A stretch of DNA of 64,000 nt from Futiania mangrovi (GTDB lineage: Bacteria; Pseudomonadota; Alphaproteobacteria; Futianiales; Futianiaceae). The notes beneath the pieces were generated by a model. It did not search any database and was not told the origin of the DNA. It saw nothing but the letters and a program-made list of their open reading frames with translations. Shown here one piece after another: positions 1 to 64,000 of this stretch. Position 1 is the first letter of the stretch. Each line of letters starts with the position of its first letter. The position numbers and the translations under genes were made by a program. Location of the stretch: assembly GCF_024158125.1 (NCBI RefSeq), contig NZ_JAMZFT010000002.1, positions 1,116,001-1,180,000 of the forward strand, given 5' to 3'.

Positions 1-230
1 GGCTGGTCGCTGACCTGGCGGCAGACCGTCCAATGCCCCAGAATGGTCTCGCGGGCGTCCTCGGGCGCGCCCCAGCGCGCGGCCATCTCGGCTGGGCTCG
101 CCTGCAGGACGAAGGTGCGGTGGCGGATGTCGAGGTCAAACTCCGCGGCAAGGCTCCGCATCCGCGACGAGATATTGAAACACCAGCAGCAGACGACATC
201 GTGAAAGAAGTCGATGGTAAGGGAGGTCAT
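1..230 (-). CDS. DsbA-family oxidoreductase (N-terminal part, runs off the window)
   Basis: About 76 residues are visible, starting with [21 protein letters not shown] thioredoxin-like beta strand leads into a CxxC-type motif (C-C-W-C), as in DsbA/FrnE-like and 2-hydroxychromene isomerase-like thiol oxidoreductases. The start ATG (230-228) shares one base with the wrbA stop codon (TGATG), so the two genes are probably translationally coupled. The C-terminal part lies beyond base 1, so the subfamily and substrate cannot be decided. Pairing with wrbA suggests a role in redox or quinone stress, which is inference. Confidence 0.75.
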   Translation of the reverse strand, partial: MTSLTIDFFHDVVCCWCFNISSRMRSLAAEFDLDIRHRTFVLQASPAEMAARWGAPEDARETILGHWTVCRQVSDQ

Positions 231-853
231 CACGCGGCCTCCTCGTGCAGAGCGGTCCCTGCAAGCCGTGCGGCAATCCGCGCGACATGCGCGCCCTGGA
301 AACGCGCACCGGCGAGGTCAGTCTCGGTGGGCGCGCGCGAGCCGTCGGCCCCGGCGATGGTGCCCGCGCCGTAGGGCGCGCCGCCGACGATGCCCTCGGC
401 CGTCGTCTGACCGGCGAAGGTGTAGGGCATGCCGACGATCAGCATGCCGAAATGTTGGAGCGGGATCTGGGTCGACAGCAGCGTCGCCTCGTGCCCGCCA
501 TGCTGCGAGCCGGTGGAGGCGAAGACGGCGGCGACCTTGCCAACCAGCGCATTCCGCGCCCAGAGGCCGCCCGCCTGGTCGAGGAAGGATTTCATCTGCC
601 CAGCCATCATGCCGAAGAGCGTTGGCGTGCCGAAGATGATGGCGTCATAAGCCTCGAGGTCGGCAGGCGTCGCGACGGGGGTGTCGTCGGGGGCGAAACC
701 AGCCTTCAGCCGGATGCCCTCGGGAACGGTTTCGGGTACGCGCCGCAGGTCGACATGGGTGCCGGGGACGCTGCGGGCGCCTTCGGCCTCGGCCTGTGCA
801 AGGGCACGGACATGGCCGTAGCTGGAATAGTAGAGAACGAGAACGCGGGTCAT
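230..853 (-). CDS. wrbA: NAD(P)H:quinone oxidoreductase, WrbA-type flavodoxin-like
   Basis: The product has 207 residues, close to the usual 200 for WrbA. It begins with a flavodoxin FMN-binding loop (LYYSSYGHV, about residues 7-15). It also has the family segments around [20 protein letters not shown] and [15 protein letters not shown]. WrbA proteins are cytoplasmic FMN enzymes that reduce quinones by two electrons and so limit semiquinone radicals. A GAGAGGA Shine-Dalgarno sequence precedes the ATG at 853. Downstream it overlaps a DsbA-like gene by one base. Upstream in the same direction lies only the stump of a LysR regulator, so the original control of the locus may have been lost. Confidence 0.92.
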
Positions 854-959
854 GGGATCCTCTCTGGGGTCAGGTTTCGTTGCCTGAGAGGATCGGAAAT
901 CTGGGCGACCGGAATAACCGGCCGGCAGTCACTTCATTCTTTACGCCTGTCGAAGAATG

Positions 960-1089
960 TCAGGACTCGAGTGCGGCATGTAGGTAGTCGAGGAACGCCT
1001 TGACCTTTGCGTCCATGCCCAGCCGCGAGGCCGTGACGGCAAAGATCTCCGGCGCGGGGAGTTCCCAGTCGGGAAGCACGCGCACCGGT
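960..1089 (-). pseudogene. LysR-family regulator, C-terminal remnant truncated by an IS
   Basis: Reading the minus strand from about 1089 to the TGA at 962-960 gives a peptide that includes VRVLPDWELPAPEIFAV and ends in MDAKVKAFLDYLHAALES. This is the typical end of LysR-type substrate-binding domains (xVLPDWELPxxPIxAVxPSRRxxxxKVRAFxDFL). Everything upstream, including the helix-turn-helix domain, is missing where the IS6-type element begins near 1090. The fragment has no start of its own and should be non-functional. It sits directly upstream of wrbA in the same orientation; LysR regulators often adjoin such quinone reductase genes. Confidence 0.8.
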
Positions 1090-1895
1090 GGTGTCAGACA
1101 AAAGCTAACCAGTCTCAGTTCGCGCAGGGCAGGTGCCTTTCAGGCCGCACCGAGTTGACGCCACGCGTTGAGCGCAGCGGTTCGGCTCTCCTTGAAAGTC
1201 TGTCTCTGGTTTAGGTGGCGCTCCAGGTTGAAGTGGTTGTCGACCGAGGAGCGGACGGCGACGAATTTCTGCAGGCTTCGCATCCGGCGAAATCGCTACA
1301 TCGCCCGCTCTCGTCGCCGGAACGGCAGGTGTGAATTCTCAGCCTGGTTGTTCAGCCACCGGCCGGTTTCCTGCCGGTGCTGGATTCCCAAATCCCTGAA
1401 GGCAGCGCCGTAGGAGCGGAGCCTGTCCGTAACGATCGTCTCTGGCTGGCCAAACCGCTTCATCGCCTTGCGCAGGAACCGGAGAGCCGCCTTGTGATCC
1501 CGGGTCTTCGTGACATAGGCCTCGAGCACCTCGCCCTCGTGATCGACGGCCCGCCAGAGATAGTGCATCTCCCCGCCGATCTTCACGTAAACCTCGTCCA
1601 GGTGCCACCGCCATTGGCGGAATCCGCGCAGGAACTGGGCCCGCTTCCGTCGGATTTCGCCGGCGAACATTGGCCCGAACCGGTTCCACCAGAACCGCAC
1701 CGTCTCGTGGCTGATATCGATGCCTCGCTCGTGCAGCAGGTCCTCGACGTTCCGGAGCGAGAGCGGAAACCGGACGTACATCATCACCGCAAGGCGGATG
1801 ACCTCGGGCGACGTCTTGAAATAGCGGAAGGGGCTGGGCATCCGCCGAGGCTAGGCGCGGCCACCCCAGGCCTCAACCGATTTTCCTCTGACATC
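1090..1895 (-). mobile_element. IS6-family insertion sequence, decayed
   Basis: The element is about 0.8 kb, the size expected for IS6/IS26 relatives, and has one transposase frame on the minus strand. The ends carry imperfect inverted repeats: GGTGTCAGACAAAA at 1090-1103 and, read from the other strand, GATGTCAGAGGAAA ending at 1895 (11 of 14 bases match). The eight bases flanking each end (GCACCGGT and GCCCCGCG) differ, so there is no target duplication. Different truncated genes lie on each side. Both facts fit an IS6-type adjacent deletion or recombination rather than simple insertion. The exact ends are my estimate from the repeats. Confidence 0.8.
1140..1841 (-). pseudogene. IS6-family DDE transposase interrupted by an amber codon
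   Basis: From the ATG at 1841 the frame encodes an IS6-type transposase with a winged-helix-like N-terminus and the catalytic triad D82 (WHLDEVYVK), D139 (IVTDRLRSY) and E169 (NNQAENSH). It meets TAG at 1298-1296, codon 182, straight after RRRERAM. Beyond the TAG the same frame continues with RFRRMRSLQKFVAV and HFNLERHLNQ to a TGA at 1142-1140. That is the normal family C-terminus and gives 233 codons plus stop, the usual full length. So a single nonsense change splits an otherwise intact gene. The 181-residue product keeps all three catalytic residues but lacks the C-terminal 50 or so residues. Confidence 0.9.
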
Positions 1896-2661
1896 GCCCC
1901 GCGACGAGACCGGCGACCGGCTCACGCCGAGCCACACGGTCCGCAAGGGGCGCCGCCTGCGCTACTATGTCTCCCGGCGACTGACGCGCGGCGAGGAGAG
2001 GGCCGACGCCGCCGGCTGGCGGCTCCCCGCGAAAGCCCTCGAGACGACAATCGCCGACATGCTGGCCCGGCACATCGAGAGCCGCGCCCAAAGCCACCGG
2101 TTGCTCGCCGAACCGGACGTCGCCCGGCACAGGGACGTGAGGGCGGCGGCAGATCAGCTCGTGGCGCGCCTGCGCGAGACCGATGCGGAGACCCTCCCAG
2201 ATCTGGTCAGCGAAGGCACGATATCACCGGGCCGGATCCACCTCGGGATCGACCGGCAGAAGTTCGCGCGATTTCTCGGTACCACCCCGGAAGACATTGA
2301 TCCCGAATGCATTCAGCTCAGTTCCCCCTTCACGATCCGGCGCCGCGGCGTGGAGACCCGCATCGTCGCAGGAGAGCGGGCCCGCCAGCCCGATGCACGC
2401 CTCGTGCGCATGCTGGCGAAGGCGCATCGCTGGGTCGGGGAGGCGCGCTCGGGCACGCCCTTCGCGGTGATTGCCCGTCGCGAAAAGCACGCCGACGCCT
2501 ATATCCGGGTGCGCGCGCAACTGGCCTTCCTGTCGCCCCGCATCCAGGCCGCAATCCTTGACGGCACCCAGCCGCCGGACCTTTGCCTGGAGCGCTTCGT
2601 GCGCACCCTGATCCCGCTCGACTGGGCCGAGCAGGAGCGCCTCTTCGGGTTCACGGCCTGA
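1896..2661 (+). pseudogene. Serine recombinase family protein, C-terminal remnant
   Basis: The frame is open from the IS edge (DETGDRLTPSHTVRKGRR, from base 1903) through RLRYYVSRRLTRGE to the TGA at 2659-2661. The YYVSRR segment is the zinc-ribbon region of large serine recombinases found in alphaproteobacteria. It is followed by the family C-terminal domain ending LDWAEQERLFGFTA. The resolvase catalytic domain and first recombinase domain are missing, cut off by the IS at about 1895. An ATG at 2059 could in principle start a 200-residue fragment, but that lacks the catalytic serine and cannot recombine DNA. It is a relic of a mobile element or of a recombinase gene resident beside tRNA-Ser. 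Confidence 0.8.
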
Positions 2662-2685
2662 CGCCGCTCAAGACGAATTCCCGCA

Positions 2686-2844
2686 TTCCCTGATCTGGCG
2701 TCGCGGTTCCCTGTTAGAGCTTGCGCACTTCCCTGCTTCCTGCCTACGGGAAATGGCCCGCAAGTGCCTGTTCTGCCATGGCAAACCGGGGCGTCCTGGC
2801 GTCTGCTCCATCTAAATCAAACGAATTCCCTGTTAAATTCCCTG
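2686..2844 (+). repeat. Five TTCCCTG direct repeats downstream of the recombinase remnant
   Basis: TTCCCTG occurs at 2686-2692, 2707-2713, 2729-2735, 2826-2832 and 2838-2844; the 2707, 2826 and 2838 copies extend to TTCCCTGTT. The stretch 2662-3021 has no gene. It contains these repeats and otherwise ordinary sequence up to tRNA-Ser. I recall similar clusters beside large serine recombinase genes in other alphaproteobacteria, so they may be binding or crossover-related sites. That link is inference. Confidence 0.55.
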
Positions 2845-3021
2845 TTCCCAGTGAAATGACCCCATCCGAAGCGCGCGATGCGCGTCTCTGAGACGGGTGG
2901 GGAGAATGGCCGTCATCAGGTCGAGCGGGCGGCAGGCTGAGATGAACAAGTTCGCCCAAGCCCCGGAATTGCGGGCAGAATCCGGGCCGCCTTGCAGAGC
3001 ATGGGAAAGGTCGGGGGTGGG

Positions 3022-3112
3022 TGGCGGAGGGAGTGGGATTCGAACCCACGATACGGGGTCACCGTATACACGCGTTCCAGGCGTGCGCCTTCGACCGCTC
3101 GGCCATCCCTCC
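3022..3112 (-). tRNA. tRNA-Ser (GGA anticodon)
   Basis: The minus strand gives a class II tRNA of 91 nt including an encoded CCA (3024-3022). The acceptor GGAGGGA (3112-3106) pairs with TCCCTCC near the 3' end. The anticodon loop reads CTGGAAC, so the anticodon is GGA, reading UCC/UCU. A long variable arm (TATACGGTGACCCCGTATC) and the T-loop GGTTCGAATCC are clear. It lies between the recombinase relic and msrA; its 3' end faces the relic. Confidence 0.96.
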
Positions 3113-3122
3113 ACGGGCGCGG

Positions 3123-3150
3123 ACTATATCCAGCAAAACGCGGATGTCTA
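3123..3150 (-). promoter_or_regulatory. Sigma-70-type promoter for tRNA-Ser
   Basis: On the minus strand TAGACA (3150-3145) and TATAGT (3128-3123) are separated by 16 bases, with the tRNA 5' end about 11 bases past the -10. Both hexamers match the consensus at five of six or close to it. The site was found by eye only. Confidence 0.5.
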
Positions 3151-3264
3151 CCGCTCGCGTGCATGTGATGTGAAGATCGCTTCCGTTCCCGCGTGCGTTG
3201 ACCCATATCCGCCGGTATAGTGACGCGCGTGCCCGAGGGGCGCACTGCGAGAGGAGGCCCGACA

Positions 3265-3918
3265 ATGTGGTTCATGTCCCGCAAGCCCCTTGCCATTCCC
3301 GCCCCGCACGAGGCGCTGCCGGGCCGAAGCGACCCGATAGCGACAGCGCAGGTCCATCACGTGTCCGGCCGCCCGCTGCATCCGCCCTATCCCGGCGGCA
3401 TGGAGCGGGCGATCTTCGGCATGGGCTGCTTCTGGGGCGCCGAGCGGCTGTTCTGGCAGATCCCGGGCGTCTGGGTAACGGCCGTGGGCTATGCCGGCGG
3501 CACGACGCCCAACCCGACCTATGAGGAGACCTGCAGCGGCATGACCGGCCATACGGAGGCCGTGCTCGCGGTGTTCGACCCGGCCCGCGTGAGCTATGCG
3601 CGCCTGCTGGAAATCTTCTGGGAGAACCACGATCCCACGCAGGGCATGCGCCAGGGCAACGACGTCGGCACCCAGTACCGCTCCGCCATCTACACGACGA
3701 CGGCGGAGCAGGCCGCGGATGCGGATGCCAGCGCCCGCGCGTTCGGCAAGGCGCTGAAGGCGGCGGGATATGGGCCCGTGACGACGGAGGTCGCGCCGGC
3801 CGGGCCATTCTATTTCGCGGAAGCCTATCACCAGCAGTACCTGGCGAAGAACCCCGGAGGATATTGCGGGCTCGCGGGGACGGGCGTGAGCTGCCCGGTG
3901 GGCGTGGGGGTTCGATGA
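3265..3918 (+). CDS. msrA: Peptide-methionine (S)-S-oxide reductase
   Basis: This is a thioredoxin-dependent cytoplasmic repair enzyme that reduces methionine-S-sulfoxide in proteins and free. With the start at 3265 the product has 217 residues, like the long E. coli form. The catalytic motif GCFWG has its cysteine at residue 55. YAGG, the EVxxVxFDPxxxS-type stretch and a C-terminal resolving cysteine (GVSCPVG) follow. I chose the ATG at 3265 because GAGGAGG lies about 9 bases upstream; an in-frame ATG at 3220 lacks such a site. The stop codon overlaps the start of the next gene (ATGA), so the two are probably co-translated. Confidence 0.95.
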
Positions 3919-4235
3919 GCGGGCCGGACGACGGCGAGGAGAGATCGAAGGGGCGCTTGCTGCGCTGGGCCGGCGCGGCGGCGATCGTGCTTGCCCTGTT
4001 CGCGGGCGCCGTGAAGCTTGCGGCAGGGGCCAAGGGCTGGACGCTGGGCGCGATCTGGTTCGCCGCACACCCCTCCAGCCTCGGCCTCGCGCAGTCGGCG
4101 GTCCAGCGCTATGTCCATCCGGCGCTGTGGGACCCGGTAATCCAGACGGCGCTCGTCTATGGAACGCCGCCGGGGCTGGCGTTCCTCGGCGGCGTCCTGT
4201 TTCTCACCGGGTGGGTGCGCGCCCGCCTGCGGTGA
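3915..4235 (+). CDS. Small membrane protein of unknown function, coupled to msrA
   Basis: The product has 106 residues and I recognise no family. It has a charged N-terminus and then a hydrophobic helix (about residues 17-34, [18 protein letters not shown]). A soluble-looking middle follows ([24 protein letters not shown]), then a second hydrophobic helix (about 85-99) and an RARLR end. That predicts two membrane passes with both ends in the cytoplasm. The ATG lies inside the msrA stop region (ATGA), which is strong evidence for co-expression. A link with methionine sulfoxide repair or envelope stress is only an inference from that position. Confidence 0.75.
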
Positions 4236-4256
4236 GGCAGGGCGCGCGTCCGCACC

Positions 4257-4814
4257 TTACTGCGGATCGATCTTCGTCACCTTCGTACCGTCGAGGCTGA
4301 TGCCGCCCATCAGGCCGCGCCCGGCGAAGACCACGCCGATCACCGGCTGCTTGGCGGTCTCGGTGCTAAGCTTTCCGCTCGCCCCCTCCTCGATGACGGT
4401 GATCGAGGCGTCGACGCCGGCTTCCCAGCCTTCTGCCGCGCGGAAGTCCGCTAGCGCCTTGTCGGTCATGAAGAAGATGATCTGGCTGCGCGACTGCAAA
4501 CCGGCCTGGAAGCCGATCGAGGCGGAGGCGGAGCTGTAATAGGCGACGGGCGCACCGTCGATGAGCAACGCGCCCTCACCGTACTCGCCACCGACGATGA
4601 AACCGCCCTTGGTGATGGTCGGAAACACCAATGCACCGGACGCGCGGGACATGAGGTCGCGGCCGCCGGCGAACTCCTTGTAGAAGCGGTCGAGCGTGGT
4701 CGTAACGCCCGCGTCGATTTCAGCCTTCGACTTGGTTGCCGCCTGCGCCGGGGCGAGGGCCACGGCAAGGACGGCAACTGCGGCAAGCGCAAGAGTGCTG
4801 AGAGCACGGATCAT
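4257..4814 (-). CDS. SYLF-domain (YSC84-like) exported lipid-binding protein
   Basis: The product has 185 residues. A signal peptide (MIRALSTLALAAVAVLAVAL, cleaved near APAQA) precedes a SYLF/YSC84 domain seen in ALVFPTITKGGFIVGGEYGEG, GFQAGLQSRSQIIFFMT and GVVFAGRGLMGGISLDGTKV. SYLF proteins bind phosphoinositides in eukaryotes; bacterial members are secreted, and their role is not settled. I chose the ATG at 4814 because AAGGAGG sits about 8 bases upstream and it places the signal peptide at the N-terminus; an upstream in-frame ATG at 4874 would add 20 polar residues. Confidence 0.88.
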   Translation of the reverse strand: MIRALSTLALAAVAVLAVALAPAQAATKSKAEIDAGVTTTLDRFYKEFAGGRDLMSRASGALVFPTITKGGFIVGGEYGEGALLIDGAPVAYYSSASASIGFQAGLQSRSQIIFFMTDKALADFRAAEGWEAGVDASITVIEEGASGKLSTETAKQPVIGVVFAGRGLMGGISLDGTKVTKIDPQ

Positions 4815-4880
4815 CTGGGGGCCTCCTTCTTCTGTCTTGGGCCGGTGTCGATCTGGCAGGTCAACCCCCGGCACGGCGGA

Positions 4881-5786
4881 TCAGTTCCGTTCGGCCACCG
4901 AGTCCTGCACCACATCACGGCATTGTTCGGGCAGGTCAGCGAGTGTGATCTGCGGCTTCGGCTGGGCGGGTGTCTTGGCGGGCGCGCGCGCCTCCTCGGA
5001 GAACCACCAGTCGAGTTCGGCCCCGCAGCCGTCGCCCTGCGGCGGCGGAGGCTGGTCGCGGCAGAAATCCGCGCCCTCCGGGCAGGCGAGGCGCACGTGG
5101 AAATGCGCATCGTGCCCCCACCAGGGCCGGACCTTGGAAAGCCAGGCGCGGTCGGCCCCGGCCTCGCGGCAGAGCGCGCGCTTGATCGCCGGATTGACGA
5201 AGATGCGGGCGACGCGGGTATCGCGGGCAGAAAGACCGATCAGCGCGGTGTGGGCGGGCGACCAGAGCGCCGGATCGACGTCGTTGCGGTCGGCGCGGAC
5301 GACGACCCAGGAAGACATCTCCTCCCGCTCTGCCCGCGTGAGGCGACGACCGGGCATCGGGCGCAGCCAGATATCGGCGTCGAGCCCGATCTGGTGCGAG
5401 GCATGGCCGGTCAACATCGGTCCGCCGCGCGGCTGAGAGATGTCGCCGACCAGCAGGCCGGGCCAGCCGGCAGAGGGGGCGTTGGCGGCCAGCTCCTCCA
5501 GATAGGCGATCAGCGCGGGATGGCCCCAGTTGCGGTTGCGCGACAGGCGCATCGCCTGGTGGTTGGGCCCGTCGATGGCGAGCGGGACGGCGCCCGCGAC
5601 GCAGCCGCGCGCGTAGGAGCCGATGGCCGCGGGCAGGCTGTGGCGCGAAGGGGCGTCGAGGCTGCCGAAGATTTCCTTCGCCGGGCGCGCGTCGTCGCTT
5701 GCGTGTGCGGGGAGAGGACCGAGCGCGGCGAAGGCCGCTGCGGCAAGGAGGGCGAGAAGGGCGAGGGCGCGAGTCATGGGCGGCAT
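4881..5786 (-). CDS. mepA: Penicillin-insensitive murein endopeptidase
   Basis: This is a periplasmic LAS-family (M74) zinc metallopeptidase that cuts D-Ala-mDAP cross-links in peptidoglycan. The product has about 300 residues. A signal peptide (TRALALLALLAAAAFAALG) is followed by PNHQAMRLSRNRNWGHP, the metal site GHASHQIGLDADIWL (HxxxxxxD) and the second histidine motif WWGHDAHFHVRL. These match MepA closely. The start is uncertain: ATG at 5786 and at 5777 both precede the signal peptide and neither has a good ribosome site. The C-terminus carries extra cysteines (CRDQ, GDGCG, PEQC) that may form disulfides. Confidence 0.92.
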   Translation of the reverse strand: MPPMTRALALLALLAAAAFAALGPLPAHASDDARPAKEIFGSLDAPSRHSLPAAIGSYARGCVAGAVPLAIDGPNHQAMRLSRNRNWGHPALIAYLEELAANAPSAGWPGLLVGDISQPRGGPMLTGHASHQIGLDADIWLRPMPGRRLTRAEREEMSSWVVVRADRNDVDPALWSPAHTALIGLSARDTRVARIFVNPAIKRALCREAGADRAWLSKVRPWWGHDAHFHVRLACPEGADFCRDQPPPPQGDGCGAELDWWFSEEARAPAKTPAQPKPQITLADLPEQCRDVVQDSVAERN

Positions 5787-5853
5787 TGTCGCACCGCGCG
5801 CGGGGCGAGGGGATAAGTATTTTTCGGGGGTGAAGGGAACGCGCTGGCGGCGG

Positions 5854-5890
5854 TGTTCATGGATCCCCGGGACAAGCCCGGGGATGACGG
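5854..5890 (+). repeat. Short interspersed palindromic repeat, copy 1
   Basis: A 37-base unit runs from TGTTCATGGATCC to GGGGATGACGG around the palindromic core CCCCGGG...CCCGGGG. A near-identical unit occurs at 25438-25475 and a diverged inverted one at 25340-25373. It lies between lepA (ends 5935) and mepA (starts 5786), both on the minus strand, so a transcript would carry a strong hairpin. Repeats of this form are common in alphaproteobacterial genomes. Confidence 0.75.
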
Positions 5891-5934
5891 GAGAGGGACG
5901 CTTAGGACGGAGGAAATGGCGGCGTGGAGGCCCC

Positions 5935-7734
5935 TCAGACGTCGCTCTTGAGCGCGGCGATGAAGGCTTCCTGCGGAATGTCGACGCGGCCGAACTGGCG
6001 CATCCGCTTCTTGCCTTCCTTCTGCTTCTCCAGAAGCTTGCGCTTGCGGGTGACGTCGCCGCCGTAGCACTTGGCGGTCACGTCCTTGCGCAGGGCGCGG
6101 ATCGTCTCCCGCGCGATGATTCGCCCGCCGAGCGCGGCCTGCACCGGGATCTGGAACATGTGCTGCGGGATCAGGTCCTTCAGCTTCTCGCACATCTGGC
6201 GGCCGCGCGCCTCCGCCCGCTGGCGGTGCACGATGGTGGCGAGCGCGTCCACAGGCTCGGCATTGACGAGGATCGACATCTTCACGAGATCGCCTTCCTC
6301 GTAGGACTCGAGCTGGTAGTCGAAGGAGGCATAGCCGCGCGTCACCGACTTCAGCCGGTCGTAGAAGTCGAACACGACCTCGTTCAGCGGCAGCTTGTAG
6401 ACCACCATCGCGCGCGAACCCGCATAGGTCAGGTCGAGCTGCACGCCGCGCCGGTCCTCGCACAGCTTCAGAACGGCACCGAGAAACTCGTCCGGGACGA
6501 GGATGGTCGCCTTGATCCACGGCTCCGAGATCGAATCGACATAGACCGGGTCGGGCATGTCGGCGGGGTTGTGCAGCTCCTTCACCGTGCCGTCGGTCAG
6601 GTGCAGGTGGTAGACCACCGACGGCGCGGTGGTGATGAGGTCGAGGTTGAACTCCCGCTCCAGCCGCTCCCGCACGATCTCGAGATGCAGAAGGCCGAGG
6701 AAACCGCAGCGGAACCCGAAGCCGAGCGCGGCGGAGGTTTCCATCTCGTACTCGAAGCTCGCGTCGTTGAGGCGCAGCTTGGCCAGAGAGTCGCGCAGAT
6801 GCTCGAAATCCGAGGCGTCGATCGGGAACAGGCCGCAGAACACCACGGGCTGCGCCGGCTTGAAGCCCGGAAGCGGCTTGTCGGCGGGCACGCGGTCGTC
6901 GGTGATCGTGTCGCCGACATTGGTGTCGGCCACCTCCTTGATCGCGGCGGTGATGAAGCCGATCTCGCCCGGCCCAAGCTCGTCCACCATCAGGCCCTTG
7001 GGCGTGAACACGCCGACGCGGTCGACCGGGTGCGCGGCACCCGTCGCCATCATGCGGACCTTCATGCCCTTTTTCAGGACGCCGTCCACCACGCGCACCA
7101 GCACGATGACGCCGAGGTAGGCGTCGTACCAGCTGTCGACCAGCAGGGCCTTGAGCGGCGCCTTGCGGTCGCCCTTGGGCGCAGGCAGGCGCGTGACGAT
7201 GGCTTCCAGCACGTCCTCGATCCCGAGGCCCGTCTTGGCCGAGATCATCACCGCGTCGGAGGCGTCGAGGCCGATCACGTCCTCGATCTGCGCGCGCACG
7301 CGGTCGGGTTCGGCTGCGGGCAGGTCGATCTTGTTGAGGACCGGCACGATCTCGTGGTTCTGCTCGATCGCGGCATAGACATTGGCGAGCGTCTGCGCCT
7401 CGACCCCCTGGCTCGCGTCGACGACGAGGAGCGAGCCCTCGCAGGCGGCAAGACTGCGCGAGACCTCGTAGGCGAAGTCCACGTGCCCGGGCGTGTCGAT
7501 GAGGTTCAGCGTGTACTGCTTGCCGTCCTTGGCGTCGTAGAGCAGGCGGACGGTCTGCGCCTTGATCGTGATGCCGCGTTCCCGCTCGATATCCATCGAG
7601 TCGAGCACCTGCTCCTTCATCTCACGGTCGGCGAGGCCGCCGCACTTGTGGATGAGGCGGTCGGCGAGCGTCGACTTCCCGTGGTCGATGTGGGCGACGA
7701 TGGAGAAGTTGCGGATACGGTCGAGGTCGGTCAT
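5935..7734 (-). CDS. lepA: Elongation factor 4 (ribosome back-translocase GTPase)
   Basis: The product is about 599 residues from [20 protein letters not shown], the normal LepA length. The G1 motif (AHIDHGKST), G3 (DTPGHVDF) and G4 (NKID) are intact. The elongation-factor domains II, III and V follow, with the LepA-specific C-terminal domain ([20 protein letters not shown]-type region and [16 protein letters not shown]). EF4 acts on stalled or mistranslocated ribosomes at the membrane/cytoplasm. A GTG at 7752 would add six residues; I chose the ATG at 7734 by homology. It is a single gene, with the TRAP binding protein upstream. Confidence 0.96.
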
Positions 7735-7821
7735 GAGGCGGGCATGTAGCACCCCTTTGCCCCCGCGCCAAGCGGTGTCCGCGAGGCAAGGCGCGGGGGC
7801 AGGGGGAAAGCGGCAGGCGGC

Positions 7822-8943
7822 TCAGCCCTTGAGCGCCATCGCGCGCATGGAAAGCGCCTCCATGTCCGCCACCTGGGCGTAGCGGTCGGCCTGCGCGCGG
7901 TAGGCGAGGAAGCTCTCGTGCACGCGGGTCGCGACGTCGTTCTTCGCTGCGATCTCGGCCAGAACCTCGCCCGAGGCGGCGGCCAGCGCGCCGATCACGT
8001 CGGCCGGCATCTTGCGCAGTTCCACGCCCTCCTCGGCGAGCAGCGGGTCGAGCGAGACGACGTTGTGGTAGGTGAAGTCGGCGAACGCCTCGGCCGAGGA
8101 GGCAAGCGCCGCCGCCCTCACGATGGCCTGCAGGTCGGGCGAGAGCCCCTCGAACGCCGCCTTGTTGACCACAAGCTCCAACGCCGGGCCAAGCTCGTGG
8201 AAGGCGGGCATGTAGTAGTACTTGGCGACGCGGTAGAGGCCGAAGGCGCGGTCGTTCCACGGCCCCACCCATTCGGCCGCGTCGACCGTGCCGGACTGCA
8301 TCGCCGGGAAGATCTCGCCCGGCGGCATCAGCACCGTGTTGACGCCGATGCGGCGCATGACCTCGCCGCCGAGGCCCGCGATGCGCATCTTGAGGCCCTG
8401 CATGTCGTCGAGGCTCTCGATCGGCTTGCGGAACCAGCCGCCCGCCTGCGGACCGGAGGAACCGGCATAGAAGGGCAGGACGCCGAAGGGGGCGTAGGCC
8501 TCGTCCCACAGCGCCTGGCCGCCGCCGAAGCGCAGCCAGCCCTGATGCTCCTGCGCGGTCAGGCCGAAGGGCACGCCGGTGAAATAGTGGAAGACCGGGT
8601 TCTTGCCCTGCCAGTAGTAGGGCGTGCCGTGGCCAAGCTCTGCCGTGCCGCCGGAGACGGCGTCGAACACCTCGAACGGCGGCACCATCTCGCCCGCGCC
8701 ATAGACCTCGACATTCAGGCGGCCGCCCGACATCTCGGTAATCATGGCGGCGAGCCGTTCCCCGTTCACGCCGACGCCGGGCGTGCCCTTGGGCCAGGCC
8801 ATGACCATGCGCCAGGTCTTCGCCTCCTGCGCACGCACGATGGCGGGCGCGGCGAATGTCGCAGCGCCCGCTCCGAGGCCTAGCGCCAGCGCGCCGCGGC
8901 GGCTGACCGTGGAGAGGGGAGAGGTGGATGTCGTGTCGCTCAT
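7822..8943 (-). CDS. TRAP transporter substrate-binding protein (DctP family), Tat-exported, no permease nearby
   Basis: The product has 373 residues. The N-terminus has a twin-arginine signal (TVSRRGALALGLGAG, cleaved near IVRAQ-EAK) and so is exported folded. The mature part has the DctP fold, with WRMVMAWPKGTPGVG, GRLNVEVYGAGEMVPPFEVFDAV and MQSGTVDAAEWVGPWND. That pattern resembles the mannitol/chloroaromatic and 2-oxoacid (TakP-like) subgroup, so an alpha-keto or other organic acid is a reasonable guess. TRAP systems need DctQ and DctM membrane subunits; none lie beside it (neighbours are lepA and nnrU). Either it shares a distant permease or has another role. The start at 8943 has GGGGAAA upstream. 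Confidence 0.92.
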   Translation of the reverse strand: MSDTTSTSPLSTVSRRGALALGLGAGAATFAAPAIVRAQEAKTWRMVMAWPKGTPGVGVNGERLAAMITEMSGGRLNVEVYGAGEMVPPFEVFDAVSGGTAELGHGTPYYWQGKNPVFHYFTGVPFGLTAQEHQGWLRFGGGQALWDEAYAPFGVLPFYAGSSGPQAGGWFRKPIESLDDMQGLKMRIAGLGGEVMRRIGVNTVLMPPGEIFPAMQSGTVDAAEWVGPWNDRAFGLYRVAKYYYMPAFHELGPALELVVNKAAFEGLSPDLQAIVRAAALASSAEAFADFTYHNVVSLDPLLAEEGVELRKMPADVIGALAAASGEVLAEIAAKNDVATRVHESFLAYRAQADRYAQVADMEALSMRAMALKG

Positions 8944-9046
8944 GGGCGTTTCCCCGGGATATGCCCCCGTCGATGCATCGGGCCGGGGGACGTGGTTGAG
9001 AGGTGGAGAGACTGGCAATCGTTCGCCGGCGCCGCCTTGATCCTGC

Positions 9047-9736
9047 TCACATGGCGAGCGGCGAGACACCGAACAGGTGGGCGTGGCCCAAGAGGACCGC
9101 GAAATAGAGGGCACCGGCGACGAGGATTCGCAAGGGGCCCGTCTCTGACACGGCGCGCAGCAGCTTCTGCCGCCCGGTCAGGATAGCTCCGAACGGGATA
9201 TAGGAAGTGACCGCGGTGTAGCGCGCGTAATCCTCCCGCCGCAGGGCGCGGAACTTGGCATCCTGCGCCATCGGGCCGAAGATGGCGAGCACGGTCAGCC
9301 CGCCGAAGAAGACGAGATCCGCGGGCGTCGAATTGTTGAGCAGGTGCGCGATGCCCCACAGCCCGATGCCCCACATGACCGGGTGGCGGGTGATCCGCAG
9401 GACGCCGGTTGCGGGCTCCACCGCCTGAAGCTGCCCCGCCTGGCCGACGGCGGTCGGATTGCGGCCCAGCACGCCCGGAACGAGCAGCAGGAAGGCAAGC
9501 GCCACGAGGATCAGCGACAGGTGCCGCCCGCCCACGCCTGCGTCCCAAACGGGCGCGCCGACGGGCGCCTGTGCATAGGCAATGGCCATCCAGAAGAGAC
9601 CCAGCACGGAGACGAGCGAGAAGAGGCCGAGCCACGCGGCTTCCCCCATGCGCGCGACGAGCGCGGTCCGCAGGGGGCTCGACGAGGCAAGGTGGATGCC
9701 CAGGAAGAACAGAGTGGCGAGAACGAGCGAGGTCAT
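9047..9736 (-). CDS. NnrU family membrane protein
   Basis: The product has 229 residues and about six hydrophobic helices. The NnrU/isoprenylcysteine methyltransferase-like signature ITRHPVMWGIGLWGIAHLLNN is present, with FLGIHLASSSPLRTALV at the N-terminus, a typical NnrU start. NnrU was named for a role in nitric oxide/denitrification gene clusters in Rhodobacter, but the family is widespread outside them and its biochemical activity is unknown. No denitrification genes are seen here. It lies between pheT and the TRAP binding protein on the same strand, with gaps of about 100 bases each side. Confidence 0.85.
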   Translation of the reverse strand: MTSLVLATLFFLGIHLASSSPLRTALVARMGEAAWLGLFSLVSVLGLFWMAIAYAQAPVGAPVWDAGVGGRHLSLILVALAFLLLVPGVLGRNPTAVGQAGQLQAVEPATGVLRITRHPVMWGIGLWGIAHLLNNSTPADLVFFGGLTVLAIFGPMAQDAKFRALRREDYARYTAVTSYIPFGAILTGRQKLLRAVSETGPLRILVAGALYFAVLLGHAHLFGVSPLAM

Positions 9737-9837
9737 GCGCGGCGACACCCCCTGCCTGCGGAAACCGACGCGCGCGAGTCTATCGCGCGCGCCCGTCCGG
9801 TGGCGAGAGGTTTCGGCGAGGGGGCGCCGGGGCAGGC

Positions 9838-12243
9838 TCAGCCCCGCAGCGTCGCCCCCGTGGCCTTGGTGACCTTCTGCACGGCCGCCTGGATGACCGC
9901 GTCGATCTCCGCGTCCGTCAGGGTCTTGTCGCGTGGCTGCAGCGTCACCTCGATGGCGACCGACTTCCGGCCTTGCCCAAGCGATGCCCCCTCGAACACG
10001 TCGAAGACGCGCACGTCCGAGATGAGCTTCTTGTCCGCACCGCGGGCGGCCTTGACGATGGTCTCCGCCTCGACGCCCGTGTCCACGACGAAGGCGAGGT
10101 CGCGGGAGACCGCCTGCAGGTCTGATGCGTCGAGCGCGGGGCGCGCTGTGCCGCTGCGGCCCTTGGGCGCGGGAATGGCGTCGAACACAAGCTCGAATCC
10201 GACGAGTGGACCCTTCACGTCCATGGCGTCGAGCACGCGCGGGTGGATCTCGCCGAACCAGGCAAGCTGCACCTTGGGGCCAAGCTGGATGGTGCCCGAC
10301 CGGCCCGGATGGAACCACGCTGGCGCGCCGGCCACGACCTGTGCGCTGGCCGCGGGACCCCCGGCGGCGGCGAGGGCTGCAAGCGCATCGGCCTTCGCGT
10401 CATAGGCGTCGACCGGGCGGGCGGGACCCGCCCAGTTGCGCGGGATCGCATGGCCGCGGCGGATGCCCGCGGCGCGCGTGGTCTGATCTTCCGGTGCGTC
10501 GCCCGCATAGGCGGCGCCGACCTCGAACAGGGCGACGTCGGCAAAGCCGCGCGCGACGTTGCGCGCCGCCGCCGCGATCAGGTTCGCCAGCAGCGAGGGC
10601 CGCATGTCCGAAAGCTCCGAGGAGATCGGGTTGGCGAGCCGCAGGCTCTCCTGCCCGCCGCCGAACAGTTCCGCATGGGCGCGCGGCAGGAAGGACCAGG
10701 TCGCCGCCTCGTTCATGCCGCGAGAGGCGAGCGCGCGCCGCGCCGCGAACTGGCGGCGCTGCATGAGCGTCAGTACGGGCCGCGCGATGGCGTCCGGCCG
10801 GTCCATGGGGGCGGGCGGCACGTTGTTCAGGCCATGGATGCGGACGATCTCCTCCACGAGGTCCGCCTCCCCGTCGACGTCGGGGCGCCAGGAGGGCACG
10901 CTCGCCACGATCTCCTCGTCCGTGCCCGCGATGCCGAAGCCCAGCGCGCGCAGGATGCGCAATTGCTCGTCCACCGGCACGTCCACGCCGCCCAGCGTGC
11001 GTACGCGGTCCATGCGCAGCCGGTAGGAGGCGTTGCGCAGGGGCGGCGCACCGGCGACCACGAGGTGCGAGGCCTCGCCGCCGCAAAGATCGAGGATCAT
11101 GGCGGTCGCGATCTCGGCCCCGGTCTCGGTGAAGACGGGGTCGATGCCGCGCTCGAACCGGTAGCGGGCGTCGGATTCGATGCCGAGCTTGCGGCCCGTC
11201 GTCGCCGTGCGGATGGGGTCGAAATAGGCGGCCTCGACGAAGACGTTGACCGTCTCCTCCGTGCAGCCCGACACCTCGCCGCCCATGATGCCGGCAATGC
11301 CCTCAGGCCCCGCGTCGTCGGCGATCACGGTCATCGTGTCGTCGAGCGTGTAGACCTTGCCGTCCAGCGCCTCGATCGTCTCGCCATTGACCGCGAGACG
11401 GGCGTGGATCGTGCCCTTGACCTTGTCGGCGTCGAAGACGTGCAGGGGCCGTCCATAGGCAAAGGTGATGAAGTTGGTGATGTCCACGAGCGCCGAGATC
11501 GGGCGCAGGCCGATGGCGCGCAGGCGGCGTTGCAGCCACGCGGGCGAGGGGCCGTTCTTCACGCCGCGGATGTAGCGCCCGACGAACAGGGGGCAGGCGC
11601 TCGCGCTCTCGGCGGGGAAGCGCAGCTCGACGCCGATGGGGCTGTCGAAATGGCCCGCCACGCGCTCGACGGGCAGCGGCTTCAGCGTGCCGAGACCGCG
11701 CGCGGCCAGGTCGCGCGCCACACCGCGCACGCCCAGCGCGTCGGGCCGGTTCGGCGTGATCGCGATGTCGAACACGGGATCGTCGAGGCCCAGCGCCGCC
11801 GCCGCCGGCGTGCCGACGGGAATGTCCTCGCGGAAGTCGATGATGCCGTCGTGGTCCTCGCTGATCTCCAGCTCCCGCTCCGAGCAGAGCATGCCGTTCG
11901 ACTCCACGCCGCGGATCACGCCGGGCTTGAGGTCGAGGCCGGTGCCCGGAATGTGCGTGCCGGGGGGCGCGAAGACGCCGACGAGGCCGGTGCGCGCGTT
12001 CGGCGCGCCGCACACGACCTGCACGAGGCCGTCCTTCGTCTCCACGTCGCAGACGCGCAGCCGGTCGGCGTCGGGGTGGGGGCGCGCTTCGCGCACGCGG
12101 GCGACGGTGAAGGCCGCGAGCGTGCGTGCGGGATCGTCCACGCCCTCGACCTCCAGCCCGATCTCGTTCAGGGCGGCGACGATCTCGTCCACGCTCGCAT
12201 CGGTGTCGAGATGCTCTTTCAGCCAGGAGAGGGTGAATTTCAT
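9838..12243 (-). CDS. pheT: Phenylalanyl-tRNA synthetase beta subunit
   Basis: This is the non-catalytic beta chain of the cytoplasmic alpha2-beta2 PheRS, which binds tRNA-Phe and edits mischarged Tyr. The 801 residues begin MKFTLSWLKEHLD. Domains in order: an OB-fold tRNA-binding domain (about 40-150, with CDVETKDGLVQVVCGAPN), the B3/B4 editing domain (ISALVDITNFITFAYGRPLHVFD), the B5 domain, a catalytic-like core, and the ferredoxin-fold anticodon domain at the end (AVSRDLAFVVDTGVEAETI). It follows pheS by 58 bases. Confidence 0.98.
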   Translation of the reverse strand: MKFTLSWLKEHLDTDASVDEIVAALNEIGLEVEGVDDPARTLAAFTVARVREARPHPDADRLRVCDVETKDGLVQVVCGAPNARTGLVGVFAPPGTHIPGTGLDLKPGVIRGVESNGMLCSERELEISEDHDGIIDFREDIPVGTPAAAALGLDDPVFDIAITPNRPDALGVRGVARDLAARGLGTLKPLPVERVAGHFDSPIGVELRFPAESASACPLFVGRYIRGVKNGPSPAWLQRRLRAIGLRPISALVDITNFITFAYGRPLHVFDADKVKGTIHARLAVNGETIEALDGKVYTLDDTMTVIADDAGPEGIAGIMGGEVSGCTEETVNVFVEAAYFDPIRTATTGRKLGIESDARYRFERGIDPVFTETGAEIATAMILDLCGGEASHLVVAGAPPLRNASYRLRMDRVRTLGGVDVPVDEQLRILRALGFGIAGTDEEIVASVPSWRPDVDGEADLVEEIVRIHGLNNVPPAPMDRPDAIARPVLTLMQRRQFAARRALASRGMNEAATWSFLPRAHAELFGGGQESLRLANPISSELSDMRPSLLANLIAAAARNVARGFADVALFEVGAAYAGDAPEDQTTRAAGIRRGHAIPRNWAGPARPVDAYDAKADALAALAAAGGPAASAQVVAGAPAWFHPGRSGTIQLGPKVQLAWFGEIHPRVLDAMDVKGPLVGFELVFDAIPAPKGRSGTARPALDASDLQAVSRDLAFVVDTGVEAETIVKAARGADKKLISDVRVFDVFEGASLGQGRKSVAIEVTLQPRDKTLTDAEIDAVIQAAVQKVTKATGATLRG

Positions 12244-12301
12244 CGGATGCTCGCTCGATTCTGGGCGCGGATGACGAAGGCGCTGGTGCCGGCCGGGACG
12301 C

Positions 12302-13384
12302 TCACGACAGGCCCCCGGTCAGCGTGGGCACGTCCAGCGACCGGAAGCCATAGTGGCGCAGCCAGCGCAGGTCGCTCTCGAAGAAGGCGCGCAGGTCGGG
12401 GATGCCGTACTTCAGCATGGCGATGCGGTCGATGCCCATGCCGAAGGCGAAGCCCTGGTAACGCTCGGGATCGACATTGCACGCGCGCAGCACGTTCGGA
12501 TGCACCATGCCGGAGCCGAGGATCTCCAGCCAGCCGTCGCCCTCGCCGATCTTCACCTGCCCGTCGACCCAGGAACAGCCGACGTCCACCTCCATCGATG
12601 GCTCGGTGAAGGGGAAGTGCGAGGCCCGGAAGCGCATCTTGACCTTGTCGACCTCGAAGAACGCCTTGCAGAACTCCTCCAGCACCCATTTCAGGTGGCC
12701 GAGGTGCGTGGTCTCGTCGATCACCAGCCCCTCGACCTGGTGGAACATGGGCGTGTGGGTCTGGTCGCTGTCGCAGCGGAAGGTGCGGCCCGGCGCGATG
12801 ATGCGGATGGGCGGCGTGCTTTCCAGCATGGTGCGGATTTGTACCGGGCTCGTATGCGTGCGCAGCACCATGCGGGAGCCGTCTGCCCTCTCGTTGAAGT
12901 AGAAGGTGTCGTGCTCCTGCCGGGCAGGATGCTCCTCGGGGATGTTGAGCGCGGTGAAATTGTGGAAGTCCGTCTCGATGTGCGGGCCTTCCGCGACCGA
13001 AAAGCCGAGGTCGCCGAAGATCGCGATCACCTCCTCCGTCACCTGGCTGACCGGGTGGATGGTGCCGGCGAACTCGGGCCGGACGGGCAGGGTGACGTCG
13101 ATCGTCTCGGTGGCGAGGCGGGCGGCCAGCGCCTCTTCCCGCAGCGCGGCCTTGCGCGCGGCGATGGCGTCGCCCACGCGGTCCTTCAGGCCGTTGAGCG
13201 CGGGGCCCATGACCTGACGTTCGTCGGCGGACATGGCGCCGAGGCCCTTCATCAGCTCCGACACGCGGCCCTTCTTGCCGAGCGCGGCGACGCGCACCTC
13301 CTCCAGCGCCTTCTCGTCGCCCGCGGCGCCGATCTGGCCCATGATCTCGGTCTCGAGCGCCGAAATCTCCCCGGTCGTGGTCAT
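12302..13384 (-). CDS. pheS: Phenylalanyl-tRNA synthetase alpha subunit
   Basis: This is the catalytic alpha chain of PheRS, charging tRNA-Phe in the cytoplasm. The 360 residues have an N-terminal coiled-coil (about 1-90, [20 protein letters not shown] to [14 protein letters not shown]). The class II aminoacylation core follows with [52 protein letters not shown] and motif 3 [19 protein letters not shown]. It is upstream of pheT in the same direction and downstream of rplT, the classic translation-factor cluster order. Confidence 0.98.
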
Positions 13385-13464
13385 GCTGTGGGCTTTCCTT
13401 CGATCGTCTGGACGTGTGCCGGGCGGCTGCGGTTCGGCCCGGCCTCAACGCAAACGGCCCCGCG

Positions 13465-13486
13465 GACGCCTTCGGACGAAGGCGTC
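13465..13486 (-). terminator. Perfect palindrome between rplT and pheS (possible terminator or attenuator)
   Basis: GACGCCTTC and GAAGGCGTC flank a four-base loop, giving a nine-base-pair stem in the rplT-pheS spacer. On the minus strand it is followed by a G+C-rich tract and GTTTG rather than a long T run, so it would be a weak intrinsic terminator. It could set the ratio of ribosomal protein to PheRS transcripts; that is inference. The rest of the 150-base spacer shows nothing else. Confidence 0.4.
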
Positions 13487-13536
13487 GCACGGGACCGGTC
13501 GCGGATTACCCTGCGGGCGAGGGGCCAGAAGCCGCC

Positions 13537-13893
13537 TCAGGCGAGCGCCGTCTTCGCCTTCTCGACGAGGGACGCGAACGCCGCGGGCTCATGCACCGCG
13601 AGGTCGGCGAGGACCTTGCGGTCCACTTCGATCCCGGCGACGGACAGCCCGTTGATAAATCGGCCATAGGTCAGGCCGTGCTCGCGCGCCGCGGCGTTGA
13701 TGCGCTGGATCCAGAGCGCGCGGAAGTTGCGCTTGCGCACCTTCCGGTCGCGGTACTGGTACTGCCAGCCCTTCTCCACCGCCTGGATCGCGGTGCGGAA
13801 CGTATTCTTGCGGCGGCCGTAGTAGCCCTTGGCTGCCTTGATGACCTTGCGGTGCCGCTGATGGGACGGCACGCCACCTTTCACACGGGACAT
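13537..13893 (-). CDS. rplT: 50S ribosomal protein L20
   Basis: The product has 118 residues, the usual L20 length, and is very basic. It carries the family blocks [35 protein letters not shown] and [15 protein letters not shown]-like sequence, then [21 protein letters not shown]20 is an early 23S rRNA-binding protein. In other bacteria it represses its own operon by binding the rpmI leader. It lies 12 bases downstream of rpmI. Confidence 0.98.
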
Positions 13894-13905
13894 GGGACGG
13901 CCTCC

Positions 13906-14112
13906 TTACTTGCCGGCGTAGGGCAGGAATTTCTTGAGGATGACGGCGGCGTCGGACTCCGACAGCACCATCGTCCCGCGTGCGTCACGGATGAACTTCG
14001 GCGTGCGCTTGATCATTCCGTGCCGTTTTCCGGCCGCCGCGGCGAGCACCTTGCCCGTACCCGTGACCTTGAAGCGCTTCTTCGCGCCCGACTTGGTCTT
14101 CATCTTGGGCAT
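13906..14112 (-). CDS. rpmI: 50S ribosomal protein L35
   Basis: The 68-residue product begins [20 protein letters not shown] and is strongly basic, with the L35 signature [13 protein letters not shown]. The ATG at 14112 is preceded by GGAGG with about 6 bases of spacing. A longer frame upstream is not needed. It is the first gene of the rpmI-rplT(-pheS-pheT) unit and has its own recognisable promoter at 14202-14230. Confidence 0.97.
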
Positions 14113-14201
14113 TTTTGCCTTGCCTCCAAAACATCGAGAGGTGGAATTTCGGGTCGCCACGGCATGCCCTACAGGCCGGACCACCCCGGTTAGAGGGGCG
14201 C

Positions 14202-14230
14202 TCTATAGGCGATCGGCGCGCGCTTGGCAA
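14202..14230 (-). promoter_or_regulatory. Sigma-70-type promoter for rpmI-rplT
   Basis: On the minus strand TTGCCA (14230-14225) and TATAGA (14207-14202) are exactly 17 bases apart. Transcription should start near 14195, giving a leader of about 80 bases before rpmI. That leader is where L20/L35 autoregulation acts in other bacteria; I did not identify a specific L20 site here. Confidence 0.6.
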
Positions 14231-14245
14231 GCCGTGCGGCGGTTC

Positions 14246-15043
14246 TCACGGTGCGGGAAAGAGGGACTGCGTGCGCCCCGTGAGCCGGTAGGCGGCAAGC
14301 CCCAGCCATTCGTGCGCCGCAAGGTCGAGCACGCTCAGCCCGTCGGACACGGACGGCATCCAGCCTGTTTCGCCGAGATCGGGGGGCGTGCGGTAGTCGA
14401 CCGGCCAGGCGACGACCTCCCACCCCGCGGCACGGAAGACGCCGACGGCGCGGGGCATGTGGAAGGCGGAGGTGACGAGCAACCAACGCTCCCCCGGCTG
14501 CGGATCCGCGATCTCCCTTGCAAGGACCGCGTTCTCCTGCGTGTTGCGGGAGGCGCGTTCATAGAGCACGCGGTCGGGGGCCAGGCCAAGGCTCGTGAAG
14601 AGCGCGCGGGCAGCGTCCGCCTCCTTCTCCTCCGGCACGGGCAGGCCGCCCGCGCCGCCAGCGAAGACGATGCGCGCGTCGGGATAGCGGAGAGCGAGGG
14701 CCACGGCTTGCGTCATGCGCTCGGCGGCGTGGTTGAGCGCGGGCTGCCCGCGCCGCACGCTCATCACCGGGTCGACCGCGCCGCCCAGCACGACGATCCC
14801 GTCGGGCGGCGGCATGTCCGCGGATGGCGGGGGAAAGCGGCGCTCAAGGGGGGCGAGCAGCCCCTGCGGCAAGGGCGTCAGGCCGGCCAGCAGCGGCACG
14901 GCCACGCCAAGCGCAATGAGCAGGTCGGATATGCGGCGGGCCCGCCCCGCGATCAGCAGGGCGAGCCCGGACATCAGAATCAGCAGCGCCAGGTTAGACG
15001 GCTGCAGCGCGGCGCCGAGAAGCTTGGAGGCCAGGTAGAACAT
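14246..15043 (-). CDS. YdcF family protein (DUF218), membrane-anchored
   Basis: The product has 265 residues. The N-terminus has two hydrophobic helices (about 12-32 and 39-58). A DUF218 domain follows with DGIVVLGGAVDP, ERMTQAVALALRYPDARIVFAGG, YERASRNTQENAVLAREI and LLVTSAFHMPRAVGVFRAAGW. The E. coli ElyC/SanA group in this superfamily affects envelope integrity and undecaprenyl-phosphate use; no exact activity can be assigned. It is inserted between infC and rpmI, which are adjacent in many bacteria. Confidence 0.87.
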   Translation of the reverse strand: MFYLASKLLGAALQPSNLALLILMSGLALLIAGRARRISDLLIALGVAVPLLAGLTPLPQGLLAPLERRFPPPSADMPPPDGIVVLGGAVDPVMSVRRGQPALNHAAERMTQAVALALRYPDARIVFAGGAGGLPVPEEKEADAARALFTSLGLAPDRVLYERASRNTQENAVLAREIADPQPGERWLLVTSAFHMPRAVGVFRAAGWEVVAWPVDYRTPPDLGETGWMPSVSDGLSVLDLAAHEWLGLAAYRLTGRTQSLFPAP

Positions 15044-15091
15044 GCGGCCCCACCTTTCCCGCGGCGGCGGGCGCGCGCCCCGGAACGGGCG

Positions 15092-15631
15092 TCAGCGCGG
15101 CGCCATCACCATGATCATCTGGCGGCCTTCCAGCTTGGGGTGCGCCTCGACCTTGGCGATCTCGTCGACGTCGGCGCGCACCTTCTCCAGAAGCTTCAGG
15201 CCGAGGTCCTGGTGCGCCATCTCTCGGCCGCGGAAGCGCAGCGTGACCTTGACCTTGTCGCCTTCCTCGAAGAAGCGCCGCATGGCCCGCATCTTCACGT
15301 CATAGTCGTGCGTGTCGATGTTCGGGCGCATCTTGATCTCCTTGATCTCGATGACCTTCTGCTTCTTGCGCGCCTCGTTCGCCTTTTTCTGGGCGATGTA
15401 TTTGTACTTGCCGTAGTCGAGGATCTTCGCGACCGGCGGCGATGCGTTGGGCGAGATCTCCACGAGGTCCAACCCCGCCTCGATCGCACGGGCAATCGCA
15501 TCGCGCGTGGAGACCACGCCGACGTTCTCTCCGTTCTCGTCGATCAGACGCACTTCGCGGGTGTCGATCTGATCGTTGACGCGCGGGCCTTCCTGCTTGG
15601 GCGGCGGCGCGTTGTGCGGACGACGTGCTAT
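15092..15631 (-). CDS. infC: Translation initiation factor IF-3, probable AUA start
   Basis: IF-3 binds the 30S subunit, blocks premature 50S joining and rejects wrong start codons. The product has 179 residues in two lobes: N-terminal ([20 protein letters not shown] to [16 protein letters not shown]) and C-terminal ([20 protein letters not shown] to RQMIMVMAP). There is no in-frame ATG or GTG near the N-terminus. AGGAGG at 15643-15638 lies 6 bases before ATA (15631-15629), and the conserved [10 protein letters not shown] follows directly. A TTG at 15637 abuts the Shine-Dalgarno sequence with no spacing. So AUA is the likely start, parallel to AUU in E. coli infC, where it allows IF-3 autorepression. 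Confidence 0.95.
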
Positions 15632-15643
15632 GAACAACCTCCT
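15629..15643 (-). promoter_or_regulatory. Shine-Dalgarno plus rare AUA initiation codon of infC
   Basis: Read on the minus strand: AGGAGG, then TTGTTC, then ATA. The six-base spacing is optimal for ATA and impossible for the adjacent TTG. A rare AUN start lets IF-3 discriminate against its own mRNA, a known feedback loop in E. coli; its operation here is inferred. Confidence 0.7.
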
Positions 15644-15711
15644 TCATCTGTCGCGCCGCGGGACCTTTCCCGGGGCGTCGGATGTGCTTCGTGCACCGTA
15701 TCACGCTTCCC

Positions 15712-17673
15712 TTACCTTAGATCGGGAGGCGTTGACTCGGTCTTAAGGATAGAAACGAGTTCGTCGAGTGCAAGCGTCTCCTGCTGCTGGCTGCCGAGAC
15801 GGCGCACGGAAACGGTCCGCTCGGCCGCCTCCTTCTTGCCCACGACGACGATCACCGGGACCTTGGCGTGCGACAGCTCCCGGATCTTGTAGTTGATCTT
15901 CTCGTTCCTGAGATCGGTCTCGACGCGCAGGCCCGCCGCCGTCAGCGCGTCCGCCACCTCGCGCGCATAGCCGTCGGCGTCCGACACGATGGTTGCGACG
16001 GTCGCCTGCACCGGCGAGAGCCAGAGCGGGAAACGGCCCGCATACTGTTCGATCAGGATGCCGATGAACCGCTCGAACGAGCCCAGGATCGCGCGGTGCA
16101 GCATGACCGGGCGGTGCCGCTGGCCGTCCTCCCCGATGTAGCTCGCGTCCAGCCGCTCCGGCAGGACGAAGTCGACCTGCAGCGTGCCGCACTGCCAGTC
16201 GCGCCCGATGGCGTCGCGCAGCACGAATTCGAGTTTCGGCCCGTAGAACGCCCCCTCGCCGGGGTTGAGCGTGTAGTCGCAGCCGGCCGCGGCGGTCGCT
16301 TCCTTGAGCGCGTTCTCCGCCCGGTCCCACGTCTCGTCGGAGCCCGCGCGCACCTCCGGCCGGTCGGAGAACTTCACCCGGAACTCCTCGAACCCGAGGT
16401 CGCGGTAGATGCCCGACAGAAGCTCGATGAAGGCGCGGGTCTCGTTCGCGATGTCGTCGGCGGCGCAGAAGATGTGCGCGTCGTCCTGCGTGAAGGCGCG
16501 CACGCGCATGATGCCGTGCAGGGCGCCCGACGGCTCGTACCGGTGGCAGGAGCCGAACTCCGCCATGCGCAGCGGCAGGTCGCGGTAGGACTTCAGGCCC
16601 TGGTTGAAGATCTGCACGTGGCAGGGGCAGTTCATGGGCTTGAGCGCGGAGACGCGCTTCTCCCGCGCGTGATCCTCATCCACCTCGGCGGTGAACATGT
16701 GCTCGCGGAACTTCTCCCAGTGGCCGCTTTCCTCCCACAGCTTGCGGTCGACGAGCTGCGGTGTCTTCACCTCGACATAGCGCGCGCGGGTCAGCCTGCG
16801 GCGCATGTAGGCCTCGAGCGCGAGGTAGATCGTCCAGCCCTTGGGGTGCCAGAACACCATGCCCGGCGCCTCTTCCTGTACGTGGAAGAGCTCCATCTCG
16901 CGGGCGAGCCGCCGGTGGTCGCGGCGCTCGGCCTCCTCGATCCGGTGGAGATAGGCCGCAAGCTCCTTCTCGTCGCGCCATGCGGTGCCGTAGATGCGCT
17001 GGAGCTGGGCGTTCTTGGCGTCGCCGCGCCAGTAGGCCCCCGCAAGCTTGGTCAGCTTGAAGGCCGTGCCGACCTTGGACGAACTCATCAGGTGCGGGCC
17101 CCGGCACAGGTCGTGCCAGTCGCCGTGCCAGTAGATGCGCACGTCCTCGGACCGCGGGATCTCCTCGATGATCTGGGCCTTGTAGTGCTCCCCGATCTCC
17201 TTGAAGTGGTTGATCGCGTCCCGGCGGTCCCAGACCTCGCGCCGGGTGGGCACGTCGCGCGCCACGATCTCCTTCATCTTCGCCTCGATCTTCTCCAGAT
17301 CCTCCGGCGTGAAGGGCTCCTCGCGGGCGAAGTCGTAATAGAAGCCGTCCTGGATCGTCGGGCCGATGGTGACCTGCGTGCCGGGATAAAGCTCCTGCAC
17401 CGCCATGGCCATCAGGTGGGCCGCGTCGTGGCGAATGAGTTCGAGCGCGTCGTCGTCCTTGCGGGTGACGATGGCAACCTCGGCGTCCCTCCCGATCGGC
17501 AGGTCGAGGTCGGAGAGGTCGCCGTCGATGCGCACGGCGAGTGCGGCCTTGGCAAGGCCCGCGCCGATGCTTGCCGCGATCTCGGCCCCGGTCACGCCGC
17601 GCGTGTACGTTCGCACCGAGCCGTCGGGCAGGGTGATGCGGACGTCTTGCGCTGCGGCGGTTTCGGCACTCAT
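15712..17673 (-). CDS. thrS: Threonyl-tRNA synthetase
   Basis: This class II synthetase charges tRNA-Thr. From the ATG at 17673 it has 653 residues. Domains in order: TGS (about 6-70, [18 protein letters not shown]), the editing domain with the zinc-site HDAAH (about residue 90) and [20 protein letters not shown], and the catalytic core with [44 protein letters not shown]. The C-terminal anticodon domain contains [20 protein letters not shown] upstream supports the ATG at 17673 over one at 17697. It precedes infC in the same direction, the classic order. Confidence 0.98.
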
Positions 17674-17701
17674 GTCGCGGGATCCTCTGGCTGACACGCG
17701 T

Positions 17702-18019
17702 TCAGCCGAGGTTCTGGAACGCCTCGTGCACTGTCGTCAAGGACATATAGGTCAGGACGACGGCGAGAAGCGCGAACTCGACCTCGCTCGCGACCCGTCC
17801 GAAATAGGCCGGTCCCTTGGCGAGGATGCTGATCAGCAGCAGCCAGATGCCGGAGACCATGCCGAACGACGCAGCTGCCACGACCAGCAAGGTCTCCACC
17901 GGTGGCAGCTTTGGCGTGCCGTTCGCGGCCTTCCAGAGAAAGACACCGACGATCGCCACGGCGAAGAAGATGATCGTCCGCCCGCGATGATCGATCAGCC
18001 GGTCGGCGAGCCAGGTCAT
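17702..18019 (-). CDS. Small integral membrane protein, unknown
   Basis: The product has 105 residues and I recognise no family. It begins [17 protein letters not shown] and has three hydrophobic helices (about 16-30, 42-65 and 78-97). The start ATG at 18019 is one base after the TGA of the preceding gene (18023-18021), so the pair is one translational unit. Together they sit between the glycosyltransferase gene and thrS, all on the minus strand. No function should be inferred. Confidence 0.65.
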
Positions 18020-18020
18020 C

Positions 18021-18230
18021 TCAGCGGTCGGCTTCCCGCACGCGGTCCACCGCCACGCCGACGCCGACTCCCCCCGCCGTCGCCAGCGCGACCGCCAGCA
18101 GCCCGCCGGTTGCCCAGGAGCCGAGCAGCAGCCCCGCGAGGCCAAGCGCCACCGCCCCGCGGTGCCGGTCGGCAAAGCCCGCGGGCGGTTCCGGCCTGGC
18201 CGGCGGCGTTCCCATGTCGGTCAAAGACAT
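18021..18230 (-). CDS. Very small membrane protein, unknown
   Basis: The product has 69 residues. A proline-rich polar start (MSLTDMGTPPARPEPPAGFADRH, split here) leads into two short hydrophobic stretches rich in G, A and L (about 27-38 and 40-60), then a charged end VDRVREADR. The coding frame nearly abuts the next membrane-protein gene. It may be a small partner subunit for that protein. I recognise no family. Confidence 0.55.
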   Translation of the reverse strand: MSLTDMGTPPARPEPPAGFADRHRGAVALGLAGLLLGSWATGGLLAVALATAGGVGVGVAVDRVREADR

Positions 18231-18261
18231 AACTCAAATATAGACTTTCGACTGTGCTGCA

Positions 18262-19422
18262 TCAATCGCAAAGAGATTTATAGACCTCAATATAGGACGC
18301 GCACATCCGCCCCACCGTGTAGGTGTCCTGCACGTGCGCGCGGCCCCTGGCGCCCATCTCCGCCCGGTAGCGAGGCCCGAGGTCGAGGCAGGCGTCGAGG
18401 CCCGCGGCCAGCGCCTTCGCATCGCCCGGCGGGACGAGGAAGCCCGTCACCCCGTCGATCACGGTCTCCGCCGCGCCGCCGTGGGCGGTGGCGATCACCG
18501 GCCGTTCCATTGCCTGCGCCTCGACCGGCACGCGCCCGAAGGCTTCCGGCTCGATGGAGGCGGAGATCGCGATGTCGCACAGCGCGTAGCCGGCGGAAAT
18601 GTCGACGAGGTGACCCGGCAGCTTCACGAAATGCTCCAGCCCGCGCTCCCGCACCATCCGGCCAAGCTCGCTCTCGTAGGCGTCGCGGCCCTGCGCATCG
18701 CCCGCGATCACGCAGACGAAGTCGTCGCGCCGCGCACGCAGCAGGGCGGCGGCCTCGATCATCACGGCCTGCCCCTTCCAGCGGGTGAGGCGGCCCGGCA
18801 GGAACAGGATCTTGCGCGGGTCGTCGAGCAGCCCCCATTGCTCCAGCAGGCGGACCTTGCGCACCTCCGTCACCGAGGCGGGCGAGAACCGGGCGATGTC
18901 GATGCCGCGCGGGATCGTCACGATGCGGTCCGCGGCAAAGGGATAGGTCGCGCGCACGTGGGCGGCCACGAAGTCCGAGATCGCGACGACCCGCTCGCCA
19001 CGCGCCATCACGGAGTTGTAGAGGCGCTTCAGCGGCCCGCGTGCATTGTAGACGCCGTGGTAGGTGGTGACGAAATGCGCACCCGTCCGCCGCGCGGCCC
19101 GGAGCGCGCTCCACGCCGGTGCGCGCGAGCGGGCATGGATCACGTCCGCGCCGGTCTCCGCGATCAGGTCGGCGAGGCGGGCGGCGTTCGCCCACATGGT
19201 GCGCGGGTTCTTCGAGGCGAGCGGCAGGGTGACATGGCGGGCGCCGCCGCGTTCCAGCTCTCCCGCGAGACGCCCGCCCTCCGACGCGACGATCGCCGTG
19301 CCGCCGGCCCTGGCGAGCGCGAGCGCCACGTCGACGCAGCCGCGTTCCGCGCCGCCTGCATCGAGCGCGGGGATCACCTGGAGCACCGTGGGCATGCGGG
19401 TCTGGGTCAAGGTCTTGTCCAT
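18262..19422 (-). CDS. Glycosyltransferase family 4
   Basis: The product has 386 residues with two Rossmann-like domains (GT-B fold). The N-terminal acceptor domain starts VLQVIPALDAGGAERGCVDV. The C-terminal nucleotide-sugar domain has ILFLPGRLTRWKGQAVMIEA, the GT4 motif ISASIEPEAFGRVPVEAQAM (EAFGRxxxEA with the phosphate-contacting glutamates) and ATAHGGAAETVIDG. It likely works on the cytoplasmic face in LPS or another surface glycan, but donor and acceptor are unknown. ATG codons at 19422 and 19395 are both possible; the second begins the conserved PTVLQVIP. Confidence 0.9.
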   Translation of the reverse strand: MDKTLTQTRMPTVLQVIPALDAGGAERGCVDVALALARAGGTAIVASEGGRLAGELERGGARHVTLPLASKNPRTMWANAARLADLIAETGADVIHARSRAPAWSALRAARRTGAHFVTTYHGVYNARGPLKRLYNSVMARGERVVAISDFVAAHVRATYPFAADRIVTIPRGIDIARFSPASVTEVRKVRLLEQWGLLDDPRKILFLPGRLTRWKGQAVMIEAAALLRARRDDFVCVIAGDAQGRDAYESELGRMVRERGLEHFVKLPGHLVDISAGYALCDIAISASIEPEAFGRVPVEAQAMERPVIATAHGGAAETVIDGVTGFLVPPGDAKALAAGLDACLDLGPRYRAEMGARGRAHVQDTYTVGRMCASYIEVYKSLCD

Positions 19423-19482
19423 GGGTGCGGGGCGGCTAGAGTGGCGGCCCGGAAGGCAACGGCAAACGCAAGCGAGGCACAC

Positions 19483-20268
19483 ATGGCGACGACACAGTAT
19501 TTCCAACCGCTCGACCGGCCCCGTCTTGCCTATAGCAAACGACAGGCCTCCGGCGCCATGGAAAGGCGCGCGGGCGTGATCTTCATGGGCGGGTTCCGTT
19601 CCGACATGCAGGGGACGAAGGCGCTCTTCCTCGACGAATGGGCGGGCGAGCGCGGCCGCTCCTACCTGCGCTTCGACTATTCCGGGCACGGGTCCTCCGA
19701 GGGCGTGTTCGAGGACTTGTGCCTCGGCGACTGGATCGCGGACGCGCGCGACATGGTGCGGCTGATGACGACCGGCCCACAGGTCGTGGTGGGGTCGAGC
19801 ATGGGCGGCTGGATCGCGCTGCACGCAGCACTTGCCCTGCCGCACGCGGTGCGCGGGCTCGTCGGCATCGCGGCGGCGCCGGACTTCACCGAGGACCTGA
19901 TGTGGGCGGAGTTCTCCGACGAGATCCGCGCGGAGATCATGGAGACGGGCGTCTATTACGAGCCGTCGGAGTATTCGGACGAGCCCTACGCGATCACGCG
20001 CCGCCTCATCGAGGACGGGCGCAAGCACCTGCTTCTGCGCGCGCCCATCCCGCTCGACATTCCCGTGCGGCTCCTGCAGGGCATGAAGGACGCTGACGTG
20101 CCGTGGGAAAGGGCGCTGAAGCTTGCCGGCGCCATCGCCCATGACGACGTGCGCGTGACGCTGCTGAAGGGCGGGGACCACCGGCTGTCGACGCCGGAAG
20201 ACCTCGACCTGCTCGCCGCGACGCTCGACGAGGTGTGCGCGGCAGTCGACGCGCGGCTCGGGGGCTGA
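19483..20268 (+). CDS. Alpha/beta hydrolase
   Basis: The product has 261 residues. The nucleophile elbow is VVGSSMGGW with Ser106; the oxyanion side is FMGGFRSDMQGTKA; the acid is in GMKDADVPW and the catalytic histidine in GGDHRLS near the end. The sequence is like ABHD10-type serine hydrolases, which act on acyl thioesters in mitochondria; the bacterial substrate is unknown. It is transcribed divergently from the glycosyltransferase with 60 bases between the starts, and ends 7 bases from the convergent SDR gene. Confidence 0.88.
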   Translation: MATTQYFQPLDRPRLAYSKRQASGAMERRAGVIFMGGFRSDMQGTKALFLDEWAGERGRSYLRFDYSGHGSSEGVFEDLCLGDWIADARDMVRLMTTGPQVVVGSSMGGWIALHAALALPHAVRGLVGIAAAPDFTEDLMWAEFSDEIRAEIMETGVYYEPSEYSDEPYAITRRLIEDGRKHLLLRAPIPLDIPVRLLQGMKDADVPWERALKLAGAIAHDDVRVTLLKGGDHRLSTPEDLDLLAATLDEVCAAVDARLGG

Positions 20269-20275
20269 GCCGCGT

Positions 20276-21160
20276 TCAGGCCCGCCCACGCTCCTCCGCC
20301 GCCAGGATCGCCGCCAGCCCCTCCCGGTAGGTGGGGTGGGTGAGTGTCACGCCCAGTTCCTCGCGGATGCGGACGTTCGAGACGCGCTTCGATTCCGAAT
20401 AGAAGCTGCGCGCCATGGGGGAGAGGTCGGCCTCCTCGAACGCCACCTCGGACGGCGGGCTCACGCCCAGCAGGCGGGCGGCATGGGCGACGACGTCGGC
20501 CGGCGGGGCGGGCTCGTTATCGCACACATTGTAGACCCGGCCCGGGTTCGGGCGGTCGATGGAGGCCTCAAGCACGCCCGCGATGTCGTCCACATGGATG
20601 CGCGAGAAGATCTGGCCCGGCTTGACGATGCGTTTCGCGGTGCCGTCGCGCACACCGTCGATCTGGCTGCGCCCCGGCCCGTAGATGCCTGCGAGCCGGA
20701 AGAGGTGCACGGGAAGGCCATGCTCGTGCATGAGGGCGCACCAGCCCTGCTCGGCAGCGAGCCGCCGCCGCCCGCGCTCTGTCGAGGGCTCCAGCGCGCT
20801 CTCCTCGTCGACCCAGCCGCCCGCGCGGTCGCCATAGACGCCGGTCGTCGACAGGTATCCCGCCCACGCGATTCCGCCCGCGATGGCGGCGATGTCGGCC
20901 GCGTGGTGGTCGAGGACGGGGTCGCCCCGGGCGTCTGGCGGCACGGACGCGAGCAGGTGCGTCGCACCGGCAAGGGCCGCGCGCGGGTCGGCAAGCGGGC
21001 GGTCCCGGTCGAACAGGAAGGCCTCGACCCCTTGCGCGCGGAGCCGTTCGGCCTTTTCCTGCGTGCGGCACGTCCCCGCGGCCGTCCAGCCGCGCGCCTG
21101 AAGCCGCTGGCCGAGCCGTGCCGCAGAATAGCCGTAACCGAAGCAGAAAAGCCTGGGCAT
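20276..21160 (-). CDS. SDR-family NAD(P)-binding protein (YeeZ-like)
   Basis: The product has 294 residues. It opens with a Rossmann glycine motif in an unusual form (FCFGYGYSAARLG), followed by YLSTTGVYGDRAGGWVDEE, LFRLAGIYGPGRSQID and a C-terminal half-domain (SESKRVSNVRIREELGVTLTHPTYREGL). This resembles E. coli YeeZ and extended SDR epimerase-like proteins. The TTGVYG keeps the tyrosine; the usual YxxxK pairing is not clear, so catalysis may be altered. The ATG at 21160 has AAAGGGG upstream. Its start codon overlaps, on the opposite strand, the start of the TPR gene. Confidence 0.82.
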   Translation of the reverse strand: MPRLFCFGYGYSAARLGQRLQARGWTAAGTCRTQEKAERLRAQGVEAFLFDRDRPLADPRAALAGATHLLASVPPDARGDPVLDHHAADIAAIAGGIAWAGYLSTTGVYGDRAGGWVDEESALEPSTERGRRRLAAEQGWCALMHEHGLPVHLFRLAGIYGPGRSQIDGVRDGTAKRIVKPGQIFSRIHVDDIAGVLEASIDRPNPGRVYNVCDNEPAPPADVVAHAARLLGVSPPSEVAFEEADLSPMARSFYSESKRVSNVRIREELGVTLTHPTYREGLAAILAAEERGRA

Positions 21161-21932
21161 GACACGCACCCCTTTCATCCGGACGCCGTTCCTTCTCGCC
21201 TGCCTATGTGGACCGCTGGTGCTGGCGGGTCCAGTCCCGGCGCGTGCCGCGGAGGTTGCCTCCTACGAGGAATGTCTTGTGCTTGCCGCATCCGACCCGG
21301 ATGCGGCCTACGAGGCCGCGCGCGGCTGGGAGGGGTTGGGCGGCGGCCTGCCGGCGCGCCATTGCGCAGGGCTAGCGCTCGTCGCGGCGGGCCTGCCCGA
21401 GGCGGGTGCGGAGGTGTTGCAGGCGCTCGCCGACGAGCCCGGCATGGGCGGGCGGGAGGCACGTGCCAGTGTGCTGGAGCAGGCCGCGAGCGCATGGATG
21501 GTCGCGGGCAAGCCGCGCCATGCCATCGCCGCGCTCGATGCAGGGCTCGTGCTCGTGCCGGGCGACCCGGACCTTCTGGGCGACCGGGGCCGCGCCAAGG
21601 GCCTGATCGAGGACGACGCGGGCGCCATCGCCGACCTGACCGCCGCGCTGGAGGCCGCGCCGGGCCGCGCCGGCCTGCTGGTGCTGCGGGCCGTGTCCTA
21701 CCGCTACGAGGGCCAGTTCGACGCCGCGCTGGCGGATCTCGCGCGCGCGCTCGAGCTTGCGCCGGGCAAGCCCGAGGCGTTGCTCGAACGCGGGCTGACG
21801 CGGGAGAGGACGGGCGACATCGACGGGGCGCGCGCCGACTATGTGGCCGTGCTAGCGCAGGTGGGCGAGGGGCCGACGGCGGAGGCCGCGCGCGACGCGC
21901 TCGAAACCCTCGACGTGAAGCCCGGCGGCTGA
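21159..21932 (+). CDS. Exported TPR-repeat protein
   Basis: The product has 257 residues. An N-terminal signal peptide (FLLACLCGPLVLAGPVPARA) is followed by helical tetratricopeptide-like units, clearest at ASAWMVAGKPRHAIAALDAG, DAGAIADLTAALEAAPG, GQFDAALADLARALELAPG and GDIDGARADYVAVL. It should be a periplasmic scaffold for protein contacts. The ATG shares bases with the start codon of the divergent SDR gene (gCATGac), so its ribosome site must lie inside that gene; only a weak purine stretch (AGCAGAAAAG) is seen there. Confidence 0.8.
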   Translation: MTRTPFIRTPFLLACLCGPLVLAGPVPARAAEVASYEECLVLAASDPDAAYEAARGWEGLGGGLPARHCAGLALVAAGLPEAGAEVLQALADEPGMGGREARASVLEQAASAWMVAGKPRHAIAALDAGLVLVPGDPDLLGDRGRAKGLIEDDAGAIADLTAALEAAPGRAGLLVLRAVSYRYEGQFDAALADLARALELAPGKPEALLERGLTRERTGDIDGARADYVAVLAQVGEGPTAEAARDALETLDVKPGG

Positions 21933-21954
21933 GGGGCGCTCAGGGGCCCGGGGC

Positions 21955-23076
21955 TCAGGCGGGCGCGGTGTCCCACTCGGCGGCGACGTCCGGATCCGTC
22001 TCGCTTGGCAGATGTGCCGCCCGCAGGCCCGCGAACGCATCCCCGTCCAGCAGGCGGGAGACCGCCCAGACGGCCATGGCGCGAACGAGCGCCGAGGGGT
22101 CGGCAAGGTGCCGCTCCGCAACCCCGGACAACGCCGGATCGCCGGAGTTTCCGATGGCGATCAGCACATTGCGCAGGAAGCGGTCGCGCCCGATCCGCTT
22201 GATGGGGGAGCCGGAGAACACCTCCCGGAACGCCGCGTCGTCGAGGTTCGCCAGATCGGCGAGGCGCGGGCGGGAAAGCTCTGCGCGGGCGTGGAACTTC
22301 GCCTCCGACGCGATATGGGCGAACTTGTTCCACGGGCAGACCGCGAGGCAGTCGTCGCAGCCATAGATCCTGTTGCCCATCGCCACCCGGAACTCCGCCG
22401 GGATATGCCCCTTGTGCTCGATCGTAAGGTAGGAGATGCAGCGCCGAGCATCCAGCCGGTAGGGCGCTGGAAAGGCCTTCGTCGGGCAGGCGTCGAGGCA
22501 GGCCCGGCAGGTGCCGCAATGGTCCGTTTCGGCTGTATCCGGCGGCAGGTCCAGGTCGGTCAGGATCTCCGCTAGGAACAGCCAGGAGCCGTGCTCCCGG
22601 CTCACGAGGTTCGTGTGCTTGCCCTGCCAGCCGAGGCCCGCCGCCTCTGCCAGCGGCTTCTCCATGATCCCGGCGGTGTCGACCAGCACCTTGACGTCCG
22701 CGCCATGGGTTTCGGCCAGCCAGCGCGCAACCCGCTTCAGCCGCGCCTTCAGGACGTCGTGATAGTCCGCCCCGCGCGCATAGACCGAGACCGCGGCCCG
22801 GTCGCGCATCTGCAGCAGGTCCAGCGGGTCGTCGGCGGGGCCGTAGTTCGCCGCCGCGACGATGACACTGCGCGCCGCGGGCCAAAGCGCGTTGGGATGC
22901 CGCCGCTCTGGCCGGTCCATCCAGCCCATGTCGCCGTGGAAGCCTTCGCCGAGCCACGCCTCCAGCCGCGCGCCCGCCTGGGGGGCTGCGTCGGTGCGCG
23001 CGATTGCGACCGCCTCGAACCCCTCGGCGCGGAGGCGGTCCTCGATCTCGCGGCGAATGTCGGCAGCGTCGGTCAT
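21955..23076 (-). CDS. queG: Epoxyqueuosine reductase
   Basis: This cobalamin- and Fe-S-dependent enzyme makes the last step to queuosine at tRNA position 34. The product has 373 residues from [15 protein letters not shown]. Family segments include [35 protein letters not shown] (catalytic aspartate) and [20 protein letters not shown]. Two [4Fe-4S] binding clusters follow: [16 protein letters not shown] and [18 protein letters not shown]-like C-terminus ends the protein ([15 protein letters not shown]). An upstream ATG at 23115 would add 13 residues. It follows a glutathione S-transferase gene by 28 bases, probably one transcript. Confidence 0.97.
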
Positions 23077-23104
23077 GGCGGCCGAGTGTGCGCGGGGCGG
23101 CCCC

Positions 23105-23773
23105 TCAGAAGTCAAGGTCTGCGTAGTGCGCGGGCGGCGGAATTCCGGGAACCGCGTCGGCCAGCAGCGGGCGGAAGCTCTTGCGCGACTTCAGCCGCTG
23201 GTACCAGTCGCGGGCTGGCGGAAAGCGGTCCCACGGCACGTTGCCGATGTAGTCGAGGGTGGAGAGATGCGCCGCCGCCGCGAGGTCGGCGAGCGTCATC
23301 GCCTCTCCCGCGAGCCAGTTCCGCCGGTCGACCAGCCAGCCGATGTATTCCAGGTGGTACTTGATGTTGTCGAGGCCCGCGCGGATCGCCTGGCTGTCGG
23401 GCGTGCCCGTCCCCATCAGCCGCTTGTTGACCTTCTCGTAGAGCAGGTTCGCGGTCACCTCCTGGTGGAACTTCAGGTCGAACCAGTAGACGAGGCGGCG
23501 CACCTCCGCCTTGTCCGCCGCCGTGACGGGCATCAGCGGCGGATCGGCGTAGCGTTCCTCGAGGTACTCCCCGATGGCGAGACTGTCGCACACCCGCGTT
23601 CCGTCGTCGTCGATGAAGACGGGGACGGTGCCCGCGGGATTGACCGCGAGGAATTGCGGCCGCCTGAGCCACACCTTTTCGGTTACCAGGCGGTAGTCGA
23701 GGCCCTTCTCCTCAAGGACGAGACGGATCTTGCGGCAGAAGGGCGACAGCGGAAGATGAATCAGCCGGCGCAT
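23105..23773 (-). CDS. Glutathione S-transferase family protein
   Basis: The product has 222 residues. The N-terminal thioredoxin-like domain has [19 protein letters not shown] (Ser10 and Cys13 candidate active residues), [20 protein letters not shown] and the cis-proline/E-S region [13 protein letters not shown]-like sequence. The C-terminal all-helical domain contains [25 protein letters not shown], the conserved GST N-capping motif. Substrate unknown. It is upstream of queG in the same direction, a pairing seen in other alphaproteobacteria (from memory). A short 90-base region divides it from the divergent multicopper oxidase. Confidence 0.9.
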
Positions 23774-23863
23774 GGCGTCACCATAGACCGGCGCGGGGGC
23801 GCCTCGCCAGTGCGTCCGGACGGAATATTTTGTGCGAGGATGGCGGAATAAACGGCACGAGGG

Positions 23864-25318
23864 ATGGCCATGTCGGTGAGGGAGATAACGCGCCCGACGC
23901 GGCGGCAGGTTCTGGCGGGCGGGGTTGCGCTCGCCGGCGGCGCGGCGCTCGGCGGTTTGCCGGGCATCGCGCGGGCGGCGGTTTCGGGGAATGGCCGGAC
24001 GGTCGAGGCCGGGGCCGCGCGTGTCGGCCTTCTGGGCGCGAACTGGCCCGAGACGGACGTCTGGGCCTTCGACGGGCGTGTGCCGGGCCATGTGCTGCGG
24101 GTCCGGCGCGGGGAGGAGGTGGACGTCACCCTCTCCAACGCGCTGGCCGAGGACACGACGATCCATTGGCACGGGCTGCGCCTGCCGAACGCCATGGACG
24201 GGGTGCCGCACGTGACGCAAGCCCCGGTCGCGCCCGGTGAGACCTTCCGCTACCGCTTCGCCGCGCAGGACGCGGGCACCTTCTGGTACCACCCGCACTC
24301 GCGGTCCTACGAGCAGGTGGCGCGCGGCCTCTTCGGCGCGCTGGTGGTGGAGGAGGAGACCCCGCCCGCCGTCGACCGCGACCTGCTCTGGGTGCTCGCC
24401 GACTTCCGCATGACGCGGGAGGGCGCAATCGCGGAGGATTTCGAGAATCGCCACGACCTGACGCATGCCGGGCGCCTCGGCAACACGGTGACGATCAACG
24501 GGCAGGTGCCGGACCGGGTGCCTGTGCGCGCGGGCGAGCGGGTGCGCCTGCGCCTCGTCAACGCTGCGGTCGCGCGCGGCTTCACGCTCGGGTTCGGCAG
24601 TCTCGCGCCCGCCGTGATCGCGCTCGACGGTCAGCCCGTGCCGGTGCATGCCGCGCCGGACGGGCGGGTCGTGCTGACGCCGGGCCAGCGCGCCGACCTG
24701 ATCCTCGACATCCCCGCCGAGCCGGGCAGCGTCGTCGAGGTAGTGGACGGGCATTACCGCGGCCAGGACTACCGCCTCGTCAGCCTCGCGGCCGGGCCGG
24801 ACGCGCCGCTGCGCACGCACGTGGCCGATGTGCCGGCGCTTGCCCCCAACCCGCTGCTCGCCGAGCCCGATTTCGAGCGTGCCGAAACCTATGTGCTCGA
24901 GATGGGCGGCGGCATGATGAGTGGCATGTCGAGCGCCATCGTCGACGGGCAGGACATGGGTCTGCGCGAGATGGTCATGCGCCACGGCCTCGCCTGGGCG
25001 ATCAACGGCATCGCCATGACGCACGATTATTTGGCGCAGCCTCTGATGACCCTTGGGCTGGGGCGGTCCTATGTGCTCGACTTCCGCAACGACACCGCGT
25101 TCGAGCATCCGATGCACCTGCACGGCCATCACGTCCGGGTGCTGCGCGTGAACGGGGAAAAGGTGCCCCACGCCCCCTGGCGCGACACCGTGAACGTGCC
25201 GCCGCGCGGCCGTGCCGAGGTCGCCTTCGTCGCCGACAATCCGGGCGACTGGATGCTGCACTGCCACGTCCTCGCGCACCAGCACGGGGGCATGATGGGT
25301 TTGGTGCGCGTGGGCTAG
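23864..25318 (+). CDS. Multicopper oxidase, Tat-exported
   Basis: The product has 484 residues. A Tat signal (RPTRRQVLAGGVALAGGAAL) precedes three cupredoxin domains. Copper ligands are complete: HWHG, WYHPHS, HPMHLHGHH and HCHVLAHQHGGM, so type 1, 2 and 3 sites are all present. A methionine-rich loop (MGGGMMSGMSS) near residue 350 resembles loops in CueO-like cuprous oxidases, which suggests a periplasmic role in copper tolerance; laccase-type substrates remain possible. No copper regulator or pump is adjacent. Upstream the gst gene is divergent; downstream come palindromic repeats. Confidence 0.92.
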   Translation: MAMSVREITRPTRRQVLAGGVALAGGAALGGLPGIARAAVSGNGRTVEAGAARVGLLGANWPETDVWAFDGRVPGHVLRVRRGEEVDVTLSNALAEDTTIHWHGLRLPNAMDGVPHVTQAPVAPGETFRYRFAAQDAGTFWYHPHSRSYEQVARGLFGALVVEEETPPAVDRDLLWVLADFRMTREGAIAEDFENRHDLTHAGRLGNTVTINGQVPDRVPVRAGERVRLRLVNAAVARGFTLGFGSLAPAVIALDGQPVPVHAAPDGRVVLTPGQRADLILDIPAEPGSVVEVVDGHYRGQDYRLVSLAAGPDAPLRTHVADVPALAPNPLLAEPDFERAETYVLEMGGGMMSGMSSAIVDGQDMGLREMVMRHGLAWAINGIAMTHDYLAQPLMTLGLGRSYVLDFRNDTAFEHPMHLHGHHVRVLRVNGEKVPHAPWRDTVNVPPRGRAEVAFVADNPGDWMLHCHVLAHQHGGMMGLVRVG

Positions 25319-25339
25319 GGTGTGGCGTTCCAGAACCCG

Positions 25340-25475
25340 CCGTCGTCCCCGGCCACCGTGCCGGGGACCCATGCGCGGGGAGATCGTGATGCAGGCGAGG
25401 CCGGCGCCGCCGCTTCCGTTATCCTCGCATCCGTCCGTGTTCATGGATCCCCCGGGACAGGCCCGGGGATGACGG
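25340..25475. repeat. Pair of inverted short palindromic repeats (copies 2 and 3)
   Basis: The unit at 25438-25475 matches the 5854-5890 copy almost exactly, with one added C. The unit at 25340-25373 is a diverged copy in the opposite orientation (GTCGTCCCCGG...CCGGGGACCCATG). They face each other in the 173-base gap between convergent genes and could form hairpins that end both transcripts. TTTTT follows the second copy. Confidence 0.65.
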
Positions 25476-25491
25476 TTTTTGGACGCGCGCC

Positions 25492-26241
25492 TTACTCCCG
25501 CGCGAACGGCAGGCACTCGCCGAGGACGAGACGCACGTCGCCCATGCCGCGCGCGACAGTGCGCCGCCGGTCGGCGAGCGACGGACTGTCCACGCGCCAT
25601 GCCTTCGGGTTCGGCAGGATCGAGGCGAGCGCTGCCGCCTGGCCCACGCCGAGGTCGCGTGCCGCGACGCCGAAGTGGTGCCGAGCGGCGGCGTCCGCGC
25701 CATAGATGCCGGGGCCCCATTCGGCGATATTGAGATAGACCTCCAGGATACGTTCCTTCGGCCACAGCACCTCGATCAGGACCGTGAACCAGACCTCCAG
25801 CCCCTTGCGCAGCCACGACCGCCCGTTCCACAGGAAGGCGTTCTTCGCGGTCTGCTGGCTGATCGTGCTGGCCCCGCGCAGGGCCGCGCCGTTCCGCCAC
25901 GCCTCTATGGCGCGGCCGATCTCCTCCAGGTCGAAGCCGGGATGCAGGCAGAAGCGCGCGTCCTCCGCCGCGATGGCGGCCCAGGCGATCCGGGGGCCGA
26001 GGGCGTCGAGGGGCAGGTTCGAACGCACGACCTCGCGCCCTGCGAGCCGGTCGGCCAGCATCGGGCTGGTGATGGGAGGGTCGACGGCGCGGTAGAGAGC
26101 GACCCAGGCGATGCTGAGCCCCGCGAGCACGACGAGCGTGGCAAGCGCCGCGCGCGCCCAGTCGCGCAGGCGCGCACGCAAAGGGCGGCGGACCGTGCGG
26201 CCGCCGCCCTTCGCCGGTGTCTTTGGCTTACTCCGCGGCAC
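25492..26241 (-). CDS. mtgA: Monofunctional biosynthetic peptidoglycan transglycosylase
   Basis: This GT51 enzyme polymerises lipid II into glycan strands at the inner membrane. The product has 249 residues. A basic N-terminus and one membrane helix (about 31-50) precede the catalytic domain with motif 1 AAEDARFCLHPGFD (catalytic Glu93), motif 2 RGASTISQQTAKN, and motif 3 RKGLEVWFTVLIEVLWPKERI with LNIAEWGPGIYG. No transpeptidase domain follows. Its ATG lies 14 bases inside the 3' end of gltB in the same direction, so translation is probably coupled to gltB. Confidence 0.95.
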   Translation of the reverse strand: MPRSKPKTPAKGGGRTVRRPLRARLRDWARAALATLVVLAGLSIAWVALYRAVDPPITSPMLADRLAGREVVRSNLPLDALGPRIAWAAIAAEDARFCLHPGFDLEEIGRAIEAWRNGAALRGASTISQQTAKNAFLWNGRSWLRKGLEVWFTVLIEVLWPKERILEVYLNIAEWGPGIYGADAAARHHFGVAARDLGVGQAAALASILPNPKAWRVDSPSLADRRRTVARGMGDVRLVLGECLPFARE

Positions 26242-29200
26242 CCGCCGCCGCGGTGTCCGACAGCGGATGGCTCAGCCGGTTCACCATCTCCTTCGGGCAG
26301 ACCTGGATGAAGCGCGGCAGTTCGAGGTCCCAATGCGCGAGGATCTCCCGGGCGAGCTGGGAGCCGGTCTCGCGCACATGGGTTTCGATCAGGCCGCGCA
26401 GCACGCCTTCCCAATGGCGCGATTGCACCGGCTGCCAGATCACGGAATCCGGGTTGATGCGCTCGTCGAACCCCTCGTCGGTCACGTGGACGAAGGCCAT
26501 GCCACCCGTCATGCCGGCGGCGAAATTGTCGCCGACCGAGCCGAGAATGACCGCCGTGCCGCCCGTCATGTATTCGCAGCCGTTGGCGCCGCAGCCCTCG
26601 ATCACCACTTCCGCGCCGGAGTTGCGGACCGCGAACCGCTCCCCCGCCTGGCCTGCGGCGAACAGCTGTCCCGCCGTTGCGCCGTAGAGCACGGTGTTGC
26701 CGATGATCGTGTTGTCCTTGGCCACGAGCGGGCTTTCGGTGACCGGGCGCACGACGATCATGCCGCCCGACAGGCCCTTGCCGACATAGTCGTTGGCGTC
26801 GCCCTTGACCTCGATCTTCACGCCCTGCACCGCGAAGGCGCCGAGCGACTGGCCCGCCGATCCGCGCAGCCGGATCGTCAGATGGCCCGGATTGAGGCCG
26901 CGCATCCCGAACTTCCGCGTGATGTGGGAGGAGGTGCGGGCGCCCACCGCGCGGTGCGTGTTCCGCACCGTGTAGGCAAGCTCCATCTTCTCCCCATGCT
27001 CGAACAGTGGGGCAGCGTCGCGGACGATCTGCGCGTCGAGCGTGTCGACCACCTCGTTGCGCTCGCCGGGCTTCAGCGTGCAATAGCGCGCATGCCCGCC
27101 CGGGTCCGCCTGCACCAGCAGCGGGTTGAGGTCGAGGTCGTCGAGATGCGCCGCGCCCCGGCTCACCTGCGCCAGCAGGTCGGTGCGCCCGATCGCCTCG
27201 TTGAGCGAACGCAGGCCGAGGCTCGCCAGGATCTCGCGCACCTCCTCGGCGATGAAGGTGAAAAGGTTGACGACCTTCTCCGGCGTGCCCACGAACTTCT
27301 TGCGCAGCGCGTCGTCCTGCGTGCAGACGCCGACCGGGCAGGTGTTGGAGTGGCACTGCCGCACCATGATGCAGCCCATGGCGACCAGCGAGGCGGTGCC
27401 CACGCCATATTCCTCCGCCCCCATCATGGCGGCGATGACGATGTCGCGGCCCGTCTTCAGGCCGCCGTCGGTGCGCAGCAGGACCCGGTGGCGCAGGTTG
27501 TTGAGGGTCAGCACCTGGTTCGCCTCGGTCAGGCCCAGTTCCCACGGGATGCCGGCGAACTTGATCGAGGTCTGCGGCGAGGCGCCCGTGCCACCGGAAT
27601 GGCCGGAGATCAGGATCACGTCCGCCTTCGCCTTGGCCACGCCCGCCGCGACCGTGCCGACGCCCGACTGCGCGACCAGCTTCACGGTCACGCGCGCCTT
27701 CGGGTTGATCTGCTTCAGGTCGTAGATGAGCTGCGCCAGGTCCTCGATCGAGTAGATGTCGTGGTGCGGCGGCGGCGAGATCAGCATCACGCCGGGCGTG
27801 GAATGCCGCAGGCGCGCGATCATCTCGGTCACCTTGAAGCCCGGAAGCTGGCCGCCCTCGCCCGGCTTGGCGCCCTGCGCGATCTTGATCTCCAGCTCGC
27901 GGCAATTGTTCAGGTATTCTGCCGTCACGCCAAAGCGGCCCGACGCCACCTGCTTGATCGCCGAGGAAGCGTTGTCGCCGTTGGGTTTCGGCTTGAAGTG
28001 CGCCGGATCCTCGCCGCCCTCACCCGAGTCGGACTTCGCACCGATGCGGTTCATGGCGATGGTCAGCGTCTCGTGCGCCTCCGGCGACAGCGCCCCCAGC
28101 GACATGCCCGGCGTGACGAACCGCTTGCGGATCTCGGTGATCGATTCGACCTCGTCGATCGGGACGGCCTTGCCTGCCGGCTTGAAGTCGAGGAGGTCGC
28201 GCAGCGCCACCGGCGGCTGCTTGTGGACCGCCTCGGAATACTTCTTGTAGGCGGAGTAGGATTCGTCCGTCACCGCCTGCTGCAGCAGATGGATGAGGTT
28301 GGCCTCCAGCGCGTGGCTCTCGCCGCCGCGGCGGTAGCGGTAGAAGCCCCCGATCGGCAGCGGAACGGCGTCCGTGCCATAGGCCTTCTCGTGGATCTCC
28401 ATGACCTTGTGCTGGATGCCGGCGAGGCCGATGCCCGAGATGCGCGAGGGCATACCGGGGAAGAATTCCGCCACCAGTGCGCGCGACAGGCCCACCGCCT
28501 CGAAATTGTAGCCGCCGCGATAGGACGAGATGACCGAGATGCCCATCTTGGACATGATCTTCAGCAGGCCCTGGTTCACCGCCTCGGTGAAGCGGGCGAC
28601 GCACTCCTCCAGCGACATGTCGCCGAAGAGGCCGCGCGCATGCCGGTCGGCGATGCACTCCTGCGCCAGATAGGCGTTCACCGTGGTCGCGCCGCAGCCG
28701 ATCAGCACCGCGAAATAGTGCGGGTCGAGGCATTCGCCCGAGCGCACGTTGAGGGAGCAGAAGGTGCGCAGTCCTTGCGCGACCAGGTGGCTGTGCACGC
28801 CGCCCGTGGCAAGGATCATCGGCACCGGCGCACGGTCGGCGCCGCTCTTCTCGTCGGTCAGCACGATGTGCTGGAAGCCGCGGCGCACCGCGTCCTCTGC
28901 ATCGGCGCGTATGGCGTCCAGCGCGTCCTTCAGCGCCTCGTCCCCGTCGGCGGGGGCGAAGGTGCAGTCGATCTCGTAGACGTGCTCGCCCATGATCTCG
29001 CGCATCTTGGCGAACATGCCGTTCGAGACGACGGGGCTTTCCAGCGTGAAGATCTCGACCTGCGCGGAGCTTTCGTCGAGCACGTTCTGCAGGTTGCCGA
29101 ACCGGGTCTTGAGGCTCATCACCCGGTGCTCGCGCAGGGGGTCGATGGCCGGGTTGGTGACCTGGCTGAAGTTCTGACGGAAGAAATGCGACAGCGGGCG

Positions 29201-30784
29201 GTAGGTCTTGGACAGCACCGCAGACGGCGTGTCGTCGCCCATGGAGCCGACCGCTTCCTTTGCGTCCTCCACCATCGGGTGCAGGATCAGTTCCATGTCC
29301 TCGAGCGTCAGCCCCGCGGCAACCTGGCGGCGGCGCAGGTCCTCCTTCCCGAACAGGCGCGGCTCGCGCACCGCCTCGATGTCGGAATCGAGCTCGCGGA
29401 CGTTCTGGATCCACTCCTCGTAGGGCTGCTCGGCGGCGAGCTTGTCCTTGATCGCGCGGTCCCGGTAGAGCTTCTTTTCCACTAGGTCGACGGCGATCAT
29501 GCGGCCCGGGCCGAGGCGGCCCTTCTCGATCACGCGGTTTTCCTCCAGCACCACCATGCCGGCTTCGGAACCGGCGACGATCAGCCCGTCGCGGGTCACG
29601 GCATAGCGCATGGGCCGCAGGCCGTTGCGGTCCATGCCGCCGATGACCCAGCGCCCGTCCGTCGCGGCGAGCGCTGCGGGGCCGTCCCACGGCTCCATGA
29701 CCGAGTTGGAATAGGCGTACATCGCCCGGTGCGCTTCCGGCATCACGGTCACGCGCTTCGACCAGGCTTCGGGCACCAGCAGCGTCTTGGCGAGCGGCGC
29801 GGTGCGGCCCGCGCGCACCAGCACCTCGAACACGGCGTCGAGCGCGGCGGAATCCGACGAGCCCGGCTGGATGATCGGCTTCACGTCCTCCGCATGGACG
29901 CCGAAGTTTTCCGACGCCATCGGGATCTCGTGGCTCTTCATCCAGTTCGAGTTGCCCTTCAGCGTGTTGATCTCGCCATTGTGGGCGAGCATGCGGAAGG
30001 GCTGGGCCAGGCGCCACTGCGGGAAGGTGTTGGTCGAGTAGCGCTGGTGGAAGATCGCGAAGCGCGATTCGAAGCGCTCGTCCCGCAGGTCGGGATAGAA
30101 CTCCGACAGGTGCTCGGCCAGGAACATGCCCTTGTAGATGATCGACCGGCACGACAGCGAGCAGATGTAGAAGTCGCGGATCGAGGCGGCCATCGCCGCT
30201 TTCTCCACGCGGCGGCGGATGAAGAACAGGTCGCGCTCGAACCGCTCCTCGTCGACACCCTTGGAGTTGGCGAGCAGGATCTGCTCGATCTCCGGGCGGG
30301 TGGCGTTCGCCTTCTCGCCGAGAACGTCGATGTTCACCGGCACCTGGCGCCAGCCATAGATGTAGTAGCCGAACTTCAGCACCTCCTGCTCGACGATCGT
30401 GCGGCAGACCTCCTGCGCGGCGAAATCGGTGCGCGGCAGGAAGACCTGGCCGACCGCGAGGCGGCCCTTCAGCGGCTCGTGCCCGGTGCGGGCGACGTGC
30501 TCCTTGAAGAACTCCTGCGAGATCTCGACGTGGATGCCCGCGCCGTCGCCGGTCTTGCCGTCGGCGTCGACCGCGCCGCGGTGCCACACGGCCTTCAGCG
30601 CGGCGATGCCCTTCTCCACGACCTCGCGGCGCGGCTTGCCGTCGATGGCGGCGACGAAGCCCACGCCGCAGGCATCGTGCTCGAACGCCGGATCGTAGAG
30701 GCCTTCGGCGGCCAGCCGCTCGCGCTCGCGCTCCATGCGCGCGATCTCTGCGAAGCCGGTGTCGATGATGGGGCGGTCGGTCAT
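26228..30784 (-). CDS. gltB: Glutamate synthase (NADPH) large subunit
   Basis: The large chain of GOGAT converts glutamine and 2-oxoglutarate to two glutamates. The 1518 residues begin MTDRPIIDTG. A propeptide of about 38 residues ends at DACGVGF, where Cys39 becomes the N-terminal nucleophile of the glutaminase domain. Central and FMN domains follow (HSGGTGASPQTSIK, PGEGGQLPGFKV), with a [3Fe-4S] motif CHSNTCPVGVC. The C-terminal beta-helix GXGXG domain is present (GKGLSGGMIVVRP, GATAGQLFAAGQAGERFAVR). It follows gltD by 56 bases. Confidence 0.98.
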   Translation of the reverse strand: MTDRPIIDTGFAEIARMERERERLAAEGLYDPAFEHDACGVGFVAAIDGKPRREVVEKGIAALKAVWHRGAVDADGKTGDGAGIHVEISQEFFKEHVARTGHEPLKGRLAVGQVFLPRTDFAAQEVCRTIVEQEVLKFGYYIYGWRQVPVNIDVLGEKANATRPEIEQILLANSKGVDEERFERDLFFIRRRVEKAAMAASIRDFYICSLSCRSIIYKGMFLAEHLSEFYPDLRDERFESRFAIFHQRYSTNTFPQWRLAQPFRMLAHNGEINTLKGNSNWMKSHEIPMASENFGVHAEDVKPIIQPGSSDSAALDAVFEVLVRAGRTAPLAKTLLVPEAWSKRVTVMPEAHRAMYAYSNSVMEPWDGPAALAATDGRWVIGGMDRNGLRPMRYAVTRDGLIVAGSEAGMVVLEENRVIEKGRLGPGRMIAVDLVEKKLYRDRAIKDKLAAEQPYEEWIQNVRELDSDIEAVREPRLFGKEDLRRRQVAAGLTLEDMELILHPMVEDAKEAVGSMGDDTPSAVLSKTYRPLSHFFRQNFSQVTNPAIDPLREHRVMSLKTRFGNLQNVLDESSAQVEIFTLESPVVSNGMFAKMREIMGEHVYEIDCTFAPADGDEALKDALDAIRADAEDAVRRGFQHIVLTDEKSGADRAPVPMILATGGVHSHLVAQGLRTFCSLNVRSGECLDPHYFAVLIGCGATTVNAYLAQECIADRHARGLFGDMSLEECVARFTEAVNQGLLKIMSKMGISVISSYRGGYNFEAVGLSRALVAEFFPGMPSRISGIGLAGIQHKVMEIHEKAYGTDAVPLPIGGFYRYRRGGESHALEANLIHLLQQAVTDESYSAYKKYSEAVHKQPPVALRDLLDFKPAGKAVPIDEVESITEIRKRFVTPGMSLGALSPEAHETLTIAMNRIGAKSDSGEGGEDPAHFKPKPNGDNASSAIKQVASGRFGVTAEYLNNCRELEIKIAQGAKPGEGGQLPGFKVTEMIARLRHSTPGVMLISPPPHHDIYSIEDLAQLIYDLKQINPKARVTVKLVAQSGVGTVAAGVAKAKADVILISGHSGGTGASPQTSIKFAGIPWELGLTEANQVLTLNNLRHRVLLRTDGGLKTGRDIVIAAMMGAEEYGVGTASLVAMGCIMVRQCHSNTCPVGVCTQDDALRKKFVGTPEKVVNLFTFIAEEVREILASLGLRSLNEAIGRTDLLAQVSRGAAHLDDLDLNPLLVQADPGGHARYCTLKPGERNEVVDTLDAQIVRDAAPLFEHGEKMELAYTVRNTHRAVGARTSSHITRKFGMRGLNPGHLTIRLRGSAGQSLGAFAVQGVKIEVKGDANDYVGKGLSGGMIVVRPVTESPLVAKDNTIIGNTVLYGATAGQLFAAGQAGERFAVRNSGAEVVIEGCGANGCEYMTGGTAVILGSVGDNFAAGMTGGMAFVHVTDEGFDERINPDSVIWQPVQSRHWEGVLRGLIETHVRETGSQLAREILAHWDLELPRFIQVCPKEMVNRLSHPLSDTAAAGAAE

Positions 30785-30840
30785 GGGCGCATCCCTCGTT
30801 CTTCTGTGTCCTTGATGGCGTGCAGGTCGCGTCGGGCCGG

Positions 30841-32301
30841 TCAGGCCGCGCGCACGCCGGCCGTCTCTCCGGCGGCCTTGGTCTTGTTCTGGATATAGGC
30901 GTGCATGGCTTCCGCAGCGTCGCGGCCGTCGCGGATCGCCCACACGACGAGCGAGGCCCCGCGCACGATGTCGCCCGCGGCGAACACGCCCTCCATCTCG
31001 GTCATCTGGGTGTGGAAGTCGACCTTGACCGTGCCCCAGCGCGTCACCGGAAGCTCTGGCGCGCCGAACAGGGTCGGCAGGTCCTCCGGATCGAAGCCCA
31101 GCGCCTTCAGCACGAGGTCGGCCTCGACCGTGAACTCGCTGCCCGCCACTTCCTCCGGCCGGCGGCGGCCCGTGGCGTCCGGCAGGCCGAGGCGCATCCG
31201 CACCGCGCGCACGCCCATCACCTGGTTGTCGTCGTCGGCGAGGAAGCCCTTGGGCGCGGCCAGCCACTCGAAATGCACGCCTTCCTCCTCGGCGTTCGCC
31301 ACCTCGCGCTGCGAGCCCGGCATGTTCTCCCGGTCGCGGCGGTAAAGGCAGGTGACCGAGGTCGCGCCCTGGCGCACGGCGGTGCGCACGCAGTCCATGG
31401 CCGTGTCGCCGCCGCCGATGACGACGACCTTCTTGCCCTCCGCCGAGAGGCGCCCGTTGCGGAAGTCCGGCACCTCGTCGCCGAGGCCCACCCGGTTCGA
31501 GGCCGTCAGGAACTCCATCGCCGGCAGGATGCCGTCGGCGCCGGAGCCCGGGCCGTCGATGTCGCGCGCCTTGTAGACGCCGGTCGCGATCAGCACCGCG
31601 TCGTGCTTCTCCCGCAGGTCGGCGAGCGTCGCGTCGCGTCCGACCTCGAAGTTCATGCGATACTCGATCCCGCTGTCGGCGAGGCGCTTGGTGCGCCGTT
31701 CCACGACCTCCTTCTCAAGCTTGAAGCCGGGGATGCCGTAGATCAGCAGGCCGCCCGCGCGGTCGTACCGGTCGTAGACGGTGACCTTGTAGCCCTTGCG
31801 CCGCATCTCCTCCGCCGCGGCGAGACCCGCGGGGCCGGCGCCGACGATGCCGATGGACTGCTCAAGCTCGCGCGGCGGGGTAAAGGGCTGGATCCAGCCT
31901 TCCTCCCACGCGGTGTCGTTGATGTATTTCTCGACCGCGCCGATGGTGACCGTGCCGTGACCCGACTGCTCGATCACGCAATTGCCCTCGCACAGCCGGT
32001 CCTGCGGGCAGATGCGGCCGCAGATCTCCGGCATGTTGTTGGTCGCGCTCGACACCTCCCATGCCTCCTGCAGGCGGCCTTCCGCCGTCAGCTTCAGCCA
32101 GTCGGGGATGTTGTTGTGCAAGGGGCAGTGGACCTGGCAGAAGGGCACGCCGCACTGCGAGCAGCGCGAGGCCTGCTCGGCCGCCTTGGCCTCCGCAAAC
32201 TCCGCATAGATCTCGTCGAAGTCGCGCTTGCGCGTGTCGGCGCCGCGCTTCTCGGGCATCTGGCGCCCGACCTTCACGAATTGCAGCATGCGTTGAGCCA
32301 T
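30841..32301 (-). CDS. gltD: Glutamate synthase (NADPH) small subunit
   Basis: The small chain passes electrons from NADPH through FAD and Fe-S clusters to GltB. The product has 486 residues. Two N-terminal cysteine clusters, CSQCGVPFCQVHCPLHNNIP and CGRICPQDRLCEGNCV, bind [4Fe-4S]. The FAD site is IGIVGAGPAGLAAAEE and the NADPH site VVIGGGDTAMDCVRTA. The C-terminal FAD segment is GVFAAGDIVRGASLVVWA. It is the first gene of gltD-gltB-mtgA. Upstream is the 476-base repeat-containing region. Confidence 0.98.
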   Translation of the reverse strand: MAQRMLQFVKVGRQMPEKRGADTRKRDFDEIYAEFAEAKAAEQASRCSQCGVPFCQVHCPLHNNIPDWLKLTAEGRLQEAWEVSSATNNMPEICGRICPQDRLCEGNCVIEQSGHGTVTIGAVEKYINDTAWEEGWIQPFTPPRELEQSIGIVGAGPAGLAAAEEMRRKGYKVTVYDRYDRAGGLLIYGIPGFKLEKEVVERRTKRLADSGIEYRMNFEVGRDATLADLREKHDAVLIATGVYKARDIDGPGSGADGILPAMEFLTASNRVGLGDEVPDFRNGRLSAEGKKVVVIGGGDTAMDCVRTAVRQGATSVTCLYRRDRENMPGSQREVANAEEEGVHFEWLAAPKGFLADDDNQVMGVRAVRMRLGLPDATGRRRPEEVAGSEFTVEADLVLKALGFDPEDLPTLFGAPELPVTRWGTVKVDFHTQMTEMEGVFAAGDIVRGASLVVWAIRDGRDAAEAMHAYIQNKTKAAGETAGVRAA

Positions 32302-32777
32302 TTTCGCGTCCCTTTGTGTTCTTCAAGCGCAGGCGTGATGAAGCGCAGCGTGATCTCTGGCATGGCACCGGGGCGGCCGCAGGGCCGATCTTCGTGCCGG
32401 CCTCCCTCCGTTACGGCGTCGTGCATGCGTGCCGGTCATCGGGGGTCCGGCCACCCTGTTCCGGCGTCCGGGCCGCCGGCTTCCGGGCGCGCTCGGCCCT
32501 CTACATAGCGCCATGCCGGCACGCGGCCAAGCGATTTTTCCAATTTAGGCATCAATACGAGACTAAATTGGCGCCCATTGCCCCGAAATCCACCGTTGGG
32601 TCGAAGGGTGCCCGGCATGTGCCGCGCGTTTCTGTCATATTGGTTCCGATATGAGACTAATTGAGGTGGCGGCTGTGGCGGGCTGGGCCTGGTCAGCAAT
32701 TGTTATCCCAGGCCTGCTAGGATACCCCTCGCTGGCCCCGGAGTTGCCGGCGCGTTGCTAGGGAGATCCGCAAGGAC
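32302..32777. other. Intergenic region between divergent gltD and uppP
   Basis: There is no convincing gene in these 476 bases. Most of the gltD-proximal half is ordinary G+C-rich sequence. The part from about 32530 to 32665 is AT-rich and carries the repeats described separately. It must contain the promoters for both gltD and uppP; I cannot place them with confidence. Confidence 0.6.
32540..32664. promoter_or_regulatory. Inverted and direct repeats, candidate operators
   Basis: CCAATTTAG (32540-32548) and CTAAATTGG (32563-32571) form a perfect nine-base inverted repeat with a 14-base spacer. ATACGAGACTAAATTG (32555-32570) recurs as ATATGAGACTAATTG (32650-32664), 95 bases away. The second copy is itself preceded by an inverted pair TCATAT (32635-32640) and ATATGA (32650-32655). 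Such spaced, AT-rich symmetry fits binding by a regulator of gltDB and/or uppP. The protein is unknown. Confidence 0.45.
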
Positions 32778-33575
32778 ATGGAGTTCATCCAGCTTGCCGT
32801 GCTGGCCGTCGTGCAGGGCATCACCGAGTTTCTGCCGATCAGTTCCTCGGCCCACCTGATTCTCGTGCCGGTTCTCTTCGGCTGGAAGGACCAGGGGCTC
32901 CTGATCGACGTCGCGCTGCACGTGGGCACGCTGGCTGCCGTAATGGTCTATTTCCGCAAGGAAACGGCCATGCTGATCCGTGGCGGCTTCGATGTCGTCC
33001 TGTTCCGGCGGACGGATGCCGCGCGGCTCGCCCTGATGGTGGTGGCCGCGACGGTGCCCGTGATGGTGGCGGGCCTGCTGTTCAAGGACATGATCGGCAG
33101 CGACTTCCGCGCGCCCCTGCTGATCGCGGCGACGACCATCCTGTTCGGGGTGGCGCTGTGGGTGGCCGACCGCAAGGCCGACCGGGCGGAGCGGCTGTTC
33201 GCCGGCATCACCTGGCGGGACGCGATCCTCGTGGGGCTGGCCCAGGCGCTGGCGCTCATTCCCGGCGTCAGCCGGTCGGGCATCACGATGACGGCGGCGC
33301 TGCTGCTCGGCTATTCGCGGCCCGAGGCGGCGCGTTTCGCGCTCGTCCTGGCGATACCGACGACATTCGCGGCGGGTGCGCTTGCAACCCTCGACCTTGT
33401 CCAGTCCGGCGACGCCACGCTGCAGCTCGACGCGGTGATCGCGGCCGCACTCGCCTTCGTCAGCGCGCTGGCGGCGATCTGGGCGATGATGCTCTGGCTG
33501 CGCCAGGCGACCTTCACGCCGTTCGTGATCTACCGCCTCGCGCTTGGCGTCATGCTTCTGTGGGTGTTCCTGTAG
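32778..33575 (+). CDS. uppP: Undecaprenyl-diphosphatase
   Basis: This integral membrane enzyme dephosphorylates undecaprenyl pyrophosphate to recycle the lipid carrier for peptidoglycan and O-antigen. The product has 265 residues and about eight hydrophobic helices. The BacA/UppP motifs are complete: QGITEFLPISSSAHLIL near the N-terminus and ALIPGVSRSGITMTAALLLG in the middle. An AAGGA sequence precedes the ATG. Its last 26 bases overlap the 3' end of the convergent NDUFA9-like gene. Confidence 0.97.
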   Translation: MEFIQLAVLAVVQGITEFLPISSSAHLILVPVLFGWKDQGLLIDVALHVGTLAAVMVYFRKETAMLIRGGFDVVLFRRTDAARLALMVVAATVPVMVAGLLFKDMIGSDFRAPLLIAATTILFGVALWVADRKADRAERLFAGITWRDAILVGLAQALALIPGVSRSGITMTAALLLGYSRPEAARFALVLAIPTTFAAGALATLDLVQSGDATLQLDAVIAAALAFVSALAAIWAMMLWLRQATFTPFVIYRLALGVMLLWVFL

Positions 33576-34569
33576 GGTCGTAGCCCACGTCCGTGAACTG
33601 GCCGTGCTTGCGGAACCGGTAGAGGTAGGTCGGCACGACCGCCTCCGCCGTGGCCGCCTCGATGCCCAGAGTCTCCAGCGTCCGCGCGCCCTCGGCCGCG
33701 ACATTGTCGCGGGTCAGCTGCGCGATCTGGTCGCGGGTGATCGGCGGCGTGATGAGCGGCAGCATCTCGAACACCGCTGCCTGCGCGCGCGCCACAGGCA
33801 CGGGCAGCGGCAGGAGGAAGCGCTTGCGCCCGATGATGCGCAGGGTCAGCTCCATCAGCTCGCGGAACGTGTAGACGTTCGGCCCGCCAAGCTCGTAGAT
33901 CTCGCCCCCCAGTGCCGGGTTTTCCAGCGTGCGGGCAATGGCTTCCGCGACGTCGGCGACGTAGACCGGCTGGAAGCGCGTGGACCCGTCGCCGATCAGC
34001 GGCAGGAAGGGCGAGATGCGGGCCATCGCGGCGAAGCGGTTGAAGAACTCGTCTTCCGGTCCGAACACGATTGAGGGGCGGATGACGGTGGCGCCGGGCA
34101 TGTGCTCGCGTGCGGCAACTTCGCCCGCGGCCTTGGTGCGGGCATAGGCCGACGGGCTCTCCGGGTCGGCCCCGATCGCCGACATCTGCACGAACTGCGT
34201 GACGCCCGCAGCCGCCGCGGCAGCGGCGACCCTGTCCGCACCATCGGCCTGCAGCGCGCGGAAGGTCTGGCGCCCGCTCTCCACAAGGATGCCGACGAGG
34301 TTGATCACGATGTCCGCGCCTTCGACAGCGCGCGCGACGGAGGCGGCATTGCGGACGTTCGCCTGTATCGGCATGATCTGGCCGACCGTGCCCAGCGGCT
34401 TCAGGAAATGCGCCTCGTTCGGGCGGCGGACGGCGACGCGGATGCGCGCGCCCGACTTCGCCAGCCGGCGGACGAGATGGCGCCCGACGAAGCCCGAGCC
34501 GCCGAAGATCGTGACGAGCTTGCCCTGAAGCGGAAGCTGCCCGCGGGCATCGCGCAGATTGTCGGCCAT
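33550..34569 (-). CDS. Complex I NDUFA9-family NAD(P)-binding protein
   Basis: The product has 339 residues. An atypical SDR fold opens with GKLVTIFGGSGFVGRHLVRR; other blocks are DIVINLVGILVESG, VQMSAIGADPESPSAYARTK, RPSIVFGPEDEFFNRFA and PVYVADVAEAI. Alphaproteobacterial members resemble the mitochondrial complex I accessory subunit NDUFA9, and related proteins act in quinone or carotenoid pathways. An upstream ATG at 34605 is less likely; the one at 34569 has GGGAGAGCAGGA before it. No other complex I gene lies in the window. Confidence 0.9.
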   Translation of the reverse strand: MADNLRDARGQLPLQGKLVTIFGGSGFVGRHLVRRLAKSGARIRVAVRRPNEAHFLKPLGTVGQIMPIQANVRNAASVARAVEGADIVINLVGILVESGRQTFRALQADGADRVAAAAAAAGVTQFVQMSAIGADPESPSAYARTKAAGEVAAREHMPGATVIRPSIVFGPEDEFFNRFAAMARISPFLPLIGDGSTRFQPVYVADVAEAIARTLENPALGGEIYELGGPNVYTFRELMELTLRIIGRKRFLLPLPVPVARAQAAVFEMLPLITPPITRDQIAQLTRDNVAAEGARTLETLGIEAATAEAVVPTYLYRFRKHGQFTDVGYDPTGTPTEA

Positions 34570-34609
34570 GGTCCTGCTCTCCCTGACGCATGTGCGGCGC
34601 CGCACCTTG

Positions 34610-34650
34610 GCGCCGCCCGACGATATAACCCGGGCGGCGCGGCCTGTCAG
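34610..34650 (-). promoter_or_regulatory. Promoter with the -10 in a hairpin loop, upstream of the NDUFA9-like gene
   Basis: On the minus strand CTGACA (34650-34645) and TATATC (34627-34622) are 17 bases apart. A perfect ten-base inverted repeat, GCGCCGCCCG (34610-34619) and CGGGCGGCGC (34631-34640), brackets the -10, which lies in the 11-base loop. A dimeric regulator bound here would cover the promoter. Confidence 0.45.
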
Positions 34651-34712
34651 CCGTTCGTGGCGTAAAAACGGGGCCGTTTCGGCTTGCCGTCAAGAATCCC
34701 TGCGATGGCCGA

Positions 34713-34741
34713 TTGACAGACGCCGCGAGGGCCGTTACTCA
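34713..34741 (+). promoter_or_regulatory. Promoter for tRNA-Leu
   Basis: A perfect TTGACA -35 (34713-34718) is followed after 17 bases by a poor -10, TACTCA (34736-34741). The tRNA begins 19 bases further on. The -35 quality and spacing make the assignment plausible. Confidence 0.5.
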
Positions 34742-34760
34742 CCCCTCCGCTGCTTGCTGA

Positions 34761-34847
34761 GCCCAGGTGGCGGAACTGGTAGACGCGCTAGCTTCAGGTG
34801 CTAGTGATCGAAAGGTCGTGGAGGTTCGAGTCCTCTCCTGGGCACCA
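34761..34847 (+). tRNA. tRNA-Leu (CAG anticodon)
   Basis: This is an 87-nt class II tRNA with encoded CCA. The acceptor GCCCAGG pairs with CCTGGGC, followed by discriminator A and CCA (34845-34847). The anticodon stem CTAGC/GCTAG encloses TTCAGGT, so the anticodon is CAG, reading CUG, the commonest leucine codon in this G+C-rich genome. The long variable arm (TGATCGAAAGGTCG) and GGTTCGAGTCC T-loop are present. Confidence 0.97.
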
Positions 34848-34931
34848 TTTCCCCCGGTTTCGGGGCCCTTGCCGGGGCATGTCCGCCATCCGGGGCCGGG
34901 CCGCGACGGGAATGAGGGGGAAGCAGGGCGC

Positions 34932-35543
34932 ATGGCGATCCATCTTCACAAGGGCGATTTGCCGGACGGACTCGGTCTCGGGCCGGTGGTGGCGATCGAC
35001 AGCGAGACGCTGGGCCTCAACCCGCACCGCGACCGTCTTTGCGTCGTGCAATTGTCGGCGGGCGACGGCGACGCTCACCTGGTTCAGTTTGCCCCGGACA
35101 CCTACGACGCGCCTAATCTCTGCCGCCTGCTGGCCGACCCGGAGGTGCTGAAGCTCTATCATTTCGCGCGCTTCGACGTGGCGGTGATGGAGTACTATCT
35201 CGGCGTGCGCGCGGAGCCCGTCTATTGCACCAAGGTCGCGTCGAAGCTGGTGCGCACCTTCACCGACCGCCACTCGCTCAAGGACCTGGTGCGGGAGTTC
35301 GCGGGTGTGGAACTGTCGAAGCAGCAGCAATCCTCCGACTGGGGGGCGGAGACGCTCTCCCAGGCGCAGATGGAATATGCCGCGAGCGACGTGCTCTACC
35401 TGCACAAGGTGAAGGCCGGGCTCGACGCCATGCTGGCGCGCGAGGGGCGGACCGCGGTGGCGCAGGCCTGCTTCGACTTCCTGCCGGCGCGTGCCTGGCT
35501 CGACATCGCGGGCTGGGCCGAGACGGATATCTTCGCGCATTGA
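34932..35543 (+). CDS. RNase D-like 3'-5' exonuclease
   Basis: The product has 203 residues, a DEDD exonuclease domain alone. Exo I is VVAIDSETLGLN (Asp23, Glu25), Exo II HFARFDVAVME, and Exo III MEYAASDVLYLHKV (DEDDy type, with Y before D). It lacks the C-terminal HRDC domains of E. coli RNase D, so it is a short relative probably acting on structured RNA 3' ends. It starts 84 bases after tRNA-Leu, which is suggestive given RNase D's role in tRNA maturation, but co-transcription is not shown. Confidence 0.9.
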   Translation: MAIHLHKGDLPDGLGLGPVVAIDSETLGLNPHRDRLCVVQLSAGDGDAHLVQFAPDTYDAPNLCRLLADPEVLKLYHFARFDVAVMEYYLGVRAEPVYCTKVASKLVRTFTDRHSLKDLVREFAGVELSKQQQSSDWGAETLSQAQMEYAASDVLYLHKVKAGLDAMLAREGRTAVAQACFDFLPARAWLDIAGWAETDIFAH

Positions 35544-35602
35544 TGCGCGCCCGGTGCACCGCCCCCGCGCCGCGCGCATGCGTTGTTTTCATGCCACACG
35601 CA

Positions 35603-35631
35603 TTGACCGGCGCGCACCCAGCCCCCATTAT
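35603..35631 (+). promoter_or_regulatory. Promoter for the kdsD-lpt-rpoN block
   Basis: TTGACC (35603-35608) and CATTAT (35626-35631) are 17 bases apart, matching consensus at five and four of six positions. Transcription would begin near 35638, about 70 bases before the kdsD GTG start. The 165-base gap before kdsD shows no other feature. Confidence 0.5.
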
Positions 35632-35708
35632 CGCGGGCGGGCTGGCATGGATTTCGCATAACGGCCGTTAACCATAAGAATGTTGCGGGCGCGGAGAAGG
35701 GGTTTCGG

Positions 35709-36728
35709 GTGACGACAGCCAATGCACAGGCGGCGGCGCGCGCCGACGGTCAGACCGGCCGGGACGTGGCAGCCGGCCGGCGGGCGCTTTCGGTCGAGAT
35801 CGCGGGCCTGACCGCGATGAGCGCGGCGCTGGACGGCAGTTTTTCCGCCGCCGTGGACCTGGTCGCGCGCACCACGGGCCGCACCATCCTGTCCGGCATG
35901 GGCAAGAGCGGGCACATCTGCGCCAAGATCGCGGCGACCTTCGCCTCGACGGGGACGCCGGCTCAATTCGTCCATCCGGGCGAGGCGAGCCACGGCGACC
36001 TCGGCATGATTCGCCAGGGCGACAGCGTGATCTGCCTGTCGAACTCCGGCGAGACCTCGGAGCTTGCCGACCTCATCGCGCACACCCGCCGCTTTTCGAT
36101 CCCGCTGATCGGCATGGTGGGGCGCGCCGAAAGCACGCTGGCGCGGTCCGCCGACGTGGCGCTGGTCCTGCCGAAGGCGGAGGAGGCGTGCCCCAACGGC
36201 CTCGCGCCGACCACGTCGACCACCATGATGCTGGCGCTCGGCGACGCGCTGGCCGTCGCGCTGATGGAGCGGCGGGGCTTCTCGGCGGAGGATTTCCGCA
36301 CCTTCCACCCGGGCGGGCGCCTCGGCGCGCGGCTGGTGCGCGTGCGCGACATCATGCATACGGGCACCGCACTCCCGCTCGTGACGCCCGAGACCGCGCT
36401 CGGCGACGCGCTGATCGAGATGACGTCGAAATCGTTCGGCTGCGTCGGGATCGAGGATGGTGCGGGCCGCCTCGTGGGCATCGTGACGGACGGCGACCTG
36501 CGCCGGCACATGCAGCCCGATCTGCTGACCCGCAAGGTCGCCGACGTGATGACCGCGCGGCCCAAGACGATCCGCGCCGACGCGCTGGCGGTGGAGGCGG
36601 TCTCGATGATGCAGGCGGCTGCGATCACCTCGGTATTCGTCGTCGAGGGGGAGCCGGGCGAGGGGGTGGCCCCGCGCATTGCCGGCTTCGTGAACATCCA
36701 TGACTGCCTCCGCGCCGGAGTGGTCTGA
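35709..36728 (+). CDS. kdsD: D-arabinose 5-phosphate isomerase
   Basis: It converts ribulose 5-phosphate to arabinose 5-phosphate, the first step to Kdo in LPS inner core. The product has 339 residues. The SIS domain (about 45-180) includes GMGKSGHICAKIAATFASTG, EASHGDLGMI and SNSGETSELADLI; two CBS domains follow (about 215-335, with IMHTGTALPLV and VMTARPKTIRADALAVEA). The start is GTG with GAGAAGGGG about 6 bases upstream. It heads a run of LPS-transport genes, which fits its role. Confidence 0.95.
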   Translation: MTTANAQAAARADGQTGRDVAAGRRALSVEIAGLTAMSAALDGSFSAAVDLVARTTGRTILSGMGKSGHICAKIAATFASTGTPAQFVHPGEASHGDLGMIRQGDSVICLSNSGETSELADLIAHTRRFSIPLIGMVGRAESTLARSADVALVLPKAEEACPNGLAPTTSTTMMLALGDALAVALMERRGFSAEDFRTFHPGGRLGARLVRVRDIMHTGTALPLVTPETALGDALIEMTSKSFGCVGIEDGAGRLVGIVTDGDLRRHMQPDLLTRKVADVMTARPKTIRADALAVEAVSMMQAAAITSVFVVEGEPGEGVAPRIAGFVNIHDCLRAGVV

Positions 36729-36729
36729 G

Positions 36730-37431
36730 ATGGCGTCTGCGCCCGCGCGGCGGCCGCGGCTGGACGGCCTGGCCGGAGCCGGGGGGTCGGCGCGGGATGC
36801 GCGCCGCTACTCCCGCTTCGTCGGCGTCATGCGGGTGGCGCTGCCGCTCGTGGCACTGCTGCTGCTCGCGGCGCTCACGCTCTGGCCCGTGATCGGGGAG
36901 CGGATCCGCGCGCTCGAATCGGCCCGCGTGATGGGTGAGATGAACGTTCCCGGCGACCTGATGAAGATGACGCGGCCCAGCTATTCGGGCGCGGATGCGT
37001 CCGGGCGCCGCTACGCGCTGGTGGCCGATGCCGCCTATCCGAACGGTCTCGACCCGACCGAGGTGCGGCTGGAACGGCTCACCGCGACCGTCACCGATCC
37101 CTCCGGCCGTACCGTGACCGTCGATGCCGTGCGCGGGCTCTATTATCCGAAGCTCGAGACGCTCGATCTCGACGGCGGCGTGGTCGTGACCTCGAACGAC
37201 GGCACGCGCGTGGAGACAGGGGCCGCCACCCTGGATCTTGCCCAGGGCACGATCGTCGCGCCCGGCGCACTCGCAGCGGAGGGGCCCTACGGCACGCTCG
37301 ACGCCGCCCGCGCCCGCGTCAGCGACGAGGGCCGGCGCCTGAAATTCGACGGCGGTGTCCGTCTCGTGATCAATCCCGTGCGCGGGGCCGACGCACCGAC
37401 CCCCGCCTCCGGACCGGAGAGCCGCCCATGA
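36730..37431 (+). CDS. lptC: LPS export ABC transporter periplasmic protein LptC
   Basis: The product has 233 residues. A polar N-terminus and one membrane helix (about 31-53, VALPLVALLLLAALTLWPVIG) anchor a periplasmic beta-jellyroll domain (MTRPSYSGADASGRRYALVAD, LYYPKLETLDLDGGVVVTSNDG). LptC links the LptB2FG extractor to LptA in the LPS bridge. I chose the ATG at 36730, just after the kdsD stop; an ATG at 36700 overlaps kdsD and is also possible. Its end overlaps lptA by four bases. Confidence 0.9.
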   Translation: MASAPARRPRLDGLAGAGGSARDARRYSRFVGVMRVALPLVALLLLAALTLWPVIGERIRALESARVMGEMNVPGDLMKMTRPSYSGADASGRRYALVADAAYPNGLDPTEVRLERLTATVTDPSGRTVTVDAVRGLYYPKLETLDLDGGVVVTSNDGTRVETGAATLDLAQGTIVAPGALAAEGPYGTLDAARARVSDEGRRLKFDGGVRLVINPVRGADAPTPASGPESRP

Positions 37432-37970
37432 TGTCCCCTGCCTTTCTCCGCGCGGCGCTCGCCCGCTTCGGTCTTGCCGCGGCGCTCATGGCCGCTGTGC
37501 CTGCCTTCGCCCAGTCGCCGGCGCCGGGATTTGCGCTGGACGCATCGAAACCGATCGAGATCACGGCCGACAGCCTCGAGGTCCTGCAGCAGGAAAGCCG
37601 CGCGATCTTCTCCGGCAAGGTGGACGTGGTGCAGGGCGACATCCGCCTGCGGACCGAGCGGCTGCGCGTCGCCTATTCCGGCGACCCGCAATCGGGCGGC
37701 GGCCAGATAACCGAACTTCGCGCCGAGGGCGGCGTCGTCGTGACGTCGGGCCGCGAGAAGGCGACCGGCGCCACCGCGCACTACGACGTCGCAGCGCGCA
37801 CCATCCGCATGACCGGCGACGTGGTGCTGAGCCAGGACGACACGGTGATCCGCGGGCAGGAGCTGGTGATCGACCTTGCCACGGGGCGCTCGAAGCTGAC
37901 CGGCGGGTCCGGCGGCGGGCGCGTGCGCAGCGTCTTCACCGTGCCCGAACGCGGGGCGAAGGAGCAGTGA
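37428..37970 (+). CDS. lptA: LPS transport periplasmic protein LptA
   Basis: The product has 180 residues. A signal peptide (FGLAAALMAAVPAFA) precedes an OstA/LptA beta-jellyroll: PIEITADSLEVLQQESRAIF, GDIRLRTERLRVAY, GGVVVTSGREKATGATAHYD and GDVVLSQDDTVIRGQELVIDL. LptA polymerises into the periplasmic bridge that carries LPS to the outer membrane. It begins ATGATG and overlaps the lptC stop. A 63-base gap separates it from lptB. Confidence 0.94.
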   Translation: MMSPAFLRAALARFGLAAALMAAVPAFAQSPAPGFALDASKPIEITADSLEVLQQESRAIFSGKVDVVQGDIRLRTERLRVAYSGDPQSGGGQITELRAEGGVVVTSGREKATGATAHYDVAARTIRMTGDVVLSQDDTVIRGQELVIDLATGRSKLTGGSGGGRVRSVFTVPERGAKEQ

Positions 37971-38033
37971 CATGAGGGTGGGCGTGCGTTCCGTGCAGAC
38001 GGCTTCAGAGAAATTTAAGCGGGGCGGGGTCCA

Positions 38034-38849
38034 ATGACATCCTGGCTAAGGGGGGTTCTGAAGGGCGGCCCGTCCGCACCCGAGAAACCGGCCGGTTCGC
38101 GTCCGCGCCCGCGCGTGGTGGCAGACCGGGCGGGGCTGGAGGCCCACGAGATCGGCAAGAGCTTCAAGAAGCGGCCGGTCGTCCGGGGTGTCAGCCTGAA
38201 GGTGCGCCGCGGCGAGATCGTCGGCCTTCTGGGACCCAACGGAGCCGGGAAGACGACCTGTTTCTACATGATCACCGGATTGGTGGCCGCGGACTATGGA
38301 CGCATATCGCTCGACGGGCACGACATCACCGACCTGCCGATGTACCGGCGGGCCCGTCTCGGCGTCGGCTATCTTCCGCAGGAGGCCTCGATCTTCCGCG
38401 GCCTCACGGTCGAGGACAACATCCGCGCCGTGCTCGAACTCAACGTCGGCGACCGCGACAAGCGCGAGGCGCTGCTCGACGACTTGCTGGCTGAGTTTTC
38501 CATCACCCATCTCCGGCGCACCCCGTCCATCGCGCTTTCGGGCGGCGAGCGGCGCCGGCTGGAGATCGCCCGCGCGCTCGCGTCCGCGCCCTCTTTCATG
38601 CTGCTGGACGAGCCCTTCGCGGGCGTCGACCCGATCGCGGTCGGCGACATCCGCGCGCTCGTGCAGCACCTCAAGGAGCGGGGCATCGGCGTGCTGATCA
38701 CCGACCATAATGTGCGCGAGACGCTCGACCTGATCGACCGGGCCTACATCATCCATTCCGGGCAGGTCCTCATGGAGGGCACGCCGTCCGAGATCGTGCG
38801 CGACGCCGACGTGCGCCGCGTCTATCTCGGGGAAAGGTTCTCGCTCTGA
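38034..38849 (+). CDS. lptB: LPS export ABC transporter ATPase LptB
   Basis: The product has 271 residues. Walker A is GPNGAGKTTC (about 67-76), followed by the Q-loop LPQEASIFRGLTVEDNI, the signature LSGGERRRLEIARAL, Walker B FMLLDEPFAGVDP and the H-loop ITDHNVRE. It powers LPS extraction from the inner membrane as a dimer with LptF/LptG, which are not in this window. A basic, proline-rich N-terminal extension of about 35 residues (KPAGSRPRPR) precedes the ABC domain. Its stop shares a base with the rpoN start (TGATG). Confidence 0.97.
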   Translation: MTSWLRGVLKGGPSAPEKPAGSRPRPRVVADRAGLEAHEIGKSFKKRPVVRGVSLKVRRGEIVGLLGPNGAGKTTCFYMITGLVAADYGRISLDGHDITDLPMYRRARLGVGYLPQEASIFRGLTVEDNIRAVLELNVGDRDKREALLDDLLAEFSITHLRRTPSIALSGGERRRLEIARALASAPSFMLLDEPFAGVDPIAVGDIRALVQHLKERGIGVLITDHNVRETLDLIDRAYIIHSGQVLMEGTPSEIVRDADVRRVYLGERFSL

Positions 38850-40402
38850 TGTCCGCCGCCGGACCCTCGCGCATGTCCCTTGCGCCCAGGCTGGAGGTCC
38901 GGCAGAGCCAGCAGCTCGTCATGACGCCGCAGCTGCAGCAGGCGATCAAGCTGCTGCAGCTTTCCAACATAGAGCTCGCCTCCTTCGTGGAGGAGGAGCT
39001 GGAGCGCAATCCGCTGCTCGAACGCGACGAGCGGGGAGACCGCGGCGATGGCGATTCGGACGGGTCGGACCGGGCCGACGCGCAGACCCGGACCGAACGA
39101 GCGGACGAGGCGCTGGGCGACGACAGCCGCGGCTACGAGCGGTCCGAGGCGCTCGACGGCGGGCAGGAGAACCTCTACGGCGACGACACCGGCTCCGACG
39201 CGGTGCCGGCCCGGGTGGGCGAAGGCGACGCATTCGCGGTCAATTCCTGGTCGGGCGTCGGCGGCGGCCGCGGCTTCGACGGCGAGGATGGCGGCTTCGA
39301 GGAAATGCTGTCCGCCGAGGACACGCTGCATGATCATTTGCGCAAGCAATTGCACCTTGCGACGCGCGACCGGCAGATGCTGCTGATCGGGGAGCTTCTG
39401 ATCGACCAGGTGGACGACGCCGGCTACATCCGCGAGCCGATGGCGGAGTTTGCGCTGCGCCTCGGCATCCCGCCCGCGCGGGCGGAAGCCGCGCTGGCGC
39501 TCGTGCAGTCGCTCGAGCCGACCGGCGTCGGCGCGCGCGACCTGAAGGAGTGTCTCGTCCTGCAATTGAAGGAGCGGGACCGCTACGACCCGTGCATGGC
39601 CGCGCTGCTCGACAATCTCCACCTGCTTGCCCGGCGCGACCTGACCCAGCTTCTGCGCGTCTGCGGCGTCGACATGGACGACCTGCAGGAGATGATCGCG
39701 GAGGTGCGCGCGCTCGAGCCCAAGCCCGGCCGCGCATTCGGCGGCGCCCCCGTCCAGCCGGTCGTGCCCGACGTCTTCGTGCGCGAGAGCCAGAGCGGCG
39801 GCTGGCTCGTCGAACTGAACAGCGAGACCCTGCCGCGCGTCCTCGTGAATAGCCGCTATTACACGCAGATCAGCGGCTCGGGGCTCAGCAAGGAAGACAA
39901 GACCTATCTCTCCGACTGCTACCAGACCGGCAACTGGCTGGTGAAGAGCCTCGATCAGCGCGCGCGCACCATCCTGAAGGTCGCGACCGAGATCGTGCGC
40001 CAGCAGGACGGGTTCTTCGCCTATGGCATCACAGAACTGCGGCCCCTGAACCTCAAGACGGTGGCCGAGGCGGTCAGCCTGCACGAATCGACCGTCAGCC
40101 GCGTGACGGCGAACAAGTACATCGGCACCGCCCGCGGCATCCTCGAGATGAAGTACTTCTTCACGACCGCCATCGCCTCGGCGGACGGCGGCGAGGCGCT
40201 GTCGGCAGAATCGGTTCGTCACCGCATCCGCGGGCTGATCGACGCGGAGCCGCCCGACGCCATCCTGTCCGACGACCGGATCGTGGAAATCCTCAAATCC
40301 GAGGGCGTGGACATTGCCCGCAGGACCGTGGCGAAGTATCGTGAGGCCATGCGGATTCCGTCCTCGGTGCAACGCCGCCGCATGAAGGCGGCTCTTGTCT
40401 AA
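38849..40402 (+). CDS. rpoN: RNA polymerase sigma-54 factor
   Basis: The product has 517 residues. Region I is the glutamine-rich start (QSQQLVMTPQLQQAIKLLQL), region II a long acidic stretch (about 60-130, rich in D, E, R, G), and region III holds the core-binding part (AALALVQSLEPTGVGARDLK). The DNA-binding part has a helix-turn-helix (VAEAVSLHESTVSRVTANKY) and the RpoN box ARRTVAKYREAM. It reads -24/-12 promoters for nitrogen and other genes with enhancer-binding ATPases. lptB overlaps upstream; hpf and ptsN follow. Confidence 0.97.
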   Translation: MSAAGPSRMSLAPRLEVRQSQQLVMTPQLQQAIKLLQLSNIELASFVEEELERNPLLERDERGDRGDGDSDGSDRADAQTRTERADEALGDDSRGYERSEALDGGQENLYGDDTGSDAVPARVGEGDAFAVNSWSGVGGGRGFDGEDGGFEEMLSAEDTLHDHLRKQLHLATRDRQMLLIGELLIDQVDDAGYIREPMAEFALRLGIPPARAEAALALVQSLEPTGVGARDLKECLVLQLKERDRYDPCMAALLDNLHLLARRDLTQLLRVCGVDMDDLQEMIAEVRALEPKPGRAFGGAPVQPVVPDVFVRESQSGGWLVELNSETLPRVLVNSRYYTQISGSGLSKEDKTYLSDCYQTGNWLVKSLDQRARTILKVATEIVRQQDGFFAYGITELRPLNLKTVAEAVSLHESTVSRVTANKYIGTARGILEMKYFFTTAIASADGGEALSAESVRHRIRGLIDAEPPDAILSDDRIVEILKSEGVDIARRTVAKYREAMRIPSSVQRRRMKAALV

Positions 40403-40434
40403 TATATTGACTTAAAACGGAATTCCGCTCAGAG

Positions 40435-40464
40435 TTGACTTGTGGAAGCGGGGCAAACTACTGT
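40435..40464 (+). promoter_or_regulatory. Possible promoter for hpf
   Basis: TTGACT (40435-40440) and TACTGT (40459-40464) are 18 bases apart, in the 131-base gap between rpoN and hpf. The leader beyond it can fold a GGGGCC/GGCCCC hairpin. It suggests hpf-ptsN can be transcribed separately from rpoN. Confidence 0.4.
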
Positions 40465-40533
40465 CCCGTCCGCTTTCGGGGGGCCTTGCGAAACGGCCCC
40501 GATGGCACAGTCACACATGAGGCAGGAACGCCC

Positions 40534-41130
40534 ATGCATCTTCAGATTACCGGTAAGCAGATCGACATCGGCGACGCTCTCAAGGTTCATGTCGAGGACC
40601 GCCTCGACGAGGCCGTGGGCAAGTACTTCAGCCGTCCGACCGAGACGGCGGTGACCTTCAACCGGGAGGGGCCCGGCTTCCGCTGCGACCTCCAGATCCA
40701 TCTGCCGTCCGGCATGACCGGCCATGCGCACGCCAATGCGCAGGACATCTACCTGAGCTTCGACGACGCGCTGACGCGGCTGGAGAAGCAGTTGCGGCGC
40801 TACAAGCGGCGGCTGAAGGACCATCACAAGGCCCGCGAGGGAAGTATCCCTTCCATTTCTGCCGCATCCTATGTCATAAGCGCGCCGTCGGAGGACGAGG
40901 AGGCAAGCGAGAGCGAGCCGGAGACGCTTGATCCCGTAATCGTGGCGGAGACCACGACGGATATACGCGAGTTCACGGTCGGGGAAGCCGTCATGCAGCT
41001 GGAGCTTTCGTCGTCCGCGGCGATGATGTTCCGCAACAGCGCGCATGGCGGTCTGAACATGGTCTACCGCAGGTCCGATGGGAACATCGGCTGGGTGGAT
41101 CCTGACGGGCGGACCAAGCGCGGGGCGTGA
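40534..41130 (+). CDS. hpf: Long-form ribosome hibernation promoting factor
   Basis: The product has 198 residues. The N-terminal domain (about 1-100, MHLQITGKQIDIGDALKVHV to RRLKDHHKA) binds the 30S decoding region. A polar linker (SEDEEASESEPET) and the C-terminal dimerisation domain follow (FTVGEAVMQLELSSSAAMMFRNS, LNMVYRRSDGNIGWVDPDG). The two-domain form promotes 100S ribosome dimers in stationary phase. AGGCAGGA precedes the ATG. It lies between rpoN and ptsN, the usual order. Confidence 0.96.
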   Translation: MHLQITGKQIDIGDALKVHVEDRLDEAVGKYFSRPTETAVTFNREGPGFRCDLQIHLPSGMTGHAHANAQDIYLSFDDALTRLEKQLRRYKRRLKDHHKAREGSIPSISAASYVISAPSEDEEASESEPETLDPVIVAETTTDIREFTVGEAVMQLELSSSAAMMFRNSAHGGLNMVYRRSDGNIGWVDPDGRTKRGA

Positions 41131-41175
41131 CGGCAGGCACGCCCGAGCCCCGCAGCGAACCTGTATCGAGGCGAT

Positions 41176-41643
41176 ATGGAACTGCATGAACTGGTGCTTC
41201 CGGAGGCAGTGCTTCCGGCGCTCAAGGTGTCAAGCAAGAAGCAGGCGCTCGAGGCGCTCGCTGCCAAGGCTGCCGAGCTGACGGGCCTTGGGGAGCGTGA
41301 CATCTTCGAGACCCTGCTCGGCCGGGAGCGGCTCGGAACCACGGGTGTCGGGCAGGGCGTTGCGATCCCGCATGGCAAGCTCGACGGGCTTGACCGCGTG
41401 TGGGGCGTGTTCGCGCGCCTCGACCAGCCGATCGATTTCGATTCCATCGACGAGCAACCGGTCGACCTGGTCTTCCTGCTGCTCGCCCCGACGGGGGCGG
41501 GGGCCGATCACCTGAAGGCGCTGGCCCGCGTGTCGCGCCTCCTGCGCAACAAGGTGGTCTGCGCCAAGATCCGCGGCAGCCGGGATGCCGACGCGATCCA
41601 CGCGCTGCTCACCGAATCTTCGGCCGCGTCGAACGCCGCCTGA
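41176..41643 (+). CDS. ptsN: PTS IIA-like nitrogen regulatory protein (EIIA-Ntr)
   Basis: The product has 155 residues, the normal size. The EIIA fold has the phosphorylation motif GVAIPHGKLDG (the histidine accepting phosphate from NPr) and FLLLAPTGAGADHLKALARVSRLL. EIIA-Ntr does not move sugar; it regulates potassium transport, nitrogen and stress functions. It ends the rpoN-hpf-ptsN set. A strong hairpin follows at 41671-41703. Confidence 0.96.
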   Translation: MELHELVLPEAVLPALKVSSKKQALEALAAKAAELTGLGERDIFETLLGRERLGTTGVGQGVAIPHGKLDGLDRVWGVFARLDQPIDFDSIDEQPVDLVFLLLAPTGAGADHLKALARVSRLLRNKVVCAKIRGSRDADAIHALLTESSAASNAA

Positions 41644-41670
41644 CGGCGGACGCGGCGGTGCCGGAAACGC

Positions 41671-41703
41671 ACCGGGCCGGATCCTGCGGGGATCCGGCCC
41701 GGT
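41671..41703. terminator. Bidirectional hairpin between ptsN and DUF1150 gene
   Basis: ACCGGGCCGGATCC (41671-41684) and its exact complement (41690-41703) enclose a five-base loop TGCGG: a perfect 14-base-pair stem between two convergent genes. The T run after it is short (TTCTG), so it may end transcription through stem strength or protect 3' ends. Confidence 0.7.
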
Positions 41704-41745
41704 TCTGCGTTCAAGGGGGGCGGTTCCGTCCGCGCCGGCGGCGGC

Positions 41746-42009
41746 TCAGTGGACGCTCACCGGCTCCATGTCGTTCTGACGTGCGGTCACGAAGGCGGCT
41801 GTCCGGCCATTGACGATGGCAAGCCTCGTGCCGTCCGCCTGGTGGATCGCGTAGAGCTGGCCGGTCCGGGCCAGCGACTGGGCTTCGGGAATTCCCTCCG
41901 CCTCGTCGGCTGCCAGCGGCCGGACGTAAACCGTGTCCGGCGTGCCGAGCGCCAGCAGCGCCTCGGCGGTGATGGCGCCCGCGGCGCCGGGGGTGTGCTT
42001 TGCAATCAT
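41746..42009 (-). CDS. DUF1150 family protein
   Basis: The product has 87 residues. It starts MIAKHTPGAAGAITAEALLA and contains LGTPDTVYVRPLAADEAEGI and LYAIHQADGTRLAIVNGRTAA, the pattern of the alphaproteobacterial DUF1150 family, whose function is unknown. It follows hsp20 by 49 bases in the same direction, the conserved pairing for this family, so it may be heat-inducible with it. Confidence 0.87.
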   Translation of the reverse strand: MIAKHTPGAAGAITAEALLALGTPDTVYVRPLAADEAEGIPEAQSLARTGQLYAIHQADGTRLAIVNGRTAAFVTARQNDMEPVSVH

Positions 42010-42058
42010 GTGCGTCCGTGTGCTCCGAATGATGGGTCGCAAGGGGCCAGACGGCCCG

Positions 42059-45596
<3,538 letters not shown>

Positions 45597-45743
45597 CCCG
45601 GCCCGGGCGCAATTGACGTTTGTCCGTGACGTGACATCAACGAGACCCCGGCACCGCCCCTCGGGGGTGGGCGCATTCGGGGAAGACCGCCGGAGCCAAC
45701 CGGCTGGCCCGAAACGACAGAATGATCAGGAGAAAGACCTTAC

Positions 45744-47471
45744 ATGACGAATCAGACGCAAGGCGAGAGCTTCAACCCCACCCGTGACGACTTCGCGGCG
45801 ATGCTCAACGAGAGCTTCGAGACCGAGGTTCCGGTGGAAGGCTCCGTCGTCAAGGGCACCGTGATTGCCGTCGAGAACGACTTCGCGGTGATCGACATCG
45901 GCCTCAAGACCGAGGGCCGGGTCGAACTCAAGGAATTCGGGCGTGGCGGCCAGGGCAGCCAGCCCAAGGTCGGCGACGTGGTCGAGGTCTACCTCGACCG
46001 GATCGAGAATGCGCGCGGCGAGGCCGTGCTCAGCCGTGACAAGGCGCGCCGCGAGGAAGCCTGGGACCGCCTGGAGAAGGCGGCCGAGAAGAACGACCGC
46101 GTCGAGGGCCACATCTTCGGCCGCGTCAAGGGCGGCTTCACCGTCGACCTCGGCGGCGCGGTGGCCTTCCTTCCGGGCAGCCAGGTCGACGTGCGCCCGG
46201 TGCGCGACGTGACCCCGCTGCTGAACGTGCCGCAGCCGTTCCAGATCCTGAAGATGGACCGCCGCCGCGGCAACATCGTGGTCTCGCGCCGCGCCGTGCT
46301 CGAGGAAGCGCGTGCCGAGCAGCGTCAGGAACTGGTCGAGAACCTGCGCGAGGGCGACGTGGTCGAGGGTGTGGTCAAGAACATCACCGACTACGGTGCC
46401 TTCGTCGACCTGGGCGGCGTCGATGGCCTGCTGCACGTCACCGACATGGCGTGGCGCCGGGTCAACCACCCGTCCGAGATTGTCCAGATCGGCCAGCAGC
46501 TCAAGGTGCAGATCATCAAGGTCAACCCCGAGACGCAGCGCATCTCGCTGGGCATCAAGCAGCTCCAGGCCGACCCGTGGGACGGCGTGGAAGCCAAGTA
46601 CCCGGTCGGCGTGAAGTTCACCGGCCGCGTCACCAACATCACCGACTACGGCGCCTTCGTGGAGCTGGAGCCGGGGGTCGAGGGCCTGGTGCACGTCTCC
46701 GAAATGTCCTGGACGAAGAAGAACGTCCATCCGGGCAAGATCGTCTCCACCTCCCAGGAGGTCGAGGTGATGGTGCTCGAGGTCGATCCGGACAAGCGCC
46801 GCATCAGCCTCGGCCTGAAGCAGTGCATGGACAACCCCTGGTCGACGTTCTCCGAGCAGTATCCGGTCGGCACCGAGATCGAGGGCGAGGTCAAGAACAT
46901 GACCGAGTTCGGCCTGTTCATCGGCCTTCCGGGCGACGTCGACGGCATGGTCCACCTGTCCGATCTGGACTGGAGCCGTCCGGGCGACGTGGTGATCAAG
47001 GAGTACAAGAAGGGCGACATCGTCAAGGCGAAGGTGCTCGACGTCGATACCGACAAGGAGCGTATTTCGCTCGGCATCAAGCAGCTCGAGGGCGATCCGT
47101 TCGAGACCGCATCGGCTGGCCTGCGCAAGGGCGACACGGTCACCTGCACCGTCAAGGCGGTTCAGGACAACGGCCTCGTCGTGGCGGTGGGTTCGGAAGG
47201 GGCGGAAGCCTTCATCCGCCGCGCCGACCTGTCGCGCGACCGTTCGGAGCAGCGTCCGGAGCGTTTCGCGGTGGGCGACAAGGTCGACGCCCGCGTGACC
47301 AACGTGGACCGCTCGGGCCGCTCGATCGGCTTGTCGATCAAGGCGCTCGAGATCGCCGAGGAGAAGGAGGCGGTGGCCCAGTACGGCTCGTCCGACTCCG
47401 GCGCCTCGCTCGGCGACATCCTCGGTGCCGCGCTGTCGAAGGCGCAGAAGGACAAGGGCGACGAGGAGTGA
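45744..47471 (+). CDS. rpsA: 30S ribosomal protein S1
   Basis: The product has 575 residues and six S1 repeats, at about residues 32-105, 117-185, 203-275, 290-362, 377-448 and 464-535. Repeats 3 to 5 are the most regular (GVVKNITDYGAFVDLGGVDG; GRVTNITDYGAFVELEPGVEG). S1 brings mRNA to the 30S and often represses its own translation. AGGAG sits about 10 bases before the ATG. A TTGACG at 45613-45618 in the leader may be a -35, without a good -10. A short acidic-basic tail ends AQKDKGDEE. Confidence 0.98.
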   Translation: MTNQTQGESFNPTRDDFAAMLNESFETEVPVEGSVVKGTVIAVENDFAVIDIGLKTEGRVELKEFGRGGQGSQPKVGDVVEVYLDRIENARGEAVLSRDKARREEAWDRLEKAAEKNDRVEGHIFGRVKGGFTVDLGGAVAFLPGSQVDVRPVRDVTPLLNVPQPFQILKMDRRRGNIVVSRRAVLEEARAEQRQELVENLREGDVVEGVVKNITDYGAFVDLGGVDGLLHVTDMAWRRVNHPSEIVQIGQQLKVQIIKVNPETQRISLGIKQLQADPWDGVEAKYPVGVKFTGRVTNITDYGAFVELEPGVEGLVHVSEMSWTKKNVHPGKIVSTSQEVEVMVLEVDPDKRRISLGLKQCMDNPWSTFSEQYPVGTEIEGEVKNMTEFGLFIGLPGDVDGMVHLSDLDWSRPGDVVIKEYKKGDIVKAKVLDVDTDKERISLGIKQLEGDPFETASAGLRKGDTVTCTVKAVQDNGLVVAVGSEGAEAFIRRADLSRDRSEQRPERFAVGDKVDARVTNVDRSGRSIGLSIKALEIAEEKEAVAQYGSSDSGASLGDILGAALSKAQKDKGDEE

Positions 47472-47506
47472 TCTTCGCCTCCCTCTGAACGAAGGAGCAG
47501 GCCGCG

Positions 47507-48433
47507 ATGGCGCGTGACATTGACGAGGTTCTGGAACGTCGTCGCCTCCGCCGTCGCGGCCGCTTCTGGCGGTTCGCCGCCATTCTCTTCGCGGTCGTCG
47601 CGCTCGTCGTCGCGATCGACCGCACGGGCGTCTCCCCCATCCGCGGGGAGCGCATCGCCCGCCTCACCATCGAAGGAACCATCGTCGACGATCCCGTGAT
47701 GATCGAGGGGATCGGCGAACTGGCCGAGGACGTCAGCGTCGCGGCGGTGATCCTGCATGTCGACAGTCCCGGCGGCACCGTCTCGGGGGCGGAGGCGCTC
47801 TACGAAAGCCTGCGCAAGCTGGCCGAGACGAAGCCGCTCGCGGTCACCATGGGCTCGGTCGCGGCCTCGGGCGGGTACATCGCCGCCATCGCCGGCGACC
47901 ATATCGTCGCACGGCGCAATTCCATCACCGGCTCCATCGGCGTGATCTTCCAGTCGCCGGATGTCTCGGGCCTGCTCGACACGCTCGGCGTGCGGGTGGA
48001 CGAGATCAAGAGCGCGCCGCTGAAGGGCCAGCCGACCGGCCTCAGCCCCATGAGCGACGAGGTGCGCGAGGCCATGCGCGGCCTTCTGCAAGACAGCTTC
48101 GCCTGGTTCCGGGATCTCGTGGCGGAGCGGCGCGGCCTTGCACCGGAGATCATGGCGCAGGTGACGGACGGGCGCGTCTTCACGGGCGGGCAGGCCGTCG
48201 GCCTCGGCCTCGTGGATGCCGTCGGCGGCGAGGATGCGGCCATCGCCTGGCTCGAAGCCGAGCGCGGGGTCGCCCCTGACTTGCCCGTCGTGCCCTACGA
48301 TCCGGGCTCGATCTTCGAGCAGGAGGCCGGACTGATCGGCCAGGCGCTGGCAGGCGCCGCGCGACTGCTGGGGCGCGAGGCGGGTCTCTCCGTTGACGGG
48401 CTCGTTTCTGTCTGGCAACCTACTGTACGATAA
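47507..48433 (+). CDS. sppA: Signal peptide peptidase SppA (short form)
   Basis: The product has 308 residues, the 36-kDa-type S49 protease. One N-terminal membrane helix (about 21-38, RFAAILFAVVALVVAI) precedes the Ser-Lys catalytic domain: SPGGTVSGAEALYESLRKL, the nucleophile serine in MGSVAASGGYIAAIAGD, and the lysine in IKSAPLKGQPTGL. It degrades signal peptides left in the membrane. It follows rpsA by 35 bases. Downstream an AT-rich patch with TTTAGA/TCTAAA symmetry (about 48453-48473) separates it from ihfB. Confidence 0.95.
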   Translation: MARDIDEVLERRRLRRRGRFWRFAAILFAVVALVVAIDRTGVSPIRGERIARLTIEGTIVDDPVMIEGIGELAEDVSVAAVILHVDSPGGTVSGAEALYESLRKLAETKPLAVTMGSVAASGGYIAAIAGDHIVARRNSITGSIGVIFQSPDVSGLLDTLGVRVDEIKSAPLKGQPTGLSPMSDEVREAMRGLLQDSFAWFRDLVAERRGLAPEIMAQVTDGRVFTGGQAVGLGLVDAVGGEDAAIAWLEAERGVAPDLPVVPYDPGSIFEQEAGLIGQALAGAARLLGREAGLSVDGLVSVWQPTVR

Positions 48434-48534
48434 GCAATTTTTCCTCGTCCTTTTTAGATTTGGGCATTCTAAATAAAAGAAAGGGGGGCAGGGTCTCCGC
48501 GCCGCGTTACCGCCGAGAGCCGTGCTGAGGGGGG

Positions 48535-48828
48535 ATGATCAAATCCGAACTGGTTCAAAAGCTTGCCGCCGCCAACCCGCATCTTTACCAGCGGGATGTC
48601 GAGCGGATCGTGCACACGATCTTCGATGAGATTTCCGCCGCGCTCGCCCGCGGGGACCGGGTGGAACTGCGCGGTTTCGGCGCGTTCTCGGTCAAGCACC
48701 GCCCGCCGCGCAAGGGCCGCAACCCGCGCACCGGCGACGTGGTCGAGGTGGGGGAGAAGTACGTCCCCTTCTTCAAGACCGGCAAGGAACTGCGGGAGCG
48801 TCTGAACCCCGGCAACCCCGGCGTCTGA
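48535..48828 (+). CDS. ihfB: Integration host factor beta subunit
   Basis: The product has 97 residues. The HU/IHF fold is plain: [40 protein letters not shown] (with the DNA-bending arm GRNPRTGD) and [15 protein letters not shown]. It pairs with IhfA, encoded elsewhere, to bend DNA at sigma-54 promoters and other sites. GAGGGGGG abuts the ATG, an unusually close ribosome site. Confidence 0.97.
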
Positions 48829-48850
48829 GCGGGAGGTCGCGAACCGCGCC

Positions 48851-49189
48851 ATGAAGCTTGTCCGTTTCGTCTGCTATCTCGTTGCCGCGCTTCTGTTCGG
48901 CGTGATCGCCTTCGCCAACCGGCAGGTCGTCACCCTGCACCTCGATCCCTTCAATCCCGAGGCGGGTTATCTGCCGAGCGTGGAGACGCGACTCGCCATC
49001 GTGATCCTCGCCACGCTGATGATCGGCTTCGTGGCGGGCGGTATCGTGATGTGGTTCGTGCAGGGCAAGCACCGCAAGGCCGCGCGCGCCGCGCGGGCGG
49101 ATGCGCGCATCGCCCACCGGGAGGCGGAGGAGGCGCAGGCCAAGTTGCCGCCGCCGCGCCCGGGCGGATTGCCCGCGAAGGCTGCCTGA
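48851..49189 (+). CDS. LapA-domain (DUF1049) membrane protein
   Basis: The product has 112 residues. Two membrane helices (about 4-22 and 46-68) enclose a short periplasmic loop (ANRQVVTLHLDPFNPEAGYL). A charged coiled-coil-like tail (HRKAARAARADARIAHREAE) and a proline end follow. This is the LapA/YciS layout; the E. coli protein works with LapB in LPS regulation. It follows ihfB by 22 bases. No lapB gene is in the window. Confidence 0.87.
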   Translation: MKLVRFVCYLVAALLFGVIAFANRQVVTLHLDPFNPEAGYLPSVETRLAIVILATLMIGFVAGGIVMWFVQGKHRKAARAARADARIAHREAEEAQAKLPPPRPGGLPAKAA

Positions 49190-49212
49190 GGAGGGCGCGG
49201 GAGCGCACATCC

Positions 49213-50313
49213 ATGCGCGTCATCGTCACCGGGGCCGGAATCGCAGGCCTGTCGACGGCCTGGGCGCTCGCGGGCGAGGGCCACGAGGTCGTGCTGCTTG
49301 ACCAGGGGCCGATTCCCAATCCGCTCTCGGCGTCCGCCGACCAGCACCGCATCATCCGTCGCGCCTATGCCGGGCAGGACGGCTATGCCCGGGCGATTTC
49401 CGAAGCGTTTTCGGCGTGGGATGCGCTCTGGGCCGACCTCGGCGCCGCGCACTACGCCAACACGGGCGTGATCGCCGTTTCCCAGCACGCGGGCGACGAG
49501 GCCGACCGCTACCGTGCCGGGCTGGAGCGCATGGGCACGCCGTTCGTGCGCCTTGCGCCGGCCACGGCGGCCAGCGACTACCCCTTTCTCGATCCCGCGA
49601 CCTTTGCCTATGCGATCCGCATGGAGGAGGGGGGGGTGCTGTTCTCCGCGCGCATCGCACACGCACTGGCGGGATGGCTCGCGGCGGCGGGCGCGGAACT
49701 CAGGCCCTACACCCGCGTGACCGGGCTCGATGCCGACGGCGCGGCGGTCGTGACGGCATCCGGCCAGCGCATCACGGGCGACGCCGTGGTGGTGACGGTG
49801 GGTGCGTGGGTCACGGACCTTCTGCCCGATCTCGCCCCGACGCTGACGCCCTGGCGTACCGCGGTCGCCTATCTGGAGCCGCCGCCGGACCTCGCCGCTG
49901 CCTGGGCGGGCGCGCCCGCCATTCTCGACGTGGGCGGCGCGGTCGACGGCTATGTTCTGCCGCCCGTCCAGGGCACGGGGCTCAAGGTCGGCGCCGGCAT
50001 CCACAAGGTGAAGGCACGGGCGGATGAGCGCCGCGCGCCGGAACCGGGGGAAGGGCAGCGGCTGCGCGACTGCTTCGCGCCCCCCTTCGCGCGGATCGAT
50101 GAGTACCGGGTGGCCGAAGTGGTGACCTGCGCCTACACCTTCACGCGCGACGAGCATTTCTTCGCGGCGCGCCGGGGACGGGCGTGGATCGTCTCGGCCT
50201 GTTCCGGCCACGGCTACAAGTTCGGCCCCGCGGTCGGCCGCCGCCTCGCGCGCGCGGTCGAGACGGGCGACGCGGACGGTCTCGTCCGCTGGATCGAGGC
50301 GCGGGGCGGATAG
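49213..50313 (+). CDS. FAD-dependent oxidoreductase (DAO / sarcosine oxidase-like)
   Basis: The product has 366 residues. The dinucleotide motif VIVTGAGIAGLSTAWALAGE begins at residue 3, then EVVLLDQ. The body has SADQHRIIRRAYAGQDGYAR, the second FAD segment ITGDAVVVTVGAWVTDLLPD and the C-terminal CSGHGYKFGPAVGRRLA. That pattern is typical of sarcosine oxidase and N-methyltryptophan oxidase relatives (MSOX-like). The amine substrate is unknown. It lies between lapA and trpF on the same strand. Confidence 0.87.
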   Translation: MRVIVTGAGIAGLSTAWALAGEGHEVVLLDQGPIPNPLSASADQHRIIRRAYAGQDGYARAISEAFSAWDALWADLGAAHYANTGVIAVSQHAGDEADRYRAGLERMGTPFVRLAPATAASDYPFLDPATFAYAIRMEEGGVLFSARIAHALAGWLAAAGAELRPYTRVTGLDADGAAVVTASGQRITGDAVVVTVGAWVTDLLPDLAPTLTPWRTAVAYLEPPPDLAAAWAGAPAILDVGGAVDGYVLPPVQGTGLKVGAGIHKVKARADERRAPEPGEGQRLRDCFAPPFARIDEYRVAEVVTCAYTFTRDEHFFAARRGRAWIVSACSGHGYKFGPAVGRRLARAVETGDADGLVRWIEARGG

Positions 50314-50354
50314 AGCCTCGCGCTCCGCATCCGGCTTTGCTAAGACGTGCGGCC

Positions 50355-51038
50355 ATGAGCAAGGCCACCGACATCAAGGTCAAGATCTGCGGCATCCGCA
50401 CGCCCGCGGCGCTGGCCGCCGCGGCGGAGGGCGGGGCGGCGTTCGTGGGCTTCGTGTTCCATCCTGCAAGCCCGCGTCACCTCGCGGTGGAGGAGGCGCG
50501 CACTCTCGCGGCCGAGGCGCCGGCGGGGCTCGCCAAGGTCGGCCTGTTCGTCGATCCGGACGATGCCGCGCTGGACGCTGTGCTCTCCCGCGTGCCGCTC
50601 GACATCCTCCAGCTGCACGGGGCGGAGAGCCCGGCGCGGGTGGCGGAAATAAAGGCGCGCACGGGCCTGCCCGCGATCAAGGCGCTGGGCGTCGCGACGG
50701 CGGATGACCTCGCCCGCGCGCGCGATTTCGCGGGCGTGGCCGACATGTTCCTGTTCGACGCCAAGCCCGCGCCCGATGCGGCGGTTCCGGGCGGCACGGG
50801 GCTGGCCTTCGACTGGACACTGCTCGCCGGCTTGCGCACGCGCACGCCCTGGTTCCTCGCTGGCGGCCTGACGCCGCAGAACGTGGCGGAAGCCATTGAC
50901 AGGACCGGCGCGCGAATGGTCGATGTTTCCTCCGGCGTGGAGCGGTCGCGGGGTTTGAAGGACCCCGCCCTGATCCATGCCTTCCTCAAGGCTGCGCGCG
51001 GGGCCCGCGCGCCCGCGGAGAATGTTCATGGGCAGTGA
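50355..51038 (+). CDS. trpF: Phosphoribosylanthranilate isomerase
   Basis: This is the third step of tryptophan synthesis. The product has 227 residues in a TIM barrel: [19 protein letters not shown] (with the catalytic cysteine), [46 protein letters not shown] (catalytic aspartate), [14 protein letters not shown] and [15 protein letters not shown]. Its 3' end overlaps the trpB start by 11 bases. This is the trpFBA unit; the remaining trp genes are not in the window. Confidence 0.97.
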
Positions 51039-52245
51039 GAAACCGAACAGCTACCGGACCGGCCCGGACGAGTCCGGTCATTTCGGCATTTTCGGCGGCC
51101 GCTTCGTCGCCGAGACGCTGATGCCGCTCATCCTCGACCTGCAGGCGGCCTACGAGGCGGCGAAGACCGACCCCGCCTTCAAGGCCGAGATGGACGACCT
51201 GATGACGCACTATGTCGGGCGTCCCTCGCCGCTCTATTACGCCGAGCGGCTGACCGAGCACCTGGGCGGCGCCAAGATCTACCTGAAGCGCGACGAGCTG
51301 AACCACACCGGCGCGCACAAGATCAACAACGTGCTGGGGCAGATCCTGCTTGCCCGCCGCATGGGCAAGACGCGGATCATTGCCGAGACAGGCGCGGGCC
51401 AGCATGGCGTGGCGACCGCGACTGCGTGCGCGCGCTTCGGCCTGCAATGCGTCGTCTACATGGGCGAGACGGACGTGAAGCGCCAGCAGCCCAACGTTTT
51501 CCGCATGAAGCTCCTGGGGGCGGAGGTGGTGCCCGTCACCTCTGGCTCGCGCACGCTCAAGGACGCCATGAACGAGGCGCTGCGCGACTGGGTGACGAAT
51601 GTCTCCGACACCTTCTATTGCATCGGCACGGTGGCGGGGCCGCATCCCTATCCGGCGATGGTGCGCGACTTCCAGTCCGTGATCGGGCAGGAGACGCGCG
51701 AGCAGATGCAGGCGCGCGAAGGCCGCCTGCCCGACAGCCTGGTGGCCTGCATCGGCGGCGGGTCGAACGCGATGGGCCTGTTCCATCCGTTCCTCGACGA
51801 CGCGAGCGTGGAAATCTACGGGGTCGAGGCCGCGGGCCTCGGCATCGAGACGGGCCAGCACGCCGCCTCGCTCACTGGCGGACGCCCGGGCGTGCTGCAC
51901 GGCAACCGCACCTATCTGCTGATGGACGACGACGGCCAGATCACCGAGGCGCACTCGATCTCGGCGGGCCTCGACTATCCGGGCATCGGGCCGGAACATT
52001 CTTGGCTGAAGGACGTGGGCCGCGTGCAATATCTCTCGGCGACGGACCGGGAGGCGCTCGACGCCTTCCAGCTCTGCTGCCGGCTGGAGGGGATCATCCC
52101 AGCGCTCGAGCCCTCGCACGCGCTCGCCAAGGTGATCGAACTGGCGCCCCGCAAGCCAAAGGATCACCTGATGGTCATGAACATGTGCGGCCGGGGCGAC
52201 AAGGACATCTTCACCGTCGCCGAAGCGCTGGGAGTGGACCTGTGA
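51028..52245 (+). CDS. trpB: Tryptophan synthase beta chain
   Basis: This PLP enzyme joins indole and serine. The product has 405 residues. The PLP lysine is in [15 protein letters not shown]; other blocks are [20 protein letters not shown], the phosphate loop [13 protein letters not shown] and [14 protein letters not shown]. The ATG at 51028 has GGAG about 7 bases upstream; an ATG at 51022 is too close. It overlaps trpF upstream and shares GTGA with the trpA start. Confidence 0.98.
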
Positions 52246-53087
52246 CGTTCGAGACGCGCATCGGGCGGCGCTTCGCCCAATTGAAGGAAGAGGGGCGCGC
52301 GGCGCTCGTGACCTTCGTGACGGCGGGCGATCCGGACCGCGACACCTCCATGGCCATCGTCAAGGGCCTGCCCGCGGCGGGTGCCGACGTGATCGAGCTG
52401 GGGGTGCCCTTCACCGACCCGATGGCAGACGGCCCCTCGATCCAGGCAGCGGGCCTGCGCGCGCTCAAGGCCGGGCAGACGCTGAAGCGCACGCTCGCCA
52501 TGGTGCGGGAGTTCCGGGAGGGCGACGGCGAGACGCCGCTCATCCTCATGGGCTACTACAACCCGATCTATGTCTACGGGGTCGAGGCGTTCCTGAAGGA
52601 CGCGAAGGACGCTGGCGTCGACGGGCTGATCGTCGTCGACCTGCCGCCGGAGGAGGATGCGGAGCTGTGTATCCCTTCGCGCGCGGCGGGGATCGACTTC
52701 ATCCGCCTCGCGACGCCCACGACCGACGACAGGCGCCTGCCCAAGGTGCTCACCAACACCGGCGGTTTCCTCTATTATGTCTCGATGACGGGAATCACCG
52801 GGTCAAAGTCGGCCGATTCCGGCGCGGTGGGCCGCGAGGTCGCGCGCATCAAGCGGCACACGGACCTTCCCGTCGCGGTCGGCTTCGGCATCAAGACGCC
52901 CGAGGCGGCGGCAGCCATTGCGGAGGTTGCCGACGGTGCGGTTGTCGGCTCTGCCATCGTCGACGTGATCGCCCGCGGGCTCGATGCCGACGGCAAGGCG
53001 AAGCCCGGCCTGGTGGAGGAGGCGCTGGACTTCGTGGCGCGGCTGGCCGATGGCGTGCGCGGCGCGCGCAGCCGGGCGGCGGAATAG
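52242..53087 (+). CDS. trpA: Tryptophan synthase alpha chain
   Basis: It cleaves indole-3-glycerol phosphate and channels indole to TrpB. The product has 281 residues in a TIM barrel: [40 protein letters not shown] (catalytic glutamate), [16 protein letters not shown] (catalytic aspartate), [15 protein letters not shown] and [16 protein letters not shown]. It starts with GTG within the trpB stop region (GTGA), a clear coupling for a 1:1 complex. Confidence 0.98.
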
Positions 53088-53121
53088 GGATCTCCCCGGG
53101 GCGAGAGCGGAGACGGAACGC

Positions 53122-54126
53122 ATGAACTGGCTCACCGACTATGTCCGGCCGAAGATCAAGCAGGTCTTCCGCACGCGCGAGATGCCGGAGAATCTCTGGC
53201 AGAAGTGCGACTCCTGCGGCCAGATGATCTTCCACCGCGATTTCGAGGCGCAGCTTCACGTCTGCGACAATTGCGGCCACCACATGAAGATCGGGCCGGA
53301 TGCGCGGTTCCGGGCGCTGCTCGACGAAGGGACGATGGCCGCCGTCGAGGTGCCGGAGCCGATCGCCGACCCGCTGAAGTTCCGCGACACCAAGCGCTAC
53401 ACCGACCGGCTGAAGGATGCGCGCTCGAAAACCGGGTTCAAGGACGCCGCAACCGTGGTCGAGGGGCAAATGGCGGGCGTGCCCGTCGTGCTCGCGGCCC
53501 ATGCCTTCGACTTCATGGGCGGGTCGATGGGGATGGCGGTCGGAAATGCGCTGCTCGCGGCGGCGGAACGCGCCGTGGCGCTCGGCGCGCCGCTCATCGC
53601 CTTCCCGGCGGCAGGCGGTGCGCGGATGCAGGAGGGAATCCTCTCGCTGATGCAGATGCCGCGCACGACCGTCGCGGTGGAGATGCTGCGCGAGGCGGGT
53701 CTGCCCTTCATCGTTGTGCTCACCGACCCGACGACGGGCGGCGTGACCGCGTCCTACGCCATGCTGGGCGACATCCAGATCGCGGAGCCGGGCGCGCTCA
53801 TCTGTTTCGCCGGTCCCCGCGTGATCGAGCAGACGATCCGCGAGAAGCTGCCTGAAGGGTTCCAGCGCGCGGAGTACCTGCTCGACCACGGCATGCTCGA
53901 CATGGTGGTCGACCGCCGCCAGATGCGCGAGACACTGACCCTGGTGGTCGAGATGCTGATGCGGCCGGTGCCGCTGCCGCTGCTCGACGATGCGGAGGGG
54001 GCGGGCAAGTCCGCGGCTGGCCGCAAGCGCAAGGTTGCGGCGGAGAAGGATGCTGCCGGACCGTCCGTGGAATCGGAGGCCGCGGCGGACGCCGGCGGCG
54101 AGGCCGAGGCCCGGTCCAAGGGCTGA
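53122..54126 (+). CDS. accD: Acetyl-CoA carboxylase carboxyltransferase beta subunit
   Basis: It makes malonyl-CoA with AccA for fatty-acid synthesis. The product has 334 residues. The zinc finger is [20 protein letters not shown], with the last pair in CDNCGHH (about 29-53). The crotonase-fold core has [39 protein letters not shown] and [21 protein letters not shown] lysine-, alanine- and glutamate-rich tail of about 40 residues ends the protein. accD follows trpA and precedes folC, a conserved run. Confidence 0.98.
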
Positions 54127-54157
54127 GCGAAGGCGGAGGGGCGGAGCCCGCGCAACC

Positions 54158-55501
54158 ATGACCGGACCCACCGACGCGGCGCCCGCGGGCGCTGCCGCCG
54201 CCCCCGATGCGGGCGGAAGCGACCGGGTGCTTGCACGCCTCATGGCGCTGCATCCCAAGCGAATCGACCTCGTGCTCGACCGCGTGCACAGGCTGCTGGC
54301 CGCGCTTGGGCATCCGGAGCAGGCGTTGCCGCCCGTCTTCCACGTCGCGGGAACCAACGGCAAGGGTTCGGTCTGCGCGAACCTGCGCGCCATGCTGCAG
54401 GCGTCGGGCGCGCGCGTCCATGTCTACACCTCACCCCATCTCGTGCGCTTTCACGAGCGGATCCGCCTCGCGGGTGACCTGATTTCGGAGGACGCCCTGC
54501 TCGCCCTGCTGGAGGAGTGCGAGGCGGCGAACGGGGATGCGCCGATCACCTTTTTCGAGATCACGACCGCGGCGGCCTTCCTCGCCTTCTCGCGTACGCC
54601 CGCCGATGCGCTGGTGCTTGAGGTGGGGCTCGGCGGGCGTCTCGACGCGACCAACGTTGTCGACCGTCCGCTCGTGACCGTCATCACGCCCGTTTCCTAC
54701 GACCACCAGGCGTTCCTGGGCGACACGCTCGCGCAGATCGCAGGCGAGAAGGCGGGGATCCTGAAGCCCGGCGTGCCCGCCGTCGTCGCGGCGCAGGAGC
54801 CGGACGCCATGCGCGCGATCGAGAAGCGCGCCCGCCAGGTCGGCGCACCTCTGACGGTGGAGGGCCGCGACTTCGAGGTACGGGAGGAGGGCGGCCGGAT
54901 GGTCTACGAGGACGCCGCGGGCCTTCTCGACCTGCCGCGCCCACGCCTGCCCGGCCATCACCAGGTCTCGAACGCCGGTCTCGCCATCGCGGCCTTGCGG
55001 GCGCAGGACCGTTTCGCCCTGCCGACGCGCGCCTATGAGCGGGGGCTCGTCCGCGTCGAGTGGCCTGCCCGGCTGCAGCGGCTGACGCGCGGGCCGCTGG
55101 TGGAGACACTGACCTCCGACGACGAGGTCTGGCTCGACGGTGGGCATAACCCCGCGGCGGGCGCGGCGCTCGCGGGCGAGATGGCGGCGATGGAGGATGC
55201 CCGCCCGATGCCGCTCCATCTCGTGGTCGGCATGATCAACACCAAGGACGTGGGCGGTTTCCTTGCGCCCTTCGCAGGGCTGGCGCGCACCGTGACGGCG
55301 GTCACGATCCCGGGAGAAGAAGCCGCGGTTCCCGCCGCCGACATCGCCGCGGCGGCGCTTGCACACGGCTTCACGACGCGCACTGCCGACAGCGTGGACG
55401 ACGCCCTGCGCCGCCTCGCCCGGGACGGAAACGACCCGCAAAGGGTGCTCCTCTGCGGGTCGCTCTATCTCGCCGGGCAGATCCTGCGCGCCAATTCCTG
55501 A
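54158..55501 (+). CDS. folC: Folylpolyglutamate / dihydrofolate synthase
   Basis: It adds glutamate to dihydropteroate and folates. The product has 447 residues. The P-loop is HVAGTNGKGSVCANLRAM (about 63-80), then VYTSPHLVRFHERIRLAG, LEVGLGGRLDATNVVD, SYDHQAFLGDTLAQIAGEKA and the C-terminal Mur-ligase-like part WLDGGHNPAAGAALA. The first 22 residues are low-complexity (PAGAAAAPDAGG). It ends 19 bases before the convergent trxA. Confidence 0.96.
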   Translation: MTGPTDAAPAGAAAAPDAGGSDRVLARLMALHPKRIDLVLDRVHRLLAALGHPEQALPPVFHVAGTNGKGSVCANLRAMLQASGARVHVYTSPHLVRFHERIRLAGDLISEDALLALLEECEAANGDAPITFFEITTAAAFLAFSRTPADALVLEVGLGGRLDATNVVDRPLVTVITPVSYDHQAFLGDTLAQIAGEKAGILKPGVPAVVAAQEPDAMRAIEKRARQVGAPLTVEGRDFEVREEGGRMVYEDAAGLLDLPRPRLPGHHQVSNAGLAIAALRAQDRFALPTRAYERGLVRVEWPARLQRLTRGPLVETLTSDDEVWLDGGHNPAAGAALAGEMAAMEDARPMPLHLVVGMINTKDVGGFLAPFAGLARTVTAVTIPGEEAAVPAADIAAAALAHGFTTRTADSVDDALRRLARDGNDPQRVLLCGSLYLAGQILRANS

Positions 55502-55520
55502 CGGCGCGCGGGGGGCAGGG

Positions 55521-55841
55521 TCACACCGCCCCGTCGATCCACTCCACGATCTTGCCCTTGGGCAGCGCGCCGACCTTGGTCGCTGCGACCTGGCCATCCT
55601 TGAAGATCATCATCGTCGGGATGCCGCGCACGCCATACTTGGTGGGCGTCACCGGGTTTTCGTCGATGTTGATCTTCACGACCGTCAGCTTCTCGCCCAG
55701 TTCGCCGGAAATCTCTTCCAGCGCAGGGGCGATCTGGCGGCAGGGACCGCACCATTCGGCCCAGAAATCCACGAGCACCGGCTTGCCGGATTTCAGCACA
55801 TCGGCCTCGAAGCTTGCATCGGTCACCTTGGCGGTCGCCAT
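55521..55841 (-). CDS. trxA: Thioredoxin
   Basis: The product has 106 residues. The active site is [16 protein letters not shown] (Cys31, Cys34), followed by [20 protein letters not shown] with the cis-proline. It is the general cytoplasmic disulfide reductant, and would serve MsrA among others. AGGAGAGG precedes the ATG. It lies downstream of addA in the same direction with 111 bases between. Confidence 0.98.
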
Positions 55842-55952
55842 CGGCCCTCTCCTCTCCTCATTGGGACATGGGGTTCGCAAAACCGTTCGGACCAGCGCCG
55901 CGAGGGGCGCCGTGCCCTGACGAACTAGACCTAAGCAGCCCGGTCCGGGGCG

Positions 55953-58900
55953 TCAAGCAAGCGGATGCGTGCCCGGCGCAAGACGGGCGAGCGCCGCGTC
56001 GAGGACGCCGTCGGCAAGCCGCATGGCGCGCGCCTCCCACGTCCAGACGAGCCAGCACGCGATCTCGCGCCCGGGATAGATCTCCCTCAGTGCGGCGCGA
56101 TAGACCGCCATCTGCGCGGCATAGGCGTCGGGCACGTCCTTCACGTCTGCGGGCGGGGGGCGATTCGTCTTGTAGTCGGCGACGATGACCTGCGTGTCCG
56201 TAACCGCGAGCCGGTCGACCGTACCGCTCACCACCCGGCCGCCGAGGTCCGCAAGCACGCCTGCAAGCGGCACCTCGGCGCGGGAGCCCGGCGCGAACAG
56301 CGGTGCAAGCCCCTCTGTCGCCAGAACGCCCAGCGCCTCTTCCAGAAGCGCCCCGCGCACATCCTCATCAAGGTCGCGGGCCGCGGTGTCGAGGTAGCGC
56401 CGGCCGGCCGCCGCGCGGTCCGCCACGGGAAGCTCGGGCAGGGTTTCCAGCAGGCGGTGGATCAGCGTGCCCCGGCGGCGGGCGAGACGCGCCCGTTCCG
56501 GATCGACCGCGCCCGGTCCCGGTTCCTCGCCCAGTGCCGCCGACGGACTGAGTGGGCGGGTCGGCCGCGGCTCCTCCCGGGGCGGCTGCCACAGCCAGGC
56601 GGGCGCGGGCGCGGGCGTTCGGGCAGCGGTGTCCGCTGCGGCCTGCGTGCGCACGCCCCCGTCGGTCGCGTAGTGCAGCACCGGGCGCTCGATGCCGGGA
56701 ACCGCCGTCTCCTGCGCCCCGAGCCGCGCAAGCCCGTCGGTCACGAGCGCGTACCAGCTTCCCTCCGGCGCCTCCGGTTCGGCGCCCTCCTTCGGCTTGC
56801 CGCCCAGCGCGCCCGCCACGATCAACTGGTCGCGCGCCCGCGTCAGCGCGACGTAAAGCAGGCGGCGTTCCTCCCGCGCGATCTCCTTCTCTCGCCGTCC
56901 GCGTGCCTCCGCCACCGCGTCGGCATCGCTGTCCTTGCCGAGGCCCCAGACGGTCGCATTCAGGTCTGCATCGTGAAAGAGACCCGAGGTCTTCGACCCG
57001 TCGCTGGGCTTCGCCGTCGTGTCCGGCAGGATGACGATGTTGGCCTCGAGCCCCTTCGCCCCGTGCACGGTCATGATGCGCACGGCGTCGGCCTGTTGCT
57101 CCATCTCGCGCTTCACCTCGTGCGCCGAGCGGCGGATCCAGTGCAGGAAGGCCTGAAGCGCCGGCGTGCCCGTCCGCTCGAAATCCAGCGCCTGTGCCAG
57201 CAGCTCGTCGACCGGATCGTGGATCTCCGGGCCCAGCCGGGCGGCAAGGCGCGTGCGCCCGCCCTCCGCCTCGAGCAGCCAGGAAAAGAACTCGAACGGC
57301 GCGGTGAAGTCCGCCCGCGCGCGGGCCCGGGCGAGCAGGCCGTGCGCCGCCGCGATCCCTGGCGCGGCATCCGGTGCTGCCGCTGCCGTCTCCAGCGCGT
57401 GCCAGAGCGTGCCCGTCCGTTTCGGCGCGAGCGCGATCAGGTGGTCGTCCGACAGGCCGCACAGCGGCGTCTTGAGCGCGGTCGCAAGCGCCAGGTCGTT
57501 CTCTGGCAGCAGCGCCACCTCGGCCACGGCCAGCAGGTCCATCACGGAGATCTGCTCGGTCAGCATCATGCGGTCGGTACCCGCCACGGGCACGCCCAGC
57601 GTCTTCAGTTCGCGGGCGAGCGCGCGGGCGAGCGCGTCGCGCTTTCGCACGAGGATGAGGATATCGCCGGGGCGCGCGTCGCGCTGCAGCGCCTCGATCC
57701 GTCTCGGCGCGAGACCCGACAGCCAGCCCGTGACCTGCTCGGCGATCAGGCGGGCGAGCCTCAGCCTGCCGCTCGCGGGCGAGGGGCGGTCGACCTCGGT
57801 CCACCAGGCATCCGGCTTGTCCTCCACGTCGCTCGCCAGCAGGGGCCACAGCTCGACGGAGCCCGGCTCGCCCTCCCGATAGGCGCGGTGGGCAATGGCG
57901 TCGTCCCCGTCGAAGACCAGGCCGTCGCGCGCTGCCGGATCGGCGAAGACCGCGTCCACGGCGTGCAGGACGGCGGGAACGGTGCGGAAGGAGGTGTCGA
58001 GCCGAGGCTCGGCCCAGCGCGCGCCGCCGGCGCGTGCAGCGCCGCGGAACGTCTCGCGCGTGGCCGCCACGGCGCCGGGATCGGCCCCCTGGAAGCTGTA
58101 GATCGACTGCTTCTCGTCGCCCACGGCGAAGAGGGTGCGGGCGACCGGCCGCGCGCCCTCGCCCGCGAAGAACTCCTCGGTCAGCGCGCCGACGATCTGC
58201 CATTGCTCGGGGGCCGTGTCCTGCGCCTCGTCGACCAGCACATGGTCGATGCCGCCGTCGAGCTTGAACAGCACCCAGGGCGTCATCCGGCCATGGACCA
58301 GCAGGTCGCGCGCCGCGTCGATCAGGTCGTCGTAGTCGAGCAGCGCGCGTGCCCGCTTGGCGATGCGGTAGCGGTCGTCGACCGCGTGCGCAACGGTCAG
58401 GATCGCGTCCATCGCCTCGAGCTGGCGCGCCGCGCGCACCCGCGCATCCGTCGCGACGACCCAGTCCTGGATTGCCTCCAGCGTGTCGGCGGCGGCGGGA
58501 TCGGCCTTGAGCAGCCCCTTCGGCACAATCTTCTTGCGCGCCTCGCCCTTCTGCGTCAGGGCGAAGTCGCGGTAAGCCGCCTCGCGTGCGCCAGGCTCGT
58601 TCCCGCGCAGGGCGGCGAGCAGGCGGACGGCGCGCGGCGGAGCCTCCTTGCCCTTTTCCTGCGAGAGCTTCTCCAGCGCCTCCTGCCAGCCGTGGCGGCC
58701 GCTCTCCGCCGCGTACTCCGCGCGCGCCTGGTCTGCGGTGGTGCCGGGCGCAATGCCTAGGGTCGCGGCGAGCGCGGCAAGCTCCGCCTCCGCATCCCGC
58801 TCTCCCGTCCCGTGCCGCCGCCACAGGGTCTGCAGCGTGCGCACATGGCCGAGCAGCGTCTCGTGCGTGCAGACCTCCGACAGCCGGTCGACGGCGGCGG

Positions 58901-59438
58901 CGATCTCGCCCCGCTGTGCCGCGTCGAGGTGCGACAGCACGCCGTCGAACGCCTCGCCGAGCAGGGCCTTTGCGGTGCCCTCGTCGGCAACCTCGAAATG
59001 CGGGCTGAGCCCGGCCTCCAGCGGGAAGCGCTTCAACAGGCTTTCGCAGAAGGCGTGGATCGTCTGGATCTTGAGGCCTCCGGGGGTCTCCAGCGCCCGC
59101 GCGAAGAGCCGCCGCGCGTCGCGCAGCCGGTCCGCGTCGGCGGCCTCGCCCGTCAATTCCTCCAGCGCCTCGTGAAGCTGTGCATCGGGCATGGTCGCCC
59201 AGCCGCCCAGCGTGCGGAAAAGGCGCGTCGCCATCTCGCTCGCCGCGGCCTTGGTGAAGGTGAGGCAGAGCAGGCGCGCCGGCGGCGTACCCGCCAGCAG
59301 AAGCCGCGCCACCCGGTCGACCAGCACGCGCGTCTTGCCGGAGCCCGCGTTCGCCGAAACCCAGACGGACGCATCGGGCGCTGCGGCCGCGCGCTGCGGC
59401 GCGCGCACGCTCTCGCGGAATTCCGGTGTCAGGGTCAT
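55953..59438 (-). CDS. addA: Double-strand break repair helicase-nuclease AddA
   Basis: The product has 1161 residues, as in alphaproteobacterial AddA. Walker A is VSANAGSGKTRVLVDRVARL (about 27-46), with UvrD-type motifs LLCLTFTKAAASEMATRL, DDLIDAARDLL, VLVDEAQDTAPEQW, VGDEKQSIYSFQGADP and TVHGAKGLEANIVILPDT. The C-terminal PD-(D/E)XK nuclease has VIVADYKTNRPP and QMAVYRAALREIYPG. With AddB it resects broken ends for RecA. Its ATG overlaps the addB stop (ATGA). Confidence 0.97.
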   Translation of the reverse strand: MTLTPEFRESVRAPQRAAAAPDASVWVSANAGSGKTRVLVDRVARLLLAGTPPARLLCLTFTKAAASEMATRLFRTLGGWATMPDAQLHEALEELTGEAADADRLRDARRLFARALETPGGLKIQTIHAFCESLLKRFPLEAGLSPHFEVADEGTAKALLGEAFDGVLSHLDAAQRGEIAAAVDRLSEVCTHETLLGHVRTLQTLWRRHGTGERDAEAELAALAATLGIAPGTTADQARAEYAAESGRHGWQEALEKLSQEKGKEAPPRAVRLLAALRGNEPGAREAAYRDFALTQKGEARKKIVPKGLLKADPAAADTLEAIQDWVVATDARVRAARQLEAMDAILTVAHAVDDRYRIAKRARALLDYDDLIDAARDLLVHGRMTPWVLFKLDGGIDHVLVDEAQDTAPEQWQIVGALTEEFFAGEGARPVARTLFAVGDEKQSIYSFQGADPGAVAATRETFRGAARAGGARWAEPRLDTSFRTVPAVLHAVDAVFADPAARDGLVFDGDDAIAHRAYREGEPGSVELWPLLASDVEDKPDAWWTEVDRPSPASGRLRLARLIAEQVTGWLSGLAPRRIEALQRDARPGDILILVRKRDALARALARELKTLGVPVAGTDRMMLTEQISVMDLLAVAEVALLPENDLALATALKTPLCGLSDDHLIALAPKRTGTLWHALETAAAAPDAAPGIAAAHGLLARARARADFTAPFEFFSWLLEAEGGRTRLAARLGPEIHDPVDELLAQALDFERTGTPALQAFLHWIRRSAHEVKREMEQQADAVRIMTVHGAKGLEANIVILPDTTAKPSDGSKTSGLFHDADLNATVWGLGKDSDADAVAEARGRREKEIAREERRLLYVALTRARDQLIVAGALGGKPKEGAEPEAPEGSWYALVTDGLARLGAQETAVPGIERPVLHYATDGGVRTQAAADTAARTPAPAPAWLWQPPREEPRPTRPLSPSAALGEEPGPGAVDPERARLARRRGTLIHRLLETLPELPVADRAAAGRRYLDTAARDLDEDVRGALLEEALGVLATEGLAPLFAPGSRAEVPLAGVLADLGGRVVSGTVDRLAVTDTQVIVADYKTNRPPPADVKDVPDAYAAQMAVYRAALREIYPGREIACWLVWTWEARAMRLADGVLDAALARLAPGTHPLA

Positions 59439-62400
59439 GCGACATCCTCCGCGTCGCCCGCGTCGCCCGCCGTCCATTCGCGCACGCGGGCGAGGTGGTC
59501 GTAGTCGCCCTCCGCCGCCACGCTCTGCGGCAGCAGGCGGGAGAGATAGCCCACGTCCGGATCGTCGAAGCGCGCCACGCGGTCGGCCAAGCCCGCGCGC
59601 GCCTCCGCGGCCAGTTCGGCGGCGGTTTTCGGGGGCTTTGAAGCGAGCGCGGATCGTTCGTTGCCGGCCTCGCGCCCGCCCTTCAGTTCGACATAGGTGA
59701 GCGCCGTCACCTCGCGGGGGCCGAGGCCGCCCAGTCCGCCCGCCATCAGCATTGCGGCCTCCAGCGGCAATTGCGGGCTGAGGCCGCTCGCCACCGTGCC
59801 CGGCGTCGCGCCGCTGCCGGTCTTGTAGTCGATGATCTCCGCCGTGCCGTCGGGCAGCAGGTCGATGCGGTCGGCGGTGCCGGTCAGCAGGAAGGGCCCC
59901 GCAGGCCCTTCGACTGCAAGCTCGCCCCGCACCTCGACATCGAGCGGGACCTTGCCCTTTGCGCGGCGCACCCGCTCCCAGTCGAGGAACCAGGCCGCCG
60001 CGCGGCGGAACTTGCCCCACCAGAGCGCGTGCGCGCCGGGAAAATCCTCCAGGTCGGCGAAGGCGGCGCGGCCCGCAGCCTCGAGCTGCGCTTCGGCGTC
60101 GGCGGGCAGCGGACCGTCGCCCACGGCCCGCGTGAACGCCTCGAGCGCTGCATGGAGCGCGGTGCCCCGGTCACGGGCGTCAGGCTCCGCATCGAGCGGG
60201 TCGAGGGGCGAGAGCCTCAGCACATATTGCGCATAGATCTCGTAGGGGTCCCGGATCCACCGTTCGATCCGCGTGACCGAGAGGCGGCGCGGGCGCAGAT
60301 GGACGGGTGGCTTCGGTGCGGGCCGACCCGGCCCTTCGACCCGGTCCGCCCGGTCGAGCGCGGCGGCCCAGCTGCCCGCGTCATGGGCATGTGCCAGCGC
60401 CTTCAGCGCGTCCTCGCCGTTGAGACCCTGCACGAGGCTTTCGATTCGCGTCAGCCAGCGCGAGGCAACCTGCGGCTTGCCGCCCGCCTTCTCCGCGCGC
60501 GTCAGGTGCACGGTTTCGCCGCCCAGCGCCTGCGCCAGGTCGTGCGCGGCGAGGCCGAGGCGCCGTTCGGGCGGCAACAGGCCCAGCGCAGTCCGCATTC
60601 CGCGCGTGAGCCAGGGATCGGCATCCGGCACCTGCGGCCACGTCCCTTCGTTCAGCCCGCCGAGGATCAGCACGTCGGCCGTCGTCATGCGCGCTTCCGC
60701 CGCACCGAGGATCTTCAGCCGCGGATGCGTCGCCGCCCGTTGCCGCACGGACACCTGGTCCATCAGCCGGCGCAGGATCGCGCCCGTTTCGGCCCCCGTT
60801 ACCGCGAGTGCGCCGTCGGGCGCGCTGGCGAGGCGGTCGAGAAGTTGCGCAGCCGCGTCGCCCGCGTCGCCGTGCCACAGCCGATCTCCCCCGGCCTGCG
60901 CGTTCGTGCGCGCAACGGCGAGCGCGGCATCCTCCAGCGCGCGCGCGATCTCCGGCAGGGGCGCGGGTCCGTCCGCGAACAGGCGCGCGAGAGGGGCAAG
61001 CGACGATTGCAGCCGCCGGAGCAGGTTGTCGGCGTCCGCGAGGTCCCGGTCGCGCACGCCGTGGGGAACCGCGCGCCGGCCGCCTTCCGCCAGCTTGCGA
61101 CGCCGCGAGGTCACGATATGGCGCAGGGTGCCTAGCCCGGGGGCCGGCCGCGGCCCCCGCAGGATCGCGCGGTCGAGCGTGCGCGCCGCGCGCCGGCACG
61201 CCGCCGGATCGAGACCCAGCGCAGCAAGTGGATGTTTGAGCAGGGAGAGCAGCGCGACGGGTGCTGCCTCTTCTGCCGCCACCTCCAGGAGATGCAGCAG
61301 GAACGCGCCCGGTGCGGTCTTGCTGAGCGGCGTGCCGCCTGTGTCGTCGACCTCCACCCCCCAGCGGCGGAGCGCGGCCTGCACGCGCCGCGCCAGCATC
61401 CGGTCTGGGGTCACCAGCGCGGCGGTGCGGCCCGGCGTCTCCAGCGTCTCGCGCATGAGCACGGCGATCAGCGCCGCCTCCTCCCGCGGGCCGGGCGCGC
61501 GGTGCAGGGCAAGGCCCTTCAGAGGATCGCCCTCCGCAGGCGCGTGCGCGGCAAGTCCGCCCCAGCGGTCCGTCGACTCCGCCGGGCGCAGCGCCTCCGA
61601 CACGAGCCAGCGCCGGGCGCGCGCGTCGGCGGTGTCGTGCGCCCCGCAGCCCGGCCAGCGCCGCACGTCCGCACGCGTCAGTCCCAGCTCGTCCAGCACG
61701 CGCGCCAGGCCGAACTGCGGATGATCGGGGGTGAGGGTGCGGAAGGTCTCCTCCTCCAGCGTCTCGTCCAGGCCCGGCAGTACCACCGCGCCGCCGGGAG
61801 ATCGTGCGACGGCGGCGAGCAGGCGGCGCGTCGCGGGTACGCTTCCGGTCGAGCCCGCGGCGATCACCGGCCCCGGCATGCCGCCCGCCACGACACGCGC
61901 GGTCAGCGCGTCGATCGTCGCGTCGCGCACCATCGCCACGTCGCCCAGGCCCAGCGCCCGCAGCCGCTCCGGCCAGGCGGCCAGCACATGGGCGAGCAGG
62001 GTCTGCGTCGTCTCCCAATGGGCGCTCAGTTCGGCGAGCCGATCCCGCCACTCGGGTCCCACGCAGGCCGCGAGCACGGTGTCGAGGCCGTCTGCGCCCA
62101 CGCCCTCCGCCGTCATCTCGTCGATCAGCCGCGCAAGGTCACCCGCCAGCGCCAGCGCGCGCGGCGCATCGAGGTCGAGGCCGTCGACCACACCGCCGTC
62201 GAGGATCAGGCGCGCCAGCAGCATCTCGCGGTGCACGGGGTCGACCGCGGGGGGCAGGTCGAGCGCCGCCGCTTCCGTCCCCGTTGGCATTTCGGCGGCC
62301 TCGGTTCCCGCATCGGCGATCGCGCGCAGGCGCGGCAGCAGCGTCAGGCGGCCGCCGCCCTCGCGCAGGAATGCCTCGCGCAGCGTGACCACCGCGCGCC

Positions 62401-62536
62401 GTGTCGGCACCAGCAGCGTCACGTCGGCGAGGGCCAGAGGATCGGCGCGTCCGTGCGCCCGCAGCACCTCGCGCGCGACGAGGTCCGCGAAGGGCAGCCC
62501 CGCGGGGATGGTGAAGACCGCCGGCCCGCCGGCCAT
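59435..62536 (-). CDS. addB: Double-strand break repair protein AddB
   Basis: The product has 1033 residues, the alphaproteobacterial AddB form. It starts FTIPAGLPFADLVAREVL and DVTLLVPTRRAVVTLREAFL. A degenerate helicase-like body (VLILGGLNEGTWPQVPDADP, a hallmark of AddB/RecC-like proteins) leads to a C-terminal nuclease with AEIIDYKTGSGATPG and LPLEAAMLMAGGL. I see no cysteines around the nuclease, so the Fe-S cluster of the Bacillus AddB seems absent. It lies 4 bases after the nucleotidyltransferase gene. Confidence 0.96.
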   Translation of the reverse strand: MAGGPAVFTIPAGLPFADLVAREVLRAHGRADPLALADVTLLVPTRRAVVTLREAFLREGGGRLTLLPRLRAIADAGTEAAEMPTGTEAAALDLPPAVDPVHREMLLARLILDGGVVDGLDLDAPRALALAGDLARLIDEMTAEGVGADGLDTVLAACVGPEWRDRLAELSAHWETTQTLLAHVLAAWPERLRALGLGDVAMVRDATIDALTARVVAGGMPGPVIAAGSTGSVPATRRLLAAVARSPGGAVVLPGLDETLEEETFRTLTPDHPQFGLARVLDELGLTRADVRRWPGCGAHDTADARARRWLVSEALRPAESTDRWGGLAAHAPAEGDPLKGLALHRAPGPREEAALIAVLMRETLETPGRTAALVTPDRMLARRVQAALRRWGVEVDDTGGTPLSKTAPGAFLLHLLEVAAEEAAPVALLSLLKHPLAALGLDPAACRRAARTLDRAILRGPRPAPGLGTLRHIVTSRRRKLAEGGRRAVPHGVRDRDLADADNLLRRLQSSLAPLARLFADGPAPLPEIARALEDAALAVARTNAQAGGDRLWHGDAGDAAAQLLDRLASAPDGALAVTGAETGAILRRLMDQVSVRQRAATHPRLKILGAAEARMTTADVLILGGLNEGTWPQVPDADPWLTRGMRTALGLLPPERRLGLAAHDLAQALGGETVHLTRAEKAGGKPQVASRWLTRIESLVQGLNGEDALKALAHAHDAGSWAAALDRADRVEGPGRPAPKPPVHLRPRRLSVTRIERWIRDPYEIYAQYVLRLSPLDPLDAEPDARDRGTALHAALEAFTRAVGDGPLPADAEAQLEAAGRAAFADLEDFPGAHALWWGKFRRAAAWFLDWERVRRAKGKVPLDVEVRGELAVEGPAGPFLLTGTADRIDLLPDGTAEIIDYKTGSGATPGTVASGLSPQLPLEAAMLMAGGLGGLGPREVTALTYVELKGGREAGNERSALASKPPKTAAELAAEARAGLADRVARFDDPDVGYLSRLLPQSVAAEGDYDHLARVREWTAGDAGDAEDVA

Positions 62537-62540
62537 CGGC

Positions 62541-63251
62541 TCAGGACTCCGCGATGGCGCGGGACGCCTCGTCGATCGCGTCCGGCGTGCCGACGTGCAG
62601 CCACATGGATTCGTGCCGCAGACCGTAGAGGCGCGAGGCCTCCATCGCCCGGCCCCAGACGCGGCGCATGGAGAAGGGGCCGTCGGGCGTGCCCTCGAAG
62701 GCTGCCGCGGTCAGCACCTCGACGCCCGTGAAGGCGAAGGGCGCGACCCGGTTCTCGCGCGGCCAGTCGAGGTGCCCGTCCGCCGTCATCAGGAAGTCGC
62801 CGCGCCCGGCATAGCCGGTGGACAGCACGGTCGCCGCCAGCAGCAGCAGAGCGTCCATCTTCCGCCCGTCCCAGGTATGCGCGAGGCGGGTCAGCGCCGG
62901 GACCGCGCCCTCGATCCAGGCGGAATCGGCATTAAGCACGAAGAACGGGCCGGGGCCGAGGTGCGGCAGCGCGGCCTTCACGCCCCCGCCGGTGTCGAGC
63001 AATTGCGCCCGCTCGTCGGAGACGACGATCTCGATGTCGGTGCGCCGGGCGAGATGGGCTTCCAGCATGTCGGCGAAATGGTGGACGTTGACGACGGCCC
63101 GGCGCACGCCAGCCGCCACCAGCCGGTCAAGCGCGCGGTCGATCATCGCGCGCCCGTCGAGCTCGACCAGCGCCTTCGGGCGGTCGTCGGTGAGCGGCCG
63201 CATCCGCGTTCCCAGGCCCGCGGCCAGCACCATGGCGGTTTCGAAGCTCAC
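62541..63251 (-). CDS. murU: Nucleotidyltransferase, MurU-like (N-acetylmuramate 1-phosphate uridylyltransferase)
   Basis: The product has 236 residues. The sugar-1-phosphate nucleotidyltransferase signature is VLAAGLGTRMRPLTDDRPKA, followed by FFVLNADSAWIEG and VAPFAFTGVEVLTAAAF. In Pseudomonas, AmgK and MurU form a salvage route that turns recycled MurNAc into UDP-MurNAc. The adjacent kinase-like gene supports this. The GTG start at 63251 overlaps the preceding stop (GTGA) and has AAGGAG upstream. Symbol by context and similarity; not proven. Confidence 0.85.
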   Translation of the reverse strand: MSFETAMVLAAGLGTRMRPLTDDRPKALVELDGRAMIDRALDRLVAAGVRRAVVNVHHFADMLEAHLARRTDIEIVVSDERAQLLDTGGGVKAALPHLGPGPFFVLNADSAWIEGAVPALTRLAHTWDGRKMDALLLLAATVLSTGYAGRGDFLMTADGHLDWPRENRVAPFAFTGVEVLTAAAFEGTPDGPFSMRRVWGRAMEASRLYGLRHESMWLHVGTPDAIDEASRAIAES

Positions 63252-64000
63252 TTGGCCGTCTCCTTCAGATACGCCACGTCCCTTTCCCAACGCTCCCGCG
63301 GCAGCCAGCGCGCGAACCAGTGCGCCAAGGGCGCAAGCGCCGGGTGCGCGAGGTCGTGCGCCAGGTGCCCGAAGACGCGCGGCAGCAGCCCCAGATAGCG
63401 CGGCTTGCCGTCCCGCCGCCAGAGCCGGGCGAAGATGCCGACGATCTTCGCGTTGCGCTGGGCGCCAAGCACGGCATAGGAGGTCAGGAACGCCTCCCGG
63501 TCGGCCACGCCGGCCGCGTTGAGGTAGCGCGCGATCATGACGTCACCAAGACCGGGCGCGAGGTCGCGGCGCGCATCCTCCACGAGCGAAACGAGGTCGT
63601 AGGCCGCCGGTCCTGTCACCGCGTCCTGGTAGTCGATCAGGCGCACCCGGTCGAGGCCCGCCCGCTCCGGTTGCCAGATCAGGTTTTCCGCGTGATAGTC
63701 GCGCAGGCAGACGACATCCCCGCCGACCCGCACGAGGGCCAGCAGTTCCGCCCACACCGCCCGCCACTCCTCCGCGGCCTCCGCCGGGACGGCCGCTCCG
63801 GTCGCGGCTGGCATGTACCAGTCGAGCAGCAACCCCGCCTCGGCCTCCAGCCGCGCATCGTCATAAGGCGGCAGGTGCGCGGCGGCGCGCGCGTCCGCGC
63901 CCGGCGCCTGCCCGGTATGCAGGGCCGCCAGCACGTCGACCGCGGCGGCGTAGAGCGTCTCTTCGAGGTGCGGGTCGTCATCGTGCGCCAGCACGTGCGC
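63248..64000 (-). CDS. amgK: Aminoglycoside phosphotransferase-family kinase, AmgK-like (N-terminus beyond the window)
   Basis: About 250 C-terminal residues are visible and the frame stays open to base 64000. The kinase catalytic loop is VVCLRDYHAENLIWQ (the HxxN pattern) and the metal-binding aspartate lies in RVRLIDYQDAVTGPAAYDL. This is the APH fold of AmgK, the anomeric MurNAc/GlcNAc kinase. The C-terminal part (FARLWRRDGKPRYLGLLPRV) also fits. It is coupled by overlap to the MurU-like gene, so a cell-wall recycling pair runs into addB-addA. Confidence 0.85.
   Translation of the reverse strand, partial: AHVLAHDDDPHLEETLYAAAVDVLAALHTGQAPGADARAAAHLPPYDDARLEAEAGLLLDWYMPAATGAAVPAEAAEEWRAVWAELLALVRVGGDVVCLRDYHAENLIWQPERAGLDRVRLIDYQDAVTGPAAYDLVSLVEDARRDLAPGLGDVMIARYLNAAGVADREAFLTSYAVLGAQRNAKIVGIFARLWRRDGKPRYLGLLPRVFGHLAHDLAHPALAPLAHWFARWLPRERWERDVAYLKETAK

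Follow-up and report, generated by a model that had tools for sequence, protein, structure and literature searches.

Several sites lie upstream of the promoter of the Escherichia coli gltBDF operon, and in the paired operators of gal, lac, and ara two sites of one protein are a whole number of helical turns apart. Between the TAG and CTA ends of the E. coli Lrp consensus, the gap is shorter than in the sites described here. Like gal, lac, and ara, the locus analyzed here has two predicted sites about a whole number of turns apart; unlike those systems, its half-site gap varies, with 7 bp in sites of type A, 5 bp in sites of type B, and 6 bp in one site of the window. The E. coli gltBDF control region is governed by Lrp together with IHF, Crp, and ArgR (PMC1784095), and the present locus is similar in that glutamate synthase appears to be controlled from upstream sites. 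The published box of the LsrB/VtlR promoters of rhizobia, Agrobacterium, and Brucella is GCAT-N3-TG-N3-T or TGCA-N6-GCAT (PMC7486931, PMC10746234). NtrX sites resemble the present ones in having short inverted half-sites with a variable gap, but the NtrX forms in the published excerpts are CAA-N2-5-TTG or GCA-N9-TGC, and the Rhodobacter sphaeroides NtrX peaks named there belong to genes other than gltBD.

The stretch described here, between gltD and uppP, is probably a conserved, helically phased two-site operator of the gltD-gltB operon, bound by two dimers of one putative protein. A literature search, with most subscription papers outside its reach, found no paper describing this operator. 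The window (the whole 64,000-nucleotide stretch analyzed) carries gltD, coding for the 486-aa glutamate synthase small subunit with Fer4_20 and Pyr_redox_2 domains, at 30841..32301 on the minus strand, and gltB, coding for the large subunit with GATase_2, Glu_syn_central, Glu_synthase, and GXGXG domains, on the same strand within an open frame at 26228..31267, inside which its true start lies. The divergent neighbor of gltD is uppP/bacA (BacA, PF02673) at 32778..33575 on the plus strand, and the gap between the gltD start (32301, minus strand) and the uppP start (32778, plus strand) is 476 bp. The segment from 32530 to 32670, which a preliminary description had called an AT-rich island, is AT-rich only relative to its surroundings, with 51% GC against a 64-kb mean of 69.6% in 141-bp windows; GC content this low is seen in 2 of 6386 such windows (step of 10, with windows overlapping the island counted). 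A 1124-codon open frame antisense to gltB (26111-29485, plus strand) probably results from GC-rich codon usage. An Rfam search of 31800-33400 returned three matches, all under their gathering scores, and an RNA element was rejected because no family reached its gathering score in that region.

The segment contains a perfect 9-bp inverted repeat, CCAATTTAG/CTAAATTGG, at 32540-32548 and 32563-32571 with 14 bp between the arms, just where it had been reported. The direct repeat, described earlier as 15 bases long with copies 95 bases apart, is also present, as ATACGAGACTAA/ATATGAGACTAA at 32555-32566 and 32649-32660, but it is 12 bases long (11/12 identical) with 94 bp from start to start, and reaches 15 bases only with one gapped base. 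A third element, the small inverted pair TCATATTGG/CCGATATGA at 32635-32643 and 32646-32654 (89% complementary), exists as well but only overlaps the flank of the second palindrome (the left part of site B', below), and this pair, spanning 32635..32654 with no strand assigned, is probably incidental. Taken alone, the repeats are only modestly above chance. Dinucleotide shuffling of the 476-bp gap produces a perfect inverted repeat of 9 bp (spacer of at most 20 bp) in 63 of 1000 trials and a direct repeat of 12 bases, one mismatch allowed, in 60 of 200; in shuffles of the 141-bp island, the corresponding counts are 18/2000 and 13/1000. The case for an operator comes from conservation in relatives rather than from the rarity of the repeats alone. 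The pattern ATAYGAGACTAAWTKR, made from both copies of the direct repeat, has no third match with zero or one mismatch in the 3.39-Mb genome, and a repeated genomic element was rejected because the repeat word has just these two matches genome-wide.

The units of the operator are two palindromes of ∼20 bp, centered in the window at 32555.5 and 32650. Upstream of gltD they occur in two imperfect types, type A (TAGGTCA-N7-TGACCTA) and type B (TAGKNCC-N5-GGNMCTA). Site A', the gltD-proximal palindrome CCAATTTAGGCATCAATACGAGACTAAATTGG at 32540..32571 (no strand assigned), has perfect 9-bp arms and the half-site gap of 6 bp, and site B', TGGTTCCGATATGAGACTA at 32641..32659 (likewise unstranded), is of type B with a gap of 5 bp; the two centers are 94.5 bp apart.

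Since the window genome is the sole member of its order among the genomes searched, footprinting was done across the class. A GltD query yielded 30 loci from whole genomes plus the best 80 of a longer list from named genome records. Divergent gltD and uppP are common neighbors, and 82 gaps were cut out, of which four are copies of the window; dropping the window copies L031, L032, and L114 and the identical L083 left 78, comprising 41 from SAR11, 34 non-SAR11 gaps of ≤520 bp (window included), and three longer than 520 bp (L013, L016, and L057) that were left out of further analysis. L085, L108, and L011, in which uppP is on the same strand, were placed in the set without a divergent uppP. The footprinting that the preliminary description had proposed came out in favor of the operator, with two sites of the same kind recurring in most non-SAR11 gaps, whereas SAR11 gaps have one clear palindrome and keep A without a B at in-phase spacing. 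No convincing in-phase pair is present in L072, L094, L035, and L086.

Two matrices served for cross-testing, with a pass defined as a best match scoring above 98 or more of 100 dinucleotide shuffles. The A matrix scores half-sites only and was built from the 41 SAR11 gaps alone, with sites chosen by best match to the A consensus; the B matrix was built from ten genomes without a divergent uppP, with training sites chosen using weights set by eye, in genomes outside the test set. Of the 34 non-SAR11 gaps, 28 pass with the SAR11-trained A matrix, as do 12 of the 13 regions upstream of gltD that lack a divergent uppP; the B matrix passes in 21 of the 34 gaps, including the window. Site B' scores 19.0 bits, a score reached in 0/100 shuffles with this matrix from ten other genomes, and A' is the top A-matrix match in the window gap, yet weak (17/100 shuffles are as good). 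Two sites of the same kind are thus conserved in relatives near the predicted promoter (see below), with B' strong and A' weak in the window. A-type and B-type sites exchange places between genomes, and there are A+A pairs (L063, L102, L109, L090, L034, L014, and L064) and B+B pairs (L100 and L051); the occurrence of both types at both places points to one protein that would tolerate different half-site gaps.

The distance between the two sites is confined to a few values. Where both matrices pass, the centers are 73 to 75 or 84 to 85 bp apart in 17/17 gaps, with distance outside the scoring. An unguided search over 50 to 130 bp, covering the 34 gaps and 11 upstream regions (L015 and L017 were left out, though kept in the matrix test), placed 37 of 44 best pairs, window excluded, at 73 to 76, 84 to 86, or 94 to 96 bp; 12% would be expected in these three ranges if evenly spread, and the kinship of the genomes reduces the independence of the 37/44. 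The half-site weights for this search, for assigning A and B types to the sites, for reading the pairs in regions without a divergent uppP, and for the oxidoreductase and dehydrogenase scans below had been chosen by eye from these gaps. Seven of the 44 unguided pairs are out of phase (L086, L056, L106, L072, L094, L035, and L088), and the Thalassobaculum palindromes have centers 96 bp apart. The spacing of the pair is helically phased, though the best common period is 9.7 to 10.0 bp (R of 0.77 to 0.81) rather than 10.5 bp, which fits nearly as well (R of 0.70 to 0.76). A GltD tree of 39 loci, with good support for just 12 of its 36 inner branches, requires six changes among the three spacing classes, so the spacing has shifted several times, by about one turn each time; this set omits L086, L072, L094, L035, L011, L088, L015, and L017, and assigns 84 bp to L056 and L106, in both of which the matrix test places the sites 84 bp apart. 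Of the two-site, possibly looping operator suggested earlier, the conserved pair and its steps of about one turn are borne out, and it is from this spacing that we infer possible looping between A and B.

The pair stays with gltD where uppP is not its divergent neighbor. Nine regions upstream of gltD that have no divergent uppP carry it, with centers 74 to 75 bp (L085, 74; L108, 75) or 84 to 85 bp apart (L005, L077, L074, and L095, 84; L079, L107, and L012, 85), which argues that the operator serves gltBD. The L012 pair (gap coordinates 438 and 523) is far upstream and in reversed order relative to gltD. The preliminary description had left the choice between glutamate synthase and uppP open; judging by these arrangements, glutamate synthase is most likely the target, and an effect on uppP is possible but would be secondary.

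In the window, a predicted gltD promoter consists of a −35 hexamer, TTGGCC (32525..32530, minus strand), read from the sequence 17 bp from a −10-like hexamer, TATGTA (32502..32507, minus strand), which is 48 bp from the center of A' and predicts a start at ∼32495; a standard promoter scan returned nothing for 32250-32850. Among 30 gaps with uppP (window included; L086, L072, L094, and L035 omitted), −10-like hexamers peak 49 bp from the A center on the gltD side (z of 3.3), and the peak is repeated at 49 bp in nine regions without a divergent uppP (z of 3.4). This would put A near −61, a usual position for an activator. In SAR11, the peak is weaker and at 41 bp from A, and in several Rhodobacteraceae a similar hexamer, identified by eye, lies about 30 bp away and would place A at around −42. 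On the other side, a −10-like hexamer upstream of uppP, TAGGAT (32718..32723, plus strand), is 68 bp from B'.

Each of the two sites faces a promoter of its own in the gaps with uppP, and −10-like hexamers lie ∼40 to 43 bp from B in many genomes, as would be expected if A and B were two independent single-site switches, for gltD and uppP, respectively, that bind the same protein without contact. We consider this unlikely, because a pair of the same spacing is retained where uppP is not the divergent neighbor, the A-B distance changes by about one turn at a time, and relatives differ in how far B lies from the uppP −10 (40 to 43, 52 to 58, or 65 to 68 bp).

We read the window as a nine-turn copy of the two-site operator, with a strong B' and a weaker A'. 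It is very unlikely that its repeats are chance or decayed sequence, with the operator real in relatives but A' no longer working, although the repeats are not rare in gap shuffles, A' is weak, and the unguided best pair in the window gap is 105 bp apart and not significant (27/100 shuffles). Against such decay, no shuffle matches B' under an independent matrix, A' is the best A match in the gap and lies at the distances from B' and from the −10-like hexamer given above, and the same genome has a clear A site elsewhere, upstream of an indolepyruvate ferredoxin oxidoreductase (IOR) gene. Under the two-site reading, a dimeric DNA-binding protein would occupy palindrome A', centered near −61 from the predicted gltD start, and a second dimer of the same protein would occupy B', approximately nine helical turns further upstream. 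The two dimers would face approximately the same side of the helix and probably be in contact, forming a small loop or a cooperative complex that may set gltBD transcription by nitrogen or glutamate state, and the divergent uppP promoter beyond B' would perhaps be affected as a bystander.

The A-type site at IOR in this genome, AATGTCAATAGTGCTGACCTA at C1:17867-17887 (L148, 1501-1521; L255), is reached by 0/100 shuffles and is ∼147 bp upstream of an IOR family gene, adjoining a TRAP transporter DctM gene. The IOR name derives from NCBIfam subfamily models, with matches under their cutoffs since only the first 454 residues were used. A search of 32 genomes gave 30 IOR loci, of which one is cut by a contig end and 29 were scanned; 14 of the 29 upstream regions, including that of this genome, have a site reached by ≤2/100 mononucleotide shuffles. 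The perfect A pattern is rare, with 10 sites in 9 of 241 genomes of the class (reversed control, 0), of which three are before gltD, four before IOR, and three elsewhere; the window genome is not among the nine. When one mismatch is allowed, 45 genomes have 79 places against 58 for the control, so most mismatch-tolerant A places are chance, and the only such place in this genome is the IOR site. The B pattern with at most two mismatches in 18 genomes has 8 places against ∼9 for the reversed control, and six of the eight are before gltD.

Other candidate targets were less consistent. NAD-glutamate dehydrogenase was rejected as a general target, with a top site reached by ≤3/60 mononucleotide shuffles in 3 of 21 regions (L243, L247, and L252), of which L243 alone among the 21 resembles an A site close to the gene. 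Single A-type sites were observed before NAD-glutamate dehydrogenase (L197/L243) and before a class I/II aminotransferase (L187); the aminotransferase and other LysR genes (L188 and L189) were set aside as isolated cases. SAR11 gaps have a second palindrome near site A, TGCATA-N5-TATGCA (for example, L044, L050, and L076), 54 to 55 bp from A in 9/41, 60 to 62 bp in 29/41, and with no sensible match in 3/41. It was rejected as a B site because its distance steps are not one turn, and it is probably the site of another factor. Forms of this palindrome with a central CTG fit the LsrB/VtlR box GCAT-N3-TG-N3-T; SAR11 carries just one LysR of this kind.

As to the protein that binds the pair, an Lrp/AsnC regulator was rejected: unlike the situation at E. 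coli gltBDF, the AsnC/Lrp family domain (PF01037) is absent from 6/6 SAR11 genomes that keep site A in their gltD-uppP gaps, all of them incomplete (0.8 to 1.2 Mb), but is present in 10/10 others. An LsrB/VtlR-type LysR is a highly improbable candidate, even though the T-N11-A spacing of its promoters fits many A sites, this genome carries such a gene, it is the sole LysR found in five of the six SAR11 genomes (the sixth gave none), and in Rhodobacteraceae the IOR-side A site is between IOR and the adjoining LysR gene (five Rhodobacteraceae-like loci plus L190, L192, and L294). Set against these similarities, the A and B sites differ from the published box (PMC7486931, PMC10746234), and the ortholog does not accompany the pair wherever it is kept. 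It was not found in seven genomes counted with the pair, several of them incomplete (L068, L101, L111, L085, L108, L051, and L034), of which L101, L085, and L108 have strong pairs (0/100 shuffles) and the rest weaker ones, and no A or B site is near the LysR orthologs in orders outside Rhodobacteraceae.

GltBD and IOR are iron-sulfur enzymes, which is compatible with IscR as the regulator. So is the naming of GltB among the genes upregulated in a Caulobacter iscR mutant (PMC11475020). The Caulobacter IscR motifs published there nevertheless differ from both site types, and for the Rhodobacter Iron-Rhodo-box the published description is a palindrome of 19 bp resembling the RirA box (PMC4618611). 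We give IscR a very slim chance of being the protein.

Tentatively, and with somewhat less than even confidence, we suggest that an activator predating the SAR11 split controls both gltBD and IOR, with two dimers bridging seven to nine turns of DNA. One of the main routes by which nitrogen enters metabolism runs through glutamate synthase, and site A is retained in SAR11, one of the most abundant groups of marine bacteria. If the suggestion is correct, this protein would fill the place of a missing regulator of nitrogen or redox state in the class, distinct from NtrBC, Lrp, LsrB, and NtrYX. The defined probe pair would make the search for it a direct experiment, and the series of spacings differing by about one turn would offer natural variants with which to test whether two operator sites are in contact.
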